Shown one piece after another: positions 1 through 64,000 of a stretch of 64,000 nucleotides of DNA. Numbering within the stretch: position 1 is the stretch's first letter; each line of letters starts with the position of its first letter. The stretch is taken from NCBI RefSeq assembly GCF_002028545.1, contig NZ_MWPQ01000001.1:1-64000 (forward strand), in the 5' to 3' direction. A program made the translations under genes and the position numbers. Below the pieces are notes generated by a model that had not been told where the DNA came from, did not search any database, and saw only the letters and a list, made by a program, of their open reading frames with translations. This stretch comes from Nitrobacter vulgaris. GTDB taxonomy: Bacteria > Pseudomonadota > Alphaproteobacteria > Rhizobiales > Xanthobacteraceae.

Positions 1-75
1 CGCCGCTCCGCCAAACGCTAATCCCAGAAACCGGCGGCCAAACCGGCGGCCAGACTGGCCCATCGACATCTTCAT
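1..75 (-). CDS. N-terminal fragment of an exported protein, possibly cytochrome c oxidase subunit II
   Basis: Reading leftward from ATG at 75, 25 codons remain open to the window edge. They encode a basic start (MKMSMGQSGRRFGRRF) followed by a hydrophobic stretch (LGLAFGGAA), which looks like the beginning of a signal peptide or membrane anchor. An AAGGAG-like ribosome site lies about 10 nt upstream. The codons for GRRF-GRRF are a short tandem DNA repeat (ccggcggccaaa twice). In Bradyrhizobium-type genomes the coxB gene lies next to ialB and tldD, so coxB is a reasonable guess from context only. Nothing diagnostic of subunit II is inside the window. Confidence 0.4.
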   Translation of the reverse strand, partial: MKMSMGQSGRRFGRRFLGLAFGGAA

Positions 76-527
76 GCCGCTCGCGCTCCTTGTCATAAAT
101 AAACCCTAAACAAGCCCCTAAGCAGTTCCCGCCGAGGACGAGCCTGCTGCTCCTCTGACGCTTCCGCAAACAGCCTGCGCGCCGTTTAGCTAGAATGCGT
201 CCAAAGCCGCCCCTCTCAAACCATAATTTGTCGCGCCTCGCAAGGACCAAGGACAGCGAGTTGAGCGATGCTTAAAACGGCCGTGCGGCGCGTGGGCTAT
301 AAACGCATCGGGCCGACGACGCGGAGCGAAACACAGGGTTCACGGCAGGACGCCGCTTGACAGGCGGATTGTCCGATGTAGGCACAGGCTCGGCCGCTTC
401 GCAGATTCGGCCGTGGTTCGGGCTAATCCGGGCCGGGACCGCCTTCAAGGCGCCGTCATTGACCGTCAGGCGGCGAGGCATGGTCGAAAGCAGGGGATCG
501 ACCCGGATGGAGCCTTCTAAACAACAT
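76..527. other. Divergent intergenic region between the leftward partial gene and ialB
   Basis: About 450 bases with no convincing gene. It must hold the promoters of the two divergent genes. A TTGACA hexamer lies at 357-362, with a poor -10 match (TAGGCA) 16 nt later; I regard this as a weak candidate promoter for ialB. Short open frames here run antisense to each other and show no protein-like features. Confidence 0.4.
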
Positions 528-1064
528 ATGAGATATGCATTCCCGCGCATGGCGGCTCGGCGGCAGCCGCTCCGCGCTTTGGCGGGCTTCGCCGCCGCAC
601 TTCTCGTGGTCGGCTTTACCAGTGCGGCCGAGGCCCAGGGAGCCGTCAAATCCGTTCATGGCGATTGGCAGATCCGCTGCGATACTCCTCCCGGAGCGAA
701 GGCCGAGCAATGTGCCTTGATCCAGAGCGTGGTGGCGGAGGATCGCTCCAATGCCGGTCTGACCGTGATTGTGCTCAAGACCGCCGACCAAAAAAGCCGG
801 CTGATGCGCGTGGTGGCGCCGCTCGGCGTGTTGCTGCCCTCCGGCCTCGGGCTGAAGCTCGACAACGTCGACGTTGGCCGCGCCGGTTTCGTGCGCTGCC
901 TCCCAAACGGCTGTGTCGCCGAGGTCGTTCTGGACGACAAGCTGCTTGGGCAATTGCGCAGCGCAAAGACGGCGACATTCATCATCTTCGAAACACCCGA
1001 GGAAGGCATTGGCTTTCCACTCAGCCTGAACGGGCTCGGCGAAGGTTACGACAAGCTGCCCTAG
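528..1064 (+). CDS. IalB-family (invasion-associated locus B) exported protein
   Basis: A 178-residue protein with a Sec signal peptide: basic start, hydrophobic core ALAGFAAALLVVGF, and a likely cut after AEA in SAAEAQG. The mature part has the IalB family pattern: HGDWQIRC near its start, a second Cys in EQCALIQ, and a second pair in FVRCLPNGC, so two disulfides are likely in the periplasm. The family is named from Bartonella but is common in free-living Rhizobiales, where its role is unclear. ATG 528 was chosen because it gives a clean signal peptide; an in-frame ATG at 507 is an alternative. It precedes tldD by 150 bases. The TAG stop is followed by AGCCCG, recalling the repeat boundary seen after other genes here. 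Confidence 0.8.
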   Translation: MRYAFPRMAARRQPLRALAGFAAALLVVGFTSAAEAQGAVKSVHGDWQIRCDTPPGAKAEQCALIQSVVAEDRSNAGLTVIVLKTADQKSRLMRVVAPLGVLLPSGLGLKLDNVDVGRAGFVRCLPNGCVAEVVLDDKLLGQLRSAKTATFIIFETPEEGIGFPLSLNGLGEGYDKLP

Positions 1065-1214
1065 AGCCCGAATCTGAAGCTCGCCTCAGCGAGTAGCGCG
1101 ACGCCACTCGAGAAGTTCGGCAGAAAAAGCCTCCCATCTGGCGGTAATCATACCTATCTTGAACTTCTGTCCGCCTGAACCATACGGAACGGGCACGTTG
1201 CATCCGGAGTTCGC

Positions 1215-2642
1215 ATGACCAGCCCCACTAGCACATCTCTGCTCGAACGCGCGGATCTCGACCGCGATTCCGTACGCAACGAAGTTGCGCGGGGCCTCAA
1301 AGGCGCGGACGATGGCGAACTGTTTCTCGAATATAACCAGAGCGAAGCTTTGATGTTCGATAACGGCCGGCTCAAGCAGGCGACCTATGATACCTCGCAA
1401 GGCTTCGGCCTTCGCGCGGTCAAGGACGACGCCGTCGGCTACGCCCATTCGTCCGACGTTTCGCTGCCCGCTCTGATCCGCGCTGCCGATGCCGTCGGCG
1501 CCGTGCGCGGCGGCTATCAGGGCACTTTCGCGGCCGCTCCCTCCCATACTAACGTACGGCTTTACGGCGATGACAATCCGCTCGATGGCCTCGGCTTCGA
1601 GACCAAGGTCAAGCTGCTTGCCGAAATCGACGCCTATGTCCGCGATAAGGATCCGCGGGTGCGTCAGGTGTCCGTCAGCCTCGGGGCGACATGGCAGGTC
1701 GTTGAAATCATGCGGCCGGACGGCGAAAGCTACCGCGATGTCCGTCCGCTGGTGCGAGTGAACATCTCCGTCGTCGCCGGACAGGGCGACCGGCAGGAAA
1801 CCGGCAGCCAGGGCTATGGCGGCCGCGAAGGCTATGCCCGCTTCATCGAGACCAAAGCGTGGCGGTCAGCGGCAGAGGGCGCTATCCGTCAGGCGCTGAT
1901 CAATCTGGAATCGATCCCTGCGCCCGCCGGCGAGATGGACGTGGTGCTCGGCCCGGGCTGGCCCGGCGTGATGCTGCACGAAGCGGTAGGACACGGCCTC
2001 GAAGGCGACTTCAACCGCAAGAAGACGTCCGCTTTCGCGGGGCTGATGGGTCAGCAGGTCGCGGCCAAAGGCGTCACCGTGGTCGACGACGGCACCATTT
2101 CGGCCCGACGGGGCTCCCTTTCCATCGATGACGAGGGCACGCCGACCAACCGCACCGTGCTGATCGAGGACGGCATCCTGGTCGGTTACATGCAGGATCG
2201 TCAGAACGCACGGCTGATGGGAATGAAGCCGACCGGCAATGGCCGCCGTCAGGACTATGCCCACGTACCGATGCCGCGCATGACCAACACCTATATGCCG
2301 GCGGGCGATCGCGATCCGGCGGAAATCCTCGCGTCGGTGAAGAACGGCATCTATGCGGTCAATTTCGGCGGCGGCCAAGTCGACATCACCTCGGGCAAAT
2401 ACGTGTTCCAATGCACCGAGGCCTACCTGATCGAGAACGGCAAGATCGGCGCTCCGCTGAAAGGCGCCATGCTGATCGGCAACGGGCCAACCGATTTGCA
2501 TCGCATCACCATGGTCGGCAACGATGTCGCGCTGGACGACGGCATCGGCACGTGCGGCAAGAACGGTCAGGGCGTACCCGTTGGCGTCGGTCAGCCGACC
2601 TTGCGAATGGAGCGAATAACGGTCGGAGGAACGGGCGGATAA
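1215..2642 (+). CDS. tldD: Metalloprotease TldD
   Basis: A 475-residue protein matching TldD over its whole length. The metal-binding signature HEAVGH lies at residues 255-260, followed by GLEGDFNRKKTS, and the C-terminal part has the family motifs GGGQVDITSGKYVFQ and GIGTCGKNGQGVPVGVGQP. TldD pairs with TldE (PmbA) in the cytosol to degrade unfolded or modified peptides; no tldE lies in this window, which is normal because the two genes are usually unlinked. The ATG at 1215 is preceded by a GGAG-like site. Length and motifs are standard and I see no defect. Confidence 0.95.
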   Translation: MTSPTSTSLLERADLDRDSVRNEVARGLKGADDGELFLEYNQSEALMFDNGRLKQATYDTSQGFGLRAVKDDAVGYAHSSDVSLPALIRAADAVGAVRGGYQGTFAAAPSHTNVRLYGDDNPLDGLGFETKVKLLAEIDAYVRDKDPRVRQVSVSLGATWQVVEIMRPDGESYRDVRPLVRVNISVVAGQGDRQETGSQGYGGREGYARFIETKAWRSAAEGAIRQALINLESIPAPAGEMDVVLGPGWPGVMLHEAVGHGLEGDFNRKKTSAFAGLMGQQVAAKGVTVVDDGTISARRGSLSIDDEGTPTNRTVLIEDGILVGYMQDRQNARLMGMKPTGNGRRQDYAHVPMPRMTNTYMPAGDRDPAEILASVKNGIYAVNFGGGQVDITSGKYVFQCTEAYLIENGKIGAPLKGAMLIGNGPTDLHRITMVGNDVALDDGIGTCGKNGQGVPVGVGQPTLRMERITVGGTGG

Positions 2643-2970
2643 CGCGGATACGTCCGCATCCGCCGCGACGCCCATGGCGCCAATGCTCCACATTGTTGTT
2701 TTGACGCGCTTTCTTCACGCGAACTGGAATCCACTTCGCTCGAACGCGATAGCCGCCTGCGACATGAGCAAATGGCGCCGCTCGTCTACATCAAGGATTG
2801 CCGTCAGTACGGCCATCCGCCAACTGGCGGCTCGCGGTCGTAAGTCGCTGTTCCGGGCGACGAACACGCGCGTGTGAACCATATTTCCGATATTCGCTTG
2901 AACCCGAACCCATCATCAGGAACCTAATCGTACAGGTCGCGTTTTTGTTTCTGACTGTGCGTTGGTGGGT
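2643..2970. other. Intergenic region after tldD, holding one repeat copy
   Basis: About 330 bases. Bases 2701-2753 are a diverged copy of the GACGCG...CACTTCGCTCGAA repeat described below. The remainder shows no gene, tRNA or clear terminator. The 3' part just before 2971 is AT-richer and may hold the promoter of the next gene. Confidence 0.5.
2701..2753 (+). repeat. Interspersed repeat, family B, copy 1 (short form)
   Basis: Matches the family B consensus: a GACGCG start, TTCTTCACGCGAAC, CCACTTCGCTCGAA and a CGATAGC end. The end differs from the AACGCTATAG seen in most copies. It has no upstream hairpin module. Confidence 0.7.
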
Positions 2971-3495
2971 ATGATGCCGATCTTCCGTTATTTTGTGGTG
3001 ATGGGTTGCTGCCTTGCAGGCTTGCTTTTTGTCGCTGGTTTGCTGTGGCCCAGTGATCACGTGGAGATTGCTGATAACCGCCCGGCTGCCATAAACGTGG
3101 CAGCATCAACGGCAGAATCCGGATCTGCGAGCCAGGCATCGGCCGCAGGGCAGGCGGTTCTCAATACAATAGATAATTGGCGCCGGTCGGAGAAACGTTT
3201 CGAGCGGGCGAAGCAACATCCCCATCCTGTCGTCTATCCGAACGTCGCCACGCTGGCGCCAACCCCCGATCGTCTGCAGTGGGAACGCCATCTCCGTTAT
3301 CTGCCGGCGGACCACGTCTACGAAGCGCGGGCGGAAATGCCGAAGGAAGCGACCGCGGAACGGTCCAAGGTCGCCGCGAAGCCAGCGACGCGTAAGCATA
3401 TTGCCCATGCCCGCCCGGCAAGGATCGCGCAAGAGGCCGAGCGCCCGCGCTATGCCCGCAACGCCGCGTGGAATCCGTTCGGTCTGTTCGACTGA
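2971..3495 (+). CDS. Hypothetical membrane-anchored protein
   Basis: I do not recognise this protein. From ATG 2971 (a second ATG follows at once) it has about 174 residues. The first 30 form one hydrophobic segment (FRYFVVMGCCLAGLLFVAGLLW), likely a membrane anchor or uncleaved signal. The rest is polar, rich in Ala, Arg and Glu, with no Cys after the anchor and a basic C-terminal third ending NPFGLFD. This looks like a small inner-membrane protein with a periplasmic tail. It sits alone between tldD and a leftward DUF4336 gene, whose 3' end is 25 bases away. Confidence 0.65.
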   Translation: MMPIFRYFVVMGCCLAGLLFVAGLLWPSDHVEIADNRPAAINVAASTAESGSASQASAAGQAVLNTIDNWRRSEKRFERAKQHPHPVVYPNVATLAPTPDRLQWERHLRYLPADHVYEARAEMPKEATAERSKVAAKPATRKHIAHARPARIAQEAERPRYARNAAWNPFGLFD

Positions 3496-3520
3496 TGCCG
3501 GCGGCCTCGCGAGCCCACCG

Positions 3521-4264
3521 TTATCGCAATAGCCACCGGAAGGCGCGGCGTAATTCGTCCGTGCCATTGCAATCGTACCATCGGCCATGGGCCAGAATAA
3601 TCCGCTCCGGATTCCAGTCGATCATAGATTCCACGGCAAACCTCAACCGCGCCTTGTTGCGATAGGATGCACGCATGTCGCGCGGCATCGATCCGTTCGG
3701 GTCCTGCGCGCAGCCGAGCCGCGTCAGCCAGCGCATGAAAACTGAGTGCAGCTTGTGAGGCTCAAAATTCTCGATCAGATCGGTCACCACCAGCGTCCGG
3801 CTCCGGCGATGAAAGAAAACGACTTCCGTCATGTAGCTGCCCTCGACCGGAAGCGTCGCCACGCTGCTGTCCCAGGGGTAACCCCGATCCCGGTCAAGCG
3901 CTTGGCAATCGAAATCGATACGGCTGCCTGCCTGCTCGCGGATGCGCGGCGCGAGATAGACCTCGGTATCAGTAAAGGCGTTGTGCCAGTCCGGAATCCA
4001 CCAGTAGTGGATCCGGTTGGGTCCGATGACCCAGCGCGGCCGGCCGAGGCCTTCGACACTCCGCTTGAGTTCGGGCGTCAGCCGCGTCGGCGAATGGACA
4101 AGCAAATCGCTCCCGATGCGGATGACTGTCATGCGGGTCGAGAACGGCATTTTCAGCAAAGGCGGGCCGAAGAGGATCGTCGGACCATCGACGATCCAGA
4201 CGTCGTCGGCGACGCGCTTAAGCGTGTCGAGCGGCGGATAGGTCGCGGGCGTATCTCGTTCCAT
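3521..4264 (-). CDS. DUF4336 family protein (metallo-hydrolase-like fold)
   Basis: A 247-residue protein. The start VWIVDGPTI...PFSTRMTVIRI, the strand LLVHSPTRL followed by GRPRWVIGPNRIHYWWI, and the late PERIILAHGRW fit the DUF4336 family, which is distantly related to the metallo-beta-lactamase fold. The usual HxHxDH zinc motif is absent: the equivalent place reads GPNRIHYWW. The function is not known. It is convergent with the small membrane protein to its left and divergent from the pirin gene to its right, with one palindromic repeat between the latter two. Confidence 0.75.
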   Translation of the reverse strand: MERDTPATYPPLDTLKRVADDVWIVDGPTILFGPPLLKMPFSTRMTVIRIGSDLLVHSPTRLTPELKRSVEGLGRPRWVIGPNRIHYWWIPDWHNAFTDTEVYLAPRIREQAGSRIDFDCQALDRDRGYPWDSSVATLPVEGSYMTEVVFFHRRSRTLVVTDLIENFEPHKLHSVFMRWLTRLGCAQDPNGSMPRDMRASYRNKARLRFAVESMIDWNPERIILAHGRWYDCNGTDELRRAFRWLLR

Positions 4265-4430
4265 GGCACGACTGTCCAGCGCATCCCAAAACTGACCAAT
4301 CTTCGGGCAAGATTACGCTCACCCAACGGACAAGAACAAAGTTTGATCCAGTGAACGACGGCTTCGTGAAGCCGGAATTGAAGTCCATTCTCTCCCGCGC
4401 GGTTGTCAACCGACCGACCGCGATAATTCA

Positions 4431-4479
4431 GAGCATGATCCCGAGAAGTAGAAACCGGTTTTCGGACAAGATCATGCTC
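4431..4479. repeat. Palindromic repeat, family A, copy 1
   Basis: A 49-bp element with terminal inverted repeats GAGCATGATC / GATCATGCTC and a centre AAGTAGAAACCGGTT followed by TTCGGA. It lies between the divergent DUF4336 and pirin genes. Three further copies are at 10001, 24233 and 36174. Confidence 0.85.
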
Positions 4480-4561
4480 AGTCAAAGAATCAAAAGAGTT
4501 TGATTTCAACGCAGCTGAATCGACCTTTAGGGTTCAATCGTTATTGTCTGATGGAGACATC

Positions 4562-5482
4562 ATGAGCTGGCTTCCTTCCAACGACCCCACCCTCGGCGAT
4601 CCCAAATCCTGCGATGCGCTCGAACTTGTCATCGTGCCGCGCACCCGAGATCTCGGCGACGGATTCGCCGTGCGCCGGGCGCTGCCTCATGGCAGGCGAC
4701 AGATGGTCGGCCCGTTCATCTTCTTCGACCATTTCGGTCCGGTGCAGTTCGTCTCCGGCAAGGGCATGGACGTGCGGCCGCATCCGCATATCGGACTGGC
4801 CACCGTCACTTACCTGTTCGACGGCAGCATCATGCACCGCGACAGCGAAGGTAACATCCAGGAAATCCAGCCGGGCGCCATGAACCTGATGACCGCGGGT
4901 CGCGGCATCGCACATTCCGAACGCACGCCCGACGCGCAGCGTGCCAGCGGGCAGATGATGCTCGGCCTGCAAAGCTGGATAGCGCTGCCGAACGACAAGG
5001 AGGAGATCGCGCCGTCCTTCCAGCACTACGGCGCTGCCAGCCTGCCAACGGTGCAGGACAAGGGATTCCGCGCCCGTATCATCGCCGGCCGTTCGTTTGG
5101 CGCAACCTCGCCGGTCGAGATGGTGTCACCGTGGTTCTACGTCGAGGTCGCTCTCGAGGCCGGCATGAGCGTGCCGCTCGACGCGGACCACGAAGAGCGC
5201 GCGATCTATATCGTTGACGGCGAGATCGAGATCGCGGGCGACCGATACGAAGCGCCGCAGCTGCTGATTTTTCGTCCCGGCGACCGCATCACGGTACGCG
5301 CGACAAAGCCGGCGCGTATGATGTTCCTTGGCGGCGACGCGCTCGAAGGACCGCGGCACATCTGGTGGAATTTCGTCTCCTCGAGCAAGGAGCGTATCGA
5401 ACAGGCAAAGCAGGACTGGAAAACCGGCCACTTCGCACCCGTGCCGAACGAGCACGAGTTCATTCCGTTGCCGGAAAACTGA
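4562..5482 (+). CDS. Pirin family protein
   Basis: A 306-residue bicupin. The pirin metal site is present: HPHIGL near residue 73 and GIAHSERT near residue 115 supply His-x-His and His-x-Glu ligands. The first cupin begins RRALPHGRRQMVGPFIFFDHFGP, a typical pirin start. Some bacterial pirins have quercetin dioxygenase activity and others bind metabolic enzymes, so a substrate cannot be assigned. ATG 4562 was chosen because GGAG lies 6-9 nt upstream; a TTG six codons earlier is unlikely. The C-terminus ends just before repeat family B copy 2. Confidence 0.9.
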   Translation: MSWLPSNDPTLGDPKSCDALELVIVPRTRDLGDGFAVRRALPHGRRQMVGPFIFFDHFGPVQFVSGKGMDVRPHPHIGLATVTYLFDGSIMHRDSEGNIQEIQPGAMNLMTAGRGIAHSERTPDAQRASGQMMLGLQSWIALPNDKEEIAPSFQHYGAASLPTVQDKGFRARIIAGRSFGATSPVEMVSPWFYVEVALEAGMSVPLDADHEERAIYIVDGEIEIAGDRYEAPQLLIFRPGDRITVRATKPARMMFLGGDALEGPRHIWWNFVSSSKERIEQAKQDWKTGHFAPVPNEHEFIPLPEN

Positions 5483-5490
5483 TCTTTATG

Positions 5491-5545
5491 TTGACGCGTT
5501 TTCGTTACGCGAACAGGTCACCACTTCGCTTGAAAACGCTATGGC
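5491..5545 (+). repeat. Interspersed repeat, family B, copy 2 (short form)
   Basis: Reads GACGCGTTTTCGTTACGCGAAC, then CCACTTCGCTTGAAAACGCTATGGC. It fills the gap between the convergent pirin and PfkB genes and ends directly against the stop codon of the leftward PfkB gene at 5546-5548. Confidence 0.8.
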
Positions 5546-6547
5546 CTACACCGGCAAGCCGTTCGCTTGTGCCAGTTCCTTGAGCGACACCTGCGGCCGT
5601 GCGCCGATGTGCTGAATGACCTCTGCCGCGGCGAGCGCGCCGAGCCGCCCCGCGTCTTCGTGGCTCGCGCCGCGCACCAGCCCAAACAGGAAACCGGCGG
5701 CGAACAAATCGCCGGCTCCCGTGGTGTCGACCAACGTGTCGATGGAGCACGCCGGGACCGCCGTTGTTTCATCCTTCGTCACGACGACGCAGCCCTTCTC
5801 GCTGCGGGTGACGATGCCGAGCGCAATGTCCTCGCGCAATTGCGCCAGCGCCGTTTCGAAGTCGGAGGTCTGGTAGAGCGAATGCAGTTCGGTCTCGTTG
5901 GCGAAGATCAGATCGACGGCGCCGCTTCGCATCAATTGCAGAAATTCGTCCCGGTAGCGATCGACGCAGAACGCATCCGATAAGGTCAGCGCGACTTGTC
6001 GCTTGGCGTCATGCGCGATCTGCGATGCCTTGAGAAACGCCTCCTTGGCGGCTTTGGGGTCCCACAGATAGCCCTCGAGATAGAGGATCGACGCGGCGGC
6101 GACGGTGTCCGGATCGATGTCCGCCGGCGACAGATCCTGAGCCGCGCCAAGATAGGTATTCATGGTGCGCTCGCCGTCCGGCGTCACCAGTATGTAGGAA
6201 CAGCCGGTGGCGGAGCCGTCGGATGCTGGCGGCGTATCGAAGGCCACCTTGGCGGCCCGAATATCATGGGTATAGAGACGGCCGATTTGATCGTCCTTCA
6301 CCTTGCCAACATAGGCGGTGCGAGCCCCGAACCCCGCAAGACCGACGATGGTATTTGCGGCCGAGCCGCCCGACATCTCGGTCGCGGGTCCCATGTCGGC
6401 ATAGATCGAGGCCGCGCGCGCCTCGTCGATCAACGCCATGCCGCCCTTGGTCATGCCGTGGGCGGCGAGAAAGCCCTCATCGGTCCGCACCAGAACATCG
6501 AAAATCGCATTGCCGATCGCAAGCACGTCGTATTTCGCTGCAGTCAT
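5546..6547 (-). CDS. PfkB-family sugar/adenosine kinase
   Basis: A 333-residue ribokinase-fold enzyme. Near the N-terminus it has AIGNAIFDVL, then the substrate region SGGSAANTIVGLAGFG (PfkB signature 1). At the C-terminal end it has DTTGAGDLFAAGF, which carries the catalytic Asp and the anion hole (PfkB signature 2). Members with this sequence in Rhizobiales are usually annotated adenosine kinase, which converts adenosine to AMP with ATP; the substrate cannot be proven from sequence. It is a single-gene leftward unit, divergent from murJ (121 bp apart). Confidence 0.85.
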   Translation of the reverse strand: MTAAKYDVLAIGNAIFDVLVRTDEGFLAAHGMTKGGMALIDEARAASIYADMGPATEMSGGSAANTIVGLAGFGARTAYVGKVKDDQIGRLYTHDIRAAKVAFDTPPASDGSATGCSYILVTPDGERTMNTYLGAAQDLSPADIDPDTVAAASILYLEGYLWDPKAAKEAFLKASQIAHDAKRQVALTLSDAFCVDRYRDEFLQLMRSGAVDLIFANETELHSLYQTSDFETALAQLREDIALGIVTRSEKGCVVVTKDETTAVPACSIDTLVDTTGAGDLFAAGFLFGLVRGASHEDAGRLGALAAAEVIQHIGARPQVSLKELAQANGLPV

Positions 6548-6668
6548 TAAGAATATCCTGTCGCGGCAATTGCGGTAAAGCGAGGAATCCGGTCAGACTC
6601 CTGACCTGTGAAGGTGCCGCGTATCACGGCACCTCCATGCCATCAAGCACGGTACGGCCAACCTCGCC

Positions 6669-8228
6669 ATGATCCGCTCCGTCCTCACAGTCTCCTCAGG
6701 CACCCTGGCCTCGCGGCTGCTTGGTTTCGCGCGCGATGCGCTGACCGCGGCGCTGCTCGGCGCGGGCCCGGTCGCCGACGCTTTTCTGATGGCGTTTCAG
6801 CTCATCAACGTGATCCGCCGGATGCTCGGTGAAGGTGCCCTGAATGCGGCGCTGGTGCCGGCGTGGATGCGCCTGCGCGACGGTAGCGGCCTTGCCGCCG
6901 CATCGGCCTTCGCCGGCAACGTGCTCGCAACCGTGAGCGCGATGCTGATTGCGCTGGCCGTGATCGCCGGCGTGGCGATGCCGCTTCTCATGAGGGTGCT
7001 CGCGCCGGGTTTTGTCGGCAGCGAGAGCTTGCAACTCGTCGTCACCGACGCACGGCTGATGCTGCCCTATCTCGCTTTCGCAGGTCCCGCGACCGTCATC
7101 ATGAGCCTGCTGAACGCCCGGCATCGCTTCGCGATCACCGCGTTCTCGCCGCTGCTGTTCAATGTCGCCCTGATCCTCGTCGCGGTGCTGCTGCTGTCGT
7201 TGCATCAGGACTCACATTTTGCCGCAGTGGTGATGGCGACAACCGTCGGCGTCGCGGGATTGCTGCAACTCGCGGTGCTTGCGCTCCTGACTCGCCGCGA
7301 CGATCTCGCAAGTCCCTTACGAATATCGCTCGATCCCGGAATGCGGGATTTTGCCCGTAAGGCCGTCCCCGGCATGATCGCGAATTCAGGGCCGCAACTG
7401 CTGATCTTAGCCGGCGCAATCGTCGCGTCGACATCGCCGTCGGCCGTGTCGTGGCTTTACTTCGCAAACCGCCTGATCGAGTTGCCGCTGGGAATGATTG
7501 GCGTCGCCATCTCCACCGTGCTGGTGCCCGAAATGACCCAAGCCCTCAACAAGGGCGACAGAGCGGCGATGGTCAATGCCGAGTCACGCGGGATCGAACT
7601 GGCGGGAGCTCTCGCCTTGCCCGCGGCGGTCGGCTTGATCGTCCTCAGCGAGCCGATCGTGCGGGTGCTGTTCGAGCACGGCGCGTTTACCGCGGCCGAC
7701 ACGAGCGCAACGGCGCTCGCGCTGGGCTGTCTTGGCTTCGGCCTTCCCGCCTATGTGCTGATCAAGGCGCTGTCTCCGGCGTTCTTCGCACGCGGCAATA
7801 CAATGACGCCGCTTATGGCCACACTGAGGGGCGTGGCGGTCGCGATGGTACTCGCGTTCGTATTCGGACGGCTGTTCGGGGTCGCGGGAATAGCTGTCGC
7901 CGTCGCGCTCGGTGCATGGAGCAATGCGGTGAGTCTCGTCCGCAGCATTGCTGGTACCTTTGGATTTTCCATCGATGCCGAAGCGCGCCGGCGTCTGCCG
8001 CGCATCGGGCTGGCGGCGCTCGTGATGGGCGGCGTTTTGTGGTTCGCTGGTCGGCTACTATACCCAATGTCCAGCGTGCACGGGTTGCTCCAGGCCGCCA
8101 CGCTGGTCGTCCTGATCGCCGCAGGCGTCGTGATCTACGGCCTGCTGCTGTTGACGTTCAGGGTCATCGATCGGAACGACATACAAGCCGCGCTGATGCG
8201 ATCGCGATCCGGCGACTTGCGCGCTTAG
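6669..8228 (+). CDS. murJ: Lipid II flippase MurJ (MviN)
   Basis: A 519-residue integral membrane protein with about 14 hydrophobic segments. The first segment contains SGTLASRLLGFARDALTAALLGAGPVADAF, the conserved MviN/MurJ N-terminal region with the essential arginines. It moves lipid-linked peptidoglycan precursor across the inner membrane. Length is normal. It lies 99 bases before trpS, the usual alphaproteobacterial arrangement, and the two may be co-transcribed. Confidence 0.95.
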   Translation: MIRSVLTVSSGTLASRLLGFARDALTAALLGAGPVADAFLMAFQLINVIRRMLGEGALNAALVPAWMRLRDGSGLAAASAFAGNVLATVSAMLIALAVIAGVAMPLLMRVLAPGFVGSESLQLVVTDARLMLPYLAFAGPATVIMSLLNARHRFAITAFSPLLFNVALILVAVLLLSLHQDSHFAAVVMATTVGVAGLLQLAVLALLTRRDDLASPLRISLDPGMRDFARKAVPGMIANSGPQLLILAGAIVASTSPSAVSWLYFANRLIELPLGMIGVAISTVLVPEMTQALNKGDRAAMVNAESRGIELAGALALPAAVGLIVLSEPIVRVLFEHGAFTAADTSATALALGCLGFGLPAYVLIKALSPAFFARGNTMTPLMATLRGVAVAMVLAFVFGRLFGVAGIAVAVALGAWSNAVSLVRSIAGTFGFSIDAEARRRLPRIGLAALVMGGVLWFAGRLLYPMSSVHGLLQAATLVVLIAAGVVIYGLLLLTFRVIDRNDIQAALMRSRSGDLRA

Positions 8229-8327
8229 ATTCCGCGTGGCAATGGACGGCGCGCCGGACCGAAGGCATGAGCCCCGCGTTTCGCCGCATGTTTTCCGAAT
8301 CGCGCGCGGGCAAGCAGGAACCAAACG

Positions 8328-9371
8328 ATGACGACACGGGTTTTTTCAGGCGTTCAGCCGACCGGCAATCTGCATCTCGGCAATTACCTCGGCGCCATCG
8401 TTAATTTCGTAAAATTGCAGGCTGACCACGAGTGTCTCTATTGCGTGGTCGATCTTCATGCCATCACCGTGCCCGTCGCCGTCTGGGGCGGGCCCAATGA
8501 GCTCCGCCGCGCCACCCGCGAAGTGACGGCAGCCTTTATCGCGAGCGGGATCGATCCGAAGCAGCACATCATCTTCAACCAAAGTCAGGTGGCCGGGCAC
8601 GCCGAATTGACGTGGGTGCTCAACTGCGTGGCGCGGCTCGGCTGGCTCAACCGCATGACCCAGTTCAAGGAAAAGGCCGGCAAGGATCGCGAGAACGCGT
8701 CGGTCGGGCTTTACGATTACCCGGTTCTGATGGCGTCGGATATCCTGGTCTATCGCGCGACGCACGTTCCGGTCGGCGAGGATCAGAAACAGCACCTCGA
8801 ACTCAGCCGCGACATCGCGCAGAAATTCAACAACGACTTTTCGGAGTCGATCGCCGCCAACGGTCATGGCGACACATTTTTTCCGCTGCCGGAGCCCGTG
8901 ATCACGGGGCCTGCGACGCGGGTGATGAGCCTGCGCGACGGCACCAAGAAAATGTCCAAGTCGGATCCGTCCGATTATTCGCGCATCAATCTGACTGACG
9001 ACGCCGATGCCATCGCGCAAAAGATCCGTAAGGCCAAGACCGATCCGGAACCTCTGCCGTCGGAGGAAAAGGGGCTGGAAAACCGCCCCGAGGCCGACAA
9101 CCTGGTCGGCATCTATGCGGCGCTCTCAGGGAAGCCCAAATCCGCGCTCCTCGCAGAGTTCGGTGGCGCGCAGTTCTCGAGCTTCAAATCCAACCTCGTC
9201 GATCTCGCGGTCGCAAAGCTATCGCCGATCGCTCGCGAGATGAAACGGCTCACCGACGATCCGGCCCATGTCGACCAGATTCTGATCGAGGGCGCCGAGC
9301 GTGCCAGCGTGATCGCATCGGAGACCATGGACGCGGTGAAGGACATCGTCGGTTTCATCCGCGGGCGCTAA
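8328..9371 (+). CDS. trpS: Tryptophanyl-tRNA synthetase
   Basis: A 347-residue class I aminoacyl-tRNA synthetase. The HIGH-type motif is [12 protein letters not shown] (residues 11-22) and the KMSKS loop is at about residues 208-213 (KKMSKSDPS). The tRNA and Trp binding core [26 protein letters not shown] is intact. It charges tRNA-Trp in the cytosol. A family B repeat copy begins immediately after its stop. Confidence 0.97.
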
Positions 9372-9372
9372 A

Positions 9373-9420
9373 GCCTTTCCGTTTGCGAACCGATATCCAC
9401 TTCGCTCGAAAACGCTATAG
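9373..9420 (+). repeat. Interspersed repeat, family B, copy 3 (truncated left end)
   Basis: Keeps the right half (GCGAACCGATATCCACTTCG, then CTCGAAAACGCTATAG) but has lost the GACGCGTTTTCTTCACG left part. It begins 2 bases after the trpS stop codon. Confidence 0.75.
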
Positions 9421-9506
9421 TATGTCGCGGTCCGGAACCTGCTTGTCGAGGCAGCCGGTGCCGTGGCAGCATAGCGACGGGTTGCTGATTCAGCATCGGG
9501 ACATGC

Positions 9507-10001
9507 ATGAGCGCACAACGTCGAAGCTACGAGAGCGGTCACAAGCCAAAATATCTGGTCGTGGTCGATGACAGCGCTGAATGGGATCGCGCCGTTTATT
9601 ACGCCAGCCGCCGCGCCATCCGCGTCGGCGGAGGCATCGTGATGTTGCGGGTGGTGGAGCCGGAAGACCGCAATCAGGAATGGCTCGGTGTCGCCGAAGT
9701 GATGCGGGCTGAGGCCTACGAAGGTGCGGATGCGGCGCTCGAGCGCGCCTCCGGCCGAGCCAACGGGATCGCCGCGATTACGCCTGAACGAATCATTCGC
9801 GAAGGCGATCCGCTTGAACAAATTCTGGATGTCATCGAGAAGGACGTGGATATTTCGATGCTGGTGCTCGCCGCCGCCGGCGGTCCCGAAGGTCCCGGCC
9901 CGATCATCACGACGCTGGCCAAGACCGCTGGAAACTTTCCGATTCCAGTGACGATCGTGCCCGGCACCCTGACGAACGACGCGATCGACGCGCTGTCCTA
10001 G
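9507..10001 (+). CDS. Universal stress protein (UspA family)
   Basis: A 164-residue single-domain protein. It begins KYLVVVDDSAEWDRAVYYA, the first strand of the Usp fold, and ends with FPIPVTIVPG, the last strand. The usual ATP-binding G-x2-G-x9-G-S/T run is only partly recognisable (AAAGGPEGPGPIITTLA), so nucleotide binding is uncertain. It is placed between trpS and nfu, as in relatives. The stop codon is TAG, and its G is also the first base of a family A repeat. Confidence 0.88.
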   Translation: MSAQRRSYESGHKPKYLVVVDDSAEWDRAVYYASRRAIRVGGGIVMLRVVEPEDRNQEWLGVAEVMRAEAYEGADAALERASGRANGIAAITPERIIREGDPLEQILDVIEKDVDISMLVLAAAGGPEGPGPIITTLAKTAGNFPIPVTIVPGTLTNDAIDALS

Positions 10002-10049
10002 AGCATGATCCCAAAAAGTGGGAACCGGTTTTCGGATAAGATCATGCTT
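10001..10049. repeat. Palindromic repeat, family A, copy 2
   Basis: Terminal inverted repeats GAGCATGATC / GATCATGCTT surround AAAGTGGGAACCGGTTTTCGG. Its first base is the last base of the uspA stop codon TAG. Confidence 0.9.
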
Positions 10050-10214
10050 AATCAAAGAAGGGTGATTCCACGAAGTCGGATCAGGCTCCAGGCTATTTCC
10101 GTCCATTCGGCCGCGGAACGGCTGCCCCGCTGGCGCCCTTGATCGTGCCTTCGTGATCGCTATCTGCTAGAGAACCCACGCGCCGGCCTTGAACCGGCGG
10201 CGACGGAGAGATCG

Positions 10215-10778
10215 ATGTTCATTCAGACCGAAGTCACCCCCAATCCCGCTACCTTGAAGTTCCTCCCGGGCCGCACCGTGCTCGGCAAAGGAACAATGGA
10301 ATTCACCGACCCCAGCACGGCCGGCCGCTCAATGCTCGCCGTGAAGCTGTTTGCCGTGCACGGCGTCACCGGCGTTTTTTATGGCTCGGATTTTATCACG
10401 GTGACGAAGGACGACAGCGACTGGCAACATCTCAAGCCGGCCATCCTCGGCGTCATCATGGAACACTACATGTCGGGCGCGCCGCTGTTGACGGACGGCG
10501 AGGGCGAGACGAACACAGACAACGACGTTGAATTTTTCGATGAAGCAGACGCCGAGACTGTGACCTTGATCAAGGATCTGATCGAGACGCGGGTGCGGCC
10601 GGGAGTCGCCGATGACGGCGGCGATATCACCTTCCGCGGCTTCAAGGATGGCGTCGTTTACGTGAACATGAAGGGTTCGTGCTCGGGATGCCCGTCATCG
10701 ACCGTGACCTTGCGAAATGGCATCCAGAACCTTCTGAAACATTTCGTGCCCGAGGTCGTCGAAGTGCGGCCGGTCTAG
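10215..10778 (+). CDS. Nfu-type iron-sulfur cluster carrier (NifU family)
   Basis: A 187-residue, two-domain protein. Residues 1-90 are the Nfu N-terminal domain (MFIQTEVTPNPATLKFLPG start). Residues 105-187 are the NifU C-terminal domain with RPGVADDGGDITFRGF and the cluster-binding CxxC in GSCSGCPSS (Cys 156 and 159). It delivers 4Fe-4S clusters to client enzymes in the cytosol. MiaB, encoded 4 kb downstream, is a plausible client, but this is inference. Length and motifs are normal. Confidence 0.95.
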   Translation: MFIQTEVTPNPATLKFLPGRTVLGKGTMEFTDPSTAGRSMLAVKLFAVHGVTGVFYGSDFITVTKDDSDWQHLKPAILGVIMEHYMSGAPLLTDGEGETNTDNDVEFFDEADAETVTLIKDLIETRVRPGVADDGGDITFRGFKDGVVYVNMKGSCSGCPSSTVTLRNGIQNLLKHFVPEVVEVRPV

Positions 10779-10813
10779 AAGAGCGCGTCTTTTCGCAGGA
10801 GGCTTTGGCCTTT

Positions 10814-10907
10814 CCGCTTTCTGATGGATTCAGAAGCGGGCTCTCTGAATTTTTATTGGACGCGTTCTTCACGCGATTCCGGTATCGTCTGGCTCGAAAC
10901 GCTATAG
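10814..10907 (+). repeat. Interspersed repeat, family B, copy 4 (long form with hairpin module)
   Basis: Begins with an imperfect hairpin CCGCTTTCTGA...TTCAGAAGCGG at 10814-10839, followed by CTCTCTGAATTTTTATTGGA and the core GACGCGTTCTTCACGCGATTC...CTCGAAACGCTATAG. It ends within two bases of the stop codon of the leftward DUF2778 gene and may double as a bidirectional terminator between convergent genes. Confidence 0.8.
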
Positions 10908-10908
10908 T

Positions 10909-12009
10909 TCAGAGTTTGGCAACGACAACCAGCCGCTTGATTTTGCCGCTCTTATAGGCGTTTAGAAACGCGTGGTAGTTCTTGAACGACACGCAGCCGT
11001 TGGAGGCGCCGCTCGGCCCAAGCATGTAGGTATGTGCCAGCAGCCCGGTGCGCCCGTATATCTTATCCTCGCCGCCGATCGGTTTCAGCCTGATCGCCTC
11101 CACGCCGTGGAAAGGGCGTTCACGCAACGACAGATCGTAGGTGTGTGGCGGCGTCACGCCGCGCATTCTCCTGTCGGCAGAACGCGGATCGTCCATCATA
11201 TTGCCAAGCCCGGAATGCGCCTCAAGTGTATTGCCGTCCGGGAGGTAGACCTTACGCGCGGAAATATCATAGACGGCGGTGAATTGGTTGTATTGCGGGA
11301 TGCGGCCGAGCGTCAGGCTCTCACCGTCGCTGGTCACCCCGCCGTCCGGTGCAGCGAACGCCAGTTGCAGGCCGGCCGCGGGCTTGCCGAACAGTCTCTC
11401 GAAGATCGACGGTTTCTTCGGCTCCGGCTCGACAGCGGCGGGGACTTCCGCGACCTCGCGGGAAGAGCTGGCAGCCTGCAGCTGACGCAGTTCGGACGGA
11501 CGCGGGGCTGGCATCGGAACAATCGCGGCGACTTGGGGTGCCGGCGGGAGCGGCAGGGTCTCAGGTGCGGTCTCGACCGGAATTGAGGCTACGGTCTGCG
11601 GGGCATCCTGAGCCGGCTCAAATGAGCCGGGCGGCGGCCCGAGGAAGCGCGGACCATAGAGCCATGCCGTGCGGGCTCGCGCTTCAGGATCTTGAGCACG
11701 GGCCTTGGCCACAGGCGTTCCGGTGGTCGCCCTCACCACACGCGGCGCGGGTATTTCCCCCAATGCCTCGTAGGCCGCCGCGATGCGACGAACCGGTTCC
11801 ACCGAAAGCCTGGATGCAAGCGGCGGTAACGATGCGGTCACCAACTCCGTGGGTCCGCCGGATACATGGGTATAAAGGGTCCAGGCGCAGGCCAGCCCGA
11901 TGCAGGCGAGCGCGGCGGCGCCCAGAATATTTTGCGGGACCGCCTTGCGGGGCGAGTCGGCGGAATAGGCCGCCACATCATAGTAACGTCTGCCCGTAAC
12001 GTATGTCAT
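10909..12009 (-). CDS. DUF2778 (L,D-transpeptidase-like) membrane-anchored protein
   Basis: A 366-residue protein from ATG 12009. It has a short cytosolic N-terminus, one membrane segment (NILGAAALACIGLACAWTLY), a long Pro/Ala-rich linker, then a C-terminal domain of about 150 residues. That domain has LLAHTYMLGPSGASNGCVSF, the His...Ser-x-Gly-Cys pattern of L,D-transpeptidase-fold enzymes in the DUF2778 family. Members include secreted peptidoglycan-active effectors (Tlde1), but this protein is membrane-anchored and lies in a housekeeping region with no immunity gene. A resident cell-wall role is more likely. An upstream frame extension to 12123 has no support. Confidence 0.8.
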   Translation of the reverse strand: MTYVTGRRYYDVAAYSADSPRKAVPQNILGAAALACIGLACAWTLYTHVSGGPTELVTASLPPLASRLSVEPVRRIAAAYEALGEIPAPRVVRATTGTPVAKARAQDPEARARTAWLYGPRFLGPPPGSFEPAQDAPQTVASIPVETAPETLPLPPAPQVAAIVPMPAPRPSELRQLQAASSSREVAEVPAAVEPEPKKPSIFERLFGKPAAGLQLAFAAPDGGVTSDGESLTLGRIPQYNQFTAVYDISARKVYLPDGNTLEAHSGLGNMMDDPRSADRRMRGVTPPHTYDLSLRERPFHGVEAIRLKPIGGEDKIYGRTGLLAHTYMLGPSGASNGCVSFKNYHAFLNAYKSGKIKRLVVVAKL

Positions 12010-12311
12010 TCGCCCCACGTCCAGAGACACTCTACTTCCGATCCCTGCAGGCAGTGCCCGATAGTCTGCACGCCGCCGGCATGTCCGGATCAAGACTGCG
12101 CATGGCTGATTCGGTAACCCCAAGTTCCAGCGAAGCTGTTCGCAGACTCGCTGAGCGCCATTAAGGCGACTTTTAGTTAAATGCGGATTAAATCTGAGCC
12201 GGACCCCGAGACCACGGTAAACAGCCAGATCGCGGCAATCTGGTGTCTAAAACTCGGGTTCCTTCGTCCAAACCGCAGGTAAATCCTGGGCAGGGGTGCT
12301 AATCTGGCCCC
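12010..12311. other. Divergent intergenic region, DUF2778 gene / tsaB
   Basis: About 300 bases between divergent starts. It must contain both promoters. The stretch around 12170-12200 (tttagttaaatgcggattaa) is AT-rich. I see no repeat copy, terminator or RNA gene in it. Confidence 0.4.
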
Positions 12312-13010
12312 ATGCTCGTCCTTGCGATCGACACCGCACTCGATGCCTGCGCCGCTGGCGTCCTGGACACCAACGCCGGCCGCCTGATCGCTCAGGAAAC
12401 GCTACCGATGAGGCGCGGCCACGCAGAAACTCTGATGCCGCTGATCGCCAGGGTCATCGAATCCGCCGGGATCGCCGTTGCGGCGCTGGACCGCATCGTC
12501 GCGACCACCGGTCCCGGCAGCTTCACCGGCCTGCGGGTGGGGCTGTCGGCCGCGCGCGGCATCGCGCTTGCCGCCGACAAACCGGTGGTGGGCGTGACCA
12601 CCCTGGCAGCCTTTGCCGCACCGGTTATCGGCGAAAACCGCAAGTCGCCGGTGATCTCCGCGATCGATGCCCGACATGATCAGGTTTATTTTCAAACGAT
12701 AAGTGGTGACGGCGCCACGCTGGTCCACCCGCGTGTCGCGCCGATCGAGGAGGCGCTCGCCGCGTCGCGCTTCGGCGCTCCGCATCTGGTCGGGAATGCC
12801 GCAAAACTTCTCGCCGACCGCTGGCCGACGCACCTAGCGCCCCCCGTCGCGGTGGATCCGCAGCCCGCACCTGATATCGCCTGGGTGGCATGGCTCGGCG
12901 CAGCAGTCAGTCCGAACGCCGCGCCGCCCCGCCCATATTACCTGCGCGCGCCCGACGCTAAGCCGGCCGGCAATTTCTTGCTTAAAACACAGACGCTGGC
13001 CGCATTATGA
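12312..13010 (+). CDS. tsaB: tRNA threonylcarbamoyladenosine biosynthesis protein TsaB
   Basis: A 232-residue ASKHA-fold protein beginning MLVLAIDTALDACAAGV. The conserved TGPGSFTGLRVGLSAARGIALA follows at about residues 66-87, which is diagnostic of TsaB (YeaZ). TsaB partners with TsaD and TsaE to make t6A37 on ANN-decoding tRNAs. TsaE is encoded at 54 kb; tsaD is not in the window. Its stop overlaps the rimI start (ATGATGA), so the two are translationally coupled. Confidence 0.93.
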   Translation: MLVLAIDTALDACAAGVLDTNAGRLIAQETLPMRRGHAETLMPLIARVIESAGIAVAALDRIVATTGPGSFTGLRVGLSAARGIALAADKPVVGVTTLAAFAAPVIGENRKSPVISAIDARHDQVYFQTISGDGATLVHPRVAPIEEALAASRFGAPHLVGNAAKLLADRWPTHLAPPVAVDPQPAPDIAWVAWLGAAVSPNAAPPRPYYLRAPDAKPAGNFLLKTQTLAAL

Positions 13011-13489
13011 TGAATTGGTTCCCAGGCAAAGAGCGCGCCGCTCCCATTGTCGAGCCCGCGAGCCCAAACGACACGGCGCGCCTTGCGGCGATTCACGGCG
13101 CATCGTTTCACCGCGGTTGGGGCGAAAGCGAATTCGAGGCCATGCTCGCCGAGCGCAACACACTGGTTCAGCGTCTGCGGCTACGATCGAACGTGATCGG
13201 GTTTGCCGTGTCACGCATCGCTGCGGACGAGGCTGAAATCCTGTCGATTGCAATCGACGCCGGCTATCGCGGCCAGGGATTCTCGCCCGGTCTGCTGTTC
13301 ACGCACCTTGGCCACCTCGCCGGACGCGGCGTGCGGACCGTATTTCTCGAAGTCGAGGAAAATAATCAGCCGGCGCGGCGTCTCTATGAACGCGCCGGCT
13401 TTGTCGTTGTCGGACGTCGCGAACGCTACTATCGCGAGGCGGGCGGTCAGGAACTGAACGCATTGGTGTTGCGCCGTAACTTGTCGTAA
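13007..13489 (+). CDS. rimI: Ribosomal protein S18-alanine N-acetyltransferase RimI
   Basis: A 160-residue GNAT acetyltransferase. It contains EILSIAIDAGYRGQGFSPGLL, the acetyl-CoA pyrophosphate loop (R-G-x-G type with YRGQGF), and ends with FLEVEENNQPARRLYERAGFVVVGRRERYY, typical of RimI. It acetylates the N-terminus of ribosomal protein S18 and perhaps other proteins. The overlap with tsaB is the classic tsaB-rimI arrangement. Confidence 0.92.
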   Translation: MMNWFPGKERAAPIVEPASPNDTARLAAIHGASFHRGWGESEFEAMLAERNTLVQRLRLRSNVIGFAVSRIAADEAEILSIAIDAGYRGQGFSPGLLFTHLGHLAGRGVRTVFLEVEENNQPARRLYERAGFVVVGRRERYYREAGGQELNALVLRRNLS

Positions 13490-13633
13490 TATCCAAGCGG
13501 TGGCAAAAGGAACTAGGAAAACCATCGGCAACGGTGCATCGGTTTTTTGTCCGGTCGCACTCCCTTCCATCGTTCGCGCGCATTATCTACGTTTCTATGA
13601 GCGGATCATGCGCCATCGGAACCGGACACTTTG

Positions 13634-14083
13634 ATGACGGCTCTTAAATCAACGTCCGTGCAGGAACCCACTAAAATTGAGGGGCGTTGCGCGGCCACTG
13701 GAATGCGTATGACCGAACAGCGCCGGGTTATTGCGCGCGTGCTGGCGGAGGCCTCCGATCATCCGGACGTCGAGGAGCTCTATCGACGCTGCGTCGCGGT
13801 GGATGACAAGATCTCGATCTCGACAGTCTATCGCACGGTGAAGCTGTTTGAGGACGCCGGCATCATCGAGCGGCACGATTTTCGCGAAGGACGCGCGCGC
13901 TATGAGACGATGCGCGACAGTCACCACGATCATCTGATTAATCTGCGCGACGGCAAGGTTATCGAATTTACGTCGGATGAAATCGAGGAGCTGCAAGCTG
14001 AGGTCGCGCGCAAACTCGGCTACAGGCTGGTCGACCATCGGCTCGAGCTCTATTGCGTTCCGATGGACGACGATAAGTCCTGA
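13634..14083 (+). CDS. Fur-family metal regulator (Fur/Mur)
   Basis: A 149-residue Fur-family repressor. The N-terminal winged helix has GMRMTEQRRVIARVLAEASDHPDVEELY and ISISTVYRTVKLFEDAGII. The dimerisation domain has the metal ligands HDFREGRARYE and DSHHDHLINL. It lacks the CxxC zinc pairs of E. coli Fur. In Rhizobiales the gene at this position corresponds to Fur, which often works as a manganese-responsive Mur. I cannot tell from sequence which metal it senses. A second Fur-family gene, irr, is at 40 kb. ATG 13634 follows a TTG that I reject as the start. Confidence 0.85.
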   Translation: MTALKSTSVQEPTKIEGRCAATGMRMTEQRRVIARVLAEASDHPDVEELYRRCVAVDDKISISTVYRTVKLFEDAGIIERHDFREGRARYETMRDSHHDHLINLRDGKVIEFTSDEIEELQAEVARKLGYRLVDHRLELYCVPMDDDKS

Positions 14084-14290
14084 GTGCCTGTCGAAACGCT
14101 GCTACGCCGTAAGCTCCTCAGTGCGAAGTCATTTCGTGTGGGGCTCGTGCCGCCATGCTGACGCAAAGACAAGGACGTCCGGCGCGACCTCACCGATATC
14201 GGACAAGGGACGGGCGCTGGATTTTCGCCGCCCTCGCCTATAAGTGAACAGGGCGCCAATAAGCGCGCCACGTCCACCGAGCCAGGTTCC

Positions 14291-15712
14291 ATGACGCCGC
14301 CGCGCAAGCTGCACATCAAGTCCTACGGTTGCCAGATGAACGTCTACGATGCCCAGCGCATGGCGGACACGCTGGCGCCGGAAGGATATGTCGAGACAGC
14401 CAGCGTTGAGGATGCCGACCTCGTCATTCTCAACACCTGCCACATTCGCGAGAAGGCGTCCGAGAAGGTCTATTCCGAACTCGGCAGGCTGCGCGCCGCC
14501 AAAGATCAGGCGGCGCGTGATGGCCGCGGCATGAGCGTTGTTGTCGCCGGTTGCGTCGCGCAGGCCGAGGGCGAGGAGATCATTCGGCGCGCGCCGGTGG
14601 TCGATGTGGTGGTGGGTCCGCAGAGCTATCATCATTTGCCGCAATTGCTCTTGCGCGCAAAGACCGACGGCCGCGCACTGGAGACCGAATTTCCGATCGC
14701 AGACAAATTCGGCTTTCTGCCGCAGCCGTCACGGCAGGCAATTCGTTCTCGCGGTATCTCGGCGTTCGTGACGGTGCAGGAAGGCTGCGACAAGTTTTGC
14801 ACCTTCTGCGTCGTGCCTTATACGCGCGGTGCCGAAGCGTCACGTCCGGTGGCGAAGATCATCGAGGACGTCGAGCGCCTGGCAGGCAACGGCGTGCGGG
14901 AGATCACCCTCATCGGGCAGAACGTCAACGCCTATCATGGCGACGGTCCCGACGGGCAACCCTGGCCTTTCGGCAAGCTGCTGTATCGTCTCGCCGAAAT
15001 TCCGGGCATCGTCCGGTTGCGCTACTCGACCAGCCATCCGCGCGACGTCGAGGACTCTCTCATCGATGCCCACCGCGATCTCGACGCCCTGATGCCGTTC
15101 GTGCATCTGCCGGTGCAGTCCGGATCCGACCGCATTCTCGCCGCCATGAACCGCAGACATACCGCTGATGACTATCGCCGGGTGATCGACCGGTTTCGTC
15201 ATGTCCGGCCGGACATCGCGTTCTCGTCGGACTTCATCGTCGGCTTCCCGGGCGAAACCGAGGAAGATTTCGCCGCGACCCTCGCGCTCGTCGGCCAAAT
15301 CGGATACGCTGCCGCCTATTCGTTCAAGTACTCGCCGCGGCCAGGAACGCCGGCGGCGGAAATGCAGGAGACGGTGTCAACGGCCGACATGGACGAGCGA
15401 CTGGTGCGGCTTCAGAACCTGATCGACAGCCAGCAATCCGCCTTCAACCGGACTGCGCTGGGCAGGACGGTTGATGTGCTGTTCGACCGTGCCGGACGCA
15501 AGCCGGGCCAGATCGCCGGCCGCACCCCCTATCTGCAGCCCGCCCATGTAAATGCATCCGACGCCATCATCGGACAGGTGCTACCCGTAACCGTGGCGAG
15601 CCTGGAACGTTACAGCCTGTTCGGAACGCTGGCGTCCATGCCGACATTCCGCGCGCAGTTGAACGATGCTGCGCCGGCCGGCGCACAGTTCCAGACGACC
15701 GCCGGAGTCTGA
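14291..15712 (+). CDS. miaB: tRNA-2-methylthio-N6-dimethylallyladenosine synthase MiaB
   Basis: A 473-residue radical-SAM methylthiotransferase. The N-terminal UPF0004 domain has three cluster Cys ([27 protein letters not shown]). The radical-SAM domain has the C-x3-C-x2-C motif in [10 protein letters not shown], and a TRAM domain ends the protein. It adds a 2-methylthio group to i6A37 in tRNAs. It carries two 4Fe-4S clusters, so the Nfu carrier 3.5 kb upstream is a sensible partner. phoH follows within 4 bases. Confidence 0.96.
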
Positions 15713-15716
15713 ACCC

Positions 15717-16766
15717 TTGCCCAAGAGCGCATCGGATTCCCTTCCACTTGCTCCCAGCCGGAAACCCGACATACACGGCCCGCCCGAAACGCAGGTCGTC
15801 ATCGATTTCGAGGACAATCGTGCGGTATCCGCGCTGGTCGGCCCTTATGGACAGAATCTCGCACAACTCGAGCGGCGACTCGGAGTGGTCGTCGATTCGC
15901 GCGGAAACCACATCACCATCACCGGATCGCGCGACGGCTGCGACGCGGGACGGCGCGTGCTGGAAATGCTCTACACCCAGGCAGCGCAGGGCCATGATCT
16001 CTCGCAGGGCGAGGTCGAGGGTGCGATTCGCGCCGTGATCGCACAAGGCTCGCTGTTCGAATACGATGCCAAGGCGCCGCCCTCGACGTTTGAGGCCATC
16101 AACCTGCGCAAGCGCCCGGTGCGGGCCCGCACAGCCGCGCAAGATCTCTATATCCGCGCCCTGAAGCGTCATGAACTGGTATTCGGCATCGGTCCCGCGG
16201 GCACCGGCAAGACCTGGCTCGCGGTGGCGCAGGCCGCGCAACTGTTCGAGCGCAAGGAGGTCGATCGCATCATCCTGACGCGCCCCGCGGTCGAGGCCGG
16301 CGAGCGGCTGGGCTTCCTGCCGGGAGATCTGCGCGAAAAGGTCGACCCGTACCTGCGGCCGATCTACGACGCGCTATATGATCTGATGGACTCCCGCATC
16401 GTCGAGCGCGCGCTGCAAAGCGGCGAGATCGAGATCGCTCCGCTCGCCTTCATGCGTGGACGCACCCTGACCAATGCGGCGATCATCCTCGATGAGGCGC
16501 AGAATACCACCTCGATGCAGATGAAGATGTTTCTGACACGACTGGGCGAAAACAGCCGCATGATCGTCACGGGCGATCCCTCGCAAGTCGATCTGCCGAA
16601 CGGTCAAACATCGGGACTGGCGGAAGCGACGCGGCTGCTCGAGGGTGTCGAGGGCGTAGCTCAGGTGAGATTTACCGCCGAGGACGTCATCCGTCATGAA
16701 CTGGTCGCACGGATCGTCGCCGCCTATGAAGGGTTGTCACGGCGGCCGGCCACCGGAAAAACCTGA
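15717..16766 (+). CDS. phoH: PhoH family ATPase
   Basis: About 349 residues, with the Walker A motif [13 protein letters not shown] at residues 159-171, then [20 protein letters not shown], and Walker [11 protein letters not shown]. An N-terminal KH-like region (about residues 25-100) precedes the ATPase, as in PhoH-like proteins adjoining ybeY, which are thought to act in RNA metabolism. I choose TTG 15717 as the start: it is in frame, lies 4 bases after the miaB stop, and gives [13 protein letters not shown]. The only earlier in-frame start (15666) lies inside miaB and gives an arginine-rich extension. The stop overlaps the ybeY start. Confidence 0.9.
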
Positions 16767-17338
16767 TGCCGGACATGAGTGTAGAGAAGGGCCGGCCTGC
16801 GCAAGGCGCTGGCGGCGAAAAACATACAATGATCAGCTCCGCTTCTCCCGTGACTGAAATCCTTGTGGTCGCCGATTGCTGGCGAGCGGAGGCGGATGCC
16901 GAGGCTATCATTCATCGCGCCATCGAGACCGCTGCCGGGATGGTCGATGAGGACACCGGCGATGCCGAGCTCGCGATCATGCTGACTGACGACGCCGGCA
17001 TCCACACGCTCAATGCCAACTGGCGCGGCATCGACAAGCCGACCAATGTCCTGTCATTCCCGGCGCTACAGCCTACGGGTCCGTCCCTTCCCGACGATCC
17101 GCCGCGTATGCTCGGGGACATTGCGATCGCCTATGAAACTCTGCGCCGCGAGGCCGATGACGAACACAAACCGTTCAGTCATCACCTCAGCCATCTGGCT
17201 ATCCATGGGTTTCTGCATCTGATCGGTTACGACCACGAAACCGATGGAGAAGCAGGAGAAATGGAAAACCTCGAGCGGAGAATTCTGGCGCGGCTCGGGA
17301 TTCCAGATCCCTACGCACCCCAAGAATGGACGACGTGA
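16766..17338 (+). CDS. ybeY: Endoribonuclease YbeY
   Basis: A 190-residue metalloprotein with the UPF0054 zinc motif H-x3-H-x5-H in HGFLHLIGYDH near residues 146-156. It also has the conserved NWRGIDKPTNVLSFP. It matures 16S rRNA 3' ends and takes part in ribosome quality control. The ATG overlaps the phoH stop (ATGA). A later ATG (MISSASPVTE) would remove a 21-residue N-terminal extension and cannot be excluded. The next gene begins directly after the stop. Confidence 0.93.
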   Translation: MPDMSVEKGRPAQGAGGEKHTMISSASPVTEILVVADCWRAEADAEAIIHRAIETAAGMVDEDTGDAELAIMLTDDAGIHTLNANWRGIDKPTNVLSFPALQPTGPSLPDDPPRMLGDIAIAYETLRREADDEHKPFSHHLSHLAIHGFLHLIGYDHETDGEAGEMENLERRILARLGIPDPYAPQEWTT

Positions 17339-18466
17339 GTGCCTTCGGAAGACCAACCCAGCGATAACCGGCCGGCGCAGGAGAATCGCAACCTGCCGGT
17401 ACCCGTGCACAATGGCGAGGTGCTGCGCCCGGCCCCCGAGCGCTGGCTGATGCGTGCGATCCGCTCGCTGTTTGGATGGAAGGCGGGATCAGTCCGAGCC
17501 GACCTTCAGGTGGTGCTTGACGCCTCGACGCCGGACGAGGCCAGCTTCACCGCCATTGAGCGCACCATGCTGCGCAATATCCTCAGCCTGCACGAACGGC
17601 GCATCGCCGATGTGATGGTTCACCGCGCCGATATCGTCGCAGTCAGGCGCGACATTCCGCTCGGCGAACTGATCAACCTCTTCGAAAGCGCGGCACATTC
17701 CCGTCTGGTGGTTTATCACGAGAATCTCGACGATCCCGAAGGCATCGTTCACATTCGCGACCTGCTGGCTTTCATGGCTGCGCGCGCGCGCGCCACACTG
17801 CCGTCCACGGCGAAACGCAAAAAGAAACCGCCGCCTGCCGGTCTCGATTTGCGCGCTGTCGATTTGGCGCTGCCACTGAGCGAAGCCAACATTATTCGCA
17901 AGTTGCTCTACGTGCCGCCGTCCATGCCTGCGATCGACTTGCTCGCGCAGATGCAGGCCTCGCGAATCCATCTGGCGCTCGTCGTCGATGAATATGGCGG
18001 CACCGACGGCCTGGTGTCGATCGAGGACATCGTCGAGCAGGTCGTCGGCGAAATCGATGACGAGCACGACGGCGATGAGCCGCCATCGATCGTGCGCCAG
18101 ACCGAGAATTCCTTCATTGCCGACGCCCGCGCCAGCCTCGAGGACGTCTGCGCCATGATCGGCGAGGCGTTCGAAACCGGCGAAGCGGGCGAGGAGGTCG
18201 ACACGCTCGGGGGCTTTCTCGTCACGTATGTCGGTCGCCTGCCGGTGCGGGGGGAGGTCATTTTAGGGCCGGGACCGTTCGAGATTGAAGTGCTCGATGC
18301 CGACCCTCGCCGCGTCAAGCGGCTGCGGATCGGACTGCGCAAGGAGCGTCCCCCCGTTCGACCGCGCGACGGGCGACGACGAGAGAATGCATCGGATATA
18401 ACCTCTCAACCGCACGGCGATTCGGCCTCTCTTTCACCGCCGGGCGATGGAGGCGAAACCCCGTGA
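17339..18466 (+). CDS. CBS-domain hemolysin-like protein (CorC/TlyC family)
   Basis: A 375-residue cytosolic protein without the N-terminal membrane domain of the longer HlyC/CorC proteins. Two CBS domains lie at about residues 85-210, and a C-terminal CorC_HlyC domain at about 250-335 (DTLGGFLVTYVGRLPVRGE). In between is LALVVDEYGGTDGLVSIEDIVEQVVGEI, the family signature. It starts with GTG directly after the ybeY stop. The role in magnesium/cobalt export or other transport regulation is uncertain. The Pro/Ser-rich tail overlaps lnt by 4 bases. Confidence 0.88.
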   Translation: MPSEDQPSDNRPAQENRNLPVPVHNGEVLRPAPERWLMRAIRSLFGWKAGSVRADLQVVLDASTPDEASFTAIERTMLRNILSLHERRIADVMVHRADIVAVRRDIPLGELINLFESAAHSRLVVYHENLDDPEGIVHIRDLLAFMAARARATLPSTAKRKKKPPPAGLDLRAVDLALPLSEANIIRKLLYVPPSMPAIDLLAQMQASRIHLALVVDEYGGTDGLVSIEDIVEQVVGEIDDEHDGDEPPSIVRQTENSFIADARASLEDVCAMIGEAFETGEAGEEVDTLGGFLVTYVGRLPVRGEVILGPGPFEIEVLDADPRRVKRLRIGLRKERPPVRPRDGRRRENASDITSQPHGDSASLSPPGDGGETP

Positions 18467-20070
18467 GCATGAGCATCGCAGGCAGCGCCAGAACGGCGGG
18501 CCTTGCCATTACGTTGTCATGGGGTTGGAAGCGCGCCCTCGTTGCGCTTGTCTCCGGCGCCCTCTCCTCGCTTGCCATGGAGCCTTTCAACGTCTGGCCG
18601 TTGCTGTTCGTAACCTTCCCGGTCGCAACCTGGCTGATCGACGGATCGGCCGCCGGCCGTCTCGGCGGCGTGCCGGCCGCGGCGCTCGCCGGCTGGCTGT
18701 TCGGGTTCGGTTATTTCGTTCCCGGACTCTACTGGATCGGTAACGCCTTTCTGGTCGATGCACAGACTTTCGCATGGCTGATGCCGTTCGCCGTCATCGG
18801 CCTGCCGGCCTATCTCGCACTCTTTACGTCGCTTGGTTTCGCCCTGGCGCGCTTGATTTGGACCAAGGATGCTTCGCGCATTCTCGCGCTCGCCGCCGCG
18901 CTGACGGTCGGCGAATGGCTGCGCGGACACGCTCTGACAGGGTTCCCTTGGAATGCATTCGGCTATGCGCTGACTGAGCCGCTGGCCCTGGCGCAAACCG
19001 CCTCGCTGATCGGCCTGTGGGGTTTGACGTTCCTTAGCGTCGCCATCTTCGCGAGCCCCGCCGTACTGATCGATGGCTGGAGCCGCGGTCGCCGGCCATG
19101 GCTCGCCCCGGTCATCGCGGGCCTGCTGCTCGTCGCCATGAGCGTCTACGGTTCAGTCCGGCTATCGCAGCATCCGACAGAATTCACAGATAACGTCAGA
19201 CTGCGCATCATGCAGCCCAATTTGGCGCAGGACGCGCGGTTCAACTATTCCGCCAAGCAGGCGGTGATGCAGAGATATCTGGCACTCTCGGACCGCGCCA
19301 CCGGACCGCAGTCAACCGGCGTCAACGGCGCAACCGTTCTGATCTGGCCGGAATCGGCTTTCCCGTTTTTTCTTACCCGCGAAGCCGACGCGATGTCGGA
19401 GATCGCCGATCTCTTGCCGAAAGGAACGATCCTGATTACCGGTTCGGTCCGCGCGCCCGACCTGCCGCCAAACGCCAGGATCACACGGGCGTATAACTCG
19501 ATCTATGTTATCGGCGATGATGGCGGCATCCTGTCGATTTACGACAAGCTCCACCTGGTGCCGTTCGGCGAATTCTTGCCGTTTCAGGGACTGATGGAAA
19601 AGTTGGGCTTCGTTCAACTCACCAAGGTCCAAGGCGGTTTCATTTCGGGAACCGGCCGACGGACTATCGAACTTCCAAACGCGCCAAGCATGCTTCCGCT
19701 GATCTGCTACGAGGCGATCTTTCCGGGTGACATCGAATCCAGAGGCGGCCGGCCGGGCTGGATCGTCAACCTCACCAATGACGGCTGGTTCGGGATCAGC
19801 ACGGGTCCTCACCAGCACCTTCAGCAGGCGCGGCTGCGGGCCATCGAGCAAGGCCTGCCCCTTGTGCGAGCGGCGAACACCGGTATTTCGGTGGTCACAG
19901 ACCCCGTAGGACGTATTGTCGCGCAGCTCGATCTCGGCGTGGAAGGCATACTGGATTCCCGCCTGCCCGCTGCCGTTACGGCAACACCCTACGCCCGCGC
20001 TGGCGATATTCCCGCCGCAATCATGGTGATCATCGCGTTTGTTCTGGTGATTCGACGGCGTCGCGACTAG
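18463..20070 (+). CDS. lnt: Apolipoprotein N-acyltransferase
   Basis: A 535-residue polytopic membrane protein with a periplasmic nitrilase-fold domain. The catalytic triad can be placed: Glu297 in WPESAFPF, Lys362 in YDKLHLVPFGE, and Cys415 in ICYEAIFP. It N-acylates the lipidated Cys of apolipoproteins, the last step of lipoprotein maturation in the inner membrane. The start is GTG 18463 or the ATG two codons later. It overlaps the CorC-like gene by 4 bases; phoH-ybeY-corC-lnt is the standard order. Confidence 0.95.
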   Translation: MSMSIAGSARTAGLAITLSWGWKRALVALVSGALSSLAMEPFNVWPLLFVTFPVATWLIDGSAAGRLGGVPAAALAGWLFGFGYFVPGLYWIGNAFLVDAQTFAWLMPFAVIGLPAYLALFTSLGFALARLIWTKDASRILALAAALTVGEWLRGHALTGFPWNAFGYALTEPLALAQTASLIGLWGLTFLSVAIFASPAVLIDGWSRGRRPWLAPVIAGLLLVAMSVYGSVRLSQHPTEFTDNVRLRIMQPNLAQDARFNYSAKQAVMQRYLALSDRATGPQSTGVNGATVLIWPESAFPFFLTREADAMSEIADLLPKGTILITGSVRAPDLPPNARITRAYNSIYVIGDDGGILSIYDKLHLVPFGEFLPFQGLMEKLGFVQLTKVQGGFISGTGRRTIELPNAPSMLPLICYEAIFPGDIESRGGRPGWIVNLTNDGWFGISTGPHQHLQQARLRAIEQGLPLVRAANTGISVVTDPVGRIVAQLDLGVEGILDSRLPAAVTATPYARAGDIPAAIMVIIAFVLVIRRRRD

Positions 20071-20281
20071 CCGCGGCGCGTGAATAATTTCATGCGAGTT
20101 TCGCTACAGCGCTTCCAATCGCACGATCGATATAGTTCGTGTAACAATTTGCGCAAGTGGTATAATGCAGCCGACTGTGGGATTAACTTCGAATTTTTAT
20201 CATGTGATTGAGTTGAGTTTGACGATCATGGCACCGGGAGCGTATTCAAGGATCGCGGCCCCCTTCGAGGAGACCCAGGAG

Positions 20282-20698
20282 ATGTCGACCAAGGCGCCCA
20301 ATCCTGTTGACAAGCATGTCGGCAGCCGTGTGCGCATGCGCCGCATCATGCTCGGCATGAGTCAGGAAAAACTCGGAGAAGCTCTGGGACTGACATTCCA
20401 GCAGGTTCAGAAATACGAAAAAGGCACTAATCGCGTCGGCGCCAGCCGCATCCAGCAGATTTCCGAGATACTTCAGGTTCCGGTTTCATTTCTGTTCGAG
20501 GGTAGCCCCACGGGTATCTCCAAGACCGAGGGTCTGAGCGAGGCGCCATCCCCTGCTTATGTCTCCGATTTTCTTGCAACATCCGAAGGTCTCGCGCTGA
20601 CCCGCGCATTTACCCGGATCACCGATGCAAAGCTGCGCCGCAGCATCGTTGATATGGTTGAACAAATTGCAGCCAAGGAACCGTTAGACCAGCGCTAG
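20282..20698 (+). CDS. XRE-family helix-turn-helix regulator
   Basis: A 138-residue protein with an N-terminal HTH: SRVRMRRIMLGMSQEKLGEAL, then LTFQQVQKYEKGTNRVGASRI. A C-terminal tail of about 60 residues may help dimerise. Proteins of this type next to lnt in Rhizobiales resemble the SinR-like regulators that include Caulobacter/Brucella CdrS-type genes; the exact role is unknown. ATG 20282 follows AGGAGA within 5-10 bases. Upstream frame extension to 20165 is not supported. The 211-bp upstream region is AT-rich (20140-20220) and probably holds its promoter. Confidence 0.85.
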   Translation: MSTKAPNPVDKHVGSRVRMRRIMLGMSQEKLGEALGLTFQQVQKYEKGTNRVGASRIQQISEILQVPVSFLFEGSPTGISKTEGLSEAPSPAYVSDFLATSEGLALTRAFTRITDAKLRRSIVDMVEQIAAKEPLDQR

Positions 20699-20717
20699 GC
20701 CTTCACCGGGCGTGGTG

Positions 20718-21506
20718 ATGATGGCTGTCGCTTCCGACCTTCACGATCCGTGTCGTATTGCCGACGATACATCGCTTCGCCGTGAGTCCGGTCACGGCTC
20801 GTTTTTCGGACGCCGCAAGGGACATAAGCTGCGATCGCACCAGAGCGACCTGATCGCGCATCTGTTGCCGCGCCTCAGTTTCGATCCCGCCAAGATCGAG
20901 CCGTCCAACCTGACCGCGCTGTTCGGCGGCCAGGTTGATGAAATACGTATTGAGATCGGTTTCGGCGGCGGCGAGCATCTCATCGCCGAAGCGCTGGCCT
21001 TTCCGCATACCGGCTTCATCGGTTGCGAACCCTACGTCAACGGCATGGCCAAGATCCTCGCGCAGATCGAAGCGCGTGATATCAGCAATATCCGCCTGTT
21101 CGCCGGCGATGCATCGGAACTGCTGGCGTGGTTGCCTGAAAGCTCGCTTTCGCGGATCGATCTGATCCATCCCGATCCGTGGCCGAAGCGCCGTCACTGG
21201 AAACGCCGTTTCGTCCAGAACGCGACCATCGCGGCGATAGCGCGCGTCCTCCGGCCGGGCGGCGAATTCCGCTTCGTCAGCGACATCGCCGACTACTGCG
21301 CATGGACGCTATCGCATCTGGCGCGATCGCCGGATTTCCTCTGGCTCGCCGAACGCGCGGCCGACTGGCGCAACCCATGGCCGGGCTACACCATGACGCG
21401 CTACGGTCGCAAAGCCACGCGCGAAGGCCGCCGCGCGACGTATCTGCGGTTCAGGCGAACAGACCGATCATTGCGGACGTCGCCCGCGCCTGAGGGCAGA
21501 GCGTAG
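20718..21506 (+). CDS. trmB: tRNA (guanine-N7-)-methyltransferase
   Basis: About 262 residues. Motifs are RIEIGFGGGEHLIAEAL (SAM-binding motif I), GCEPYVNGMAKIL, IDLIHPDPWPKRRHWKRRFV (the TrmB signature with catalytic Asp), and the C-terminal TMTRYGRKATREGRRATYLRF. It methylates G46 of tRNA variable loops. Possible starts at 20712, 20715, 20718 and 20721 differ by only a few residues. It lies only 13-20 bases after the XRE gene, a place where I recall metK in several related genomes. Confidence 0.94.
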   Translation: MMAVASDLHDPCRIADDTSLRRESGHGSFFGRRKGHKLRSHQSDLIAHLLPRLSFDPAKIEPSNLTALFGGQVDEIRIEIGFGGGEHLIAEALAFPHTGFIGCEPYVNGMAKILAQIEARDISNIRLFAGDASELLAWLPESSLSRIDLIHPDPWPKRRHWKRRFVQNATIAAIARVLRPGGEFRFVSDIADYCAWTLSHLARSPDFLWLAERAADWRNPWPGYTMTRYGRKATREGRRATYLRFRRTDRSLRTSPAPEGRA

Positions 21507-21842
21507 GTTTTCTTTGGCGGGATCGGCTTGGCATATCCCGTCTTATCTCCAGTGCCACGCTCGGGGAGAGCTGCGAACGATGAAATTCGCCTCTCACGCC
21601 CTCGCCGGGCCTTGCCGGGGAGCGCGAACACGGCTATATTTGTGGAAACTTTCTCATACGAGTGCGTAGCGAGAGTGGGACCCGTCGGGACCCGCTCTTT
21701 TTTATTACCTGAACGGGCCTCATGCGCCGCGGCGTATCCAGGTTCCTTCAGTCAACAATGCCGACACGGACGACAATAGTGAGCGGCAGAGCCTGTGACC
21801 GGCAGACCCATTAATATCTGCAAAGCGATCCTTGAACCGGAT
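21507..21842. promoter_or_regulatory. Leader region upstream of rimP-nusA-infB operon
   Basis: A 336-base gene-free region. Its 3' half has the hairpin-plus-U-run at 21672-21703, 140 bases before the rimP start, which looks like an attenuator in a 5' leader or the 3' end of a small RNA. No obvious open frame precedes it. Promoter hexamers could not be fixed. Confidence 0.5.
21672..21703 (+). terminator. Intrinsic terminator / attenuator hairpin before rimP
   Basis: AGAGTGGG (21672-21679) pairs with CCCGCTCT (21691-21698). The loop itself contains CCC-GTC-GGG that can form an inner stem. Six T residues follow at 21698-21703. This is a textbook rho-independent terminator shape. It could end trmB transcription, or act as an attenuator for the rimP operon. 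Confidence 0.75.
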
Positions 21843-22622
21843 ATGACCAATCCCGTTGCCCAGATCCCGGATCACGACCTGCTCGACGAGCCTCGTCTCG
21901 TGGTCGAGCCGGGCGTCGCCGCGCGGGTCTCGTCGGTCGTCGCTCCGGTCCTGCAAGGCATGGGATACCGCCTGGTCCGCATCAAGGTGTCGGGCGAAGC
22001 CGGCTGCACGGTGCAGATCATGGCCGAGCGGCCGGACGGATCGATGCAGATCGAGGATTGCGAGGCGATCTCGAAGGCGCTGTCGCCGGTGCTCGATATT
22101 GCCGATCCGATCGACAAGGCCTATCGGCTGGAAATCTCGTCGCCCGGCATCGACCGGCCGCTGGTGCGCCGATCCGACTTCGAACGTCACGCCGGCCACC
22201 TCGCGAAGGTCGAGATGGCCGTCGCCCATCAGGGTCGCAAGCGGTTCCGCGGCATTCTTCGGGGCGTCGAGGACAACGCAGTGCGCCTGCATCGGGACGA
22301 CGTCCAACGGGACGACGATGCCGATGTCCTGCTGATCATGGAGGATATCGCCGACGCGCGGCTGGTTCTGACCGACGAGTTAATCGCGGAATCGATGCGG
22401 CGGGGCAAGATCGCGGAGCGCGAGATGAAACGGAATCTCGGCGTTCTGCCCCCGCTTCCGCCGCACGCTAAAAACGATCTACCGAAACACAACGCGCCGA
22501 AACGGAAACTCAAAAACGGCTCAAAAACCCCCGGGAAAAAGCCGCCGAAGAACACCAAGGAACATCGCCTGACCGCAGAAGGACTGCGGCGCGGCGACAT
22601 TGATCCCATCGAAGGAGACTAA
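21843..22622 (+). CDS. rimP: Ribosome maturation factor RimP
   Basis: About 259 residues. The N-terminal domain has the usual [11 protein letters not shown] and [24 protein letters not shown], and a second (SH3-like) domain carries [23 protein letters not shown] 55-residue basic C-terminal tail (many Lys, Pro, Asn) extends beyond the E. coli protein and may bind RNA. It helps assemble the 30S subunit. ATG 21843 was chosen because it matches family N-termini; an upstream in-frame start at 21795 is unlikely. The stop is 3 bases before nusA. Confidence 0.93.
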
Positions 22623-22625
22623 GTC

Positions 22626-24233
22626 ATGGCCGCTGTCAGCGCCAATAAACTCGAACTGCTGCAGATCGCGGACGCAGTAGCGCGAGAAAAATCCATCGAC
22701 CGTGGCATCGTGATCGCCGCGATGGAAGATGCGATCGCCAAAGCGGCGCGGGCGCGGTACGGCAGTGAGACCGACGTTCATGCGGAAATTCATCCGAAAA
22801 CCGGACAGCTCCAGCTCACCCGCCACATGCTGGTGGTCGATCAGGTCGAAAACGCCGCGAACCAGATCTCGCTGAAGGACGCTCAGCGAGCCAATCCGGG
22901 CGCGCAGATCGGCGACACCATCGCCGACACGCTGCCGCCGCTGGAATATGGCCGCATCTCCGCGCAATCCGCCAAACAGGTGATCGTGCAGAAGGTGCGC
23001 GAGGCTGAGCGTGACCGGCAATATCAGGAGTTCAAGGATCGCATCGGCGATATCGTCAACGGCATCGTCAAGCGTGTCGAATACGGCAGCGTGATCGTTG
23101 ACCTCGGCCGCGGCGAGGCCGTCATACGCCGCGACGAGATGTTGCCGCGCGAGGTTTTCCGCAACGGCGACCGGGTCCGGGCCTATATCTTCGACGTGCG
23201 CCGCGAAACTCGCGGGCCGCAAATCTTCCTGTCGCGCACCCATCCGCAGTTCATGGTGAAGCTGTTCGCACAGGAAGTGCCGGAAATTTACGACGGCATC
23301 GTCGAGATCAAGGCGGTGGCGCGCGACCCGGGTTCCCGAGCGAAGATCGGCGTGGTGTCGAGGGATTCCTCAGTCGATCCGGTTGGGGCTTGCGTCGGCA
23401 TGCGCGGGTCGCGCGTTCAGGCGGTCGTCAACGAGTTGCAGGGCGAAAAGATTGACATCATCCCGTGGTCGCCCGATATCGCGACGTTCGTCGTCAACGC
23501 GCTGGCGCCGGCGGAGGTCGCAAAAGTCGTGATCGACGAAGATCGGGAGCGGATCGAGGTTGTGGTTCCCGATACCAACAACCAGTTGTCGCTCGCGATC
23601 GGGCGGCGCGGACAGAACGTGCGGCTCGCCTCGCAACTGACCGGCTGGGATATCGACATCCTGACCGAGCAGGAGGAATCGGAGCGACGCCAGGCGGACT
23701 TCGAGAATGCGACTCGCATGTTCATGGAAGCGCTCAACGTCGACGAGGTCGTCGGCCAATTGCTGGCGTCGGAAGGTTTTACCTCTGTTGAAGAACTGAC
23801 GCTGGTCGATACGCGGGAACTCGCCGGCATTGAGGGATTCGACGATGAAACCGCGGGCGAATTGCAGAGCCGCGCCCGCGAATATCTCGAGCAACTCGAG
23901 GCCGAACTGGAAAGCAGGCGAAAGGAACTCGGCGTGGACGACGCTCTGAAGACGGTACCTGGCGTGACATTGAAAATGCTGGTCAAACTTGGCGAGAACG
24001 ACGTCAGGACAGTCGAGGATCTGGCCGGTTGCGCCACCGACGATCTGGTCGGCTGGACCGAACGCAAGGAAGGCGAAGCGGTCAAGCACGCGGGTTATTT
24101 CGACGGCATCGAGATTTCGCGCGAGGATGCCGAGGCCATTATCATGCAAGCGCGCCTGATGGCCGGCTGGATCAGCGAAGCTGACCTGGCGAAACCGGCA
24201 GAGGCCGTCGCCGCTGAAGATCAGCCGGCATAG
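22626..24233 (+). CDS. nusA: Transcription termination/antitermination factor NusA
   Basis: A 535-residue NusA. Order of domains: N-terminal RNA polymerase-binding domain (1-125), S1 domain (about 135-200, GDIVNGIVKRVEYGSVIVDLG), two KH domains (about 200-345, including IGVVSRDSSVDPVGACVGMRG), and two C-terminal helix-hairpin-helix repeats (about 360-520). It modulates pausing, termination and rRNA antitermination. The stop is TAG, and its G is the first base of a family A repeat copy. Confidence 0.97.
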   Translation: MAAVSANKLELLQIADAVAREKSIDRGIVIAAMEDAIAKAARARYGSETDVHAEIHPKTGQLQLTRHMLVVDQVENAANQISLKDAQRANPGAQIGDTIADTLPPLEYGRISAQSAKQVIVQKVREAERDRQYQEFKDRIGDIVNGIVKRVEYGSVIVDLGRGEAVIRRDEMLPREVFRNGDRVRAYIFDVRRETRGPQIFLSRTHPQFMVKLFAQEVPEIYDGIVEIKAVARDPGSRAKIGVVSRDSSVDPVGACVGMRGSRVQAVVNELQGEKIDIIPWSPDIATFVVNALAPAEVAKVVIDEDRERIEVVVPDTNNQLSLAIGRRGQNVRLASQLTGWDIDILTEQEESERRQADFENATRMFMEALNVDEVVGQLLASEGFTSVEELTLVDTRELAGIEGFDDETAGELQSRAREYLEQLEAELESRRKELGVDDALKTVPGVTLKMLVKLGENDVRTVEDLAGCATDDLVGWTERKEGEAVKHAGYFDGIEISREDAEAIIMQARLMAGWISEADLAKPAEAVAAEDQPA

Positions 24234-24278
24234 AGCACGATCCGGAAAAGTGGGAGCCGGTTTCGATAGATCATGCTC
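24233..24278. repeat. Palindromic repeat, family A, copy 3
   Basis: Reads GAGCACGATC, GGAAAAGTGGGAGCCGGTTT, then GATCATGCTC. It is about three bases shorter than the other copies and its left arm has one substitution. Its first base is the last base of the nusA stop codon, the same junction as copy 2. Confidence 0.85.
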
Positions 24279-24494
24279 GTTCGTAGGATTTAGGCTGGAG
24301 TCTGATCTCAGTGCAGGGATTCACACTCCAGAACATTTTCCGGCTAAGTGGGTTTGGTTAGCGTGAAGAAAATGCTCACAACCAGTAACTTGCAGTCACC
24401 GCTTCTGCGGAACGTGCGCCAGGACCCCTTCCGCGAAAGCAGACTCGGCTTCGCGGGAAGACCTCGCCGCCGATGACAAGGGAATGTTCACGAC

Positions 24495-25160
24495 ATGCTC
24501 GCCATCGCCGACCCGGCAGATCTTGACGACGGACCGCGGACCAACAAATCCGCGACGACGCGGATGTGCGTGGTTACGCGCGAGGTGCGCCCGATCGGCG
24601 ACTTGATCCGGTTCGTGGTCTCGCCTTCGGGCGAGGTTATCGTGGATCTGAAACGCAAACTTCCCGGCCGGGGTCTCTGGATTTCAGCCTCGCATGCTGC
24701 TGTTGCAGAGGCGGTCCGCCGCCACCAGTTTAGCAAGGGCTTCAAGCGGGACGTTCACGTATCGGCCTCTCTGGTTGAGAAGACCCGGCAGTTGATGGTC
24801 CGCAGCGCAATCGACGCGCTGGCGGTCGCCGCCAAGGCCGGTCAGGTCGTCGCCGGTTTCGCAAAAGCGGAGGACGCGCTGCTTCGTCATCAGGCGGTTG
24901 CCCTGCTTCACGCCGCAGACGGCGCCGCAGACGGAATTCGGAAATTGGACGCTACCGTCACTAAAATAGCCGTCCAGTCCGGTAAAACGCAGGAAATCCC
25001 GGTTGTCACCACCCTGACGTCGGCAGAATTGGATTTGGCACTTGGCAGGGCAAATGTGATACATGCAGCCCTGCTCGCAGGCCCGGCGAGCAAGACTTTC
25101 CTGCAGCGCAGCCAGATCCTGGTTCGATACCAGGATGGCGGGCAGCGGCAAGGCAGCTGA
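24495..25160 (+). CDS. YlxR-family RNA-binding protein with L7Ae-like C-terminal domain
   Basis: A 221-residue protein. Residues 20-95 are the YlxR (DUF448) domain with TRMCVVTREVRPIGDLIRFV and PGRGLWISAS. Residues 100-200 resemble the L7Ae/YlxQ ribosomal fold: AIDALAVAAKAGQVVAGFAKAEDAL at the start of that domain. This fused YlxR-YlxQ arrangement is usual in alphaproteobacteria in the nusA-infB operon; it probably binds RNA. It lies 261 bases after nusA, a gap that holds the repeat, and 68 bases before infB. Confidence 0.85.
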   Translation: MLAIADPADLDDGPRTNKSATTRMCVVTREVRPIGDLIRFVVSPSGEVIVDLKRKLPGRGLWISASHAAVAEAVRRHQFSKGFKRDVHVSASLVEKTRQLMVRSAIDALAVAAKAGQVVAGFAKAEDALLRHQAVALLHAADGAADGIRKLDATVTKIAVQSGKTQEIPVVTTLTSAELDLALGRANVIHAALLAGPASKTFLQRSQILVRYQDGGQRQGS

Positions 25161-25228
25161 ACACGGCAAGAATTCTAACGACACCACCTGTGCGATCGCG
25201 TACAGCGCAACAAGATTGGGACCGCTGA

Positions 25229-27847
25229 ATGGTTGATACGAAAAATCCTGGCGACAAGACTCTGAGCGTCAGCCCGTCCAAGACCTTGACGCTCAAGCCT
25301 CGCGTCGAGCAGGGCACCGTGCGCCAGAGCTTCAGCCACGGCCGTACCAAGCAGGTGGTGGTCGAAAAACGCGGCAAGCGTCGAATCGGCGGCGACTCTC
25401 CCAGCCCAGAACCGGTGGGAACCTCGGAGCCGGCCGCCCCCAGGACGCTGGCTCCCAAGGCTCCACCGGCTCGTGCCGCGACACCCGCCGCCCCGCGCTC
25501 GGGTTCAGGCGTCGTGTTGCGGAAGCTGACCGAGGACGAGCGCAGCGCGCGAGCGAGCGCCCTGGCGGGAGCCAAAGTGCGCGCCGAAGAAGAGCGCCGT
25601 ATTGCGGAAGCCGAAGCTGCGCGGCGCAACAGCAAGGAAGGCATCGAACAGGCCGAGCGCGAGGCCGCCGAGGCTCGCCGCAAGGCCGAGGAAGAGCGCC
25701 ATCGTCAGGAAGAGGAAGCCAAGCGCAAGGCCGAACTCGAAGCCAAACGCCGGTTCGGCGAAACCGAGACCAAGGCTGCACCGGCCAAGACCACGACCAC
25801 CACCACGCGCGCGGCGCCTCCGGCGCGGCCGGCCGCTGTCGCCGCCGACGGCAGCGACGAGGACGAGGCTCCGCGCCTGGTCCGTCGTCCCGGCGGCGGC
25901 CCCGCCCGTCCTGTGATCGCACCGAAGCCGGCTGCCAAACCGGCGCCCGCCAAGCAACGCGGCCGTCTGACGCTAGCGACGGCGTTGAGCGCCGACGACG
26001 TGCGCGAACGATCGATCGCCTCGTTCCGCCGCCGCACCCAGCGCCTGAAGGGTCATGCCTCGAATGAACCGAAGGAAAAGCTGATTCGCGAGGTCATCGT
26101 GCCGGAAGCGATCACCATCCAGGAGCTCGCCAACCGCATGGCCGAGCGCGCAGTGGACGTGATCCGGATGCTGATGAAGCAAGGCGCGATGCACAAGATC
26201 ACCGACGTGATCGATGCCGACACCGCGCAACTCATCGCTGAAGAACTGGGCCATACCGTCAAGCGCGTCGCCGCGAGCGACGTCGAGGAAGGCTTGTTCG
26301 ATGTGGTTGACGATTCCACCGATACCGAGCCGCGCTCTCCGGTCGTTACCGTGATGGGCCACGTCGATCACGGCAAAACCTCGCTGCTCGATGCGCTGCG
26401 CCACGCCAATGTGGTGTCGGGCGAAGCCGGCGGCATCACCCAGCACATCGGCGCCTATCAGGTCGCCTCGCCGGAGAGCGGCAAGAAGATAACCTTCATC
26501 GACACGCCTGGCCATGCCGCGTTCACCGCGATGCGCGCCCGCGGCGCCAAGGTTACAGACATCGTCATCCTCGTCGTCGCTGCGGACGACGGCGTCATGC
26601 CGCAGACCATCGAGGCCATCAATCACGCCAAGGCCGCCAAGGTCCCGATGATCATCGCGATCAACAAGATCGACAAGCCCGACGCGAAGCCGGAGCGCGT
26701 GCGCACCGAATTGTTGCAGCACGAGGTACAGGTCGAATCGATGGGCGGCCAGGTCGTCGACGTTGAGGTATCAGCGAAGAACAAGACCAACCTCGACAAG
26801 CTGCTTGAAATGATCTCCCTGCAGGCGGACCTGCTCGACCTTAAGACCAATGCCATGCGCCCCGCCGAAGGCACCGTGATCGAGGCCAAGCTGGATCGCG
26901 GCCGCGGCCCTGTGGCCACCGTGCTGGTCCAGCGCGGCACGCTGCGGGTCGGCGACATTATTGTAGCCGGCGCCGAAATGGGCCGTGTCCGCGCACTGAT
27001 TTCGGATCAGGGCGAGACGGTCGACGAGGCCGGCCCGTCGGTGCCGGTCGAAGTGCTTGGATTCAACGGACCGCCGGAAGCCGGCGACCGCCTTGCCGTG
27101 GTCGAGAACGAAGCCCGCGCCCGCCAGGTCACGAGTTATCGCGCTCACCAGAAGCGCGAAAACGCCGCCGCCAGCGCCTCGGGCATGCGCGGCTCGCTCG
27201 AGCAGATGATGTCGCAGCTCAAGACCGCGGGCCGCAAGGATTTCCCCCTAATCATCAAGGCCGACGTGCAGGGCTCGCTGGAAGCCATCCTCGGCTCGCT
27301 GGAAAAGCTCGGCACCGACGAAGTCGCCGCGCGCATCCTCCATGCGGGCGTCGGCGGCATCAGCGAATCCGACGTCACGCTGGCGGAGGGTTTCAACGCC
27401 GCGATCATCGGCTTCAGCGTTCGCGCCAACAAGGAAGCCGCGGCCGCAGCCAAGCGCAACGGCATCGAGATCCGCTACTACAACATCATCTACGACCTCG
27501 TGGACGACGTGAAGAAGGCGATGAGCGGCCTGCTCGCGCCGACGCTGCGCGAAACCATGCTGGGCAATGCCGAAATTCTCGAAGTGTTCAACATTTCGAA
27601 GGTCGGCAAGGTGGCTGGTTGCCGCGTGACCGACGGAAACGTGGAACGCGGCGCCAACGTCCGTCTGATCCGCGATAATGTCGTGGTGCACGAAGGCAAG
27701 CTGTCAACGCTGAAGCGGTTCAAGGACGAAGTGAAGGAAGTCCAGTCGGGCCAGGAGTGCGGCATGGCGTTCGAGAACTACGGCGACATGCGCGTCGGCG
27801 ACGTTATCGAGTGCTATCGCGTGGAGACCATTCAGCGCTCGCTGTGA
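25229..27847 (+). CDS. infB: Translation initiation factor IF-2
   Basis: An 872-residue IF-2. The first 270 residues are low-complexity, with a Glu/Arg/Ala-rich coiled-coil stretch (about 105-170) and Pro/Ala-rich segments. Then come an IF2 N-terminal module ([20 protein letters not shown]), the G domain with GHVDHGKT (377-384), DTPGH and NKID, and the domains II-IV. It delivers fMet-tRNA to the 30S subunit. Length is normal for alphaproteobacteria. The operon continues to rbfA, truB, rpsO and pnp. Confidence 0.97.
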
Positions 27848-27887
27848 GTCCGAATCTCACAAGAGAGCTGCGTTAATTGGGATACGG

Positions 27888-27977
27888 CGTCATGGCCGGA
27901 CGCGTTCCGGCCATCCACGTCTAAAGCCAGATATCTCGAGAAAGACGTGGATGCCCGCGACAAGCGCGGGCATGACG
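27888..27977. repeat. Palindromic REP-like repeat, family C, copy 1
   Basis: Outer arms CGTCATG / CATGACG enclose two hairpins, ATGGCCGGA...TCCGGCCAT and ATGCCCGCG...CGCGGGCAT, and a third pairing CCACGTCT / AGACGTGG. The element can fold as a three-arm cloverleaf of 90 nt. It lies between infB and rbfA inside the operon. Confidence 0.85.
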
Positions 27978-27999
27978 ACTGTTTGAAAGACGCCGTTTC

Positions 28000-28413
28000 A
28001 TGCCGCGCCATCATCAGCAAGCTAAACAACCCGGTGCCTCGCAGCGCCAGTTGCGCGTCGGTGAGACCGTGCGTCACGCGATCGCCGAAATTCTCACGCA
28101 GGGTCACGTGCATGATCCCGTGCTTGAAGGACGTCTCATCACGGTGCCCGAAGTCCGCATGTCCCCCGACCTCAAGCTCGCGACGATCTACGTGATGCCG
28201 CTCGGCGGTCGCGACACCACCGACGTGATCGAGGCGCTCGACCGCAACAAGAAATTCCTGCGCGGCGAGATCGCGCGGCGCGTTAACCTGAAATTCGCAC
28301 CTGATATCCGCTTCCGCGCCGACGAACGATTCGACGAAGCGGAACGTATCGAGAAATTATTGAGAACACCTGCGGTGCAGAGAGACCTCGCACCGGATTC
28401 GGACGAAAGCTAA
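28000..28413 (+). CDS. rbfA: Ribosome-binding factor A
   Basis: A 137-residue KH-like protein. It begins [20 protein letters not shown] and contains [19 protein letters not shown] and [27 protein letters not shown] (with a V-N-L start), the standard RbfA pattern. It helps mature the 5' end of 16S rRNA on cold shock and in normal growth. It is followed after 5 bases by truB. The family C repeat is directly upstream. Confidence 0.95.
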
Positions 28414-28418
28414 CGATC

Positions 28419-29645
28419 ATGACGATGCAAAACGGCACATTCGATTCGCCAATCGGCGAATCGGACGGGCCCGAGAAAAATAATTCTGATCGCGGAAATA
28501 ATTTTTCCGACACATCGCCACATGACGAGGACAGCTCCCTCTCCCGCTCGGAGCTCGAAGAGAGCAGAACTCGCTCCGAGAGGATTGGGGTGGGCGAGTT
28601 TTCCTCGGCGACCCGTCAGACGAGTGAGGTTCGCCACCCCACCCCGCAAGCGGGAGAGGGAAGAAAGAAACAGAACAACCAGCCGCGCCGCGACAGGCGC
28701 GACGTGCATGGCTGGGTGATTCTCGACAAGCCCATCGGCATGACCTCGACCCATGCGGTGGCGGTCGTGAAGCGGCTGTTTTCGGCCAAACGCGCCGGGC
28801 ACGCCGGCACGCTCGATCCACTGGCCTCGGGCGGTCTGCCGATCGCGCTTGGCGAAGCCACCAAAACCGTTCCTTTCGTCATGGACGGCCGCAAGCGCTA
28901 CCGCTTCACGGTGCAATGGGGCGAGGAGCGCGATACCGACGACAGCGAGGGCCGGGTTACGTCGACAAGCGCGAACCGCCCCGATGCGGACGCGGTCCGG
29001 GCGCTGCTGCCACGCTTCACCGGCACGATCGAGCAGACCCCGCCGCAATATTCCGCGATCAAGATCCAGGGCGAACGGGCCTATGACCTCGCCCGCGACG
29101 GCGAGACCGTCGCTTTGCAGCCGCGACAGGTCGAAATTCACCAACTGACCCTCGTGGAACACACCGATGATGGCCGGTCCGCGTTCGAGGCCGAGTGTGG
29201 CAAGGGTACCTATGTGCGGGCACTGGCTCGCGACATGGGACGGATTCTTGGCTGTTACGGCCACATCAGCTCGCTAAGGCGGACGCTCGTCGGCCCGTTC
29301 GGCGAGGCGGACATGATTCCGCTGGAAGAATTGGAAGCTTTGTGCAATAGAGCCGCGTCCGGCGAGGGAAACCTCGCGGACGCTCTTCTGCCCGTTGAGA
29401 CCGCGCTGGACGACATCCCGGCGCTGGCCGTCACTCGGGCTGATGCGGCAAGGCTCCATCGGGGCCAGGCCGTTTTGTTGCGCGGACGGGATGCACCCCA
29501 GAGTAGCGGCGTTGTCTATGTCACGGTGGCGGGCCGGTTGCTGGCCCTCGCCGAACTGGGGCACGGCGAACTCATCCCCAAGCGCGTGTTCAACCTGACC
29601 GGGCTGACAGCCAGTTCCGGCCGCAACGAAAACGAAAGAGGCTGA
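28419..29645 (+). CDS. truB: tRNA pseudouridine(55) synthase TruB with repeat-derived N-terminal extension
   Basis: A 408-residue TruB; the E. coli enzyme has 314. The catalytic domain starts near residue 95 with [20 protein letters not shown]. The catalytic Asp is in [11 protein letters not shown]. The PUA domain is at the C-terminus. It makes pseudouridine 55 in the T loop of tRNAs. Residues 40-81 are encoded by a 124-bp inverted-repeat element (see repeat entry) with no stop codon in this frame, giving a polar, probably disordered extension. Two more short palindromes lie in the first 39 codons. A GTG near codon 96 could be an alternative start, which would leave the extension untranslated, but rbfA coupling favours the ATG at 28419. 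Confidence 0.93.
28537..28660. repeat. Multi-hairpin palindromic element inside truB (family E)
   Basis: A 124-bp element bounded by a perfect 12-bp inverted repeat, CCCTCTCCCGCT (28537-28548) and AGCGGGAGAGGG (28649-28660). Inside, CTCGGAGC pairs with GCTCCGAG (8 bp), and GGGGTGGGCGA can pair with TTCGCCACCCC. This layout is that of an intergenic palindromic repeat or a small non-autonomous element, but here it lies in the reading frame of truB. Confidence 0.8.
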
Positions 29646-29647
29646 CG

Positions 29648-29917
29648 ATGTCGGTGACCGCCGAACGCAAAGCGGAAATCATCAAGTCCAGCGCCCGCAA
29701 GTCGGGCGATACCGGTTCGCCGGAGGTTCAGGTCGCGATCCTGTCGGAACGCATCTCCAACCTTACGAACCATTTCAAGAGCCACACCAAGGATAATCAC
29801 TCCCGTCGTGGTCTCCTGAAGCTGGTCTCCACGCGTCGTTCCCTTCTCGATTATATCAAGAAGAAGGACGAGGCGCGTTACAAGGCTCTGCTCGAGAAGC
29901 ACAACATCCGCCGTTGA
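29648..29917 (+). CDS. rpsO: 30S ribosomal protein S15
   Basis: An 89-residue S15 of exactly the usual length. Conserved segments are [38 protein letters not shown] (with N-H start) and [13 protein letters not shown]. It binds 16S rRNA and, in E. coli, represses its own translation. It begins 2 bases after the truB stop and is followed by the pnp leader. Confidence 0.98.
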
Positions 29918-30239
29918 GCAAAGTCCGCGCGCATCCTTGCGCGCTTGATGCGTGGACTGAATGTCCGCGCCATGTGTGTGATCTGCAAAAAACGAAATGC
30001 GCTTTTTGCAAACAGATCACGCCCAAGAAGAGCGTGTCCAGCAGCAATCCGGCGGCTGGGCGATGACGGGTCAAATGCCCGTACCATCGGAAGGATGGAC
30101 GCCATTCAAGACCTGAAGACCATGGCAGGATCGCCGGACGCTGACACAACTACGATCGTTGTGGCCAGCGTCTCGCAATCTTGCGCATGGTCTTTGCGTC
30201 TGGCGTCCGTGCTTTCGTGAACCCATGAAAGACAACAAG
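29918..30239. promoter_or_regulatory. rpsO-pnp intergenic leader
   Basis: About 320 bases without a gene. It contains the hairpin at 29978-30020. No U-run follows the hairpin, so it does not look like an intrinsic terminator. In E. coli the same interval holds the RNase III site through which PNPase controls its own mRNA; here I can only point to the position and shape. Confidence 0.5.
29978..30020 (+). promoter_or_regulatory. Hairpin in pnp leader, candidate RNase III site
   Basis: GTGATCTG (29978-29985) pairs with CAGATCAC (30013-30020). CAAAAA (29986-29991) pairs with TTTTTG (30003-30008), leaving a 4-nt bulge (CAAA) and an 11-nt loop. The long, interrupted stem suits double-strand cleavage rather than termination. 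Confidence 0.55.
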
Positions 30240-32393
<2,154 letters not shown>

Positions 32394-32420
32394 GCGTCGT
32401 CAGGCGCGGTCAAAGTTACG

Positions 32421-32449
32421 AAAGGGCGGCTTTGGAGCCGCCTTTTTTT
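32421..32449 (+). terminator. Intrinsic terminator after pnp
   Basis: GGCGGCT (32425-32431) pairs with AGCCGCC (32436-32442) around the loop TTGG. Preceding AAAG pairs with the start of a 7-T run. This ends the rimP-pnp operon. Confidence 0.92.
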
Positions 32450-32455
32450 GTTCCA

Positions 32456-32544
32456 CTAAAGCGTTTTCAAGCGAAGTGGGCACCAGTTCGCGTAATGACA
32501 CCGCGTCAGAAAAATCATAGAGCGCTTCTTTCGATTGAAACGCT
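32456..32544 (-). repeat. Interspersed repeat, family B, copy 5 (long form, reverse)
   Basis: Read on the minus strand: AAGCGTTTCAATCGAAAGAAGC (diverged hairpin module), TATGATTTTTCTGACGCG, then CACTTCGCTTGAAAACGCTT. It sits between the pnp terminator and the convergent oxyR gene. Confidence 0.75.
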
Positions 32545-32588
32545 TCATCGGAGTACAGCCAGCTCCTTCTCCCCCTTGCAGGGAAGGG

Positions 32589-33503
32589 TTAGGAGCCGTT
32601 CGTCGCAACACAATCCTTAACCACATCGCCGAGCGCCTCGAAATCGGCCTTGCGCGGAGAGGTCCTGCGGAAGGCCAGTCCGATGCTGCGGCCAGGTTGC
32701 GGCTCTTCCAGCCGTAGAAATTTCACGCGGCTGTCGCGCGCCTCGACATCGGCGGCGATCTGCGGGATCAGCGTCACGCCATAACCACCAGCGACCATCT
32801 GCATCACCGTGGCAAGGCTGGAGGCGCCGAATGTCATGCCGGTTGCGCCCGGCGTCGGCCCACGCGGGATCGTGGCGCAGAACGCCAGTGCCTGATCGCG
32901 CAGGCAGTGGCCGTCCTCGAGCAGGATCAGGCGCGACTGATCGATGTCTTGCGCGGCGACACGACGTTCGCAGGACCGGGGATCGCTTGCCGGAACCGCC
33001 AGCAGGAACAGGTCGTTGAAAAGTTCGAGCGTATCGATGTCAGGCTCGCCGAGCGGCAGCGCCAGCATGGCGGCGTCGAGCGCGCCGCCCTTGATCTCCT
33101 CGACAAGCAGCCGCGTCTGCGTTTCCCGCAGTTCAAGCTGCAACTCGGGAAACTTCGATTGCAGCGCGGGCAGGATACGCGGCAGCAGATACGGCGCCAA
33201 CGACGGGATGATGCCAAGCGTTAGGCGTCCCGTCAGGGGGCTTGCGCGATGGCGGGCGAAATCGACAAGATCGCGCGCCGACGCCAGCACGTCCTCAGCA
33301 CGGCGGGAGATCTCCCGGCCGAGCTCGGTCAGTAGCACCTCGCCGGGACGCCGCTCCACCAGCGTGACGCCAAGGAACTGTTCCAACTCCCGTATCTGCA
33401 TCGACAGCGCCGGCTGGGTGATGGCGCAAGCCTCCGCGGCGCGTCCGAAATGACAGTGGCGCGCGAGCGCGGCGAGGTAGCGGAGCTGTCTGAGCGTGAC
33501 CAT
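32589..33503 (-). CDS. oxyR: Hydrogen peroxide-sensing LysR regulator OxyR
   Basis: A 304-residue LysR-family protein. The N-terminal HTH is AALARHCHFGRAAEACAITQ with PALSMQIRELE. The two redox Cys of OxyR are present at 200 and 209 in EDGHCLRDQALAFC, nine residues apart as in E. coli. It is divergent from katG, the classical target, with 253 bp between the starts. The 3' end faces the pnp terminator and a family B repeat. Confidence 0.92.
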   Translation of the reverse strand: MVTLRQLRYLAALARHCHFGRAAEACAITQPALSMQIRELEQFLGVTLVERRPGEVLLTELGREISRRAEDVLASARDLVDFARHRASPLTGRLTLGIIPSLAPYLLPRILPALQSKFPELQLELRETQTRLLVEEIKGGALDAAMLALPLGEPDIDTLELFNDLFLLAVPASDPRSCERRVAAQDIDQSRLILLEDGHCLRDQALAFCATIPRGPTPGATGMTFGASSLATVMQMVAGGYGVTLIPQIAADVEARDSRVKFLRLEEPQPGRSIGLAFRRTSPRKADFEALGDVVKDCVATNGS

Positions 33504-33512
33504 TTTCGATCA

Positions 33513-33556
33513 GATAAGCTTATCACGGTGTGAAGGCAAATCGACTGGACCTTATC
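33513..33556. promoter_or_regulatory. Candidate OxyR operator in the oxyR-katG interval
   Basis: A perfect 12-bp palindrome GATAAGCTTATC lies at 33513-33524, 10 bases upstream of the oxyR start. The half-site CTTATC recurs at 33551-33556, 32 bases on, which is about three helical turns and fits a tetramer on one face of the DNA. The sequence is not the E. coli OxyR consensus, so the call rests on position and symmetry. Confidence 0.45.
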
Positions 33557-33693
33557 AAAAACTTCTCCCAAACTGCTGTCATCCTCGTGTTGCCGGAGGA
33601 CTGCGGCACCGTCGGGCCTAACCTTTGTCACCATCAACGCCGGCACACCCGAACGGACAAGCATGGTTCCGCGTTGAGGCCTCCATCGGGTGA

Positions 33694-35949
<2,256 letters not shown>

Positions 35950-35966
35950 TCGCAGCGATCACGCGG

Positions 35967-36031
35967 CGCGACGATTCTCGTCGCGAAATGCAGTTCAGCA
36001 CAAAGCCCCTGCGATCACATCGCAGGGGCTT
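35967..36031 (+). terminator. Two hairpins after katG, likely 3' end stabiliser or terminator
   Basis: CGCGACGA-TTC-TCGTCGCG (35967-35985) is a perfect 8-bp stem. AAGCCCCTGCGAT-CAC-ATCGCAGGGGCTT (36003-36031) is a perfect 13-bp stem. The second is followed by CGTCATCG, with no U-run, so termination would be Rho-assisted or the stems protect the 3' end. Confidence 0.6.
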
Positions 36032-36173
36032 CGTCATCGATTCCGATATTTGAGAGCGGGATGGAAAACCGCTGCACACTTTTCCTCATCCCGCTCCAGT
36101 GTCGCGATATGGCGATCCCGTTCACTTACAAGGGGCTATCCAGCCCGCCACACCAACGGCCAAACGATCGCGG

Positions 36174-36222
36174 GATCATGATCCCGAAAAGTGGAAACCG
36201 GTTTTCGGACAAGATCATGCTC
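36174..36222. repeat. Palindromic repeat, family A, copy 4
   Basis: Reads GATCATGATC, CCGAAAAGTGGAAACCGGTT, TTCGGACAA, GATCATGCTC. It lies between katG and the glutathione S-transferase gene, about 70 bases before the latter's start. The 5' side of this 341-base gap holds the katG hairpins; no other gene or signal is seen. Confidence 0.88.
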
Positions 36223-36290
36223 AACTAAAAGCAGATCAGGTCCGATTCAATGCAGGTGAAACAGACTCCGGAAGAAAGGATAACTGTTCG

Positions 36291-36887
36291 ATGATGAAAC
36301 TCTATTGGTCGCCGCGCTCGCGTTCGTTCACTACGCTCTGGCTGATGGAGGAAACCGGACAACCCTACGAGCGGGTCTTGATCGACATCTCAACCGGCGC
36401 GCAGAAAGCGCCGGAATTTCTCGCCATCAACCCGATGGGCAAGGTGCCCGCACTGACTGACGGCGACATTGCGACCGCCGAGGCGGCGGCGATCTGCGCC
36501 TATGTCACCGAGCGTTTTCCGGATGCAAAGCTAGCCCCGCCGCTCGGCGATGCGCGCCGTGCAAAATATCTGCAATGGCTGTTCTTCGGACCGAGCTGCA
36601 TCGAGCCGGCATTGATCCAGATTTTCACCAAGCTCGAGGTGCCGTCGAGCACGGCCGCGTGGGGGAACGCCACTCAGGTGTTCGATGTGCTCGACAAGGC
36701 GCTGGAAAAGGGGCCGTGGATTCTCGGCAACGACTTCTCCGCCGCCGACATCGTAATCGGCTCCGGACTGAACTTCGCGATCCGCCAGTTCAAGATGGTG
36801 CCGCCACGGCCAGCCTTCGATCGCTACATCGACCGCTGCATGGCGCGGCCGGCGTTTCAACGTGCGGAGACAATCGCGGCAGGATGA
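36291..36887 (+). CDS. Glutathione S-transferase family protein
   Basis: A 198-residue GST. The thioredoxin-like N-terminal domain starts MMKLYWSPRSRSFTTLWLMEE and has NPMGKVPAL with the cis-Pro. It also has the GSH-binding turn IATAEAAAICAYV, where Ser is usually in place of the first Ala (the E-S motif reads EAAAI). The helical domain has LGNDFSAADIVIGS. The catalytic residue is probably one of the Ser in SPRSRS. Substrate unknown. The start was chosen because AGGA lies 9-12 bases upstream; the longer frame to 36099 reads through the repeat. Confidence 0.85.
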   Translation: MMKLYWSPRSRSFTTLWLMEETGQPYERVLIDISTGAQKAPEFLAINPMGKVPALTDGDIATAEAAAICAYVTERFPDAKLAPPLGDARRAKYLQWLFFGPSCIEPALIQIFTKLEVPSSTAAWGNATQVFDVLDKALEKGPWILGNDFSAADIVIGSGLNFAIRQFKMVPPRPAFDRYIDRCMARPAFQRAETIAAG

Positions 36888-36940
36888 TTCAGCTTTTTCG
36901 CTTGTGAGAGAAGACGCAACTAACGCGCCGCTTCAAAGCC

Positions 36941-37774
36941 CTACTTCGCCGCATCGTTCGACGCGCCGTTGCTCATGCCGTCGCTACGCAGCGCGTCGGG
37001 CTGCGGCATCGCAATGATGTTGTAGCCGGAATCGACGAAATGAATCTCGCCGGTAACCCCGCCGGACAGATCCGACAACAAATAAAGCCCGGCGCCGCCA
37101 AGTTCATCGAGGCTGACGCCACGTCCTCGCGGCGAATGCTTCTGCTGGAACGCAAACATGAAGCGTGCATCGCCGATCCCGGCACCGGCCAGCGTGCGGA
37201 TCGGGCCGGCCGAAATGGCATTGACGCGGATGTTCTGCCCGCCGAAATCGACCGCCAGATAGCGCACCGATGCTTCCAGCCCTGCCTTAGCGACGCCCAT
37301 CACGTTGTAGTTCGGCATCGCGCGGTCGCCGCCATTATATGTCAGCGTGAGCATGCTGCCGCCGTCCGGCATCAGGGCAGCGGCGCGTTTCGCCGCTTCG
37401 GTGAAGGCGAAACACGAGATCAGCATGGTGCGCGCAAAATTCGCGCGCGTCGTGTCGGCATAACGGCCATTCAGTTCGCTCTTGTCGGAGAACGCGATGG
37501 CATGAACCAGGAAATCCATTTTGCCCCAGGCCTTGCCGATATCGGCGAACACCTTGTCGACAGAGGCGATGTCCTCGACATCGCACGGCAGCACCATTTT
37601 GCTGCCAACCGATTCGGCGAGCGGCCTGACCCGTTTGGCCAGCGCCTCGCCCTGGTAGGTGAAGGCCAGTTCCGCGCCGTGCGCGGCCAGTGTCTTGGCG
37701 ATACCCCAGGCGATCGAGTGGTCGTTGGCGACCCCCATGATCAAGCCGCGCTTGCCTTGCATCAGGTGTGTCAT
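36941..37774 (-). CDS. fabI: Enoyl-[acyl-carrier-protein] reductase (NADH)
   Basis: A 277-residue short-chain dehydrogenase of the FabI type. It starts GKRGLIMGVANDHSIAWGIA, and the catalytic Tyr-x6-Lys is in NYNVMGVAKAGLEASV. It reduces trans-2-enoyl-ACP in the last step of each fatty acid elongation cycle. ATG 37774 gives the standard N-terminus; the frame extends into a family C repeat upstream, which I do not count as coding. It is third in the leftward fabA-fabB-fabI series. Confidence 0.95.
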   Translation of the reverse strand: MTHLMQGKRGLIMGVANDHSIAWGIAKTLAAHGAELAFTYQGEALAKRVRPLAESVGSKMVLPCDVEDIASVDKVFADIGKAWGKMDFLVHAIAFSDKSELNGRYADTTRANFARTMLISCFAFTEAAKRAAALMPDGGSMLTLTYNGGDRAMPNYNVMGVAKAGLEASVRYLAVDFGGQNIRVNAISAGPIRTLAGAGIGDARFMFAFQQKHSPRGRGVSLDELGGAGLYLLSDLSGGVTGEIHFVDSGYNIIAMPQPDALRSDGMSNGASNDAAK

Positions 37775-37783
37775 GCGAGACTC

Positions 37784-37870
37784 CGTCGTCCCCGGCTCCG
37801 TGCCGGGCATCCACGCCTTAGCGACGTGGACAGGTTAAAAGGTTTGGATGGCCGGGTCATCCGCGCAAGA
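37784..37870. repeat. Palindromic REP-like repeat, family C, copy 2 (diverged)
   Basis: Contains CCCGGCTCCGTGCCGGG (hairpin), GCATCCACGCC, GACGTGGACA and GGATGGCCGGGTCATCC, the same parts as copy 1 but with decayed arms. It lies between fabB and fabI, immediately before the fabI start codon. Confidence 0.7.
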
Positions 37871-37951
37871 CATGCTTGGCGCTAAGCCCGGTCTTGACAA
37901 TATCGATATCGCCGCGACGCCGCAGATCTTCAGCACCGCCGCTCAAACCGA

Positions 37952-39175
37952 TTACGCATCTAATCGTTTGAACACCAGCGTGGCATTGGTCCCGCCGAAA
38001 CCAAACGAGTTCGACATCGCCGTGCCAATTTTGGCGTTGTCGATACGCTTACGCACAATCGGCATATCCGCGAACACCGGATCGAGTTCGGTGATGTTGG
38101 CGCTTTCGCAAATGAAGCCGTTGTTCATCATCAGAAGCGAATAGATCGCTTCCTGTACGCCGGTCGCGCCGAGCGAATGTCCCGTCAGCGACTTGGTAGC
38201 GGAAATCGGTGGGCACTTGTCACCCGTGCCGAACACCTTGCGGATCGCCTCGATTTCCGGCGGATCTCCCGCTGGCGTCGAGGTCGCATGCGGGTTAATA
38301 TAGTCGACTTTCGTTTTCACCGTCGACATCGCCATCTTCATGCAGCGCTCGGCGCCCTCGCCCGACGGCGCAACCATGTCGTAGCCGTCGGACGTTGCGC
38401 CATAGCCGACGACTTCGCCGTAAATGCGTGCGCCGCGGGCCTTCGCATGCTCGAGTTCTTCCAGAACCACGACACCGGCGCCGCCGGCGATCACGAAGCC
38501 GTCGCGACTGACATCATAAGCACGCGAGGCTGTCGCCGGCGTATCGTTGTATTTCGAGGACATCGCGCCCATGGCGTCGAACAGCACCGAGAGAGACCAG
38601 TCGAGTTCCTCACAACCGCCGGCGAAAATGATGTCCTGCTTGCCGATCTGAATGGTCTCATAGGCGTTGCCGATACAGTGGTTGGACGTCGCGCAGGCCG
38701 ATGAAATCGTGTAGTTGACTCCCTTGATCTTGAACCAGGTGGCGAGCGTCGCCGACGCGGTGGATGACATCGCCTTGGGCACCGCGAACGGACCGACGCG
38801 CTTGGGGCCTTTGCTCCGCGTGATATCAGCCGCTTCCACGATTGTACGAGCGGACGGGCCACCGGAACCCATGATGATTCCGGTTCGCTCGTTGGAGATG
38901 TCATTCGGCTCCAGACCTGAATCGCGGATCGCCTGCTCCATCGCAACGTGATTCCATGCCGCGCCTTCGGCAAGGAAGCGCATCGCGCGACGATCGATCA
39001 CGTCGGCCGGATTCAGCGTCGGCGCGCCCTGCACCTGAGAGCGAAAACCGAGCTCCGCATACTTCTCCGCGCGCGTGATGCCGGATTTGGCCTCGAAGAG
39101 ACTGGACAGCACTTCCTGAGTATTGTTTCCGATCGACGAGACAATGCCCATCCCCGTGACGACCACCCGCCTCAT
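37952..39175 (-). CDS. fabB: 3-oxoacyl-[acyl-carrier-protein] synthase I
   Basis: A 407-residue condensing enzyme. The catalytic Cys161 is in [14 protein letters not shown], and the two His are in [12 protein letters not shown] and [13 protein letters not shown]. FabB elongates unsaturated acyl-ACPs made by FabA. It lies between fabA (82 bp upstream) and fabI (177 bp downstream, with the repeat). The spacing suggests one transcript. Confidence 0.96.
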
Positions 39176-39257
39176 GATCTCCTCGCATCAAAGTCATATT
39201 GTCTCATGAAGCGTCCTCGTCAAAAACCCAACCTGCATCGTCCGGCGACCTCGGCCG

Positions 39258-39782
39258 TCACGTCCCCGGTTTTGCATCCTGCTTGAACAGACCGACCTTC
39301 AGGTCTTTCGCGCGGTAGATAATATCATCGTCGGCGGAAAGCCACCCGTCCGCGATTCCGAGCACGAGCTTCGAGCGCATCACCCGCTTGACGTCGACAT
39401 TGTAGACGACCTTGCGAATGTGCGGCAGCACCTGACCGGAGAACTTCAGGTCGCCGATACCGAGCGCACGTCCACGGCCTTCACCGCCCGTCCAGCCCAG
39501 AAAAAATCCAACCATCTGCCATAGCGCATCGAGGCCAAGGCAGCCGGGCATCACCGGATCGCCCTTGAAATGGCAGCCGAAGAACCAGAGGTCGGGTTTG
39601 ACGTCGAGTTCGGCGCGGATCAATCCTTTTCCAAACTCCCCGCCATCTTTAGTGATGTCGGTGATGCGATCGAACATCAGCATCGGTGGCAAAGGCAACT
39701 GGGCGTTTCCCGGCCCGAACAGCTCCCCCCGGCCGCAAGCCAGCAAACCCTCGTAATCATAGCTGCTGCGCCGGTCCTGCAT
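39258..39782 (-). CDS. fabA: 3-hydroxydecanoyl-[acyl-carrier-protein] dehydratase/isomerase
   Basis: A 174-residue hotdog-fold enzyme. The active-site His71 and Asp85 are in [24 protein letters not shown] (H and D in its 5' and 3' thirds). It makes and isomerises 2-decenoyl-ACP, the branch point to unsaturated fatty acids. ATG 39782 gives [14 protein letters not shown], the usual start. It is the first gene of the leftward fabABI series and divergent from irr. Confidence 0.95.
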
Positions 39783-40273
39783 GCTGCGTGGCCTTTCTCT
39801 CTGTTGGGCAATGATGGTTGGAAAGGCGCACGAGACGTGTGCTTTTTCAACTGAGACGGACACTGATCCTAAAGATCAGCGCATTGTGGCTCTCTAACAC
39901 AGGGTCCGGAGGGGGCAAAGAGCACCCGTTTCGCGTGAGCGTCTGGCGATCCTATGTGATGCAGGCGATGATTCGAGCGAGGCGGGCAACCGTGCGATTC
40001 GCCTGACCTGCCAAGCCGATCGTAAGGTGACGGTTACGGGGACAGCTACCCTTCGTCCCCACTTGCGATCCGGGCCAGAAAACGGAAATTATTGATAAGT
40101 ATATATATTTTGTACTCCGCACGCGTCAGGCCCGCTGAAAAGCGCGGAACTCGGATACGAGTTTTGAGCCGTTCTAGTTGCGAAAAACTTGCATCTAAGG
40201 ACCTTCTTTCCTATAGTAGGAGACAGCAAGCTCCCTTGGGGAACGGTTGACGGTTGGATTAAGAGTTTTTCGG
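39783..40273. promoter_or_regulatory. fabA-irr divergent regulatory region
   Basis: About 490 bases with no supported gene. It must hold both promoters. A strongly AT-rich patch lies at 40088-40120 (tattgataagtatatatattttg). Close to irr is a good sigma70-type promoter (40189-40217). I could not identify an Irr (ICE) box by eye. Confidence 0.5.
40189..40217 (+). promoter_or_regulatory. Predicted irr promoter with overlapping TGCATC box
   Basis: TTGCAT (40189-40194), 17-bp spacer, TATAGT (40212-40217). The hexamer TGCATC (40190-40195), which I recall as the repeat unit of the Bradyrhizobium Fur site in the irr promoter, overlaps the -35. Only one full copy of the hexamer is seen. Confidence 0.5.
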
Positions 40274-40780
40274 ATGCATGGCGTGAGTACAAGCGAGAAC
40301 ATCGTAGTTGTGACCGAGGACGACCATGATGTATCAGCGGTCGGTCATGGGCGGCAGCCGACTCTGACAGGCTGCCCTTGGCACGACGTCAACGAAATGC
40401 TGCAATCGGTCGGGCTGCGGCCGACCCGGCAGCGTATGGCGCTTGGCTGGCTGTTGTTCGGCAAGGGCGCACGCCATCTCACGGCGGAAATGCTTTACGA
40501 AGAAGCGACTCTCGCCAAGGTTCCTGTTTCGCTCGCCACCGTTTACAACACGCTCAATCAATTGACCGACGCCGGACTGCTGCGCCAGGTCAGCGTCGAC
40601 GGCACCAAGACGTATTTCGATACCAACGTCACCGCCCATCACCACTTCTATCTTGAGAACAATCACGAACTGGTCGACATCCCCGATCCGCATCTGGTGA
40701 TGCCGAAGATGCCGAACGTGCCGGAAGGCTACGAGATCAGCCGTATCGATATGGTTGTACGGCTGCGCAAGAAGCGGTAA
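40274..40780 (+). CDS. irr: Iron response regulator Irr (Fur family)
   Basis: A 168-residue Fur-family regulator. It has the heme regulatory motif Cys34-Pro35 in TGCPWHDV, present in Bradyrhizobium-type Irr and missing in many other Rhizobiales. The second heme/metal site HHH (122-124) is followed by YLENNHELVDI. The DNA-binding part is GLRPTRQRMALGWLLFG, then VSLATVYNTLNQLTDAGLLRQV. Irr accumulates under iron limitation and controls heme and iron genes; in Bradyrhizobium, heme binding leads to its degradation. ATG 40274 is used; a GTG at 40283 is a credible alternative start. Confidence 0.95.
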   Translation: MHGVSTSENIVVVTEDDHDVSAVGHGRQPTLTGCPWHDVNEMLQSVGLRPTRQRMALGWLLFGKGARHLTAEMLYEEATLAKVPVSLATVYNTLNQLTDAGLLRQVSVDGTKTYFDTNVTAHHHFYLENNHELVDIPDPHLVMPKMPNVPEGYEISRIDMVVRLRKKR

Positions 40781-40813
40781 TCCGACTCGCAGTTTCGAAC
40801 GATGTTCCCGCTG

Positions 40814-40832
40814 CCCGGCCCTGCGCCGGGCA
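40814..40832 (+). terminator. Hairpin after irr
   Basis: GCCCGGC, a 5-base loop, then GCCGGGC, followed by ATTTGGTTTT. It may terminate irr. The same GCCGGGC arm occurs in family C repeats, so it may instead be a fragment of one. Confidence 0.4.
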
Positions 40833-40889
40833 TTTGGTTTTGTGAGAGGTGTTTAGTCCAACGTTCCGGCGAACGTGGCCGGACGACGA

Positions 40890-41420
40890 TCAGTTGATTT
40901 TCTCATCGGCATAGACGCCCCAGAGTCGCTGCTGCTCGATCCAGCCGTCGAAGCCGTCACCCGCAACATGGCACCATCCCGACGCGCAATGTTTGACCTG
41001 CGCCACGACGCCAGCCTGCAAGCGGGCAGCCACATTGCCTTGAACATCCGCGCGATCATACAGCAGCGCGAAGTCGTTCTTCGTCTTCATCGTGACGACT
41101 GCGGTGCGACGGCCTGACAGCAGCGAGTGATAGACCCACCCCTCGGCTCCCTCGGAGTCCCGGATGCGGCGCCAATTCTCGAATTCCGCAGTGATTTCGA
41201 CGGGGAGGCCGGCCTTGGTATAGACCCAGGCGACGTCGTTATCCTTGGTCGGACCGGCGCGGACGTTCACGTGGTCGGACTTCAGGCTCACATAACGCGG
41301 AACCGGCAGTCCGCTGGTGGATAGCGCGGAGTCCTTGGCGGCGGCGGTGGTTTCGAGCCCAGCCGCACTCAGCATCGCCGCTGCGAACACCATGGAAATA
41401 GTGCGCCATTTCACCATCAT
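40890..41420 (-). CDS. Exported bacterial SH3-domain protein
   Basis: A 176-residue protein with a signal peptide (ISMVFAAAMLSAAGLETTAAA) and two SH3-like repeats. The first repeat is VNVRAGPTKDNDVAWVY, with WRRIRDSEGAEGWVYHSLLSG. The second has ADVQGNVAARLQAGVVAQV, with GWCHVAGDGFDGWIEQQRLWGVY. Each ends in the usual GW.x repeat closure. Such domains bind peptidoglycan or peptides in the periplasm. Function unknown. ATG 41420 (ATGATG) has a GGGGGCAGG site upstream. Confidence 0.82.
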   Translation of the reverse strand: MMVKWRTISMVFAAAMLSAAGLETTAAAKDSALSTSGLPVPRYVSLKSDHVNVRAGPTKDNDVAWVYTKAGLPVEITAEFENWRRIRDSEGAEGWVYHSLLSGRRTAVVTMKTKNDFALLYDRADVQGNVAARLQAGVVAQVKHCASGWCHVAGDGFDGWIEQQRLWGVYADEKIN

Positions 41421-41798
41421 CACCTGCCCCCGAGACGTCCACCATACCACCCGAACCGGCCGCCCCGTCTTCCGGACCCGTCTTGCCTTGGCACGACCTT
41501 CTGCTAGAGAGGATCAAACCCAGGATGACCGGGGAGAAGCCCGGGAAAGTGCACGGAAGATGCGAGGGACCCGGGATACCAGGGAGACAGCCGATATCAG
41601 CCAGCGACTGCAGTTTCGAACGTGTGGGTTAACAGGGACTGAACGGTATGTCCGCAGAACCTGATTCGCTTGGATTGTGGGTTGCCACAGGCAGTTTCCG
41701 AACTCGAACGCGTGGCGTCACCGCGTGACTCCAATGTTTCATCAAAGGTTGCCGCAGGGGTCTACGAATTTCGAAAATCGGAAACTAGAGAGCATCAA
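41421..41798. other. Divergent intergenic region before the 2-hydroxyacid dehydrogenase
   Basis: About 380 bases. Bases 41518-41600 are purine-rich with a recurring GGGA/CCCGGG pattern, including a CCGGG...CCCGG hairpin near 41530. I see no open frame with protein features. It could be a long 5' leader or a small RNA, but nothing here matches a family I know. Confidence 0.35.
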
Positions 41799-42800
41799 AT
41801 GTCGATCAAGAAAAAGCCTCTGGTTGTCGTCACGCGCAAGCTGCCGGACTCGGTCGAGACTCGAATGCGCGAACTCTTTGACGCGCGGCTCAATCTTGAC
41901 GACCGGCCGATGACGACCGAACAGCTCATGGACGCCGTCCGCACCGTCGACATCCTGGTCACGACGGTGACCGACGATATTAACGGGACCGTGCTGAAAC
42001 AGCCGGATTGCAAGCTGAAGCTGATCGCGCAGTTCGGCAACGGCGTCGATAATATCGATGTTGTCGCCGCGCACGAGCTCGGCATCACCGTCACCAACAC
42101 GCCGAACGTTCTTACCGAAGACACCGCCGACATGACCATGGCGCTGATTCTCGCAGTCCCGCGCCGTTTCATTGAGGGCGCCGCGCTGCTGACCGCGGGC
42201 GGTGACTGGCCGGGCTGGTCGCCGACATGGATGCTCGGCCGGCGGCTCGGCGGCAAGCGGCTCGGCATTATCGGCATGGGCCGCATCGGTCAGGCCGTGG
42301 CGCGCCGGGCCCACGCCTTCGGCCTGCAAATCCACTACCATAACCGCAAGCCCGTGGCGCCGAAGATCGCCGACGAACTCGGCGCGACCTATTGGGATTC
42401 GCTCGACCAGATGCTGGCACGGATGGACATCATCTCGGTGAATTGTCCGCATACCCCGGCCACCTTCCACCTCTTGTCGGCGCGCCGCCTCAAGCTGATC
42501 CGCAAGGACGCCTATATCGTCAACACTGCGCGCGGCACTGTGATCGACGAGGACACACTGACGAAACTGATCGAGGCCGGCGAAATCGCCGGCGCGGCGC
42601 TCGACGTGTTCGAACATGAACCTGCAGTCAACCCCAGGCTGGTCCGCCTTGCCAAGGCCGGCAAGGTCGTGCTGCTGCCGCATATGGGGTCCGCCACCAT
42701 CGAGGGCCGCGTCGAAATGGGCGAGAAGGTTATCATCAACATTCGCACCTTCCTCGATGCGCACAAGCCGCCGGACCGCGTGCTGCCGAGCATGTTGTGA
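41799..42800 (+). CDS. D-isomer-specific 2-hydroxyacid dehydrogenase (glyoxylate reductase-like)
   Basis: A 333-residue NAD(P)-dependent dehydrogenase. It has LKLIAQFGNGVDNIDV, the nucleotide-binding LGIIGMGRIGQAVARRAHAFG, and the signature SVNCPHTPATFHLLS. The catalytic Arg, Glu and His are in NTARGTVIDE, EHEPAVNP and LLPHMGSAT. The family reduces glyoxylate or hydroxypyruvate; the substrate is not certain. ATG 41799 gives the normal N-terminus and has AGAGAG upstream. It is followed by a family D palindromic repeat. Confidence 0.88.
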   Translation: MSIKKKPLVVVTRKLPDSVETRMRELFDARLNLDDRPMTTEQLMDAVRTVDILVTTVTDDINGTVLKQPDCKLKLIAQFGNGVDNIDVVAAHELGITVTNTPNVLTEDTADMTMALILAVPRRFIEGAALLTAGGDWPGWSPTWMLGRRLGGKRLGIIGMGRIGQAVARRAHAFGLQIHYHNRKPVAPKIADELGATYWDSLDQMLARMDIISVNCPHTPATFHLLSARRLKLIRKDAYIVNTARGTVIDEDTLTKLIEAGEIAGAALDVFEHEPAVNPRLVRLAKAGKVVLLPHMGSATIEGRVEMGEKVIINIRTFLDAHKPPDRVLPSML

Positions 42801-42818
42801 GGAAGCGCTCCGCAAACC

Positions 42819-42933
42819 CCGTCATTGCGAGCGGCGCAAGACCGGCTGCGCCGGGTTTGCGTCAAGCGAAGCAATCCAGGACCGCATAAAAAAACTGGAT
42901 TGCTTCGTCCGCTTCGCCTCCTCGCAATGACGG
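42819..42933. repeat. Palindromic repeat, family D (CGTCATTGCGAG type)
   Basis: A 115-bp element with perfect 13-bp ends CCGTCATTGCGAG / CTCGCAATGACGG and perfect inner arms GAAGCAATCCAG (42868-42879) / CTGGATTGCTTC (42895-42906). A short GC hairpin is inserted in the left half. This repeat type is common in Bradyrhizobiaceae genomes. It lies between the convergent 2-hydroxyacid dehydrogenase and MoeB-like genes. Confidence 0.9.
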
Positions 42934-42957
42934 CAAGCGAACCTGCACTATCATCCG

Positions 42958-43758
42958 TCAGCGATACGCGCTTAAATCCCTGATGGTCGGATGATCGCCG
43001 TTGAGCGGATTCGACGGATCGCGCCTATAATTCAGCGTCTCGAACCGCATCGCGCGCGCATCCACCATCAATAAACGCCCGACCAGCCCCTCGCCGAATC
43101 CGACGATCTCACGGATCACTTCCAACGCCGTCATCGAGCCGAGCACGCCGGCCAGCGCGCCGAGAATGCCCGCTTGCTGGCAGCTCGGCACCGTGCCCTC
43201 CGGTGGCGGTTCGGGGAACAGGCAACGGTACGTCGGATTGAACTCGCCATCGGCATTCGTCTCGTGCGCGCGGATCGTCGTCAGCGATCCGTCGAACACC
43301 CCGAGCGCGGCGGTCACCAGCGGCTTTTTCGCCAGATAACAGGCATCCGCCACCAGATAGCGTGTGGTGAAATTATCCGAGCCGTCGGCGACGACGTCGT
43401 AGTCTGCAAACAGTGACAACGCATTCGCCGCATCCAGCCGCATATGATGGGCGTGGAATGCGACGTGCGGGTTGAGCGCGCGGATTTTGTCAGCGGCGCT
43501 CTCAACCTTGGGACTGCCGATATCCGGCGTCGCGTGAATGATCTGGCGCTGCAAATTCGACAGCGTCACCACGTCGTCATCGATGACGCCGAGCGTACCC
43601 ACGCCCGCGGCCGCCAGATACATCAGCGCCGGCGCACCGAGACCCCCGGCTCCAATCATCAGCACGCGCGCATTGCGCAGCGCGTTCTGGCCAGGGCCGC
43701 CGACTTCGCGCATCACGATGTGGCGGGCATAGCGTTCAAGTTCGTCGGCGCTCAGCAT
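42958..43758 (-). CDS. ThiF/MoeB/HesA-family adenylyltransferase
   Basis: A 266-residue E1-like enzyme. It has GAGGLGAPALMYLAAAGVG (nucleotide-binding), DDDVVTLSNLQRQIIH (Arg for ATP), and the crossover region FTTRYLVADACYLAKKPLV. It would adenylate the C-terminal Gly of a ubiquitin-like sulfur carrier such as MoaD or ThiS. The zinc site of E. coli MoeB is incomplete: only one Cys of the first pair remains (TYRCLF), and the second CxxC is replaced by DPSNPLNG. This is shared, as I recall, by many alphaproteobacterial members. Partner not encoded nearby. Confidence 0.85.
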   Translation of the reverse strand: MLSADELERYARHIVMREVGGPGQNALRNARVLMIGAGGLGAPALMYLAAAGVGTLGVIDDDVVTLSNLQRQIIHATPDIGSPKVESAADKIRALNPHVAFHAHHMRLDAANALSLFADYDVVADGSDNFTTRYLVADACYLAKKPLVTAALGVFDGSLTTIRAHETNADGEFNPTYRCLFPEPPPEGTVPSCQQAGILGALAGVLGSMTALEVIREIVGFGEGLVGRLLMVDARAMRFETLNYRRDPSNPLNGDHPTIRDLSAYR

Positions 43759-43844
43759 CGTCCTGCCGTTCTCGTCTCGATCCAGCGCCGCACGCGGGCC
43801 AGAACCTCAGTGGCTGCTGTTGCCGGCCACGCAGATGTGTTTCA

Positions 43845-43898
43845 ATATAGCGTTTTCGAGAGAAGTGGAATCCGGTTCGCGTGACGAAAACGCGTCAA
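43845..43898 (-). repeat. Interspersed repeat, family B, copy 6 (short form, reverse)
   Basis: Plus strand reads TATAGCGTTTTCGAG, AGAAGTGGAATCCGGTT, CGCGTGACGAAAACGCGTCA. This copy shows the shared core with family A most clearly. It lies between the divergent MoeB-like and protease-like genes. Confidence 0.85.
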
Positions 43899-43939
43899 AC
43901 CAAGACTCTAACGCCGTTTCAACGGAGGCGAAAGCTGCC

Positions 43940-45274
43940 ATGCGAACGACGATGGCCGCGGCATTGATGATCGTGGCCACCACGATGTATGCCCAGGCGC
44001 AAACCGGCGGCACTGCCGGAAGCGCGAAAAACAAACCGGCAGCCGCCCGCCCGCCGGCGCAAACCCCGGCCGATACCGTGAGCGCGATGGCACCCGCGGC
44101 GCTTCAGGCACTTCAATCCGACCTGGCATGGACCAGCCACTATAACGGCCTCATCAATGGCGAGGTCAGCGACAGGCTCATCGCTGCGATCAAGGCATTC
44201 CAGAACGATCAGGGCGGCAAGCAGACCGGTGTGCTTAACCCGCAGGAACGCGGCGTTCTCGCCGCGGCGGCGCGGAAAGCGCGCGCGAATGTCGGCTGGA
44301 AGATCGTCGCCGATGCCGCTATCGGCGTTCGGCTGGGCCTGCCGGCGAGGCTGGTGCCGCAGCAATCGAGAGAGGGCGAAAGCACGAAATGGAGTTCTTC
44401 AACCGGCACGATCCAGATCTTCGTCATGCGCCGCAAGGAAGCCGGCCTCACAACCGCAAGGCTGGTCGACCACGAACGCAAGCAGCCCGCCGGTCGCAAG
44501 ATCGACTACAGCGCCGTCAAACCGGATGTCTTCGTGCTGTCAGGCACACAGGGTCTGAAGAAGTTCTACATGCGCGGCCAACTCCGTGATAGCGAGGCGC
44601 GCATCCTGACCATTCTCTACGATCAGGCCACCGAAGGCGTCATGGAGCCGGTAGTGATCGCCATGTCGAGCGCATTCGACCCGTTTCCGGCGAACGGTCC
44701 GGCGCTTCGCAAGATGGTGGAATATGCAAGCGGCGTGACTGTCAGCAGCGACGGCGCGATCATCACCGGACGCGACGCCACCGACGGATGCCGGTCGATT
44801 GTCGTCGCGGGCCATGGCAATGCCGACCGGATCGCCGACGACAAGGATCACGGCCTCGCGCTGCTGCGCATCTACGGCGCACATGGATTGCATCCGATCG
44901 CGCTCGGTCGCGATGCGGCAAAAGGTGGAGTCGATCTGGTCGGCATCACCGATCCCCAAAGCCAGGGCGGCGGCTCCGCCGTCAGTCGCATCAAGGCCTC
45001 GGTGACGCAGGGCGGCGATGAATTGATGCTGACGCCGGCACCGGCCTTGGGTTTTTCCGGCGCGGCGGCGCTCGATGCAAACGGAAAGCTCGCAGGGCTT
45101 GCACTCCTGAAGCCGGCGGACATCGCCGGACTTTCGGATGCGGCGACGGCCGCACAGGCCGTGCTCGCTCCAGTGGAAGCCGTCCGCGATTTTCTGAAAG
45201 CGAACGATGTGACGTCCGACGGAACGCTTGATGCAGAAGCCGCCGTGGTTCGCGTCATCTGCGTGCGGAGATAG
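43940..45274 (+). CDS. Exported peptidoglycan-binding protein with degenerate trypsin-fold domain
   Basis: A 444-residue protein. It has a signal peptide (MRTTMAAALMIVATTMYAQAQ), then a peptidoglycan-binding helical repeat at about 65-120 (HYNGLINGEVSDRLIAAIKAF), an unassigned middle region, and a C-terminal serine-protease-like domain at about 265-435. In that domain the Ser survives (GFSGAAALDANG) and the Asp may (DKDHGLALLRI). The segment that should carry the catalytic His reads IITGRDATDGCRSIVV, with no His. So it is probably an inactive protease fold used for binding. ATG 43940 gives the signal peptide; the longer frame reads repeat family B. Confidence 0.75.
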   Translation: MRTTMAAALMIVATTMYAQAQTGGTAGSAKNKPAAARPPAQTPADTVSAMAPAALQALQSDLAWTSHYNGLINGEVSDRLIAAIKAFQNDQGGKQTGVLNPQERGVLAAAARKARANVGWKIVADAAIGVRLGLPARLVPQQSREGESTKWSSSTGTIQIFVMRRKEAGLTTARLVDHERKQPAGRKIDYSAVKPDVFVLSGTQGLKKFYMRGQLRDSEARILTILYDQATEGVMEPVVIAMSSAFDPFPANGPALRKMVEYASGVTVSSDGAIITGRDATDGCRSIVVAGHGNADRIADDKDHGLALLRIYGAHGLHPIALGRDAAKGGVDLVGITDPQSQGGGSAVSRIKASVTQGGDELMLTPAPALGFSGAAALDANGKLAGLALLKPADIAGLSDAATAAQAVLAPVEAVRDFLKANDVTSDGTLDAEAAVVRVICVRR

Positions 45275-45306
45275 GTCGACACATCCACTCGGCTGGCTGA
45301 ACCGGG

Positions 45307-46188
45307 TTACGTCTGGCAACCCGGACACCAGAACGTCGAGCGTCCGTTCTGGGTGAAGCGCCTCACCGTGCCCTTGCATGTCGGCGTCCGGCACTTGTCG
45401 CCCTCGCGATCGTAGACCCGAAACGAATGCTGGAAGTAACCGAGTTCTCCTGTGGTCTGACGATGATCGCGAAGCGAAGAACCTCCCGCCTTGATCGCCT
45501 GATTGAGCACGTCGTGAATGGCAGCGACCAGTCGTTCGGCGCGCTCAGACGGCGCACCCGTTTTCAGGGCAAGCGTTGCGGCGAGACGGCGCGGCGAAAG
45601 CCGCGCGCGAAACAGCGCCTCGCACACATAGATGTTGCCGAGCCCCGCGACCACGCGCTGATCGAGCAGCGCGGCCTTCAGGCTGGTCTTCTTGTCGCGG
45701 CACGAACGCGCCAGCATCGCCGCGTCAAATTCATTCCCAAGCGGCTCCGGGCCGAGTCCTCTCAGTAGCGGCTCGTCGTCGAGCGCTTCGCGCGCGACAA
45801 CCTTCATGTACCCGAAACGGCGCGGATCGTTGAACACGATCTCGACGCCGGAGGACATCGTAAAACACACATGATCGTGGGCGCGGCCCTCGTTACGCCG
45901 ATGGTGAAAATCGCCCGGAGCCGCGGCTCCGGCCGCATCGATCACGCGAAAGGATCCGGACATGCCGAGATGCATCAGCAGCACGTCGCCGGATGCGAGG
46001 TCCGCCAGCAGGTACTTTGCCCGCCGCCCGAGCCCGGTCACGACCTGGCCCTCCAGACGGGCGACGAAATCGGTCTGGAACGGAAACCGCAAGTCCTTGC
46101 GCCGGGTCTCGGCGCGGACGATGGTCACTCCCTCCATCGCTGGCTGCAAGCCGCGGCGTACGGTTTCGACCTCGGGAAGTTCAGGCAC
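45307..46188 (-). CDS. mutM: Formamidopyrimidine-DNA glycosylase MutM
   Basis: A 293-residue Fpg. It starts [13 protein letters not shown] after Met, giving the catalytic N-terminal Pro and Glu. The helix-2-turn-helix region has [22 protein letters not shown], and the C-terminal zinc finger has CRTPTCKG and FWCPGCQ. It removes 8-oxoguanine and opened purines. It lies back to back with the glyoxalase-fold gene and divergent to ubiE as in relatives. Confidence 0.95.
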
Positions 46189-46221
46189 CGCTGCGCTCGT
46201 TTCGTGGGATTCTCCGGCGTT

Positions 46222-46602
46222 CTAAGCCGGGGTCTCGTTTTCTTCGCTGAAGACCAGGCAGTTATAGAACGGATCAGTCACCGTCATGGTGGTAGCGCCC
46301 CAGGGCTGGCGCTCCAATCCCGGCCGGGCATAGCCGTAACGCTTGGCAAGCAGCCCAGCCTGATAATCCGCAAGCCCCGTCGTCTCGATGATGATCCGTG
46401 CGCCGGGCGAGCAGCCTCCATGGTGTTCGCTGAGATGCAGCACCGCCGAGCCCAGCGATATCCCCATGTAGAGCGGCAGATCCGGCTCGAACCGATGTTC
46501 GAAATCGACCTTGAAGCCGAGAAAATCGAGGTAGAACTCCCGCGCCTTGCGGACATCGAACATCCGGAGGGTGGGGGTCACGCTGGCAAACTTTGGAGAC
46601 AT
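46222..46602 (-). CDS. Glyoxalase/bleomycin-resistance superfamily protein
   Basis: A 126-residue vicinal-oxygen-chelate protein with two paired beta-alpha-beta-beta-beta modules. Module 1: TPTLRMFDVRKAREFYLDFLGF, ending with VLHLSEH. Module 2: RIIIETTGLADYQAGLL, ending with TVTDPFYNCLVFSEE. It resembles BLMA/glyoxalase-like binding proteins; the ligand is unknown. It is 33 bases upstream of mutM on the same strand and probably co-transcribed. Confidence 0.8.
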   Translation of the reverse strand: MSPKFASVTPTLRMFDVRKAREFYLDFLGFKVDFEHRFEPDLPLYMGISLGSAVLHLSEHHGGCSPGARIIIETTGLADYQAGLLAKRYGYARPGLERQPWGATTMTVTDPFYNCLVFSEENETPA

Positions 46603-46688
46603 GGACGCTTCCCTCTTGATGTCGCCGGTTAACCACTCTCCGATGGCGATCCATCCTCAGATCGACCTGGCTTGTAGCGCAGCGCAGC

Positions 46689-47483
46689 ATGGCAGGCTAT
46701 GGTTCGGTCATGGAGAAAATGGGCATGGATCGAGAGGACCAAACGCATTTCGGCTTCAGGGACGTCCCCCTGGTGGACAAGCAAACGCTGGTGAACGACG
46801 TCTTCCACAGCGTGGCGCAGCGTTACGACCTGATGAACGATCTGATGTCCGGCGGACTGCACCGCGTCTGGAAGGATGTGTTGATCACGGCGCTGAACCC
46901 GCCGCGCAGCGATGCGCCATTTTCGCTGCTCGATGTCGCAGGCGGCACCGGGGACATTGCCTTTCGGGCCGCGAAAGCCGCGGGCCACGGATTTCAGACC
47001 ACCGTCTGCGACATCAATCCGGATATGCTCGCGGTCGGCCGCGAGCGCGCCATCAAGACACATCTCGATCATCAGGTGTCGTTCGTCGAAGGTAACGCCG
47101 AGGCATTGGCGTTCGCGGATCGCAGTTTTGACGCCTATACCATCGCTTTCGGCATCCGCAACGTGCCGCGCATCGACGCCGCGCTGCGCGAAGCGTTTCG
47201 GGTGCTAAAGCCAGGCGGCCGGCTTCTCTGTCTCGAATTCTCGACGGTCGATGTGCCGGGACTCGACAAAATCTACGATCTGTTCTCTTTCAAGGTGATC
47301 CCGCCGCTCGGCCGCACCGTCACAGGCGACGCCGACTCCTATCAGTATCTGGTCGAATCAATCCGCAATTTTCCGAAGCCGAATGCCTTTGCCGACATGA
47401 TCCGTGACGCCGGCTTCGCCCGCGTGACCTGGCAGGCGCTCTCCGGCGGCATCGTCGCACTACACTCGGGCTGGCGTTTGTGA
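46689..47483 (+). CDS. ubiE: Ubiquinone/menaquinone C-methyltransferase UbiE
   Basis: A 264-residue class I methyltransferase. It has [27 protein letters not shown] motif [18 protein letters not shown], and [11 protein letters not shown], then [13 protein letters not shown] and [20 protein letters not shown], all UbiE hallmarks. It methylates the quinone ring in ubiquinone synthesis. The N-terminal start is uncertain: ATG 46689, 46710 or 46725 are all in frame. It overlaps ubiB by 4 bases (GTGA). Confidence 0.95.
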
Positions 47484-49048
47484 TCTCCGCATTATCCCAC
47501 GTCGCGCGGCTGGCACGCGCCGCGTTCGTGTTCGCGCGCGAAGGCGTGTTCGGCGTCGTCGATCCCTCGCTGGTGCCGCCGCCCGGACAGCTCGCGCTGC
47601 GCATGGCCCGCCTCGTCGAGCGCCGCGGCGCGAAATCCGGCTCGCGGCTGACGCGCGCGCTGACGCGGCTCGGGCCGGCCTATCTCAAGCTTGGACAATT
47701 CCTGGCCACGCGCCCCGATGTCATCGGCATCGCCATGGCTCGCGATCTGGAAAGCCTGCAGGACCGCTTGCCGCCGTTTTCACAAGCGGAAGCTGAAGCG
47801 GTGGTCGCGGCGTCTTTGGAAAGACCCGTGACACAGGTTTTCGCAAGTTTCGGACCGCCGGTGGCGGCAGCCTCGATCGCACAGGTCCATCGCGGCGAGG
47901 TCGAGAAGAACGGCGTCCGAAAGCAGGTTGCGGTCAAGGTGTTAAGGCCCAACGTCGGCGCACGCTTTCGACGCGACCTCTCGGACTTTTTTTTCGTCGC
48001 CAACAAGGCCGAAGCGCATTCGGCCGAAGCGCGGCGGCTGCGCCTCATCGAAATCATCAACACCATGTCGCGATCGGTAGCGATGGAAATGGACCTGCGG
48101 CTGGAGGCGGCCGCACTGTCGGAGATGGCGGAGAATACCCGCGACGATCGGGACTTTCGCGTTCCTACTGTGGACTGGGATCGCACCACTCACAACGTGC
48201 TGACGATGGAGTGGATCGACGGCATCGCGCTGAACGATCATGCGCGTCTTGCGCAAGCGAAAGCCGATCTGCCCGAACTCGGCCGCAAGGTGATCCAGAG
48301 TTTTCTGCGCCATGCGCTGCGCGACGGCTTCTTTCACGCCGACATGCATCCGGGCAACCTGTTTCTCGACGATTCGGGCCGGCTGGTCGCGGTCGACTTC
48401 GGCATCATGGGACGGCTGGGATTGAAAGAGCGGCGTTTCCTTGCCGAAATTCTGCTCGGCTTTATCACGCGTGACTACCGCCGCGTCGCCGAGGTGCACT
48501 TCGAGGCCGGATACGTGCCGGGCCATCACTCGGTGGAGAATTTCGCGCAAGCGATCCGCGCCATCGGCGAGCCGATCCACAATCGCACCGCCGAGGAAAT
48601 CTCGATGGCCAAGCTGCTGACGCTGCTGCTTGAGGTCACCGGCCTGTTCGACATGCAGACGCGCCCCGAACTGATCCTGTTGCAGAAGACCATGGTGGTG
48701 GTCGAAGGAGTGGCGCGCAGCTTCGACCCTAAATTGGATATCTGGACGGTGGCCGATCCGGTCGTCCGCGAATGGATTACGGAGAATCTCGGCCCGATCG
48801 GACGGATGCAGGGCGCGATTGCCGGCGCCGGCGAGCTTGGCCGCCTGCTCGGTGGGTTGCCGGCGATCGCCTCGCGAACGGTCTCTCTCATCGAGCAGTT
48901 CGAGGCGATGGCGCGCGAAGGGCTGACATTGGGGCCTGACACCATTGCGGAGATCAAGCGGGCTGAAGAACGCAGTCAGCGCTGGAATATTCTGGCGCTC
49001 TGGGTCATCGCCGCGGCGCTTATGGGTCTGCTCTGGACCGCACATTGA
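47480..49048 (+). CDS. ubiB: Ubiquinone biosynthesis kinase-like protein UbiB
   Basis: A 522-residue ADCK/UbiB atypical kinase. It has the KxGQ motif ([13 protein letters not shown]), an Ala-rich loop ([13 protein letters not shown]), [23 protein letters not shown] and [12 protein letters not shown]. The C-terminal end has a membrane segment ([17 protein letters not shown]). It supports ubiquinone synthesis as an ATPase. Start is GTG 47480, overlapping ubiE. The coaBC gene follows 65 bases later. Confidence 0.95.
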
Positions 49049-49077
49049 TTGAGTTGATTGCAGTGACACCAATCGAC

Positions 49078-49101
49078 TGATATCAATGCTATCATACGTA
49101 T
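49078..49101. promoter_or_regulatory. Candidate operator for the ribbon-helix-helix domain of CoaBC
   Basis: TGATATCA (49078-49085), one base, TGCTATCA (49087-49094): an imperfect inverted/direct repeat. ATACGTAT (49094-49101) adds a palindrome. TGCTATCA equals, as I recall it, the half-site bound by Neisseria FitA. The stretch is 20-35 bases before the coaBC start codon. Binding is inference. Confidence 0.45.
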
Positions 49102-49113
49102 CGCGGGACTATT

Positions 49114-50550
49114 ATGGCCAGCCTGACCATCCGCAAGCTCGACGACGCCATCAAGGCCGAGCTGCGGATGCGGGCCGCCCGCAACGGCCGTTCGGTCGAG
49201 GACGAGGTCCGCGTTATCCTGCGCGAGGCTGCAACTCCCGCTGCGCCGACGGTCACCACCGCCAGCAACGCATCCCGCAACGCAGCAATCCCACGCTGGC
49301 ATAATTTACGACACAATAGCAATGGTTTACTTAGAATAACACTGATCATTGGCGGCGGGATCGCCGCTTATAAGGCGCTCGATCTGATCCGACGATTGAA
49401 GGAGCGCGGTTTTATTGTGCGGTGCGTCATGACAAATGCTGCGCAGCAATTCGTCACGCCCCTGAGCGCCGGGGCGCTTTCAGATGAGCGTTGCTATACC
49501 GACTTATTCGATCAAGGCAGCGAATTCGACGCGGGCCATATCCGGCTCGCGCGGGACTGTGACCTCATCGTCGTAGCGCCTGCAACAGCCGACCTGATGG
49601 CAAAGATGGCACACGGCCACGCTGACGATCTCGCGAGCGCCATTTTACTCGCCGCGGACAAGCCGATTTTGCTGGCACCGGCGATGAACCCGCTGATGTG
49701 GAACAACCCGGCGACACGTCGCAACGTGGCGCAGCTCGCGCGCGATAGCGTCGCCATGGTCGGCCCCGAGGCCGGCGAGATGGCGGAAGCGGGTGAGGCC
49801 GGCGTCGGCCGCATGGCCGAGCCTGTGACGATCGCGACCGCCGCCGAGCGGATTCTCAGGCCTCCGCAGGCGCAACCATTGAAGGGCCGCCGAGTCCTGA
49901 TCACCGCCGGACCGACCCTCGAGCCGATCGATCCCGTGCGCTATATCGCCAACCGCTCCTCGGGCAAGCAAGGCTTTGCCATTGCAGCGGCGGCGCAGGC
50001 AGCCGGAGCCGAGGTGGCGCTGATTTCCGGTCCGGTCGACCTCGATGACCCCGCCGGCGTCACCGTGGAGCATGTCGAATCCGCGCGGGAGATGCTGGCG
50101 GCTGTGGAAGCCGCGCTGCCCACCGACATCGCGATTTTCTCGGCTGCGGTTGCCGACTGGCGCGTCGCGCACGAAGGCGCGCAGAAATTGAAGAAGACCG
50201 CGGCCGGGATTCCGCCGCTGCAACTGACAGAGAACCCGGACATCCTCGCAACCATCTCAAACCTGCGCGACAAACGCCCGCCCCTCGTGATCGGCTTCGC
50301 CGCCGAAACCGAACATCTCATCGAGAATGCCAAGGCAAAATTCGCACGCAAAGGCTGCGACTGGATCGTCGCCAACGATGTCTCCCCCGGAACCGGCGTG
50401 ATGGGCGGCGACCGAAACACCGTGCATCTGTTGACGCGCGGCGAAGGCGGCGAGATCAAGACCGAGTCCTTCGCCGTCATGACCAAGGAAGAGGTGGCCG
50501 CAATGCTGATCGAACGCATTGTCTCAACCATGACGGATTCGTCGAAGTGA
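49114..50550 (+). CDS. coaBC: Bifunctional CoaBC with N-terminal FitA-like ribbon-helix-helix domain
   Basis: A 478-residue protein. Residues 1-40 are a ribbon-helix-helix of the FitA antitoxin type ([10 protein letters not shown], then [19 protein letters not shown]). Residues 41-75 are a linker encoded by AT-rich DNA. Residues 76-240 are CoaC (phosphopantothenoylcysteine decarboxylase), with [16 protein letters not shown], His142 in GHIRLA and PAMN at 189-192. Residues 250-478 are CoaB (phosphopantothenate-cysteine ligase), with NRSSGKQG and KLKK. The usual Cys in the CoaC clamp (ACG-x2-G-x-GRM) is missing; the region reads [11 protein letters not shown]. No in-frame start codon exists between the RHH and CoaC parts, so the fusion must be translated. 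It overlaps dut by 4 bases. Confidence 0.93.
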
Positions 50551-51005
50551 GCGGCCCGATCAAGGTTGACGTCGTGCAACTGCCTCATGCCGAGGGTCTT
50601 CCGCTGCCTTGCTACCAAAGCAGCCAGGCGGCCGGCCTTGATCTCGTCGCCGCAATTCCCGAACAGGCGCCGCTGGTTCTCGTCGCCGGACAGCATGCGA
50701 TGGTTCCGACCGGGCTGATCATCGCATTGCCCGACGGATTCGAGGCGCAGGTGCGGCCGCGCTCCGGCCTCGCTGTCAAGCACGGCGTTACCGTGCTGAA
50801 TTCGCCCGGCACCGTGGACGCCGATTATCGGGGCGAGATCAACGTTCTCCTCGTTAACCTCGGAACGGCATCATTCACCATCCGCCGCGGCGAGCGCATC
50901 GCGCAGATGGTCGTGGCGCCGGTGACGCGGATTGAACTCGCGCGCGCAGTGTCGTTGTCGGTAACGACCCGCGGCAGCGGTGGATTTGGTTCGACCGGAC
51001 GCTAG
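50547..51005 (+). CDS. dut: Deoxyuridine 5'-triphosphate nucleotidohydrolase
   Basis: A 152-residue trimeric dUTPase. Motif 1 is AGLDLVAAI, motif 2 [12 protein letters not shown], motif 3 [15 protein letters not shown], motif 4 [10 protein letters not shown] and motif 5 [10 protein letters not shown]. It hydrolyses dUTP to dUMP, preventing uracil in DNA. It starts with GTG overlapping the coaBC stop (GTGA), so both are coupled. coaBC-dut is the normal order in many proteobacteria. Confidence 0.96.
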
Positions 51006-51023
51006 CTTCACGGATGCGCGGAC

Positions 51024-51269
51024 TCATCGTTCGGGCGCGGGCTCGTTTGCTTTTGGCGGCACCACAATGGCGCCGGCGTTGGGGTGATGATCTTCGGCGA
51101 GCGTTCCCCGCCGGACGCCATCACCCGGCATTCGTCCATCAAATAGGAACGGCCGTGTCCCATCCGCGCTGCCAACGGTCGGCGTGTGCGATTGTCCAGA
51201 CTTGGTATCTTGCGCGTTGGCCGCGGTCACGACCAGTGCCAACACAAACGCGATTGCTAATCGCAACAT
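51024..51269 (-). CDS. Small exported protein of unknown function
   Basis: An 81-residue protein I do not recognise. It has a signal peptide (MLRLAIAFVLALVVTAANAQ; cut after ANA) and a 60-residue polar mature part with TRPFLFDGRMPGDG and a Pro-rich end. ATG 51269 has AGGAAGAG about 8 bases upstream on the minus strand. It ends 18 bases from dut, so the genes are convergent. No Cys, so no disulfide or lipoprotein. Confidence 0.6.
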   Translation of the reverse strand: MLRLAIAFVLALVVTAANAQDTKSGQSHTPTVGSADGTRPFLFDGRMPGDGVRRGTLAEDHHPNAGAIVVPPKANEPAPER

Positions 51270-51584
51270 GACGGCTCTTCCTCTTGCGCGCGGGACAAGC
51301 GCGCGGCGACGCGACTCAGTTTCGGCCACTGTCGGGGAGGAACCGGGCGCCAGGATGACGGCCATCCATGTCTTTGGTGGGATTCATACTTCGCGACGTC
51401 ATACCCGGCATAAAACCGGGCATGACGATTCAATCAAACCTCATCCCGCTTTAGCCCCTGCCGCGCGTCTTTAAGAAAATCGTTTCGAAAATGTCGCGGC
51501 CGCGCATTTTTCCATTGCCGGATTCCCGTTCACGGTCTGGACTCTTACCCCCCGAGTCCGCTTAAGCATAATGGTGGTCGATTC
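51270..51584. other. Intergenic region between small exported protein and divL
   Basis: About 315 bases. It has a family C repeat copy at 51352-51427. The rest (51430-51584) is the upstream region of divL. I see TTAA sequences but no convincing pair with the spacing of a CtrA box. Confidence 0.4.
51352..51427. repeat. Palindromic REP-like repeat, family C, copy 3 (partial)
   Basis: Right arm hairpin CGTCATACCCGG / CCGGGCATGACG (51397-51427) with one mismatch. The left half (ATGACGGCCATCCATGTCTTTG) is diverged. Confidence 0.7.
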
Positions 51585-54155
51585 GTGAACGGCGAACGGT
51601 TTGCCGGTCGAACATCGTCGTGCGGTTTTGGGGCAAAGATGTCAGGCGTAATCGGCGTGATGCGTCGGACCTTACTGTCGTGCACCTCGCTGGTGCCGGG
51701 CGGCATCGCCGGTGCCGGCGCGGTCAGCCTCATTGACATATCGCCCGCTTGGGCAGCCGAACCAGCGCTGGCCGAACGGCTGCTCCAGACTTTCATGAAT
51801 CTCAGTCGGCAGGATTTGACTGCGCTGGCAATGGCGCTCGGCGTGCTGAGTTTCTCGGTGGTCGCCGCTATCCTGCTGATGCGCACGCGCATCCGCGCCG
51901 CCGCGAACGAACAGCGGCTGCGTGCCGAAATCCGCGACCTTCAATCGGAGGCCGACCGCTTTCGCGCCCTTCTATTCGTGGAACCGCAGATTTTGATTTC
52001 GTGGGGCGCGGGCGAGGACCGTCCCCAGGTCAGCGGCGATACCGCGCTGCTGTTACCGCAGGAGCCAAAACAGCCCTTGCGGGTTTTGGCGTTCGGAACC
52101 TGGCTGCTGCCTGAGCCGGCGTTGCAGATGGATCACGCGGTCGATGCGCTGCGCAATGCCGGAGAAGGCTTTCTGCTCAATCTGGTCACGTCGGCCGGAC
52201 GCACCGTAGAAGCGATGGGCCGCGCCATCGGCGGCCAGGCCATCGTGCGTATCCGCGATCTCGGCGGTTTGCGGCGCGACCTCGCCGAGATGACGCTGCG
52301 TCATAACAGTCTCCTGGCAGAAACAGAGATGCTGCGGGCCTTCGCAGCCGCAGCGCCATGGCCTCTCTGGGCGAGAGGCGAAGACGGCAATATCTCCTTC
52401 GCCAACGCGGCCTATGCGCGCGCCACCGAAGCCGCCCACGCAACCGACGCAATCCAGCGCAATCTCGAACTGCTCGACAGCGAGGACCGTATCGCGATGG
52501 CGCGGGCGCTGAACGATCATGCCACTTTTACCGCGCGGCTGCCGATCGTTATCGGCGGCGAGCGGCGGATGCACGACATCCACGCACTGCGGACCACCGG
52601 CGGGAGCGCCAGCATCGCGCTCGACGTCAGCGAGGCTACGGAGCTAAGGCAGGCGCTGACGCGGATGGCGGACGCACATCGCCGAACCCTCGACCAATTG
52701 TCATCGGGCGTCGCCGTGTTCGACGGGCAGCGGCGGCTCGCTTTCTACAACGACTCCTACCGCCGGCTGTGGGATCTCGACCGTCCCTTTCTCGATGGGC
52801 ATCCCGACGACTCCAGCGTGCTCGATCGCCTGCGCGCGGCGCGCCGATTGCCGGAACAGCCGGACTTCCGCGCATGGAAAGCACGCCTGCATGAAGCCTA
52901 TCGCGCCAACGAGGCCGTCAAGGACGTATGGTATCTGCCGGACGGGCGCGCACTCAGCATCGTCACCACGCCGAATCCGGAAGGCGGTGTCACCTACCTG
53001 TTTGACGATGTCACGGAAAGCCTGAATCTGGCTCGGCGATATGACCGGCTCATCACCGTGCAGCGCGAGACCCTCGACAGCCTGACCGAAGCAGTCGCGG
53101 TTTTCGGCAGTAACGGACGCGCGCAACTTTTCAATCCGGCTTTTGCGCGGATGTGGAAGCTTTCGCCCGAGGCGCTTTCGCAGCAGCCGCATATCGATAC
53201 GGTCGAGGCGTGGTGCAAACCGTTGTTCGACGACAATGACGCCTGGCAGACGATCCGCAGGGCGGTCACCGGCATCGACAATCGCACCTCAGTGCCGCTC
53301 AAGCTCGAGCGCAAGGACGGTAGCATCCTGGACTGCATGACCATGCCGCTTCCCGACGGCGCCACCATGCTGACCTTCCATGACATCACAGATAGCGAGA
53401 ACGTGGAACGCGCGTTGCGCGAGCGCAACGATGCGCTCGAGACCGCCGATCAGATGAAAATCGATTTCGTCCATCACGTCTCGTACGAACTTCGCTCGCC
53501 CCTGACGACCATCATCGGCTTCGCGCATCTGATGAACGATCCCGGCACGGGGCCGCTCACCGAGAAGCAGGCCGAGTATGTCAACTACATCACCTCGTCG
53601 ACAGACGCGCTGCTGGCGCTGACCAACAACATCCTCGACCTCGCCACTATCGACGCCGGCGCCATGACGCTTGAACTCGGGCCGGTCGATGTCCGTAAGA
53701 CCATCGCGGCGGCCGCGGAAGGCATTCAGGACCGCCTGACCCGCGATCGAATCGTGCTGAATGTCGATGTCGATCCGGACATCGGCAACTTCATCGGCGA
53801 CGAGCGCCGCATCGTTCAGGTTCTCTATAACCTGCTTGCCAATGCCGCCAATTTCTCGCCGCCGGACGCCGTGATCACGGTGAGCGCCCGGCGCGCCGAG
53901 CACAACGTGAGATTTGCCGTGATGGACGAAGGTCCCGGCATTTCGCCCGACGTCAAGGACAAGGTGTTCGACTGGTTCGAAAGCCACGCGAACGGATCGC
54001 GCCATCGCGGCCCCGGTCTGGGCCTTTCGCTGGTGCGTTCCTTCGTGGAACTCCATGGCGGGCGCGTGCATTTCGATTCCACCACCAAGAGCGGCACCCG
54101 GGTCGTGTGTGATTTTCCACTTGACCAAACCGCCCACCGAAACGCCGCCGAATGA
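51585..54155 (+). CDS. divL: DivL-type cell-cycle sensor kinase homolog (Tyr in H-box)
   Basis: An 856-residue protein from GTG 51585. One membrane segment is at about 78-99. Three PAS-like regions follow at about 245-350, 365-480 and 490-605. The DHp domain has HHVSYELRSPLTTIIGFAHLM, with Tyr634 where sensor kinases have the phospho-accepting His. An intact ATPase domain follows (NLLANAANFSP, DEGPGIS, GPGLGLSLV). Tyr in the H-box is the mark of Caulobacter DivL, which links DivK to CckA and CtrA. Genes tsaE, addB and addA downstream match the divL neighbourhood in Rhizobiales. The start is uncertain (ATGs at 51639 and 51660). The stop overlaps the next gene (ATGA). Confidence 0.88.
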   Translation: MNGERFAGRTSSCGFGAKMSGVIGVMRRTLLSCTSLVPGGIAGAGAVSLIDISPAWAAEPALAERLLQTFMNLSRQDLTALAMALGVLSFSVVAAILLMRTRIRAAANEQRLRAEIRDLQSEADRFRALLFVEPQILISWGAGEDRPQVSGDTALLLPQEPKQPLRVLAFGTWLLPEPALQMDHAVDALRNAGEGFLLNLVTSAGRTVEAMGRAIGGQAIVRIRDLGGLRRDLAEMTLRHNSLLAETEMLRAFAAAAPWPLWARGEDGNISFANAAYARATEAAHATDAIQRNLELLDSEDRIAMARALNDHATFTARLPIVIGGERRMHDIHALRTTGGSASIALDVSEATELRQALTRMADAHRRTLDQLSSGVAVFDGQRRLAFYNDSYRRLWDLDRPFLDGHPDDSSVLDRLRAARRLPEQPDFRAWKARLHEAYRANEAVKDVWYLPDGRALSIVTTPNPEGGVTYLFDDVTESLNLARRYDRLITVQRETLDSLTEAVAVFGSNGRAQLFNPAFARMWKLSPEALSQQPHIDTVEAWCKPLFDDNDAWQTIRRAVTGIDNRTSVPLKLERKDGSILDCMTMPLPDGATMLTFHDITDSENVERALRERNDALETADQMKIDFVHHVSYELRSPLTTIIGFAHLMNDPGTGPLTEKQAEYVNYITSSTDALLALTNNILDLATIDAGAMTLELGPVDVRKTIAAAAEGIQDRLTRDRIVLNVDVDPDIGNFIGDERRIVQVLYNLLANAANFSPPDAVITVSARRAEHNVRFAVMDEGPGISPDVKDKVFDWFESHANGSRHRGPGLGLSLVRSFVELHGGRVHFDSTTKSGTRVVCDFPLDQTAHRNAAE

Positions 54156-55675
54156 GTGGACCGTCGAGATTCGCGACCGCGCTCCTCAACGAGACTGCGA
54201 CCGCGCATCTCATGGCCGACCTGGCGCTCCTGATCGGTCCCGGGGACGTCATCACCCTGTCCGGCGATCTCGGCGCAGGCAAGACCTCCGCCGCGCGCGC
54301 CATGATCCGGTATCTCGCGAGCGACGACACGATCGAGGTACCGAGCCCGACCTTCACCCTGGCGCAACATTATGATCTGCCGCCCTGTCCGCTGCTCCAC
54401 GCCGACCTCTATCGCATCAGTGGCCCCGATGAACTTGAGGAGATTGGCCTCGCGCCGCTGCCCGAAGACACGCTGGTCCTGATCGAATGGCCGGACCGCG
54501 CAGCCGGCGGCCTGCCTGCTGATCGGATCGACATCGCCATCAGCCACAGTCCGGCACTCGGATCAGCCGCGCGCGCCGCCGAAATCACCGGGTATGGCAA
54601 GGCCGCCTCTCAGGTTTCGCGGCTTGCCGCGCTGCGCCGATTCCTCGACGATGCCGGGTGCTTGGACGCGGAACGGCGCCGCATGCCCGGAGACGCTTCG
54701 ACGCGCTCATACGCCCGGATAATCTGCAGCGACGGCAGTTTCATCCTGATGAACGCGCCACGGCGACCCGATGGACCGGCGATCCACGACGGCAAATCCT
54801 ACAGTGCGGCGGTGCATCTTGCCGAAGACATCAAGCCCTTCGTCGCGATCGCCCGCGGCCTGCGCGACCACGGCTTCTCCGCGCCGGTGATCCATCATGC
54901 CGATCTGGAGTCGGGATTCCTGATTACCGAAGATTTCGGCAGCGCCAGCTTCGTCGAAGGCACGCCGCCGACGCCGATCGTCGAGCGTTATCAAACGGCT
55001 ACCGATCTGCTGGCCGCGCTGCATTGTCAGACACTGCCCGACACGCTTCCGGTGGCGGCGGACATCGCCTACACCATTCCGGTGTTCGATACCGAAGCGA
55101 TGCTGGTCGAGGTCGGCCTGATGCTGGACTGGTATCTGATCGACCGCGGCATTGAACCGAGCGAAGACCTGCGCGCGGAGTTCATGACAATCTGGCGCGC
55201 ATTGCTGGCGAAACCGAGTGCTGCGTCCAGAACCTGGGTGTTGCGTGATTTCCACTCGCCCAATTTAATCTGGTTGGAGCAACAGCGAGATATCCGAAAG
55301 GTCGGCATCATCGACTTTCAGGACACCGTGCTCGGTCCCGCCGCCTACGATCTGGTCTCGCTTTTGCAGGATGCACGGGTGGATGTTCCCGAATCGATCG
55401 AACTCGCGTTGCTTACCCGCTACGTGAAGGCGCGGCTGGAATCGGACGCGCGGTTCGATCCCGCCGGTTTCGCCGAGCTGTATGCCATCATGTCGGCACA
55501 ACGCAACACCCGGCTGCTCGGCACGTTCGCGCGACTCAATCGGCGCGATGGCAAACCGCACTATCTGCGACATCAACCCCGGATCTGGACCTATCTCACG
55601 CGCTCGCTGGCTCACCCGGCGTTATCAGCGGCCCAAGAGTGGTATCAGAATCACGTTCCGCCTCCGGCGGGTTGA
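54152..55675 (+). CDS. TsaE ATPase fused to AmgK-like sugar kinase
   Basis: A 507-residue fusion. Residues 1-150 are TsaE: Walker A GDLGAGKTSAARA, PSPTFTLAQHY, LLHADLYRI and LIEWPDRA. TsaE drives the t6A37 tRNA modification with TsaB and TsaD. Residues 160-507 are an aminoglycoside-phosphotransferase fold: MPGDASTRSYARI start, the catalytic loop LRDFHSPNLIW, and the metal-binding IIDFQDTVLGPAAYDLVSLLQD. This half resembles AmgK, which phosphorylates MurNAc and GlcNAc at carbon 1 during cell-wall recycling. MurU-like, the next step, is encoded at 56.4 kb. The TsaE half starts inside the divL stop. Confidence 0.88.
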   Translation: MSGPSRFATALLNETATAHLMADLALLIGPGDVITLSGDLGAGKTSAARAMIRYLASDDTIEVPSPTFTLAQHYDLPPCPLLHADLYRISGPDELEEIGLAPLPEDTLVLIEWPDRAAGGLPADRIDIAISHSPALGSAARAAEITGYGKAASQVSRLAALRRFLDDAGCLDAERRRMPGDASTRSYARIICSDGSFILMNAPRRPDGPAIHDGKSYSAAVHLAEDIKPFVAIARGLRDHGFSAPVIHHADLESGFLITEDFGSASFVEGTPPTPIVERYQTATDLLAALHCQTLPDTLPVAADIAYTIPVFDTEAMLVEVGLMLDWYLIDRGIEPSEDLRAEFMTIWRALLAKPSAASRTWVLRDFHSPNLIWLEQQRDIRKVGIIDFQDTVLGPAAYDLVSLLQDARVDVPESIELALLTRYVKARLESDARFDPAGFAELYAIMSAQRNTRLLGTFARLNRRDGKPHYLRHQPRIWTYLTRSLAHPALSAAQEWYQNHVPPPAG

Positions 55676-55780
55676 ACCGTTTTATTTTACGCCTTTTTTT
55701 AGAAGTAGCGCCGTAGCTTCGGAGCCCGGGATCTATCCTGCGGATCGCGGCACAGTCGTCCTTCCAAGAGGGAGCACATC

Positions 55781-56101
55781 ATGGGTGTAGAACGGCGCAA
55801 GGGCGAGCGCGTCACCTTCGAGCGCGGTTACAGCGCGCGCATGATGGGCATCGACGGCACCTGGCGCCGCGACTGCACCATCGAGGACGTATCGGAAATC
55901 GGCGCCAAGCTGACTATCGAAGGCTCCATCGAAGGCCTGCATCTCAAGGAGTTTTTTCTGCTGCTGTCATCCACGGGCCTCGCCTATCGCCGCTGCGAAC
56001 TGGCCTGGGTCAATGGCGACCAGGTTGGCGTCAATTTCCTGAAGCAGAGCGACAAAAAGAAAAAGACAAGCCGGCAAAACAGCGCCACGGCGGACACCTG
56101 A
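55781..56101 (+). CDS. PilZ-domain protein
   Basis: A 106-residue single-domain protein. The c-di-GMP pattern is present in part: RRKGER at the N-terminus (Arg-rich arm) and DVSEIGAKL (D-x-S-x2-G), with the closing strand CELAWVNGDQVGVNFL. It probably binds cyclic di-GMP, but the short form with one arm is common in Rhizobiales and not always a binder. It ends with a Lys-rich tail. A GAGGGAG site precedes ATG 55781. It lies between the TsaE/AmgK fusion and murU. Confidence 0.82.
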   Translation: MGVERRKGERVTFERGYSARMMGIDGTWRRDCTIEDVSEIGAKLTIEGSIEGLHLKEFFLLLSSTGLAYRRCELAWVNGDQVGVNFLKQSDKKKKTSRQNSATADT

Positions 56102-56260
56102 TCCTGGAGCGAATGAAGAACAAGCGCGGTGCGGTTTCCGCCCGGATCCCGTCATTCAATCCGGCAGCCCCCTCCGCTATCATGGGCGCGTCATCATCTC
56201 GGGCGTGTATCGCCGGGGTTATCAGTGCGATTCGTAACGCGGCGTGATACAGGGCCTTTA

Positions 56261-56357
56261 CGCTTCTGATGGAATCAGAAGCGTGGTTTTATGATTCTGG
56301 TCTGACGCGTTTTCTTCACGCGAACCGGGGTATCCACTTCGCTCGAAACCGCTATAG
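56261..56357 (+). repeat. Interspersed repeat, family B, copy 7 (best long form)
   Basis: Perfect hairpin CGCTTCTGAT-GGA-ATCAGAAGCG (56261-56283), spacer with TTTTATGATTCTGG, then GACGCGTTTTCTTCACGCG, AACCGGGGTATCCACTTCG, CTCGAAACCGCTATAG. This is the clearest example of the composite structure. It is 34 bases upstream of the murU start and so probably lies inside its 5' leader. Confidence 0.85.
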
Positions 56358-56390
56358 TTCGCTGAATCGACGATGTGCGTGAGCTAAGAC

Positions 56391-57113
56391 ATGCCAGTTA
56401 CTCCTACCAAAGCCATGGTACTCGCCGCGGGCCTCGGCCTGCGCATGCGACCGCTGACCGAGCGGATGCCAAAACCCATGGTGCCGGTGGCCGGCAAGCC
56501 GCTGCTCGATCACGTACTGGACAAGTTGGCGGAGGCCAGCGTCGAAGAAGCGGTCGTTAACGTGCGTTATCTTCCCGATCAGATCATCGATCATGTCGCG
56601 CACCGCATCAGGCCGCGGATCATTATCTCCGATGAGCGCAATGAGGTGCTGGGCACCGGCGGCGCCGTGGTCAAGGCCCTGCCGCTGCTCGGCGAGGCGC
56701 CGTTCTTCCATCTCAACGCCGATACGATGTGGATCGACGGCGCGCGTTCCAATCTGATGCGGTTGACCGAGGCCTTCGATCCCGCGCGCATGGACATTCT
56801 GCTGCTAATGGCGCCGACCGTGAGCAGCATCGGCTACAGTGGCAGCGGCGATTACGCCATGCTGCCCAACGGCGCGCTTCGCAGACGGAAAGAGAACCAG
56901 GTCGTGCCGTTCGTTTATGCCGGCGCCGCCATCATGTCGCCCACGCTGTTCGCCGGCGCGCCGACAGGAGAGTTTTCGCTGACGACGATATTCGACCAGG
57001 CCGGCAAGCGGGACCGGCTGTTCGGGCTGCGGCTCGACGGCCTCTGGATGCATGTCGGAACACCCGATGCCGTTCAGGAGGCCGAGAAAGCGGTCCTCGC
57101 GGGCGTCATCTGA
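56391..57113 (+). CDS. MurU-like sugar-1-phosphate nucleotidyltransferase
   Basis: A 240-residue NTP-transferase. It begins AMVLAAGLGLRMRPLTERMPKPMVPVAGKPLLDHV, the nucleotidyltransferase signature, and has EVLGTGGAVVKALPLLG and FHLNADTMW. It is most like MurU, which turns MurNAc-1-phosphate into UDP-MurNAc; other sugar-1-phosphate substrates are possible. The AmgK-like kinase is encoded just upstream, which supports MurU. The phosphatase MupP is not seen. A family B repeat lies directly before the start. Confidence 0.87.
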   Translation: MPVTPTKAMVLAAGLGLRMRPLTERMPKPMVPVAGKPLLDHVLDKLAEASVEEAVVNVRYLPDQIIDHVAHRIRPRIIISDERNEVLGTGGAVVKALPLLGEAPFFHLNADTMWIDGARSNLMRLTEAFDPARMDILLLMAPTVSSIGYSGSGDYAMLPNGALRRRKENQVVPFVYAGAAIMSPTLFAGAPTGEFSLTTIFDQAGKRDRLFGLRLDGLWMHVGTPDAVQEAEKAVLAGVI

Positions 57114-57188
57114 CGCCTGCCTTTCAACCGGCCGCCGCTCCTCTCCCGCTCATGTCATGATATGCCTGATCTCGAATCAGGATTCCTC

Positions 57189-60100
57189 ATGCGCGTCCAC
57201 AACGTCCCCTCGTCAGTACCGTTTCTACGTACCGTCATCACCGCACTGATCGACGGCGAACTGATCGAGGGATTCCGTCCGCGCGCGCAGCCCGAACGAC
57301 TTGCCGAGGCCACGCTCTACCTGCCGACCCGCCGCGCCGGCCGCATGGCGCGCGATATCTTCCTCGACGTCCTGGATCTCGACGCCGTGATCCTGCCGCG
57401 CATCGTCGCGCTCGGCGGCATCGACGAGGACGAACTGGCTTTCGCGCAGGCAGTCTCGCTGTCGCCGGAGTCGCTCGAATTGCCGCCGGCGCTCGACGGG
57501 CTCGCGCGCCGCCTCGCGCTCGCGCAGCTTATCAATGCATGGGCGGATCGGCTGAAACCGGGTGAGCCGGCGCAAGCGCCGCTGGTTCTCGGCGGCCCGG
57601 CCTCGACGCTGACGCTTGCCGAGGATCTCGCGCGACTGATGGATGACATGGCGACGCGCGGCGTGGACTGGCGCGCGCTTGACGGGCTCGTGCCCGAGGC
57701 GCTCGACCGCTATTGGCAGCTCACGCTCGATTTCCTGAAGATCGCGCGAAACTATTGGCCGGATCATCTTCAGGAAAAGGAGCGGATCGAACCGGTGGCG
57801 CGGCGCGATCGCCTGATCGAAGCCGAGGCCGCGCGTCTCCTCACCCATCATGCGGGACCCGTGATCGCGGCCGGCTCCACCGGTTCGATGCCATCGACTG
57901 CAAAACTGCTGCATATCATTGCAACTCTGCCGCAAGGCGCGGTGGTGCTGCCGGGACTGGATACCGACCTCGACGAAGACGCATGGCAACTGATTGGCGG
58001 CCGCAAGGATAAAAGCGGCGCATTCATCACGCCGCCCGCCGCCGGTCATCCACAGTTCGCGCTGCACGGCCTGCTCACGCGGTTCGGCATCGCGCGACGC
58101 GACGTGAGAGCGCTTGGCTCCCCTGCGCCATACGGGCGCGAGATGCTGGCGTCCGAGGCAATGCGGCCGGCGGAGGCGACCGCGCAATGGCACACCCGGC
58201 TTGCCGAGCCCGAGGTCGCCGAGAAGATCGCGGCCGGACTGCAAAGCCTCGCAGTAATCACCGCCGCCAATCCGGAAATGGAAGCGCTCAGCATCGCTGT
58301 TGCCATGCGCGAGGCTCGCGACCTGAACAGGACCGCGGCGCTTGTGACGTTCGACCGAGCGTTGGCGCGCCGGGTGATGGCGGCGCTCGGCCGCTGGAAT
58401 CTCGCCTTTGACGATTCGGGCGGTGACCCGCTGATGGACACATCTGCGGGAATATTCGCACGGTTGGTCGCCGAGACGGCGTGCAACGGCCTGGAGCCGC
58501 CGACCCTGCTGGCCCTGCTGAAGCATCCGCTGTGCCGGCTCGGTCGCTCCACTGGAGGATGGGCGCGCGCAATCACAACACTGGAGCTTGCGATCCTGCG
58601 CGGCACCCGGCCGCCGCCGGGCAGCAAGGGACTCGCGGATGAGTTTGCGCAATTCTGCGGCGAACGCGACAAGCTCGATCGCGGCGAGAATTCTTCTCTG
58701 CATCGCAGCGAGCCCCGCGCCGCGCTGAAGCCACATCATCTTGACGAAGCCCGCGCCCTGATCACGGCCTTGCAGAAGGCACTTACGCCGCTCGAAAGCG
58801 ATGGCGCATCAAGGTCGGCGGACTTCACCATTCTCGCCTCGCAGCATCGCCAGGTAGTCGAAGCAATGTCGCATGACGATCAAGGCGTTGCCGTCGCATT
58901 CGACGGCCAGCATGGCCGTGCGCTCGCCGAGGCGTTCGACGATTTGCGCGAGGCGGGTGACCGCAGCGGTTTGACGGTCAAGATCGCGGATTATCCGGAA
59001 ACGTTCGAGGCCGCGTTCGGCGACCGCGTCGTGCGCCGGCCGCAGACGACCACGGCGAGCCTGCGCATCTATGGGCCGCTGGAGGCGCGTCTCACTCAAT
59101 GCGACCGCATCATTCTCGGCGGACTCAATGAGGGCGTATGGCCGCCCGCGCCGCCGACCGATCCCTGGCTCAGCCGGCCGATGCGACACGAACTCGGGCT
59201 CGATCTTCCGGAACGGCGCATCGGACTTTCCGCGCACGATTTCACTCAGCTTCTCGGTGCCGAGGATGTCATCCTCAGCCACGCCGCCAAAGCCGGCGGC
59301 GCGCCGGCGGTTGCATCCCGTTTCCTGCATCGGCTCGAAGCCGTCGCCGGCACGGCACGCTGGACGGCTGCGAAACAGGCGGGAGCGCGATACATTCAAT
59401 ATGCGGAAGTGCTCGATCGGCCCGACGAGGTTACGCCGGTCGCGAAACCCGAACCAAAGCCGCCGCGTGTGGCGCGGCCGACGCACTTGTCCGTGACTGC
59501 GATCGAGGACTGGCTGCGCGATCCCTACACCATCTATGCCAAATACATTCTGAAGCTCTTGCCGCTCGATGCCGTTGACATGCCACTGTCGGCGGCGGAC
59601 CGCGGCTCGGCGATTCATGACGCGCTCGGCGATTTCACAAAGCTGCATCCGGCAAACCTGCCCGACGATGCGCAGGACGTGTTGCGCGCCATCGGAGAAA
59701 GCCGTTTCGCGCCGCTCATGCAGCGGCCAGAGGCGCGCGCGCTGTGGTGGCCACGCTTCCAGCGCATCGCGGCGTGGTTCGCGGAATGGGAAGCGTCGCG
59801 ACGAACGCAACTCGTGAAGATCGACGCCGAGGTTAGCGGCAAGATCGAGATCCCGATCGACGGTGATCGCAACTTTATTCTGTCGGCGCGCGCCGACCGC
59901 ATCGAGCATCTCATCGACGGCCGCTTTGCCGTTCTCGACTACAAGACCGGCAGCCCGCCGAGCAATAAGCAGGTGCGGCTCGGCTTGTCGCCACAGCTCA
60001 CGCTGGAATCCGCGATCCTGCGCAAGGGCGGTTTCGCGGGCATTCCCCCCGGCGCACCGGTCAGCGAGCTGATGTATGTCCGGCTTAGCGGCAACAACCC

Positions 60101-60341
60101 ACCCGGCGAGCCACGTCAGGTCGATCTCAACAACAGCAAGACCGACAAACAATCGCCGGATGAGGCAGCCGATCGCGCTCTTCAAGAACTCACGGCGCTG
60201 ATCCGCGCTTTCGACGACGAGCAACAGGGCTATGTATCGCTCGACCTGCCGATGTGGAAAACACGCTACGGTGCCTATGACGATCTCGCACGGGTCAAGG
60301 AATGGTCGGCTGCGGGCGGGCTGGGGTTAGAGGAATGGTGA
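57189..60341 (+). CDS. addB: Double-strand break repair protein AddB (alphaproteobacterial type)
   Basis: About 1050 residues from ATG 57189, with AGGATT upstream; ATG 57162 is an alternative. The N-terminal helicase-like part is inactive-looking: the Walker A position reads LYLPTRRAGRMARD. The C-terminal PD-(D/E)xK nuclease has VLDYKTGSPPSNKQVRLGL with Gln, Asp and Lys. With AddA it processes double-strand DNA ends for RecA-dependent repair. It overlaps addA by 7 bases. Confidence 0.93.
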   Translation: MRVHNVPSSVPFLRTVITALIDGELIEGFRPRAQPERLAEATLYLPTRRAGRMARDIFLDVLDLDAVILPRIVALGGIDEDELAFAQAVSLSPESLELPPALDGLARRLALAQLINAWADRLKPGEPAQAPLVLGGPASTLTLAEDLARLMDDMATRGVDWRALDGLVPEALDRYWQLTLDFLKIARNYWPDHLQEKERIEPVARRDRLIEAEAARLLTHHAGPVIAAGSTGSMPSTAKLLHIIATLPQGAVVLPGLDTDLDEDAWQLIGGRKDKSGAFITPPAAGHPQFALHGLLTRFGIARRDVRALGSPAPYGREMLASEAMRPAEATAQWHTRLAEPEVAEKIAAGLQSLAVITAANPEMEALSIAVAMREARDLNRTAALVTFDRALARRVMAALGRWNLAFDDSGGDPLMDTSAGIFARLVAETACNGLEPPTLLALLKHPLCRLGRSTGGWARAITTLELAILRGTRPPPGSKGLADEFAQFCGERDKLDRGENSSLHRSEPRAALKPHHLDEARALITALQKALTPLESDGASRSADFTILASQHRQVVEAMSHDDQGVAVAFDGQHGRALAEAFDDLREAGDRSGLTVKIADYPETFEAAFGDRVVRRPQTTTASLRIYGPLEARLTQCDRIILGGLNEGVWPPAPPTDPWLSRPMRHELGLDLPERRIGLSAHDFTQLLGAEDVILSHAAKAGGAPAVASRFLHRLEAVAGTARWTAAKQAGARYIQYAEVLDRPDEVTPVAKPEPKPPRVARPTHLSVTAIEDWLRDPYTIYAKYILKLLPLDAVDMPLSAADRGSAIHDALGDFTKLHPANLPDDAQDVLRAIGESRFAPLMQRPEARALWWPRFQRIAAWFAEWEASRRTQLVKIDAEVSGKIEIPIDGDRNFILSARADRIEHLIDGRFAVLDYKTGSPPSNKQVRLGLSPQLTLESAILRKGGFAGIPPGAPVSELMYVRLSGNNPPGEPRQVDLNNSKTDKQSPDEAADRALQELTALIRAFDDEQQGYVSLDLPMWKTRYGAYDDLARVKEWSAAGGLGLEEW

Positions 60342-63300
60342 AGGCATCCCGCTCCGTTCATCCCGACGCCAGCGCGCGCCAGCAGCGTGCGTCCGATCCG
60401 GCAACCTCGGTGTTCGTGTCCGCCAATGCCGGATCGGGCAAGACTCACGTGCTGGTGCAGCGCGTGATCCGCCTGTTGCTCAACGACGTTCCCCCGGCGC
60501 GCATCCTCTGCATCACCTTCACCAAGGCCGCCGCCGCGAACATGGCGGAGCGGGTGTTTTCAACGCTGGGTCACTGGGTCACGCTCGACGATGAGGCGCT
60601 GGACGCAGCGCTGCGCGGCGTCGGTATCGCGCAGCCTGACGTGAAATGGCGAGAACGGGCGCGCAAACTGTTTGCATCCGCGCTGGAAACGCCGGGCGGC
60701 CTGAAGGTGCAGACCATTCACGCGCTGTGCACGCGGCTGTTGCAGCAGTTTCCGTTCGAGGCGCAGGTGCCGGCGCGCTTCACCGTGCTCGACGAGCGCG
60801 ACCAGACCGAGATCATGGAGCGCGCGAGCATCCGTATCATGCTTGACGCTTCGCAAAATCCTGACAGTCCGGCCGGGCGAGCGCTGCGATACGCCATGGG
60901 GGCGGCCGCTGACTCGACACTGCGGGACGTCGTCAACCAGGCCTGTCTCAGCCGCGATCACGTCATGGTCCGGACCGAAGACCGTGGCATCGAGCAGACG
61001 ATCCGGGATGTTGCCGATGCGCTCGGTGTCGATCCAGCCGAGCGCGTCGAGGATATCGAGCGCGAGATCGTCGACGGGCCGAACCTGCCGAGGTCGGAAT
61101 GGAAATCGCTCGCCGCGATTCTGAAGACAGGCAATAAATCCGACATCGACCAGGCGAACCGCCTTTGCGAGGCGCACGTCATGGTGGGAGATGCCGCGCA
61201 AGCCGATCGCTATCTCGACGTCTTCCTGACCGGTGATGGCGGCCGGCGCAAATCCTTCGTTACAAAGAAGATCAGCGATGTCCGGCCCGACATCGCTGAA
61301 ATGCTCGATCGCGAGTGCACCCGTGTGATCGCGCTGCTCGAACGCCGACGCGCCATCAACATCCGCGACCGCACGCAATCCCTGCTGATCATCGCGACCG
61401 CAGTCGCCTCCAACTACCAGCGCGAGAAGCACGAGCGCGGCCTTCTTGATTACGACGACCTGATCGACAAGACGCTTCGGATGCTGGAGCAGACATCGCC
61501 GGGATGGGTCCACTACAAGCTCGATCGCGGCGTGGATCACGTGCTGATCGACGAGGCGCAAGATACGAGTCCAAAGCAATGGGACATTGTCGAGCGCATC
61601 ATCGCGGAGTTCACCACCGGTGAAGGCGCGCGCGAAGGCGTCAAGCGAACCGTGTTCGCGGTCGGCGACGAGAAACAGTCGATTTTCTCGTTCCAGGGCG
61701 CGGCCCCGCGCGAATTCGACGAGCGGCGGCGCAAGCTGGAGCAGAAATTCCGCGATGCCGAGCTCCCGTTTCGCAAGGAGGATTTCATCTACTCATTCCG
61801 ATCCGGAAAAACGATCCTCGAGTCGGTCGACCATGTGTTCCGCGATCCGAATATCTATTCCAGCATCCATGCGGTCGGCGCACATCCCGTGCATGAATCG
61901 CTGGCGGACGCCGCACCCGGCATCGTCGATCTCTGGAATCTGGAGGAGCGCGACCAGCGCGAGGAGATCGAGGGCTGGCGCGCGCCGTTCGATCAGGTCA
62001 CCTCAACCAGCCCCGAGGTCAAACTTGCACGGCGCATCCGGGCCGAGATCAAGACGCTGATCACGCAAGGCACCATGACCGGGCATCTGGGCAATCGTCG
62101 TCCGCTCGGCTATGGCGATATCCTGGTGCTGGTGCGGCGACGCGGTAACACCTTTGACGCCGTCATCCAGGCGCTGAAGCAGTCCGGCATTCCCGTGGCC
62201 GGCGCCGACCGCCTCAAGCTGACCGAGCACATCGCGATCATCGACCTGATGAATCTTGCGGATGCGCTGCTGCTGCCGCGGGACGATCTGGCGCTTGCAG
62301 TGGCGCTGAAAAGCCCGCTGTTCGGCCTCGACGACGACGACCTGTTCACGCTGGCATGGCAGCGCAAAGGCTCGCTGCGCGACGCACTCGCCGAGCATGC
62401 GCCAACGAACGATAAACTCCGTGACGCACTCGAGCGCCTCAAGCGGTGCGAAAGTCGCGCCACACGCGAGACGCCGTTCGCGTTTTTCGCGTGGCTCCTG
62501 GGCGGCCAGGGAGAGATCGATGGCGGACGACGGCGCATCCTGCGCCGGCTTGGCCATGAAGCCAATGATGCGCTCGATGAGTTTCTTGAACTGGCGCTGA
62601 CCTATGAGCGCAAGGCCCCCGCGTCGCTGCAAGGCTTCATGGCGTGGTTGCGCGCTGCGGATACCGAGGTGAAGCGCGACATGGAAATTTCGCGCGACGA
62701 AGTGCGCGTGATGACCGTGCATGGCGCGAAAGGACTCGAAGCCTCGGTGGTGTTTCTCGCCGACACTTCGACATCGCCAGCCGACACCGAGCGTCTCAGC
62801 TTGATTCGTATGGCGCGCGGCAATGCTCCCGCCGGCGTTGCCGGCGTGACGATCTGGGCCGGCAAGAAGGCAGAGGATCCGCCTTGCGTGGCGCAAGCTC
62901 GCGCGGCCATGACCACGGAAACCGAGCACGAATATCGCCGTCTGCTTTACGTCGCGATGACGCGCGCGGCCGACCGCCTGATCGTCGGCGGCTGCAAACC
63001 GGGAAACCGCAAAGATGTCCGAAAGTTCTCCTGGTACGACCTGATCGAGACAGGTCTGGGCAATTCCGGCCTTGCGATGCACGAGTTCGAAACCGCCGCC
63101 GGCAAGGTTAAGCGTTTCGCCCGGCCGGGGGAAACATCGGATGACACACGTCCGGCGCTGCCGGCCGCCACCGTCGCCGAGATCAGGTTGCCGCCGCCCT
63201 GGCTGCACCGCATGGCCACGCCGGAACCGCCAGCGAGCCGACCGCTACAGCCCTCGGATACTGACGAGGCCATACATCTTCGCTTGCCGGCCAGCGCCTT

Positions 63301-63841
63301 CCCGGATCAGCGCCACCGCGCGCGACTGCGGGGCACGCTGGTGCATCGCCTCCTGCAATCCCTGCCGGACTTGCCGCCAGATCGCCGTCGAGACACGGCA
63401 CTTTCCTATCTCGCGCGCAACGCGAACGACTGGAGCGCCGCCGAACGCGATGCGCTGGCGGCGCAGGTCATGGCGGTGCTCGATGATGCGAGGTTTGCGC
63501 CCGTGTTCGCCGCGGGCAGCCGGGCTGAGGTCGCGATTGCCGGGCGGCTGACCACTCGGCGGGGCGATCCCGTGCTGGTATCCGGTCAGATCGATCGTCT
63601 CGTGGTAACTCCCGACGGAATTTTGGTCGTCGACTACAAGACCGGCCACGCACCACCCCCGAACGTTGCCGGCGTACCGCCGGCCTATATCCGCCAGCTC
63701 GCGCTCTATCGCGCGGTGCTTGCAAGCCTGTACCCGGAACTGCCTGTCAAGGCGGCGCTGCTCTGGACCGAGGCGCTTGAAATGATGGAGATTTCAGCCG
63801 CGGCGCTGGATGCTGGCCTGGAAGCGATCATCTCGGTGTGA
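60335..63841 (+). CDS. addA: Double-strand break repair helicase AddA
   Basis: A 1168-residue UvrD-type helicase-nuclease. Walker A is ANAGSGKTHVLVQRVIRLLL, motif Ia ITFTKAAAANMAERV, motif II LIDEAQDTSPKQWDI, motif V/VI VMTVHGAKGLEASVVFL and RLLYVAMTRAADRLIVGG, and the C-terminal nuclease has LVVDYKTGHAPP. It partners AddB. ATG 60335 overlaps the addB stop. The next gene, trxA, follows 97 bases later. Confidence 0.95.
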   Translation: MVKASRSVHPDASARQQRASDPATSVFVSANAGSGKTHVLVQRVIRLLLNDVPPARILCITFTKAAAANMAERVFSTLGHWVTLDDEALDAALRGVGIAQPDVKWRERARKLFASALETPGGLKVQTIHALCTRLLQQFPFEAQVPARFTVLDERDQTEIMERASIRIMLDASQNPDSPAGRALRYAMGAAADSTLRDVVNQACLSRDHVMVRTEDRGIEQTIRDVADALGVDPAERVEDIEREIVDGPNLPRSEWKSLAAILKTGNKSDIDQANRLCEAHVMVGDAAQADRYLDVFLTGDGGRRKSFVTKKISDVRPDIAEMLDRECTRVIALLERRRAINIRDRTQSLLIIATAVASNYQREKHERGLLDYDDLIDKTLRMLEQTSPGWVHYKLDRGVDHVLIDEAQDTSPKQWDIVERIIAEFTTGEGAREGVKRTVFAVGDEKQSIFSFQGAAPREFDERRRKLEQKFRDAELPFRKEDFIYSFRSGKTILESVDHVFRDPNIYSSIHAVGAHPVHESLADAAPGIVDLWNLEERDQREEIEGWRAPFDQVTSTSPEVKLARRIRAEIKTLITQGTMTGHLGNRRPLGYGDILVLVRRRGNTFDAVIQALKQSGIPVAGADRLKLTEHIAIIDLMNLADALLLPRDDLALAVALKSPLFGLDDDDLFTLAWQRKGSLRDALAEHAPTNDKLRDALERLKRCESRATRETPFAFFAWLLGGQGEIDGGRRRILRRLGHEANDALDEFLELALTYERKAPASLQGFMAWLRAADTEVKRDMEISRDEVRVMTVHGAKGLEASVVFLADTSTSPADTERLSLIRMARGNAPAGVAGVTIWAGKKAEDPPCVAQARAAMTTETEHEYRRLLYVAMTRAADRLIVGGCKPGNRKDVRKFSWYDLIETGLGNSGLAMHEFETAAGKVKRFARPGETSDDTRPALPAATVAEIRLPPPWLHRMATPEPPASRPLQPSDTDEAIHLRLPASAFPDQRHRARLRGTLVHRLLQSLPDLPPDRRRDTALSYLARNANDWSAAERDALAAQVMAVLDDARFAPVFAAGSRAEVAIAGRLTTRRGDPVLVSGQIDRLVVTPDGILVVDYKTGHAPPPNVAGVPPAYIRQLALYRAVLASLYPELPVKAALLWTEALEMMEISAAALDAGLEAIISV

Positions 63842-63938
63842 GAAACCTTGACCCGGGAAGATCGCCTTCTTACCTTGATCGCAGTTTCACGTGCATTCGT
63901 TCGTAGCGCACGATCTCATCGACACAACGAGGTATTCC

Positions 63939-64000
63939 ATGGCTGTTGGCAAGGTTTCGGACGCCAATTTCGAAGCGGAAGTGCTCAAGGCGACTGGCCC
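63939..64000 (+). CDS. trxA: Thioredoxin (N-terminal fragment, cut by window edge)
   Basis: The first 20 codons (MAVGKVSDANFEAEVLKATG and part of the next) match the thioredoxin 1 N-terminus of Rhizobiales. The redox CxxC lies beyond the window. The addA-trxA order is usual in the group. A GAGG site lies 6-9 bases upstream. Confidence 0.8.
   Translation, partial: MAVGKVSDANFEAEVLKATG

What the first reader, a model, noticed from the sequence alone, without database searches (positions are those of the whole stretch)
49114..49350. FitA-type ribbon-helix-helix domain fused to the CoA biosynthesis enzyme CoaBC
Seen: the coaBC frame opens with about 40 residues that match the FitA antitoxin N-terminus (MASxxIRxL... 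RAAxxGRSxExExRxIL), then a 35-residue linker, then CoaC. There is no in-frame ATG, GTG or TTG between the RHH and CoaC parts, so this is one protein. The linker is encoded by DNA of about 30% GC (49302-49349), unlike its surroundings, which may mark an old junction. Known: FitA is the DNA-binding antitoxin of FitAB. Inference: CoaBC may bind DNA and repress its own operon (coaBC-dut, perhaps ubiE-ubiB).
Basis: partly seen in the sequence, partly recalled or inferred. Interest (0 to 1): 0.8.

Follow-up and report, generated by a model that had tools for sequence, protein, structure and literature searches.

The report
CoA enzyme carrying antitoxin-derived DNA-binding domain
In many relatives of rhizobia the essential coenzyme A enzyme CoaBC begins with a DNA-binding domain of the kind found in toxin-antitoxin systems, and its own promoter carries matching palindromes, so the enzyme probably switches off its own gene.

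Summary
One 478-aa frame (49114-50550) carries a FitA-type ribbon-helix-helix (RHH, residues 2-40), a disordered linker and a full CoaBC. The fusion is conserved, and the RHH is under stronger purifying selection (dN/dS 0.12) than the enzyme (0.205). The promoter carries two 17-bp palindromes (TGATNGCA-N-TGCNATCA type; 49055-49071, 49078-49094). Among distinct loci examined, 92 of 94 fused coaBC genes have such a palindrome (score >=10 of 12 within 300 nt) against 3 of 107 RHH-less ones; in 14 loci held out to the end, 6 of 6 fused and 0 of 8 RHH-less. In the window's genome 2 of 6 near-matches are this pair, and no PF01850 PIN toxin gene is found. Related genomes suggest the source: ubiB-fitA-fitB-coaBC, an antitoxin/PIN-toxin pair directly before coaBC behind a similar palindrome. 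One relative keeps an apparent 34-codon fitB scar; in one genus two fused proteins carry different antitoxin-like N-termini. Best explanation: domestication of a toxin-antitoxin repressor, making CoaBC its own promoter repressor (works like PutA). DNA binding, repression and any CoA-linked switch are inferred. No paper on it was found in the open-licence library searched.

The parts
49055..49071 (.). Operator 1 (distal), TGATTGCAGTGACACCA, degenerate right half
   Evidence: 1 mismatch to TGNTNGCANTGCNANCA; one of 6 such sites in the 3.9-Mb genome; 23 bp from operator 2, a spacing common in relatives
49078..49094 (.). Operator 2 (proximal), TGATATCAATGCTATCA
   Evidence: 1 mismatch to the pattern; position -36 recurs among fused relatives
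49114..49233 (+). FitA-like RHH domain, CoaBC residues 1-40
   Evidence: PF22513 2-40, E 2e-17; AlphaFold2 helices 11-24 and 28-40; R7, L9, A22, S27, E29, R33 invariant in 93 of 93 distinct fused proteins, dN/dS 0.12
49234..49332 (+). Linker, residues 41-73, predicted disordered, fast-evolving
   Evidence: pLDDT < 50 at 42-70; dN/dS about 0.58 near saturation; no in-frame start codon
49333..49827 (+). CoaC (phosphopantothenoylcysteine decarboxylase) domain, residues 74-238
   Evidence: PF02441 74-238, TIGR00521 74-469; Foldseek best match 6tgv, M. smegmatis CoaBC
49879..50433 (+). CoaB (phosphopantothenate-cysteine ligase) domain, residues 256-440
   Evidence: PF04127 256-440; E. coli CoaB structures 1u7z and others
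50547..51005 (+). dut, overlaps the coaBC stop by 4 nt (GTGA): same transcription unit expected
47480..49048 (+). ubiB, upstream neighbour; its stop lies just before the operators

Best explanation
The N-terminal 40 residues are the DNA-binding half of a FitA-type antitoxin, probably captured from a fitA-fitB toxin-antitoxin module that sat between ubiB and coaBC; the toxin and the antitoxin's toxin-binding tail are gone. RHH dimers of the oligomeric CoaBC bind the palindromes in the coaBC promoter and block transcription of coaBC-dut, so the amount of CoaBC limits its own synthesis. In FitAB the toxin helps to hold two RHH dimers on the operator; here the CoaBC oligomer would do that. SHOWN by sequence: the fusion, its conservation, selection on the RHH, the palindromes and their tracking of the RHH, toxin-antitoxin pairs directly before coaBC in relatives, an apparent toxin scar, and a second, different antitoxin-like N-terminus in one genus. 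INFERRED: binding, repression, and the direction from TA module to fusion. SPECULATIVE: that substrates or CoA change DNA binding.
For: Fusion: RHH match in 236 of 296 genomes of the family (stand-alone FitA included); nearly all rows of the capped list lie in CoaBC-sized frames. Selection: dN/dS over 479 pairs from 32 loci: RHH 0.12, CoaBC 0.205, linker 0.58. Operators: with the pattern fixed, 67 of 69 fused loci (2 duplicates among them) score >=10 of 12 and 0 of 41 RHH-less ones above 8. Of 27 distinct fused loci first seen later, 25 score >=10 within 150 nt, 26 within 300 nt. All distinct loci: fused 92 of 94, fitAB-coaBC 13 of 13 (10 of them exactly 10), RHH-less 3 of 107; dinucleotide shuffles of the fused upstreams 34 of 1880. 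Held-out loci: 6 of 6 fused, 0 of 8 RHH-less. Symmetry: positions 5 and 13 complementary in 0.68 against 0.43 shuffled, 0 of 1000 as high. Rarity: 6 sites in the own genome, 2 of them this pair; in 12 relatives 24 sites, 15 of them at coaBC. Origin: ubiB-fitA-fitB-coaBC in L131 and L141, PIN confirmed; 13 such loci by HMM; apparent fitB scar in L147; L123's fused N-terminus aligns to the FitA of L200 over 68 residues, past the RHH, E 4e-16 in a set of 28 sequences. No PF01850 match in the own genome.
Against: No binding or expression data. The pattern was derived from the fused loci, so those are no independent test. Many loci are close relatives; on well-supported branches only 8 independent pairs exist (motif same way in 5.1, opposite in 0.3, median p 0.06). 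L003 (Nitrobacter, the best-matching named locus) and L127 are fused but score 8 and 9. Three RHH-less loci reach 10. Of three fitA-type loci only L200 reaches 10. Ten of the 13 fitAB loci score exactly 10, a score that shuffles reach or pass in 4 of 260. Two relatives (G028, G108) have no site by the stricter pattern, only degenerate ones scoring 10. 9 of 24 sites in 12 relatives lie away from coaBC. Operator 1 of the window is degenerate. The promoter scan of the window found no forward promoter. Only 5 of 23 other fitA loci carry the motif. Trees are unrooted, so gain and loss cannot be told apart. The model shows no beta-strand at residues 3-7, where a dimer would be needed.
Confidence: 0.82

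Rival explanations
1. The RHH is a passive relic of an old fusion, kept only because it does no harm.
For: The linker is highly variable and disordered; 10 RHH-less coaBC rows lie within the own-family clade that is mostly fused, so the domain is dispensable or was gained late in some lineages.
Against: RHH dN/dS 0.12 is below that of the enzyme; six residues invariant in 93 of 93; palindromes in 92 of 94 fused loci, and scores below 10 in 104 of 107 RHH-less ones.
Confidence: 0.04
2. The RHH still works as an antitoxin domain against a PIN toxin elsewhere in the cell, and DNA binding is secondary.
For: It is of the FitA family, and fitA-fitB pairs occur directly before coaBC in relatives.
Against: By reading, the window's linker lacks the FitA C-terminal segment seen in the stand-alone proteins; no PF01850 match in the own genome, while 10 of 14 control genomes have one (other PIN families not searched).
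Confidence: 0.03
3. RHH-CoaBC is a wider regulator that also controls other genes.
For: A few extra near-matches exist: one at the start of a gene read as valS in the own genome (L115), and 9 of 24 sites in 12 relatives lie away from coaBC.
Against: The own genome has fewer near-matches (6) than its reversed-pattern control (15); 12 relatives have 0-4 sites each; the extra G065 site lies between convergent genes. Conservation of the valS site was not tested.
Confidence: 0.1
4. The palindromes belong to another regulator or are plain promoter elements, and the RHH binds something else.
For: The left half overlaps a -35-like TTGATT followed at 17 bp by TA...T in 13 of 44 loci.
Against: 104 of 107 RHH-less coaBC upstreams score below 10; a similar palindrome stands before 13 of 13 fitAB-coaBC modules, where fitA comes first; the only other PF22513 hit of the own genome is below the cut-off (22.4 bits) and looks unrelated by reading.
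Confidence: 0.05

Closest known systems
Trifunctional PutA (RHH + proline dehydrogenase + P5C dehydrogenase)
   Same: An N-terminal RHH joined to a bifunctional metabolic flavoenzyme that represses its own genes (PMC5293562, abstract and passages seen)
   Different: PutA is catabolic and switches to the membrane with proline; here the enzyme is CoaBC and the RHH is FitA-like, with relatives in toxin-antitoxin operons. The switch signal, if any, is unknown
FitAB toxin-antitoxin system of Neisseria gonorrhoeae
   Same: RHH of the same Pfam family, only PDB sequence match; inverted repeats with eight-nucleotide halves (PMC6118392 passage) and four FitA-FitB heterodimers on 36 bp (PMC3920265 passage). 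The half-site TGATAGCA/TGCTATCA is recalled from Mattison 2006, which is not held
   Different: No toxin gene, no toxin-binding tail; the RHH is part of a biosynthetic enzyme
CoaBC of Mycobacterium (dodecamer, 6tgv)
   Same: The CoaC-CoaB enzyme is fully present; the mycobacterial enzyme is a dodecamer inhibited by CoA thioesters (PMC7794376, passages seen)
   Different: Mycobacterial CoaBC has no RHH: its N-terminal CoaC begins at residue 1

Membership tests
CoaBC (TIGR00521) | Flavoprotein and DFP domains, score above the curated cut-off | tested here: met
CoaBC (TIGR00521) | Decarboxylase and CTP-dependent ligase activity | not testable with these tools
   no assay possible
FitA antitoxin (PF22513) | FitA-like RHH at the N-terminus | tested here: met
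   63 bits against a cut-off of 27; 2bsq/2h1o matches
FitA antitoxin (PF22513) | C-terminal toxin-binding segment as in the stand-alone FitA sequences printed | tested here: not met
   absent from the window's linker, by reading only
FitA antitoxin (PF22513) | Cognate PIN-domain toxin gene | tested here: not met
   no PF01850 match in the own genome; other PIN families not searched
RHH autorepressor enzyme of the PutA type (works like) | RHH at the N-terminus of a metabolic enzyme, kept by selection | tested here: met
RHH autorepressor enzyme of the PutA type (works like) | Operator-like palindromes in its own promoter that track the RHH | tested here: met
RHH autorepressor enzyme of the PutA type (works like) | Measured operator binding and repression | not testable with these tools
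   needs a gel shift and a reporter assay
PutA protein family (membership) | Proline dehydrogenase and P5C dehydrogenase domains | tested here: not met
   none in the Pfam and NCBIfam scans at E <= 0.001

The most novel reading that the evidence does not exclude
Antitoxins of toxin-antitoxin modules lodged in front of coaBC were turned several times, perhaps twice within one genus, into the DNA-binding domain of CoaBC. The CoaBC oligomer is then a metabolite-gated autorepressor whose grip on DNA reports CoA or substrate occupancy, giving these bacteria a transcriptional CoA sensor with no separate regulator.
Probability: 0.4. Interest if true: 0.9.

Novelty: new variant of a known kind. Interest (0 to 1): 0.78.

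Why it matters
I found no description of a DNA-binding domain inside CoaBC in the library searched. If true, an enzyme of central metabolism is its own repressor in Bradyrhizobium, Rhodopseudomonas, Afipia, Nitrobacter and relatives (named loci). The extant series (toxin-antitoxin pair before coaBC, apparent toxin scar, fused antitoxin, domain absent) would be a visible route by which a toxin-antitoxin system becomes a housekeeping regulator. It gives a direct target: a short promoter with two palindromes and a 40-residue domain.

Tried and rejected
Tried and rejected: (1) L072, a Rhodospirillaceae MAG listed as matching residues 3-475, shows no fused RHH; the alignment ran into the upstream DNA. 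(2) A regulon beyond coaBC: the valS-like site (L115) and the G065 site were judged chance and not pursued. (3) FitB remnants in fused linkers: looked for by eye only, none recognised. (4) The GC-poor patch as a fusion junction: rejected. (5) Split proteins: in L030/L109 the RHH frame stops after 53 residues, by a frameshift at a C-run of the linker; one MAG seen twice, counted as fused in the three-state tree and. (6) L103 and L168 first seemed to lack operators; in G043 (L103) a pair lies about 250-290 nt upstream and in L168 a site lies at about -140 to -155. (7) A forward sigma-70 promoter in the window: none found. (8) A test of one origin for all fused genes (AU test) was not run.

Rows dropped: 129 of 135 genomes searched by handle had a CoaBC match (62 of 64, 67 of 71). 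I fetched 100 of those 129 regions; 11 more were already held; 13 more were fetched at the end (with G108 added) and are counted only; 5 were not fetched (G004, G020, G048, G300, G311; four of them gave only partial or split matches, G300 one at 38% identity). The genomes were chosen for spread over genera and for RHH hits, not at random. In one search, 8 of 233 loci had no CoaBC (other RHH loci). The tree used 175 of 216 distinct rows and that used 78, both thinned by hand. The L147 scar alignment used an almost free gap extension that I chose, so its score is no test.

Full report
OBSERVATION. The frame 49114-50550 is a single 478-residue protein: FitA-like RHH at 2-40, Flavoprotein (CoaC) at 74-238, DFP (CoaB) at 256-440, and the CoaBC model at 74-469. 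Residues 1-40 match only gonococcal FitA (2bsq, 2h1o) among PDB sequences, E about 0.004. AlphaFold2 with 25 aligned fused proteins gives two helices (11-24, 28-40), a disordered stretch (42-70) and the enzyme; Foldseek puts the rest on M. smegmatis CoaBC. The window's linker has no in-frame start codon. The GC-poor patch 49302-49349 is real (29.2%) but not shared by most fused relatives.

CONSERVATION. The RHH has a match in 236 of 296 genomes of the same family (stand-alone FitA proteins included); nearly all rows of its capped list lie in CoaBC-sized frames. In the wider order the fusion also appears in family f24 (L122-L128, among them a 1.6-Mb genome) and f16 (L129); families are coded, not named. 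In 385 genomes of the class no RHH match lies in a frame of 400 aa or more apart from the own genome and G024 of its family; that search used E <= 1e-4 and would miss an RHH as divergent as that of L128 (E 9.8e-4). Among 93 distinct fused proteins R7, L9, A22, S27, E29 and R33 never vary and T5 is kept in 91. That residue 7 contacts bases in FitA is recalled. Over 479 pairs from 32 loci dN/dS is 0.12 for the RHH, 0.205 for the enzyme and about 0.58, near saturation, for the linker. Three of 70 RHH-bearing loci start with GTG or TTG at the same place.

OPERATORS. Reading 100 nt upstream of 70 RHH-bearing coaBC loci (a few duplicates) showed recurrent 17-bp palindromes of the form TGATNGCA-N-TGCNATCA. 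With a 12-position pattern fixed, 67 of 69 such loci scored at least 10 and 0 of 41 RHH-less ones scored above 8; single-base shuffles reached 10 in 5 of 1380. Because the pattern came from those loci, later ones matter more. Of 27 distinct fused loci fetched afterwards (L149 left out as a copy of L037), 25 score 10 or more within 150 nt and 26 within 300 nt (one search lists only L003 and L127 below 10). Over all distinct loci with a 300-nt window: fused 92 of 94, fitAB-coaBC 13 of 13 (10 of them exactly 10), fitA-type 1 of 3, RHH-less 3 of 107; dinucleotide shuffles of the fused upstreams 34 of 1880, of the fitAB ones 4 of 260. Fourteen loci fetched at the very end gave fused 6 of 6 and RHH-less 0 of 8 (not checked for copies of named loci). 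The palindrome covaries: positions 5 and 13 are complementary in 68% against 43% when shuffled, 0 of 1000 as high. Two sites lie 22 or 23 bp apart in 33 of 68 fused rows; 26 rows have a single site and 9 other spacings. In the window the sites are 49055-49071 and 49078-49094, between the ubiB stop (49048) and the coaBC start. The own genome holds 6 near-matches, 2 of them this pair, against 15 for the reversed pattern. With a stricter pattern 12 relatives hold 24 sites, 0-4 each, 15 of them in front of coaBC; G028 and G108 have none, but both have degenerate sites scoring 10. In 13 of 44 loci with TTGATT a TA...T hexamer follows at 17 bp, against at most 5 at any other spacing, which suggests that the operator covers the -35 region; for tandem sites this is confounded by the constant spacing, and the consensus scan found no forward promoter in the window.

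PHYLOGENETIC TEST. On a tree of 175 CoaBC cores, RHH-bearing rows (fused or TA) have the motif in 78 of 85 and RHH-less rows in 3 of 90 (Fisher p 6e-37, which ignores kinship). Ten RHH-less rows lie within the own-family clade that is mostly fused (61 of 72 rows, support 92); 9 of the 10 score below 10, L157 scores 10. The kinship-aware test is weaker: 8 independent pairs on supported branches, motif going the same way in 5.1 and the other way in 0.3 on average, median p 0.06.

ORIGIN. In 13 loci of families f35, f16, f24 and one genus of the own family, a FitA with a C-terminal tail and a FitB-type PIN gene lie just upstream of coaBC on the same strand, found by HMMs built here, with 682-756 nt from the FitA start to the CoaC core. 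Two were read in full: in L131 and L141 a gene read as ubiB precedes, and fitB and coaBC overlap by 4 nt; in L131 dut follows. PIN is confirmed by Pfam for both. L200 and L224 have a FitA-like gene and another PIN gene before coaBC. L147, of the own family, has a FitA followed by a 34-codon stretch that resembles the start and the end of FitB; the start (10 of 12 residues identical to L131) is clear, the end is short, and Pfam does not recognise it. Its FitA has H at position 7 and its upstream scores only 8, as in a decaying module. In genus g108 of family f24 closely related CoaBC cores carry different N-termini: L122, L124, L125 and L126 are 63-90% identical over 86 residues, whereas L123 matches the FitA of L200 best, 49% over 68 residues, past the RHH (E 4e-16 in a set of 28 sequences). 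So two fusions, or one domain swap, are likely in one genus. A quick IQ-TREE of 78 rows separates the own-family fused rows from those of f24 and f16 by a branch with 99 support. The trees are unrooted, so the direction from TA to fusion is inferred from the scar and from L123's retained segment.

MECHANISM. FitA RHH dimers bind inverted repeats with eight-nucleotide halves (PMC6118392 passage), and the toxin does not touch DNA but stabilises the complex of four heterodimers on 36 bp (PMC3920265 passages). CoaBC of Mycobacterium is a dodecamer with CoaC trimers at four vertices and CoaB dimers at six edges, inhibited by CoA thioesters (PMC7794376 passages). If the window's enzyme has the same assembly (not tested), it carries 12 RHHs on flexible linkers and could replace the toxin as the tie. 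The simplest reading is negative autoregulation of coaBC-dut. A ligand-dependent switch is plausible by analogy with PutA (PMC5293562 abstract and passages), but nothing here tests it.

LITERATURE. Searches for CoaBC with ribbon-helix-helix and CoaBC with antitoxin and fusion returned no paper; phosphopantothenoylcysteine decarboxylase with transcriptional regulation and autoregulation returned one, on tropones (listing only); a combined search on RHH and CoA biosynthesis showed 15 of 120 papers, none on this by title. The library holds open-licence papers only, so this is no proof of absence.

VERDICT. It is a new variant of a known kind: an enzyme that is probably its own repressor, built from an antitoxin domain.

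Noticed in passing
L103 and L168, upstream of coaBC: An insert that looks REP-like by eye lies between the palindromes and the coaBC start, moving the operators to about -250 to -290 and about -140 to -155.
   Followed up: partly
L030 about 4125-4165 (same record as L109): An Afipia MAG has a frameshift at a C-run of the linker, so that RHH and CoaC are in different frames; sequencing error or real split not decided.
   Followed up: partly
L200 (G363) 915-1785 and L224 (G630) 1026-1810: FitA-like genes with another kind of PIN gene also stand directly before coaBC, as if this slot attracts toxin-antitoxin modules.
   Followed up: partly
L262 1620 (G065 C1:1399620): A perfect operator palindrome between two convergent genes about 4.3 kb before coaBC, with no promoter role evident.
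   Followed up: partly
L115, at the start of a gene read as valS (own genome C9:60776-60792): A one-mismatch operator overlaps the start region; conservation in relatives not checked.
   Followed up: no
49302-49349: A 29% GC patch in a 62% GC window, spanning the end of the linker and the start of CoaC; cause unknown.
   Followed up: partly
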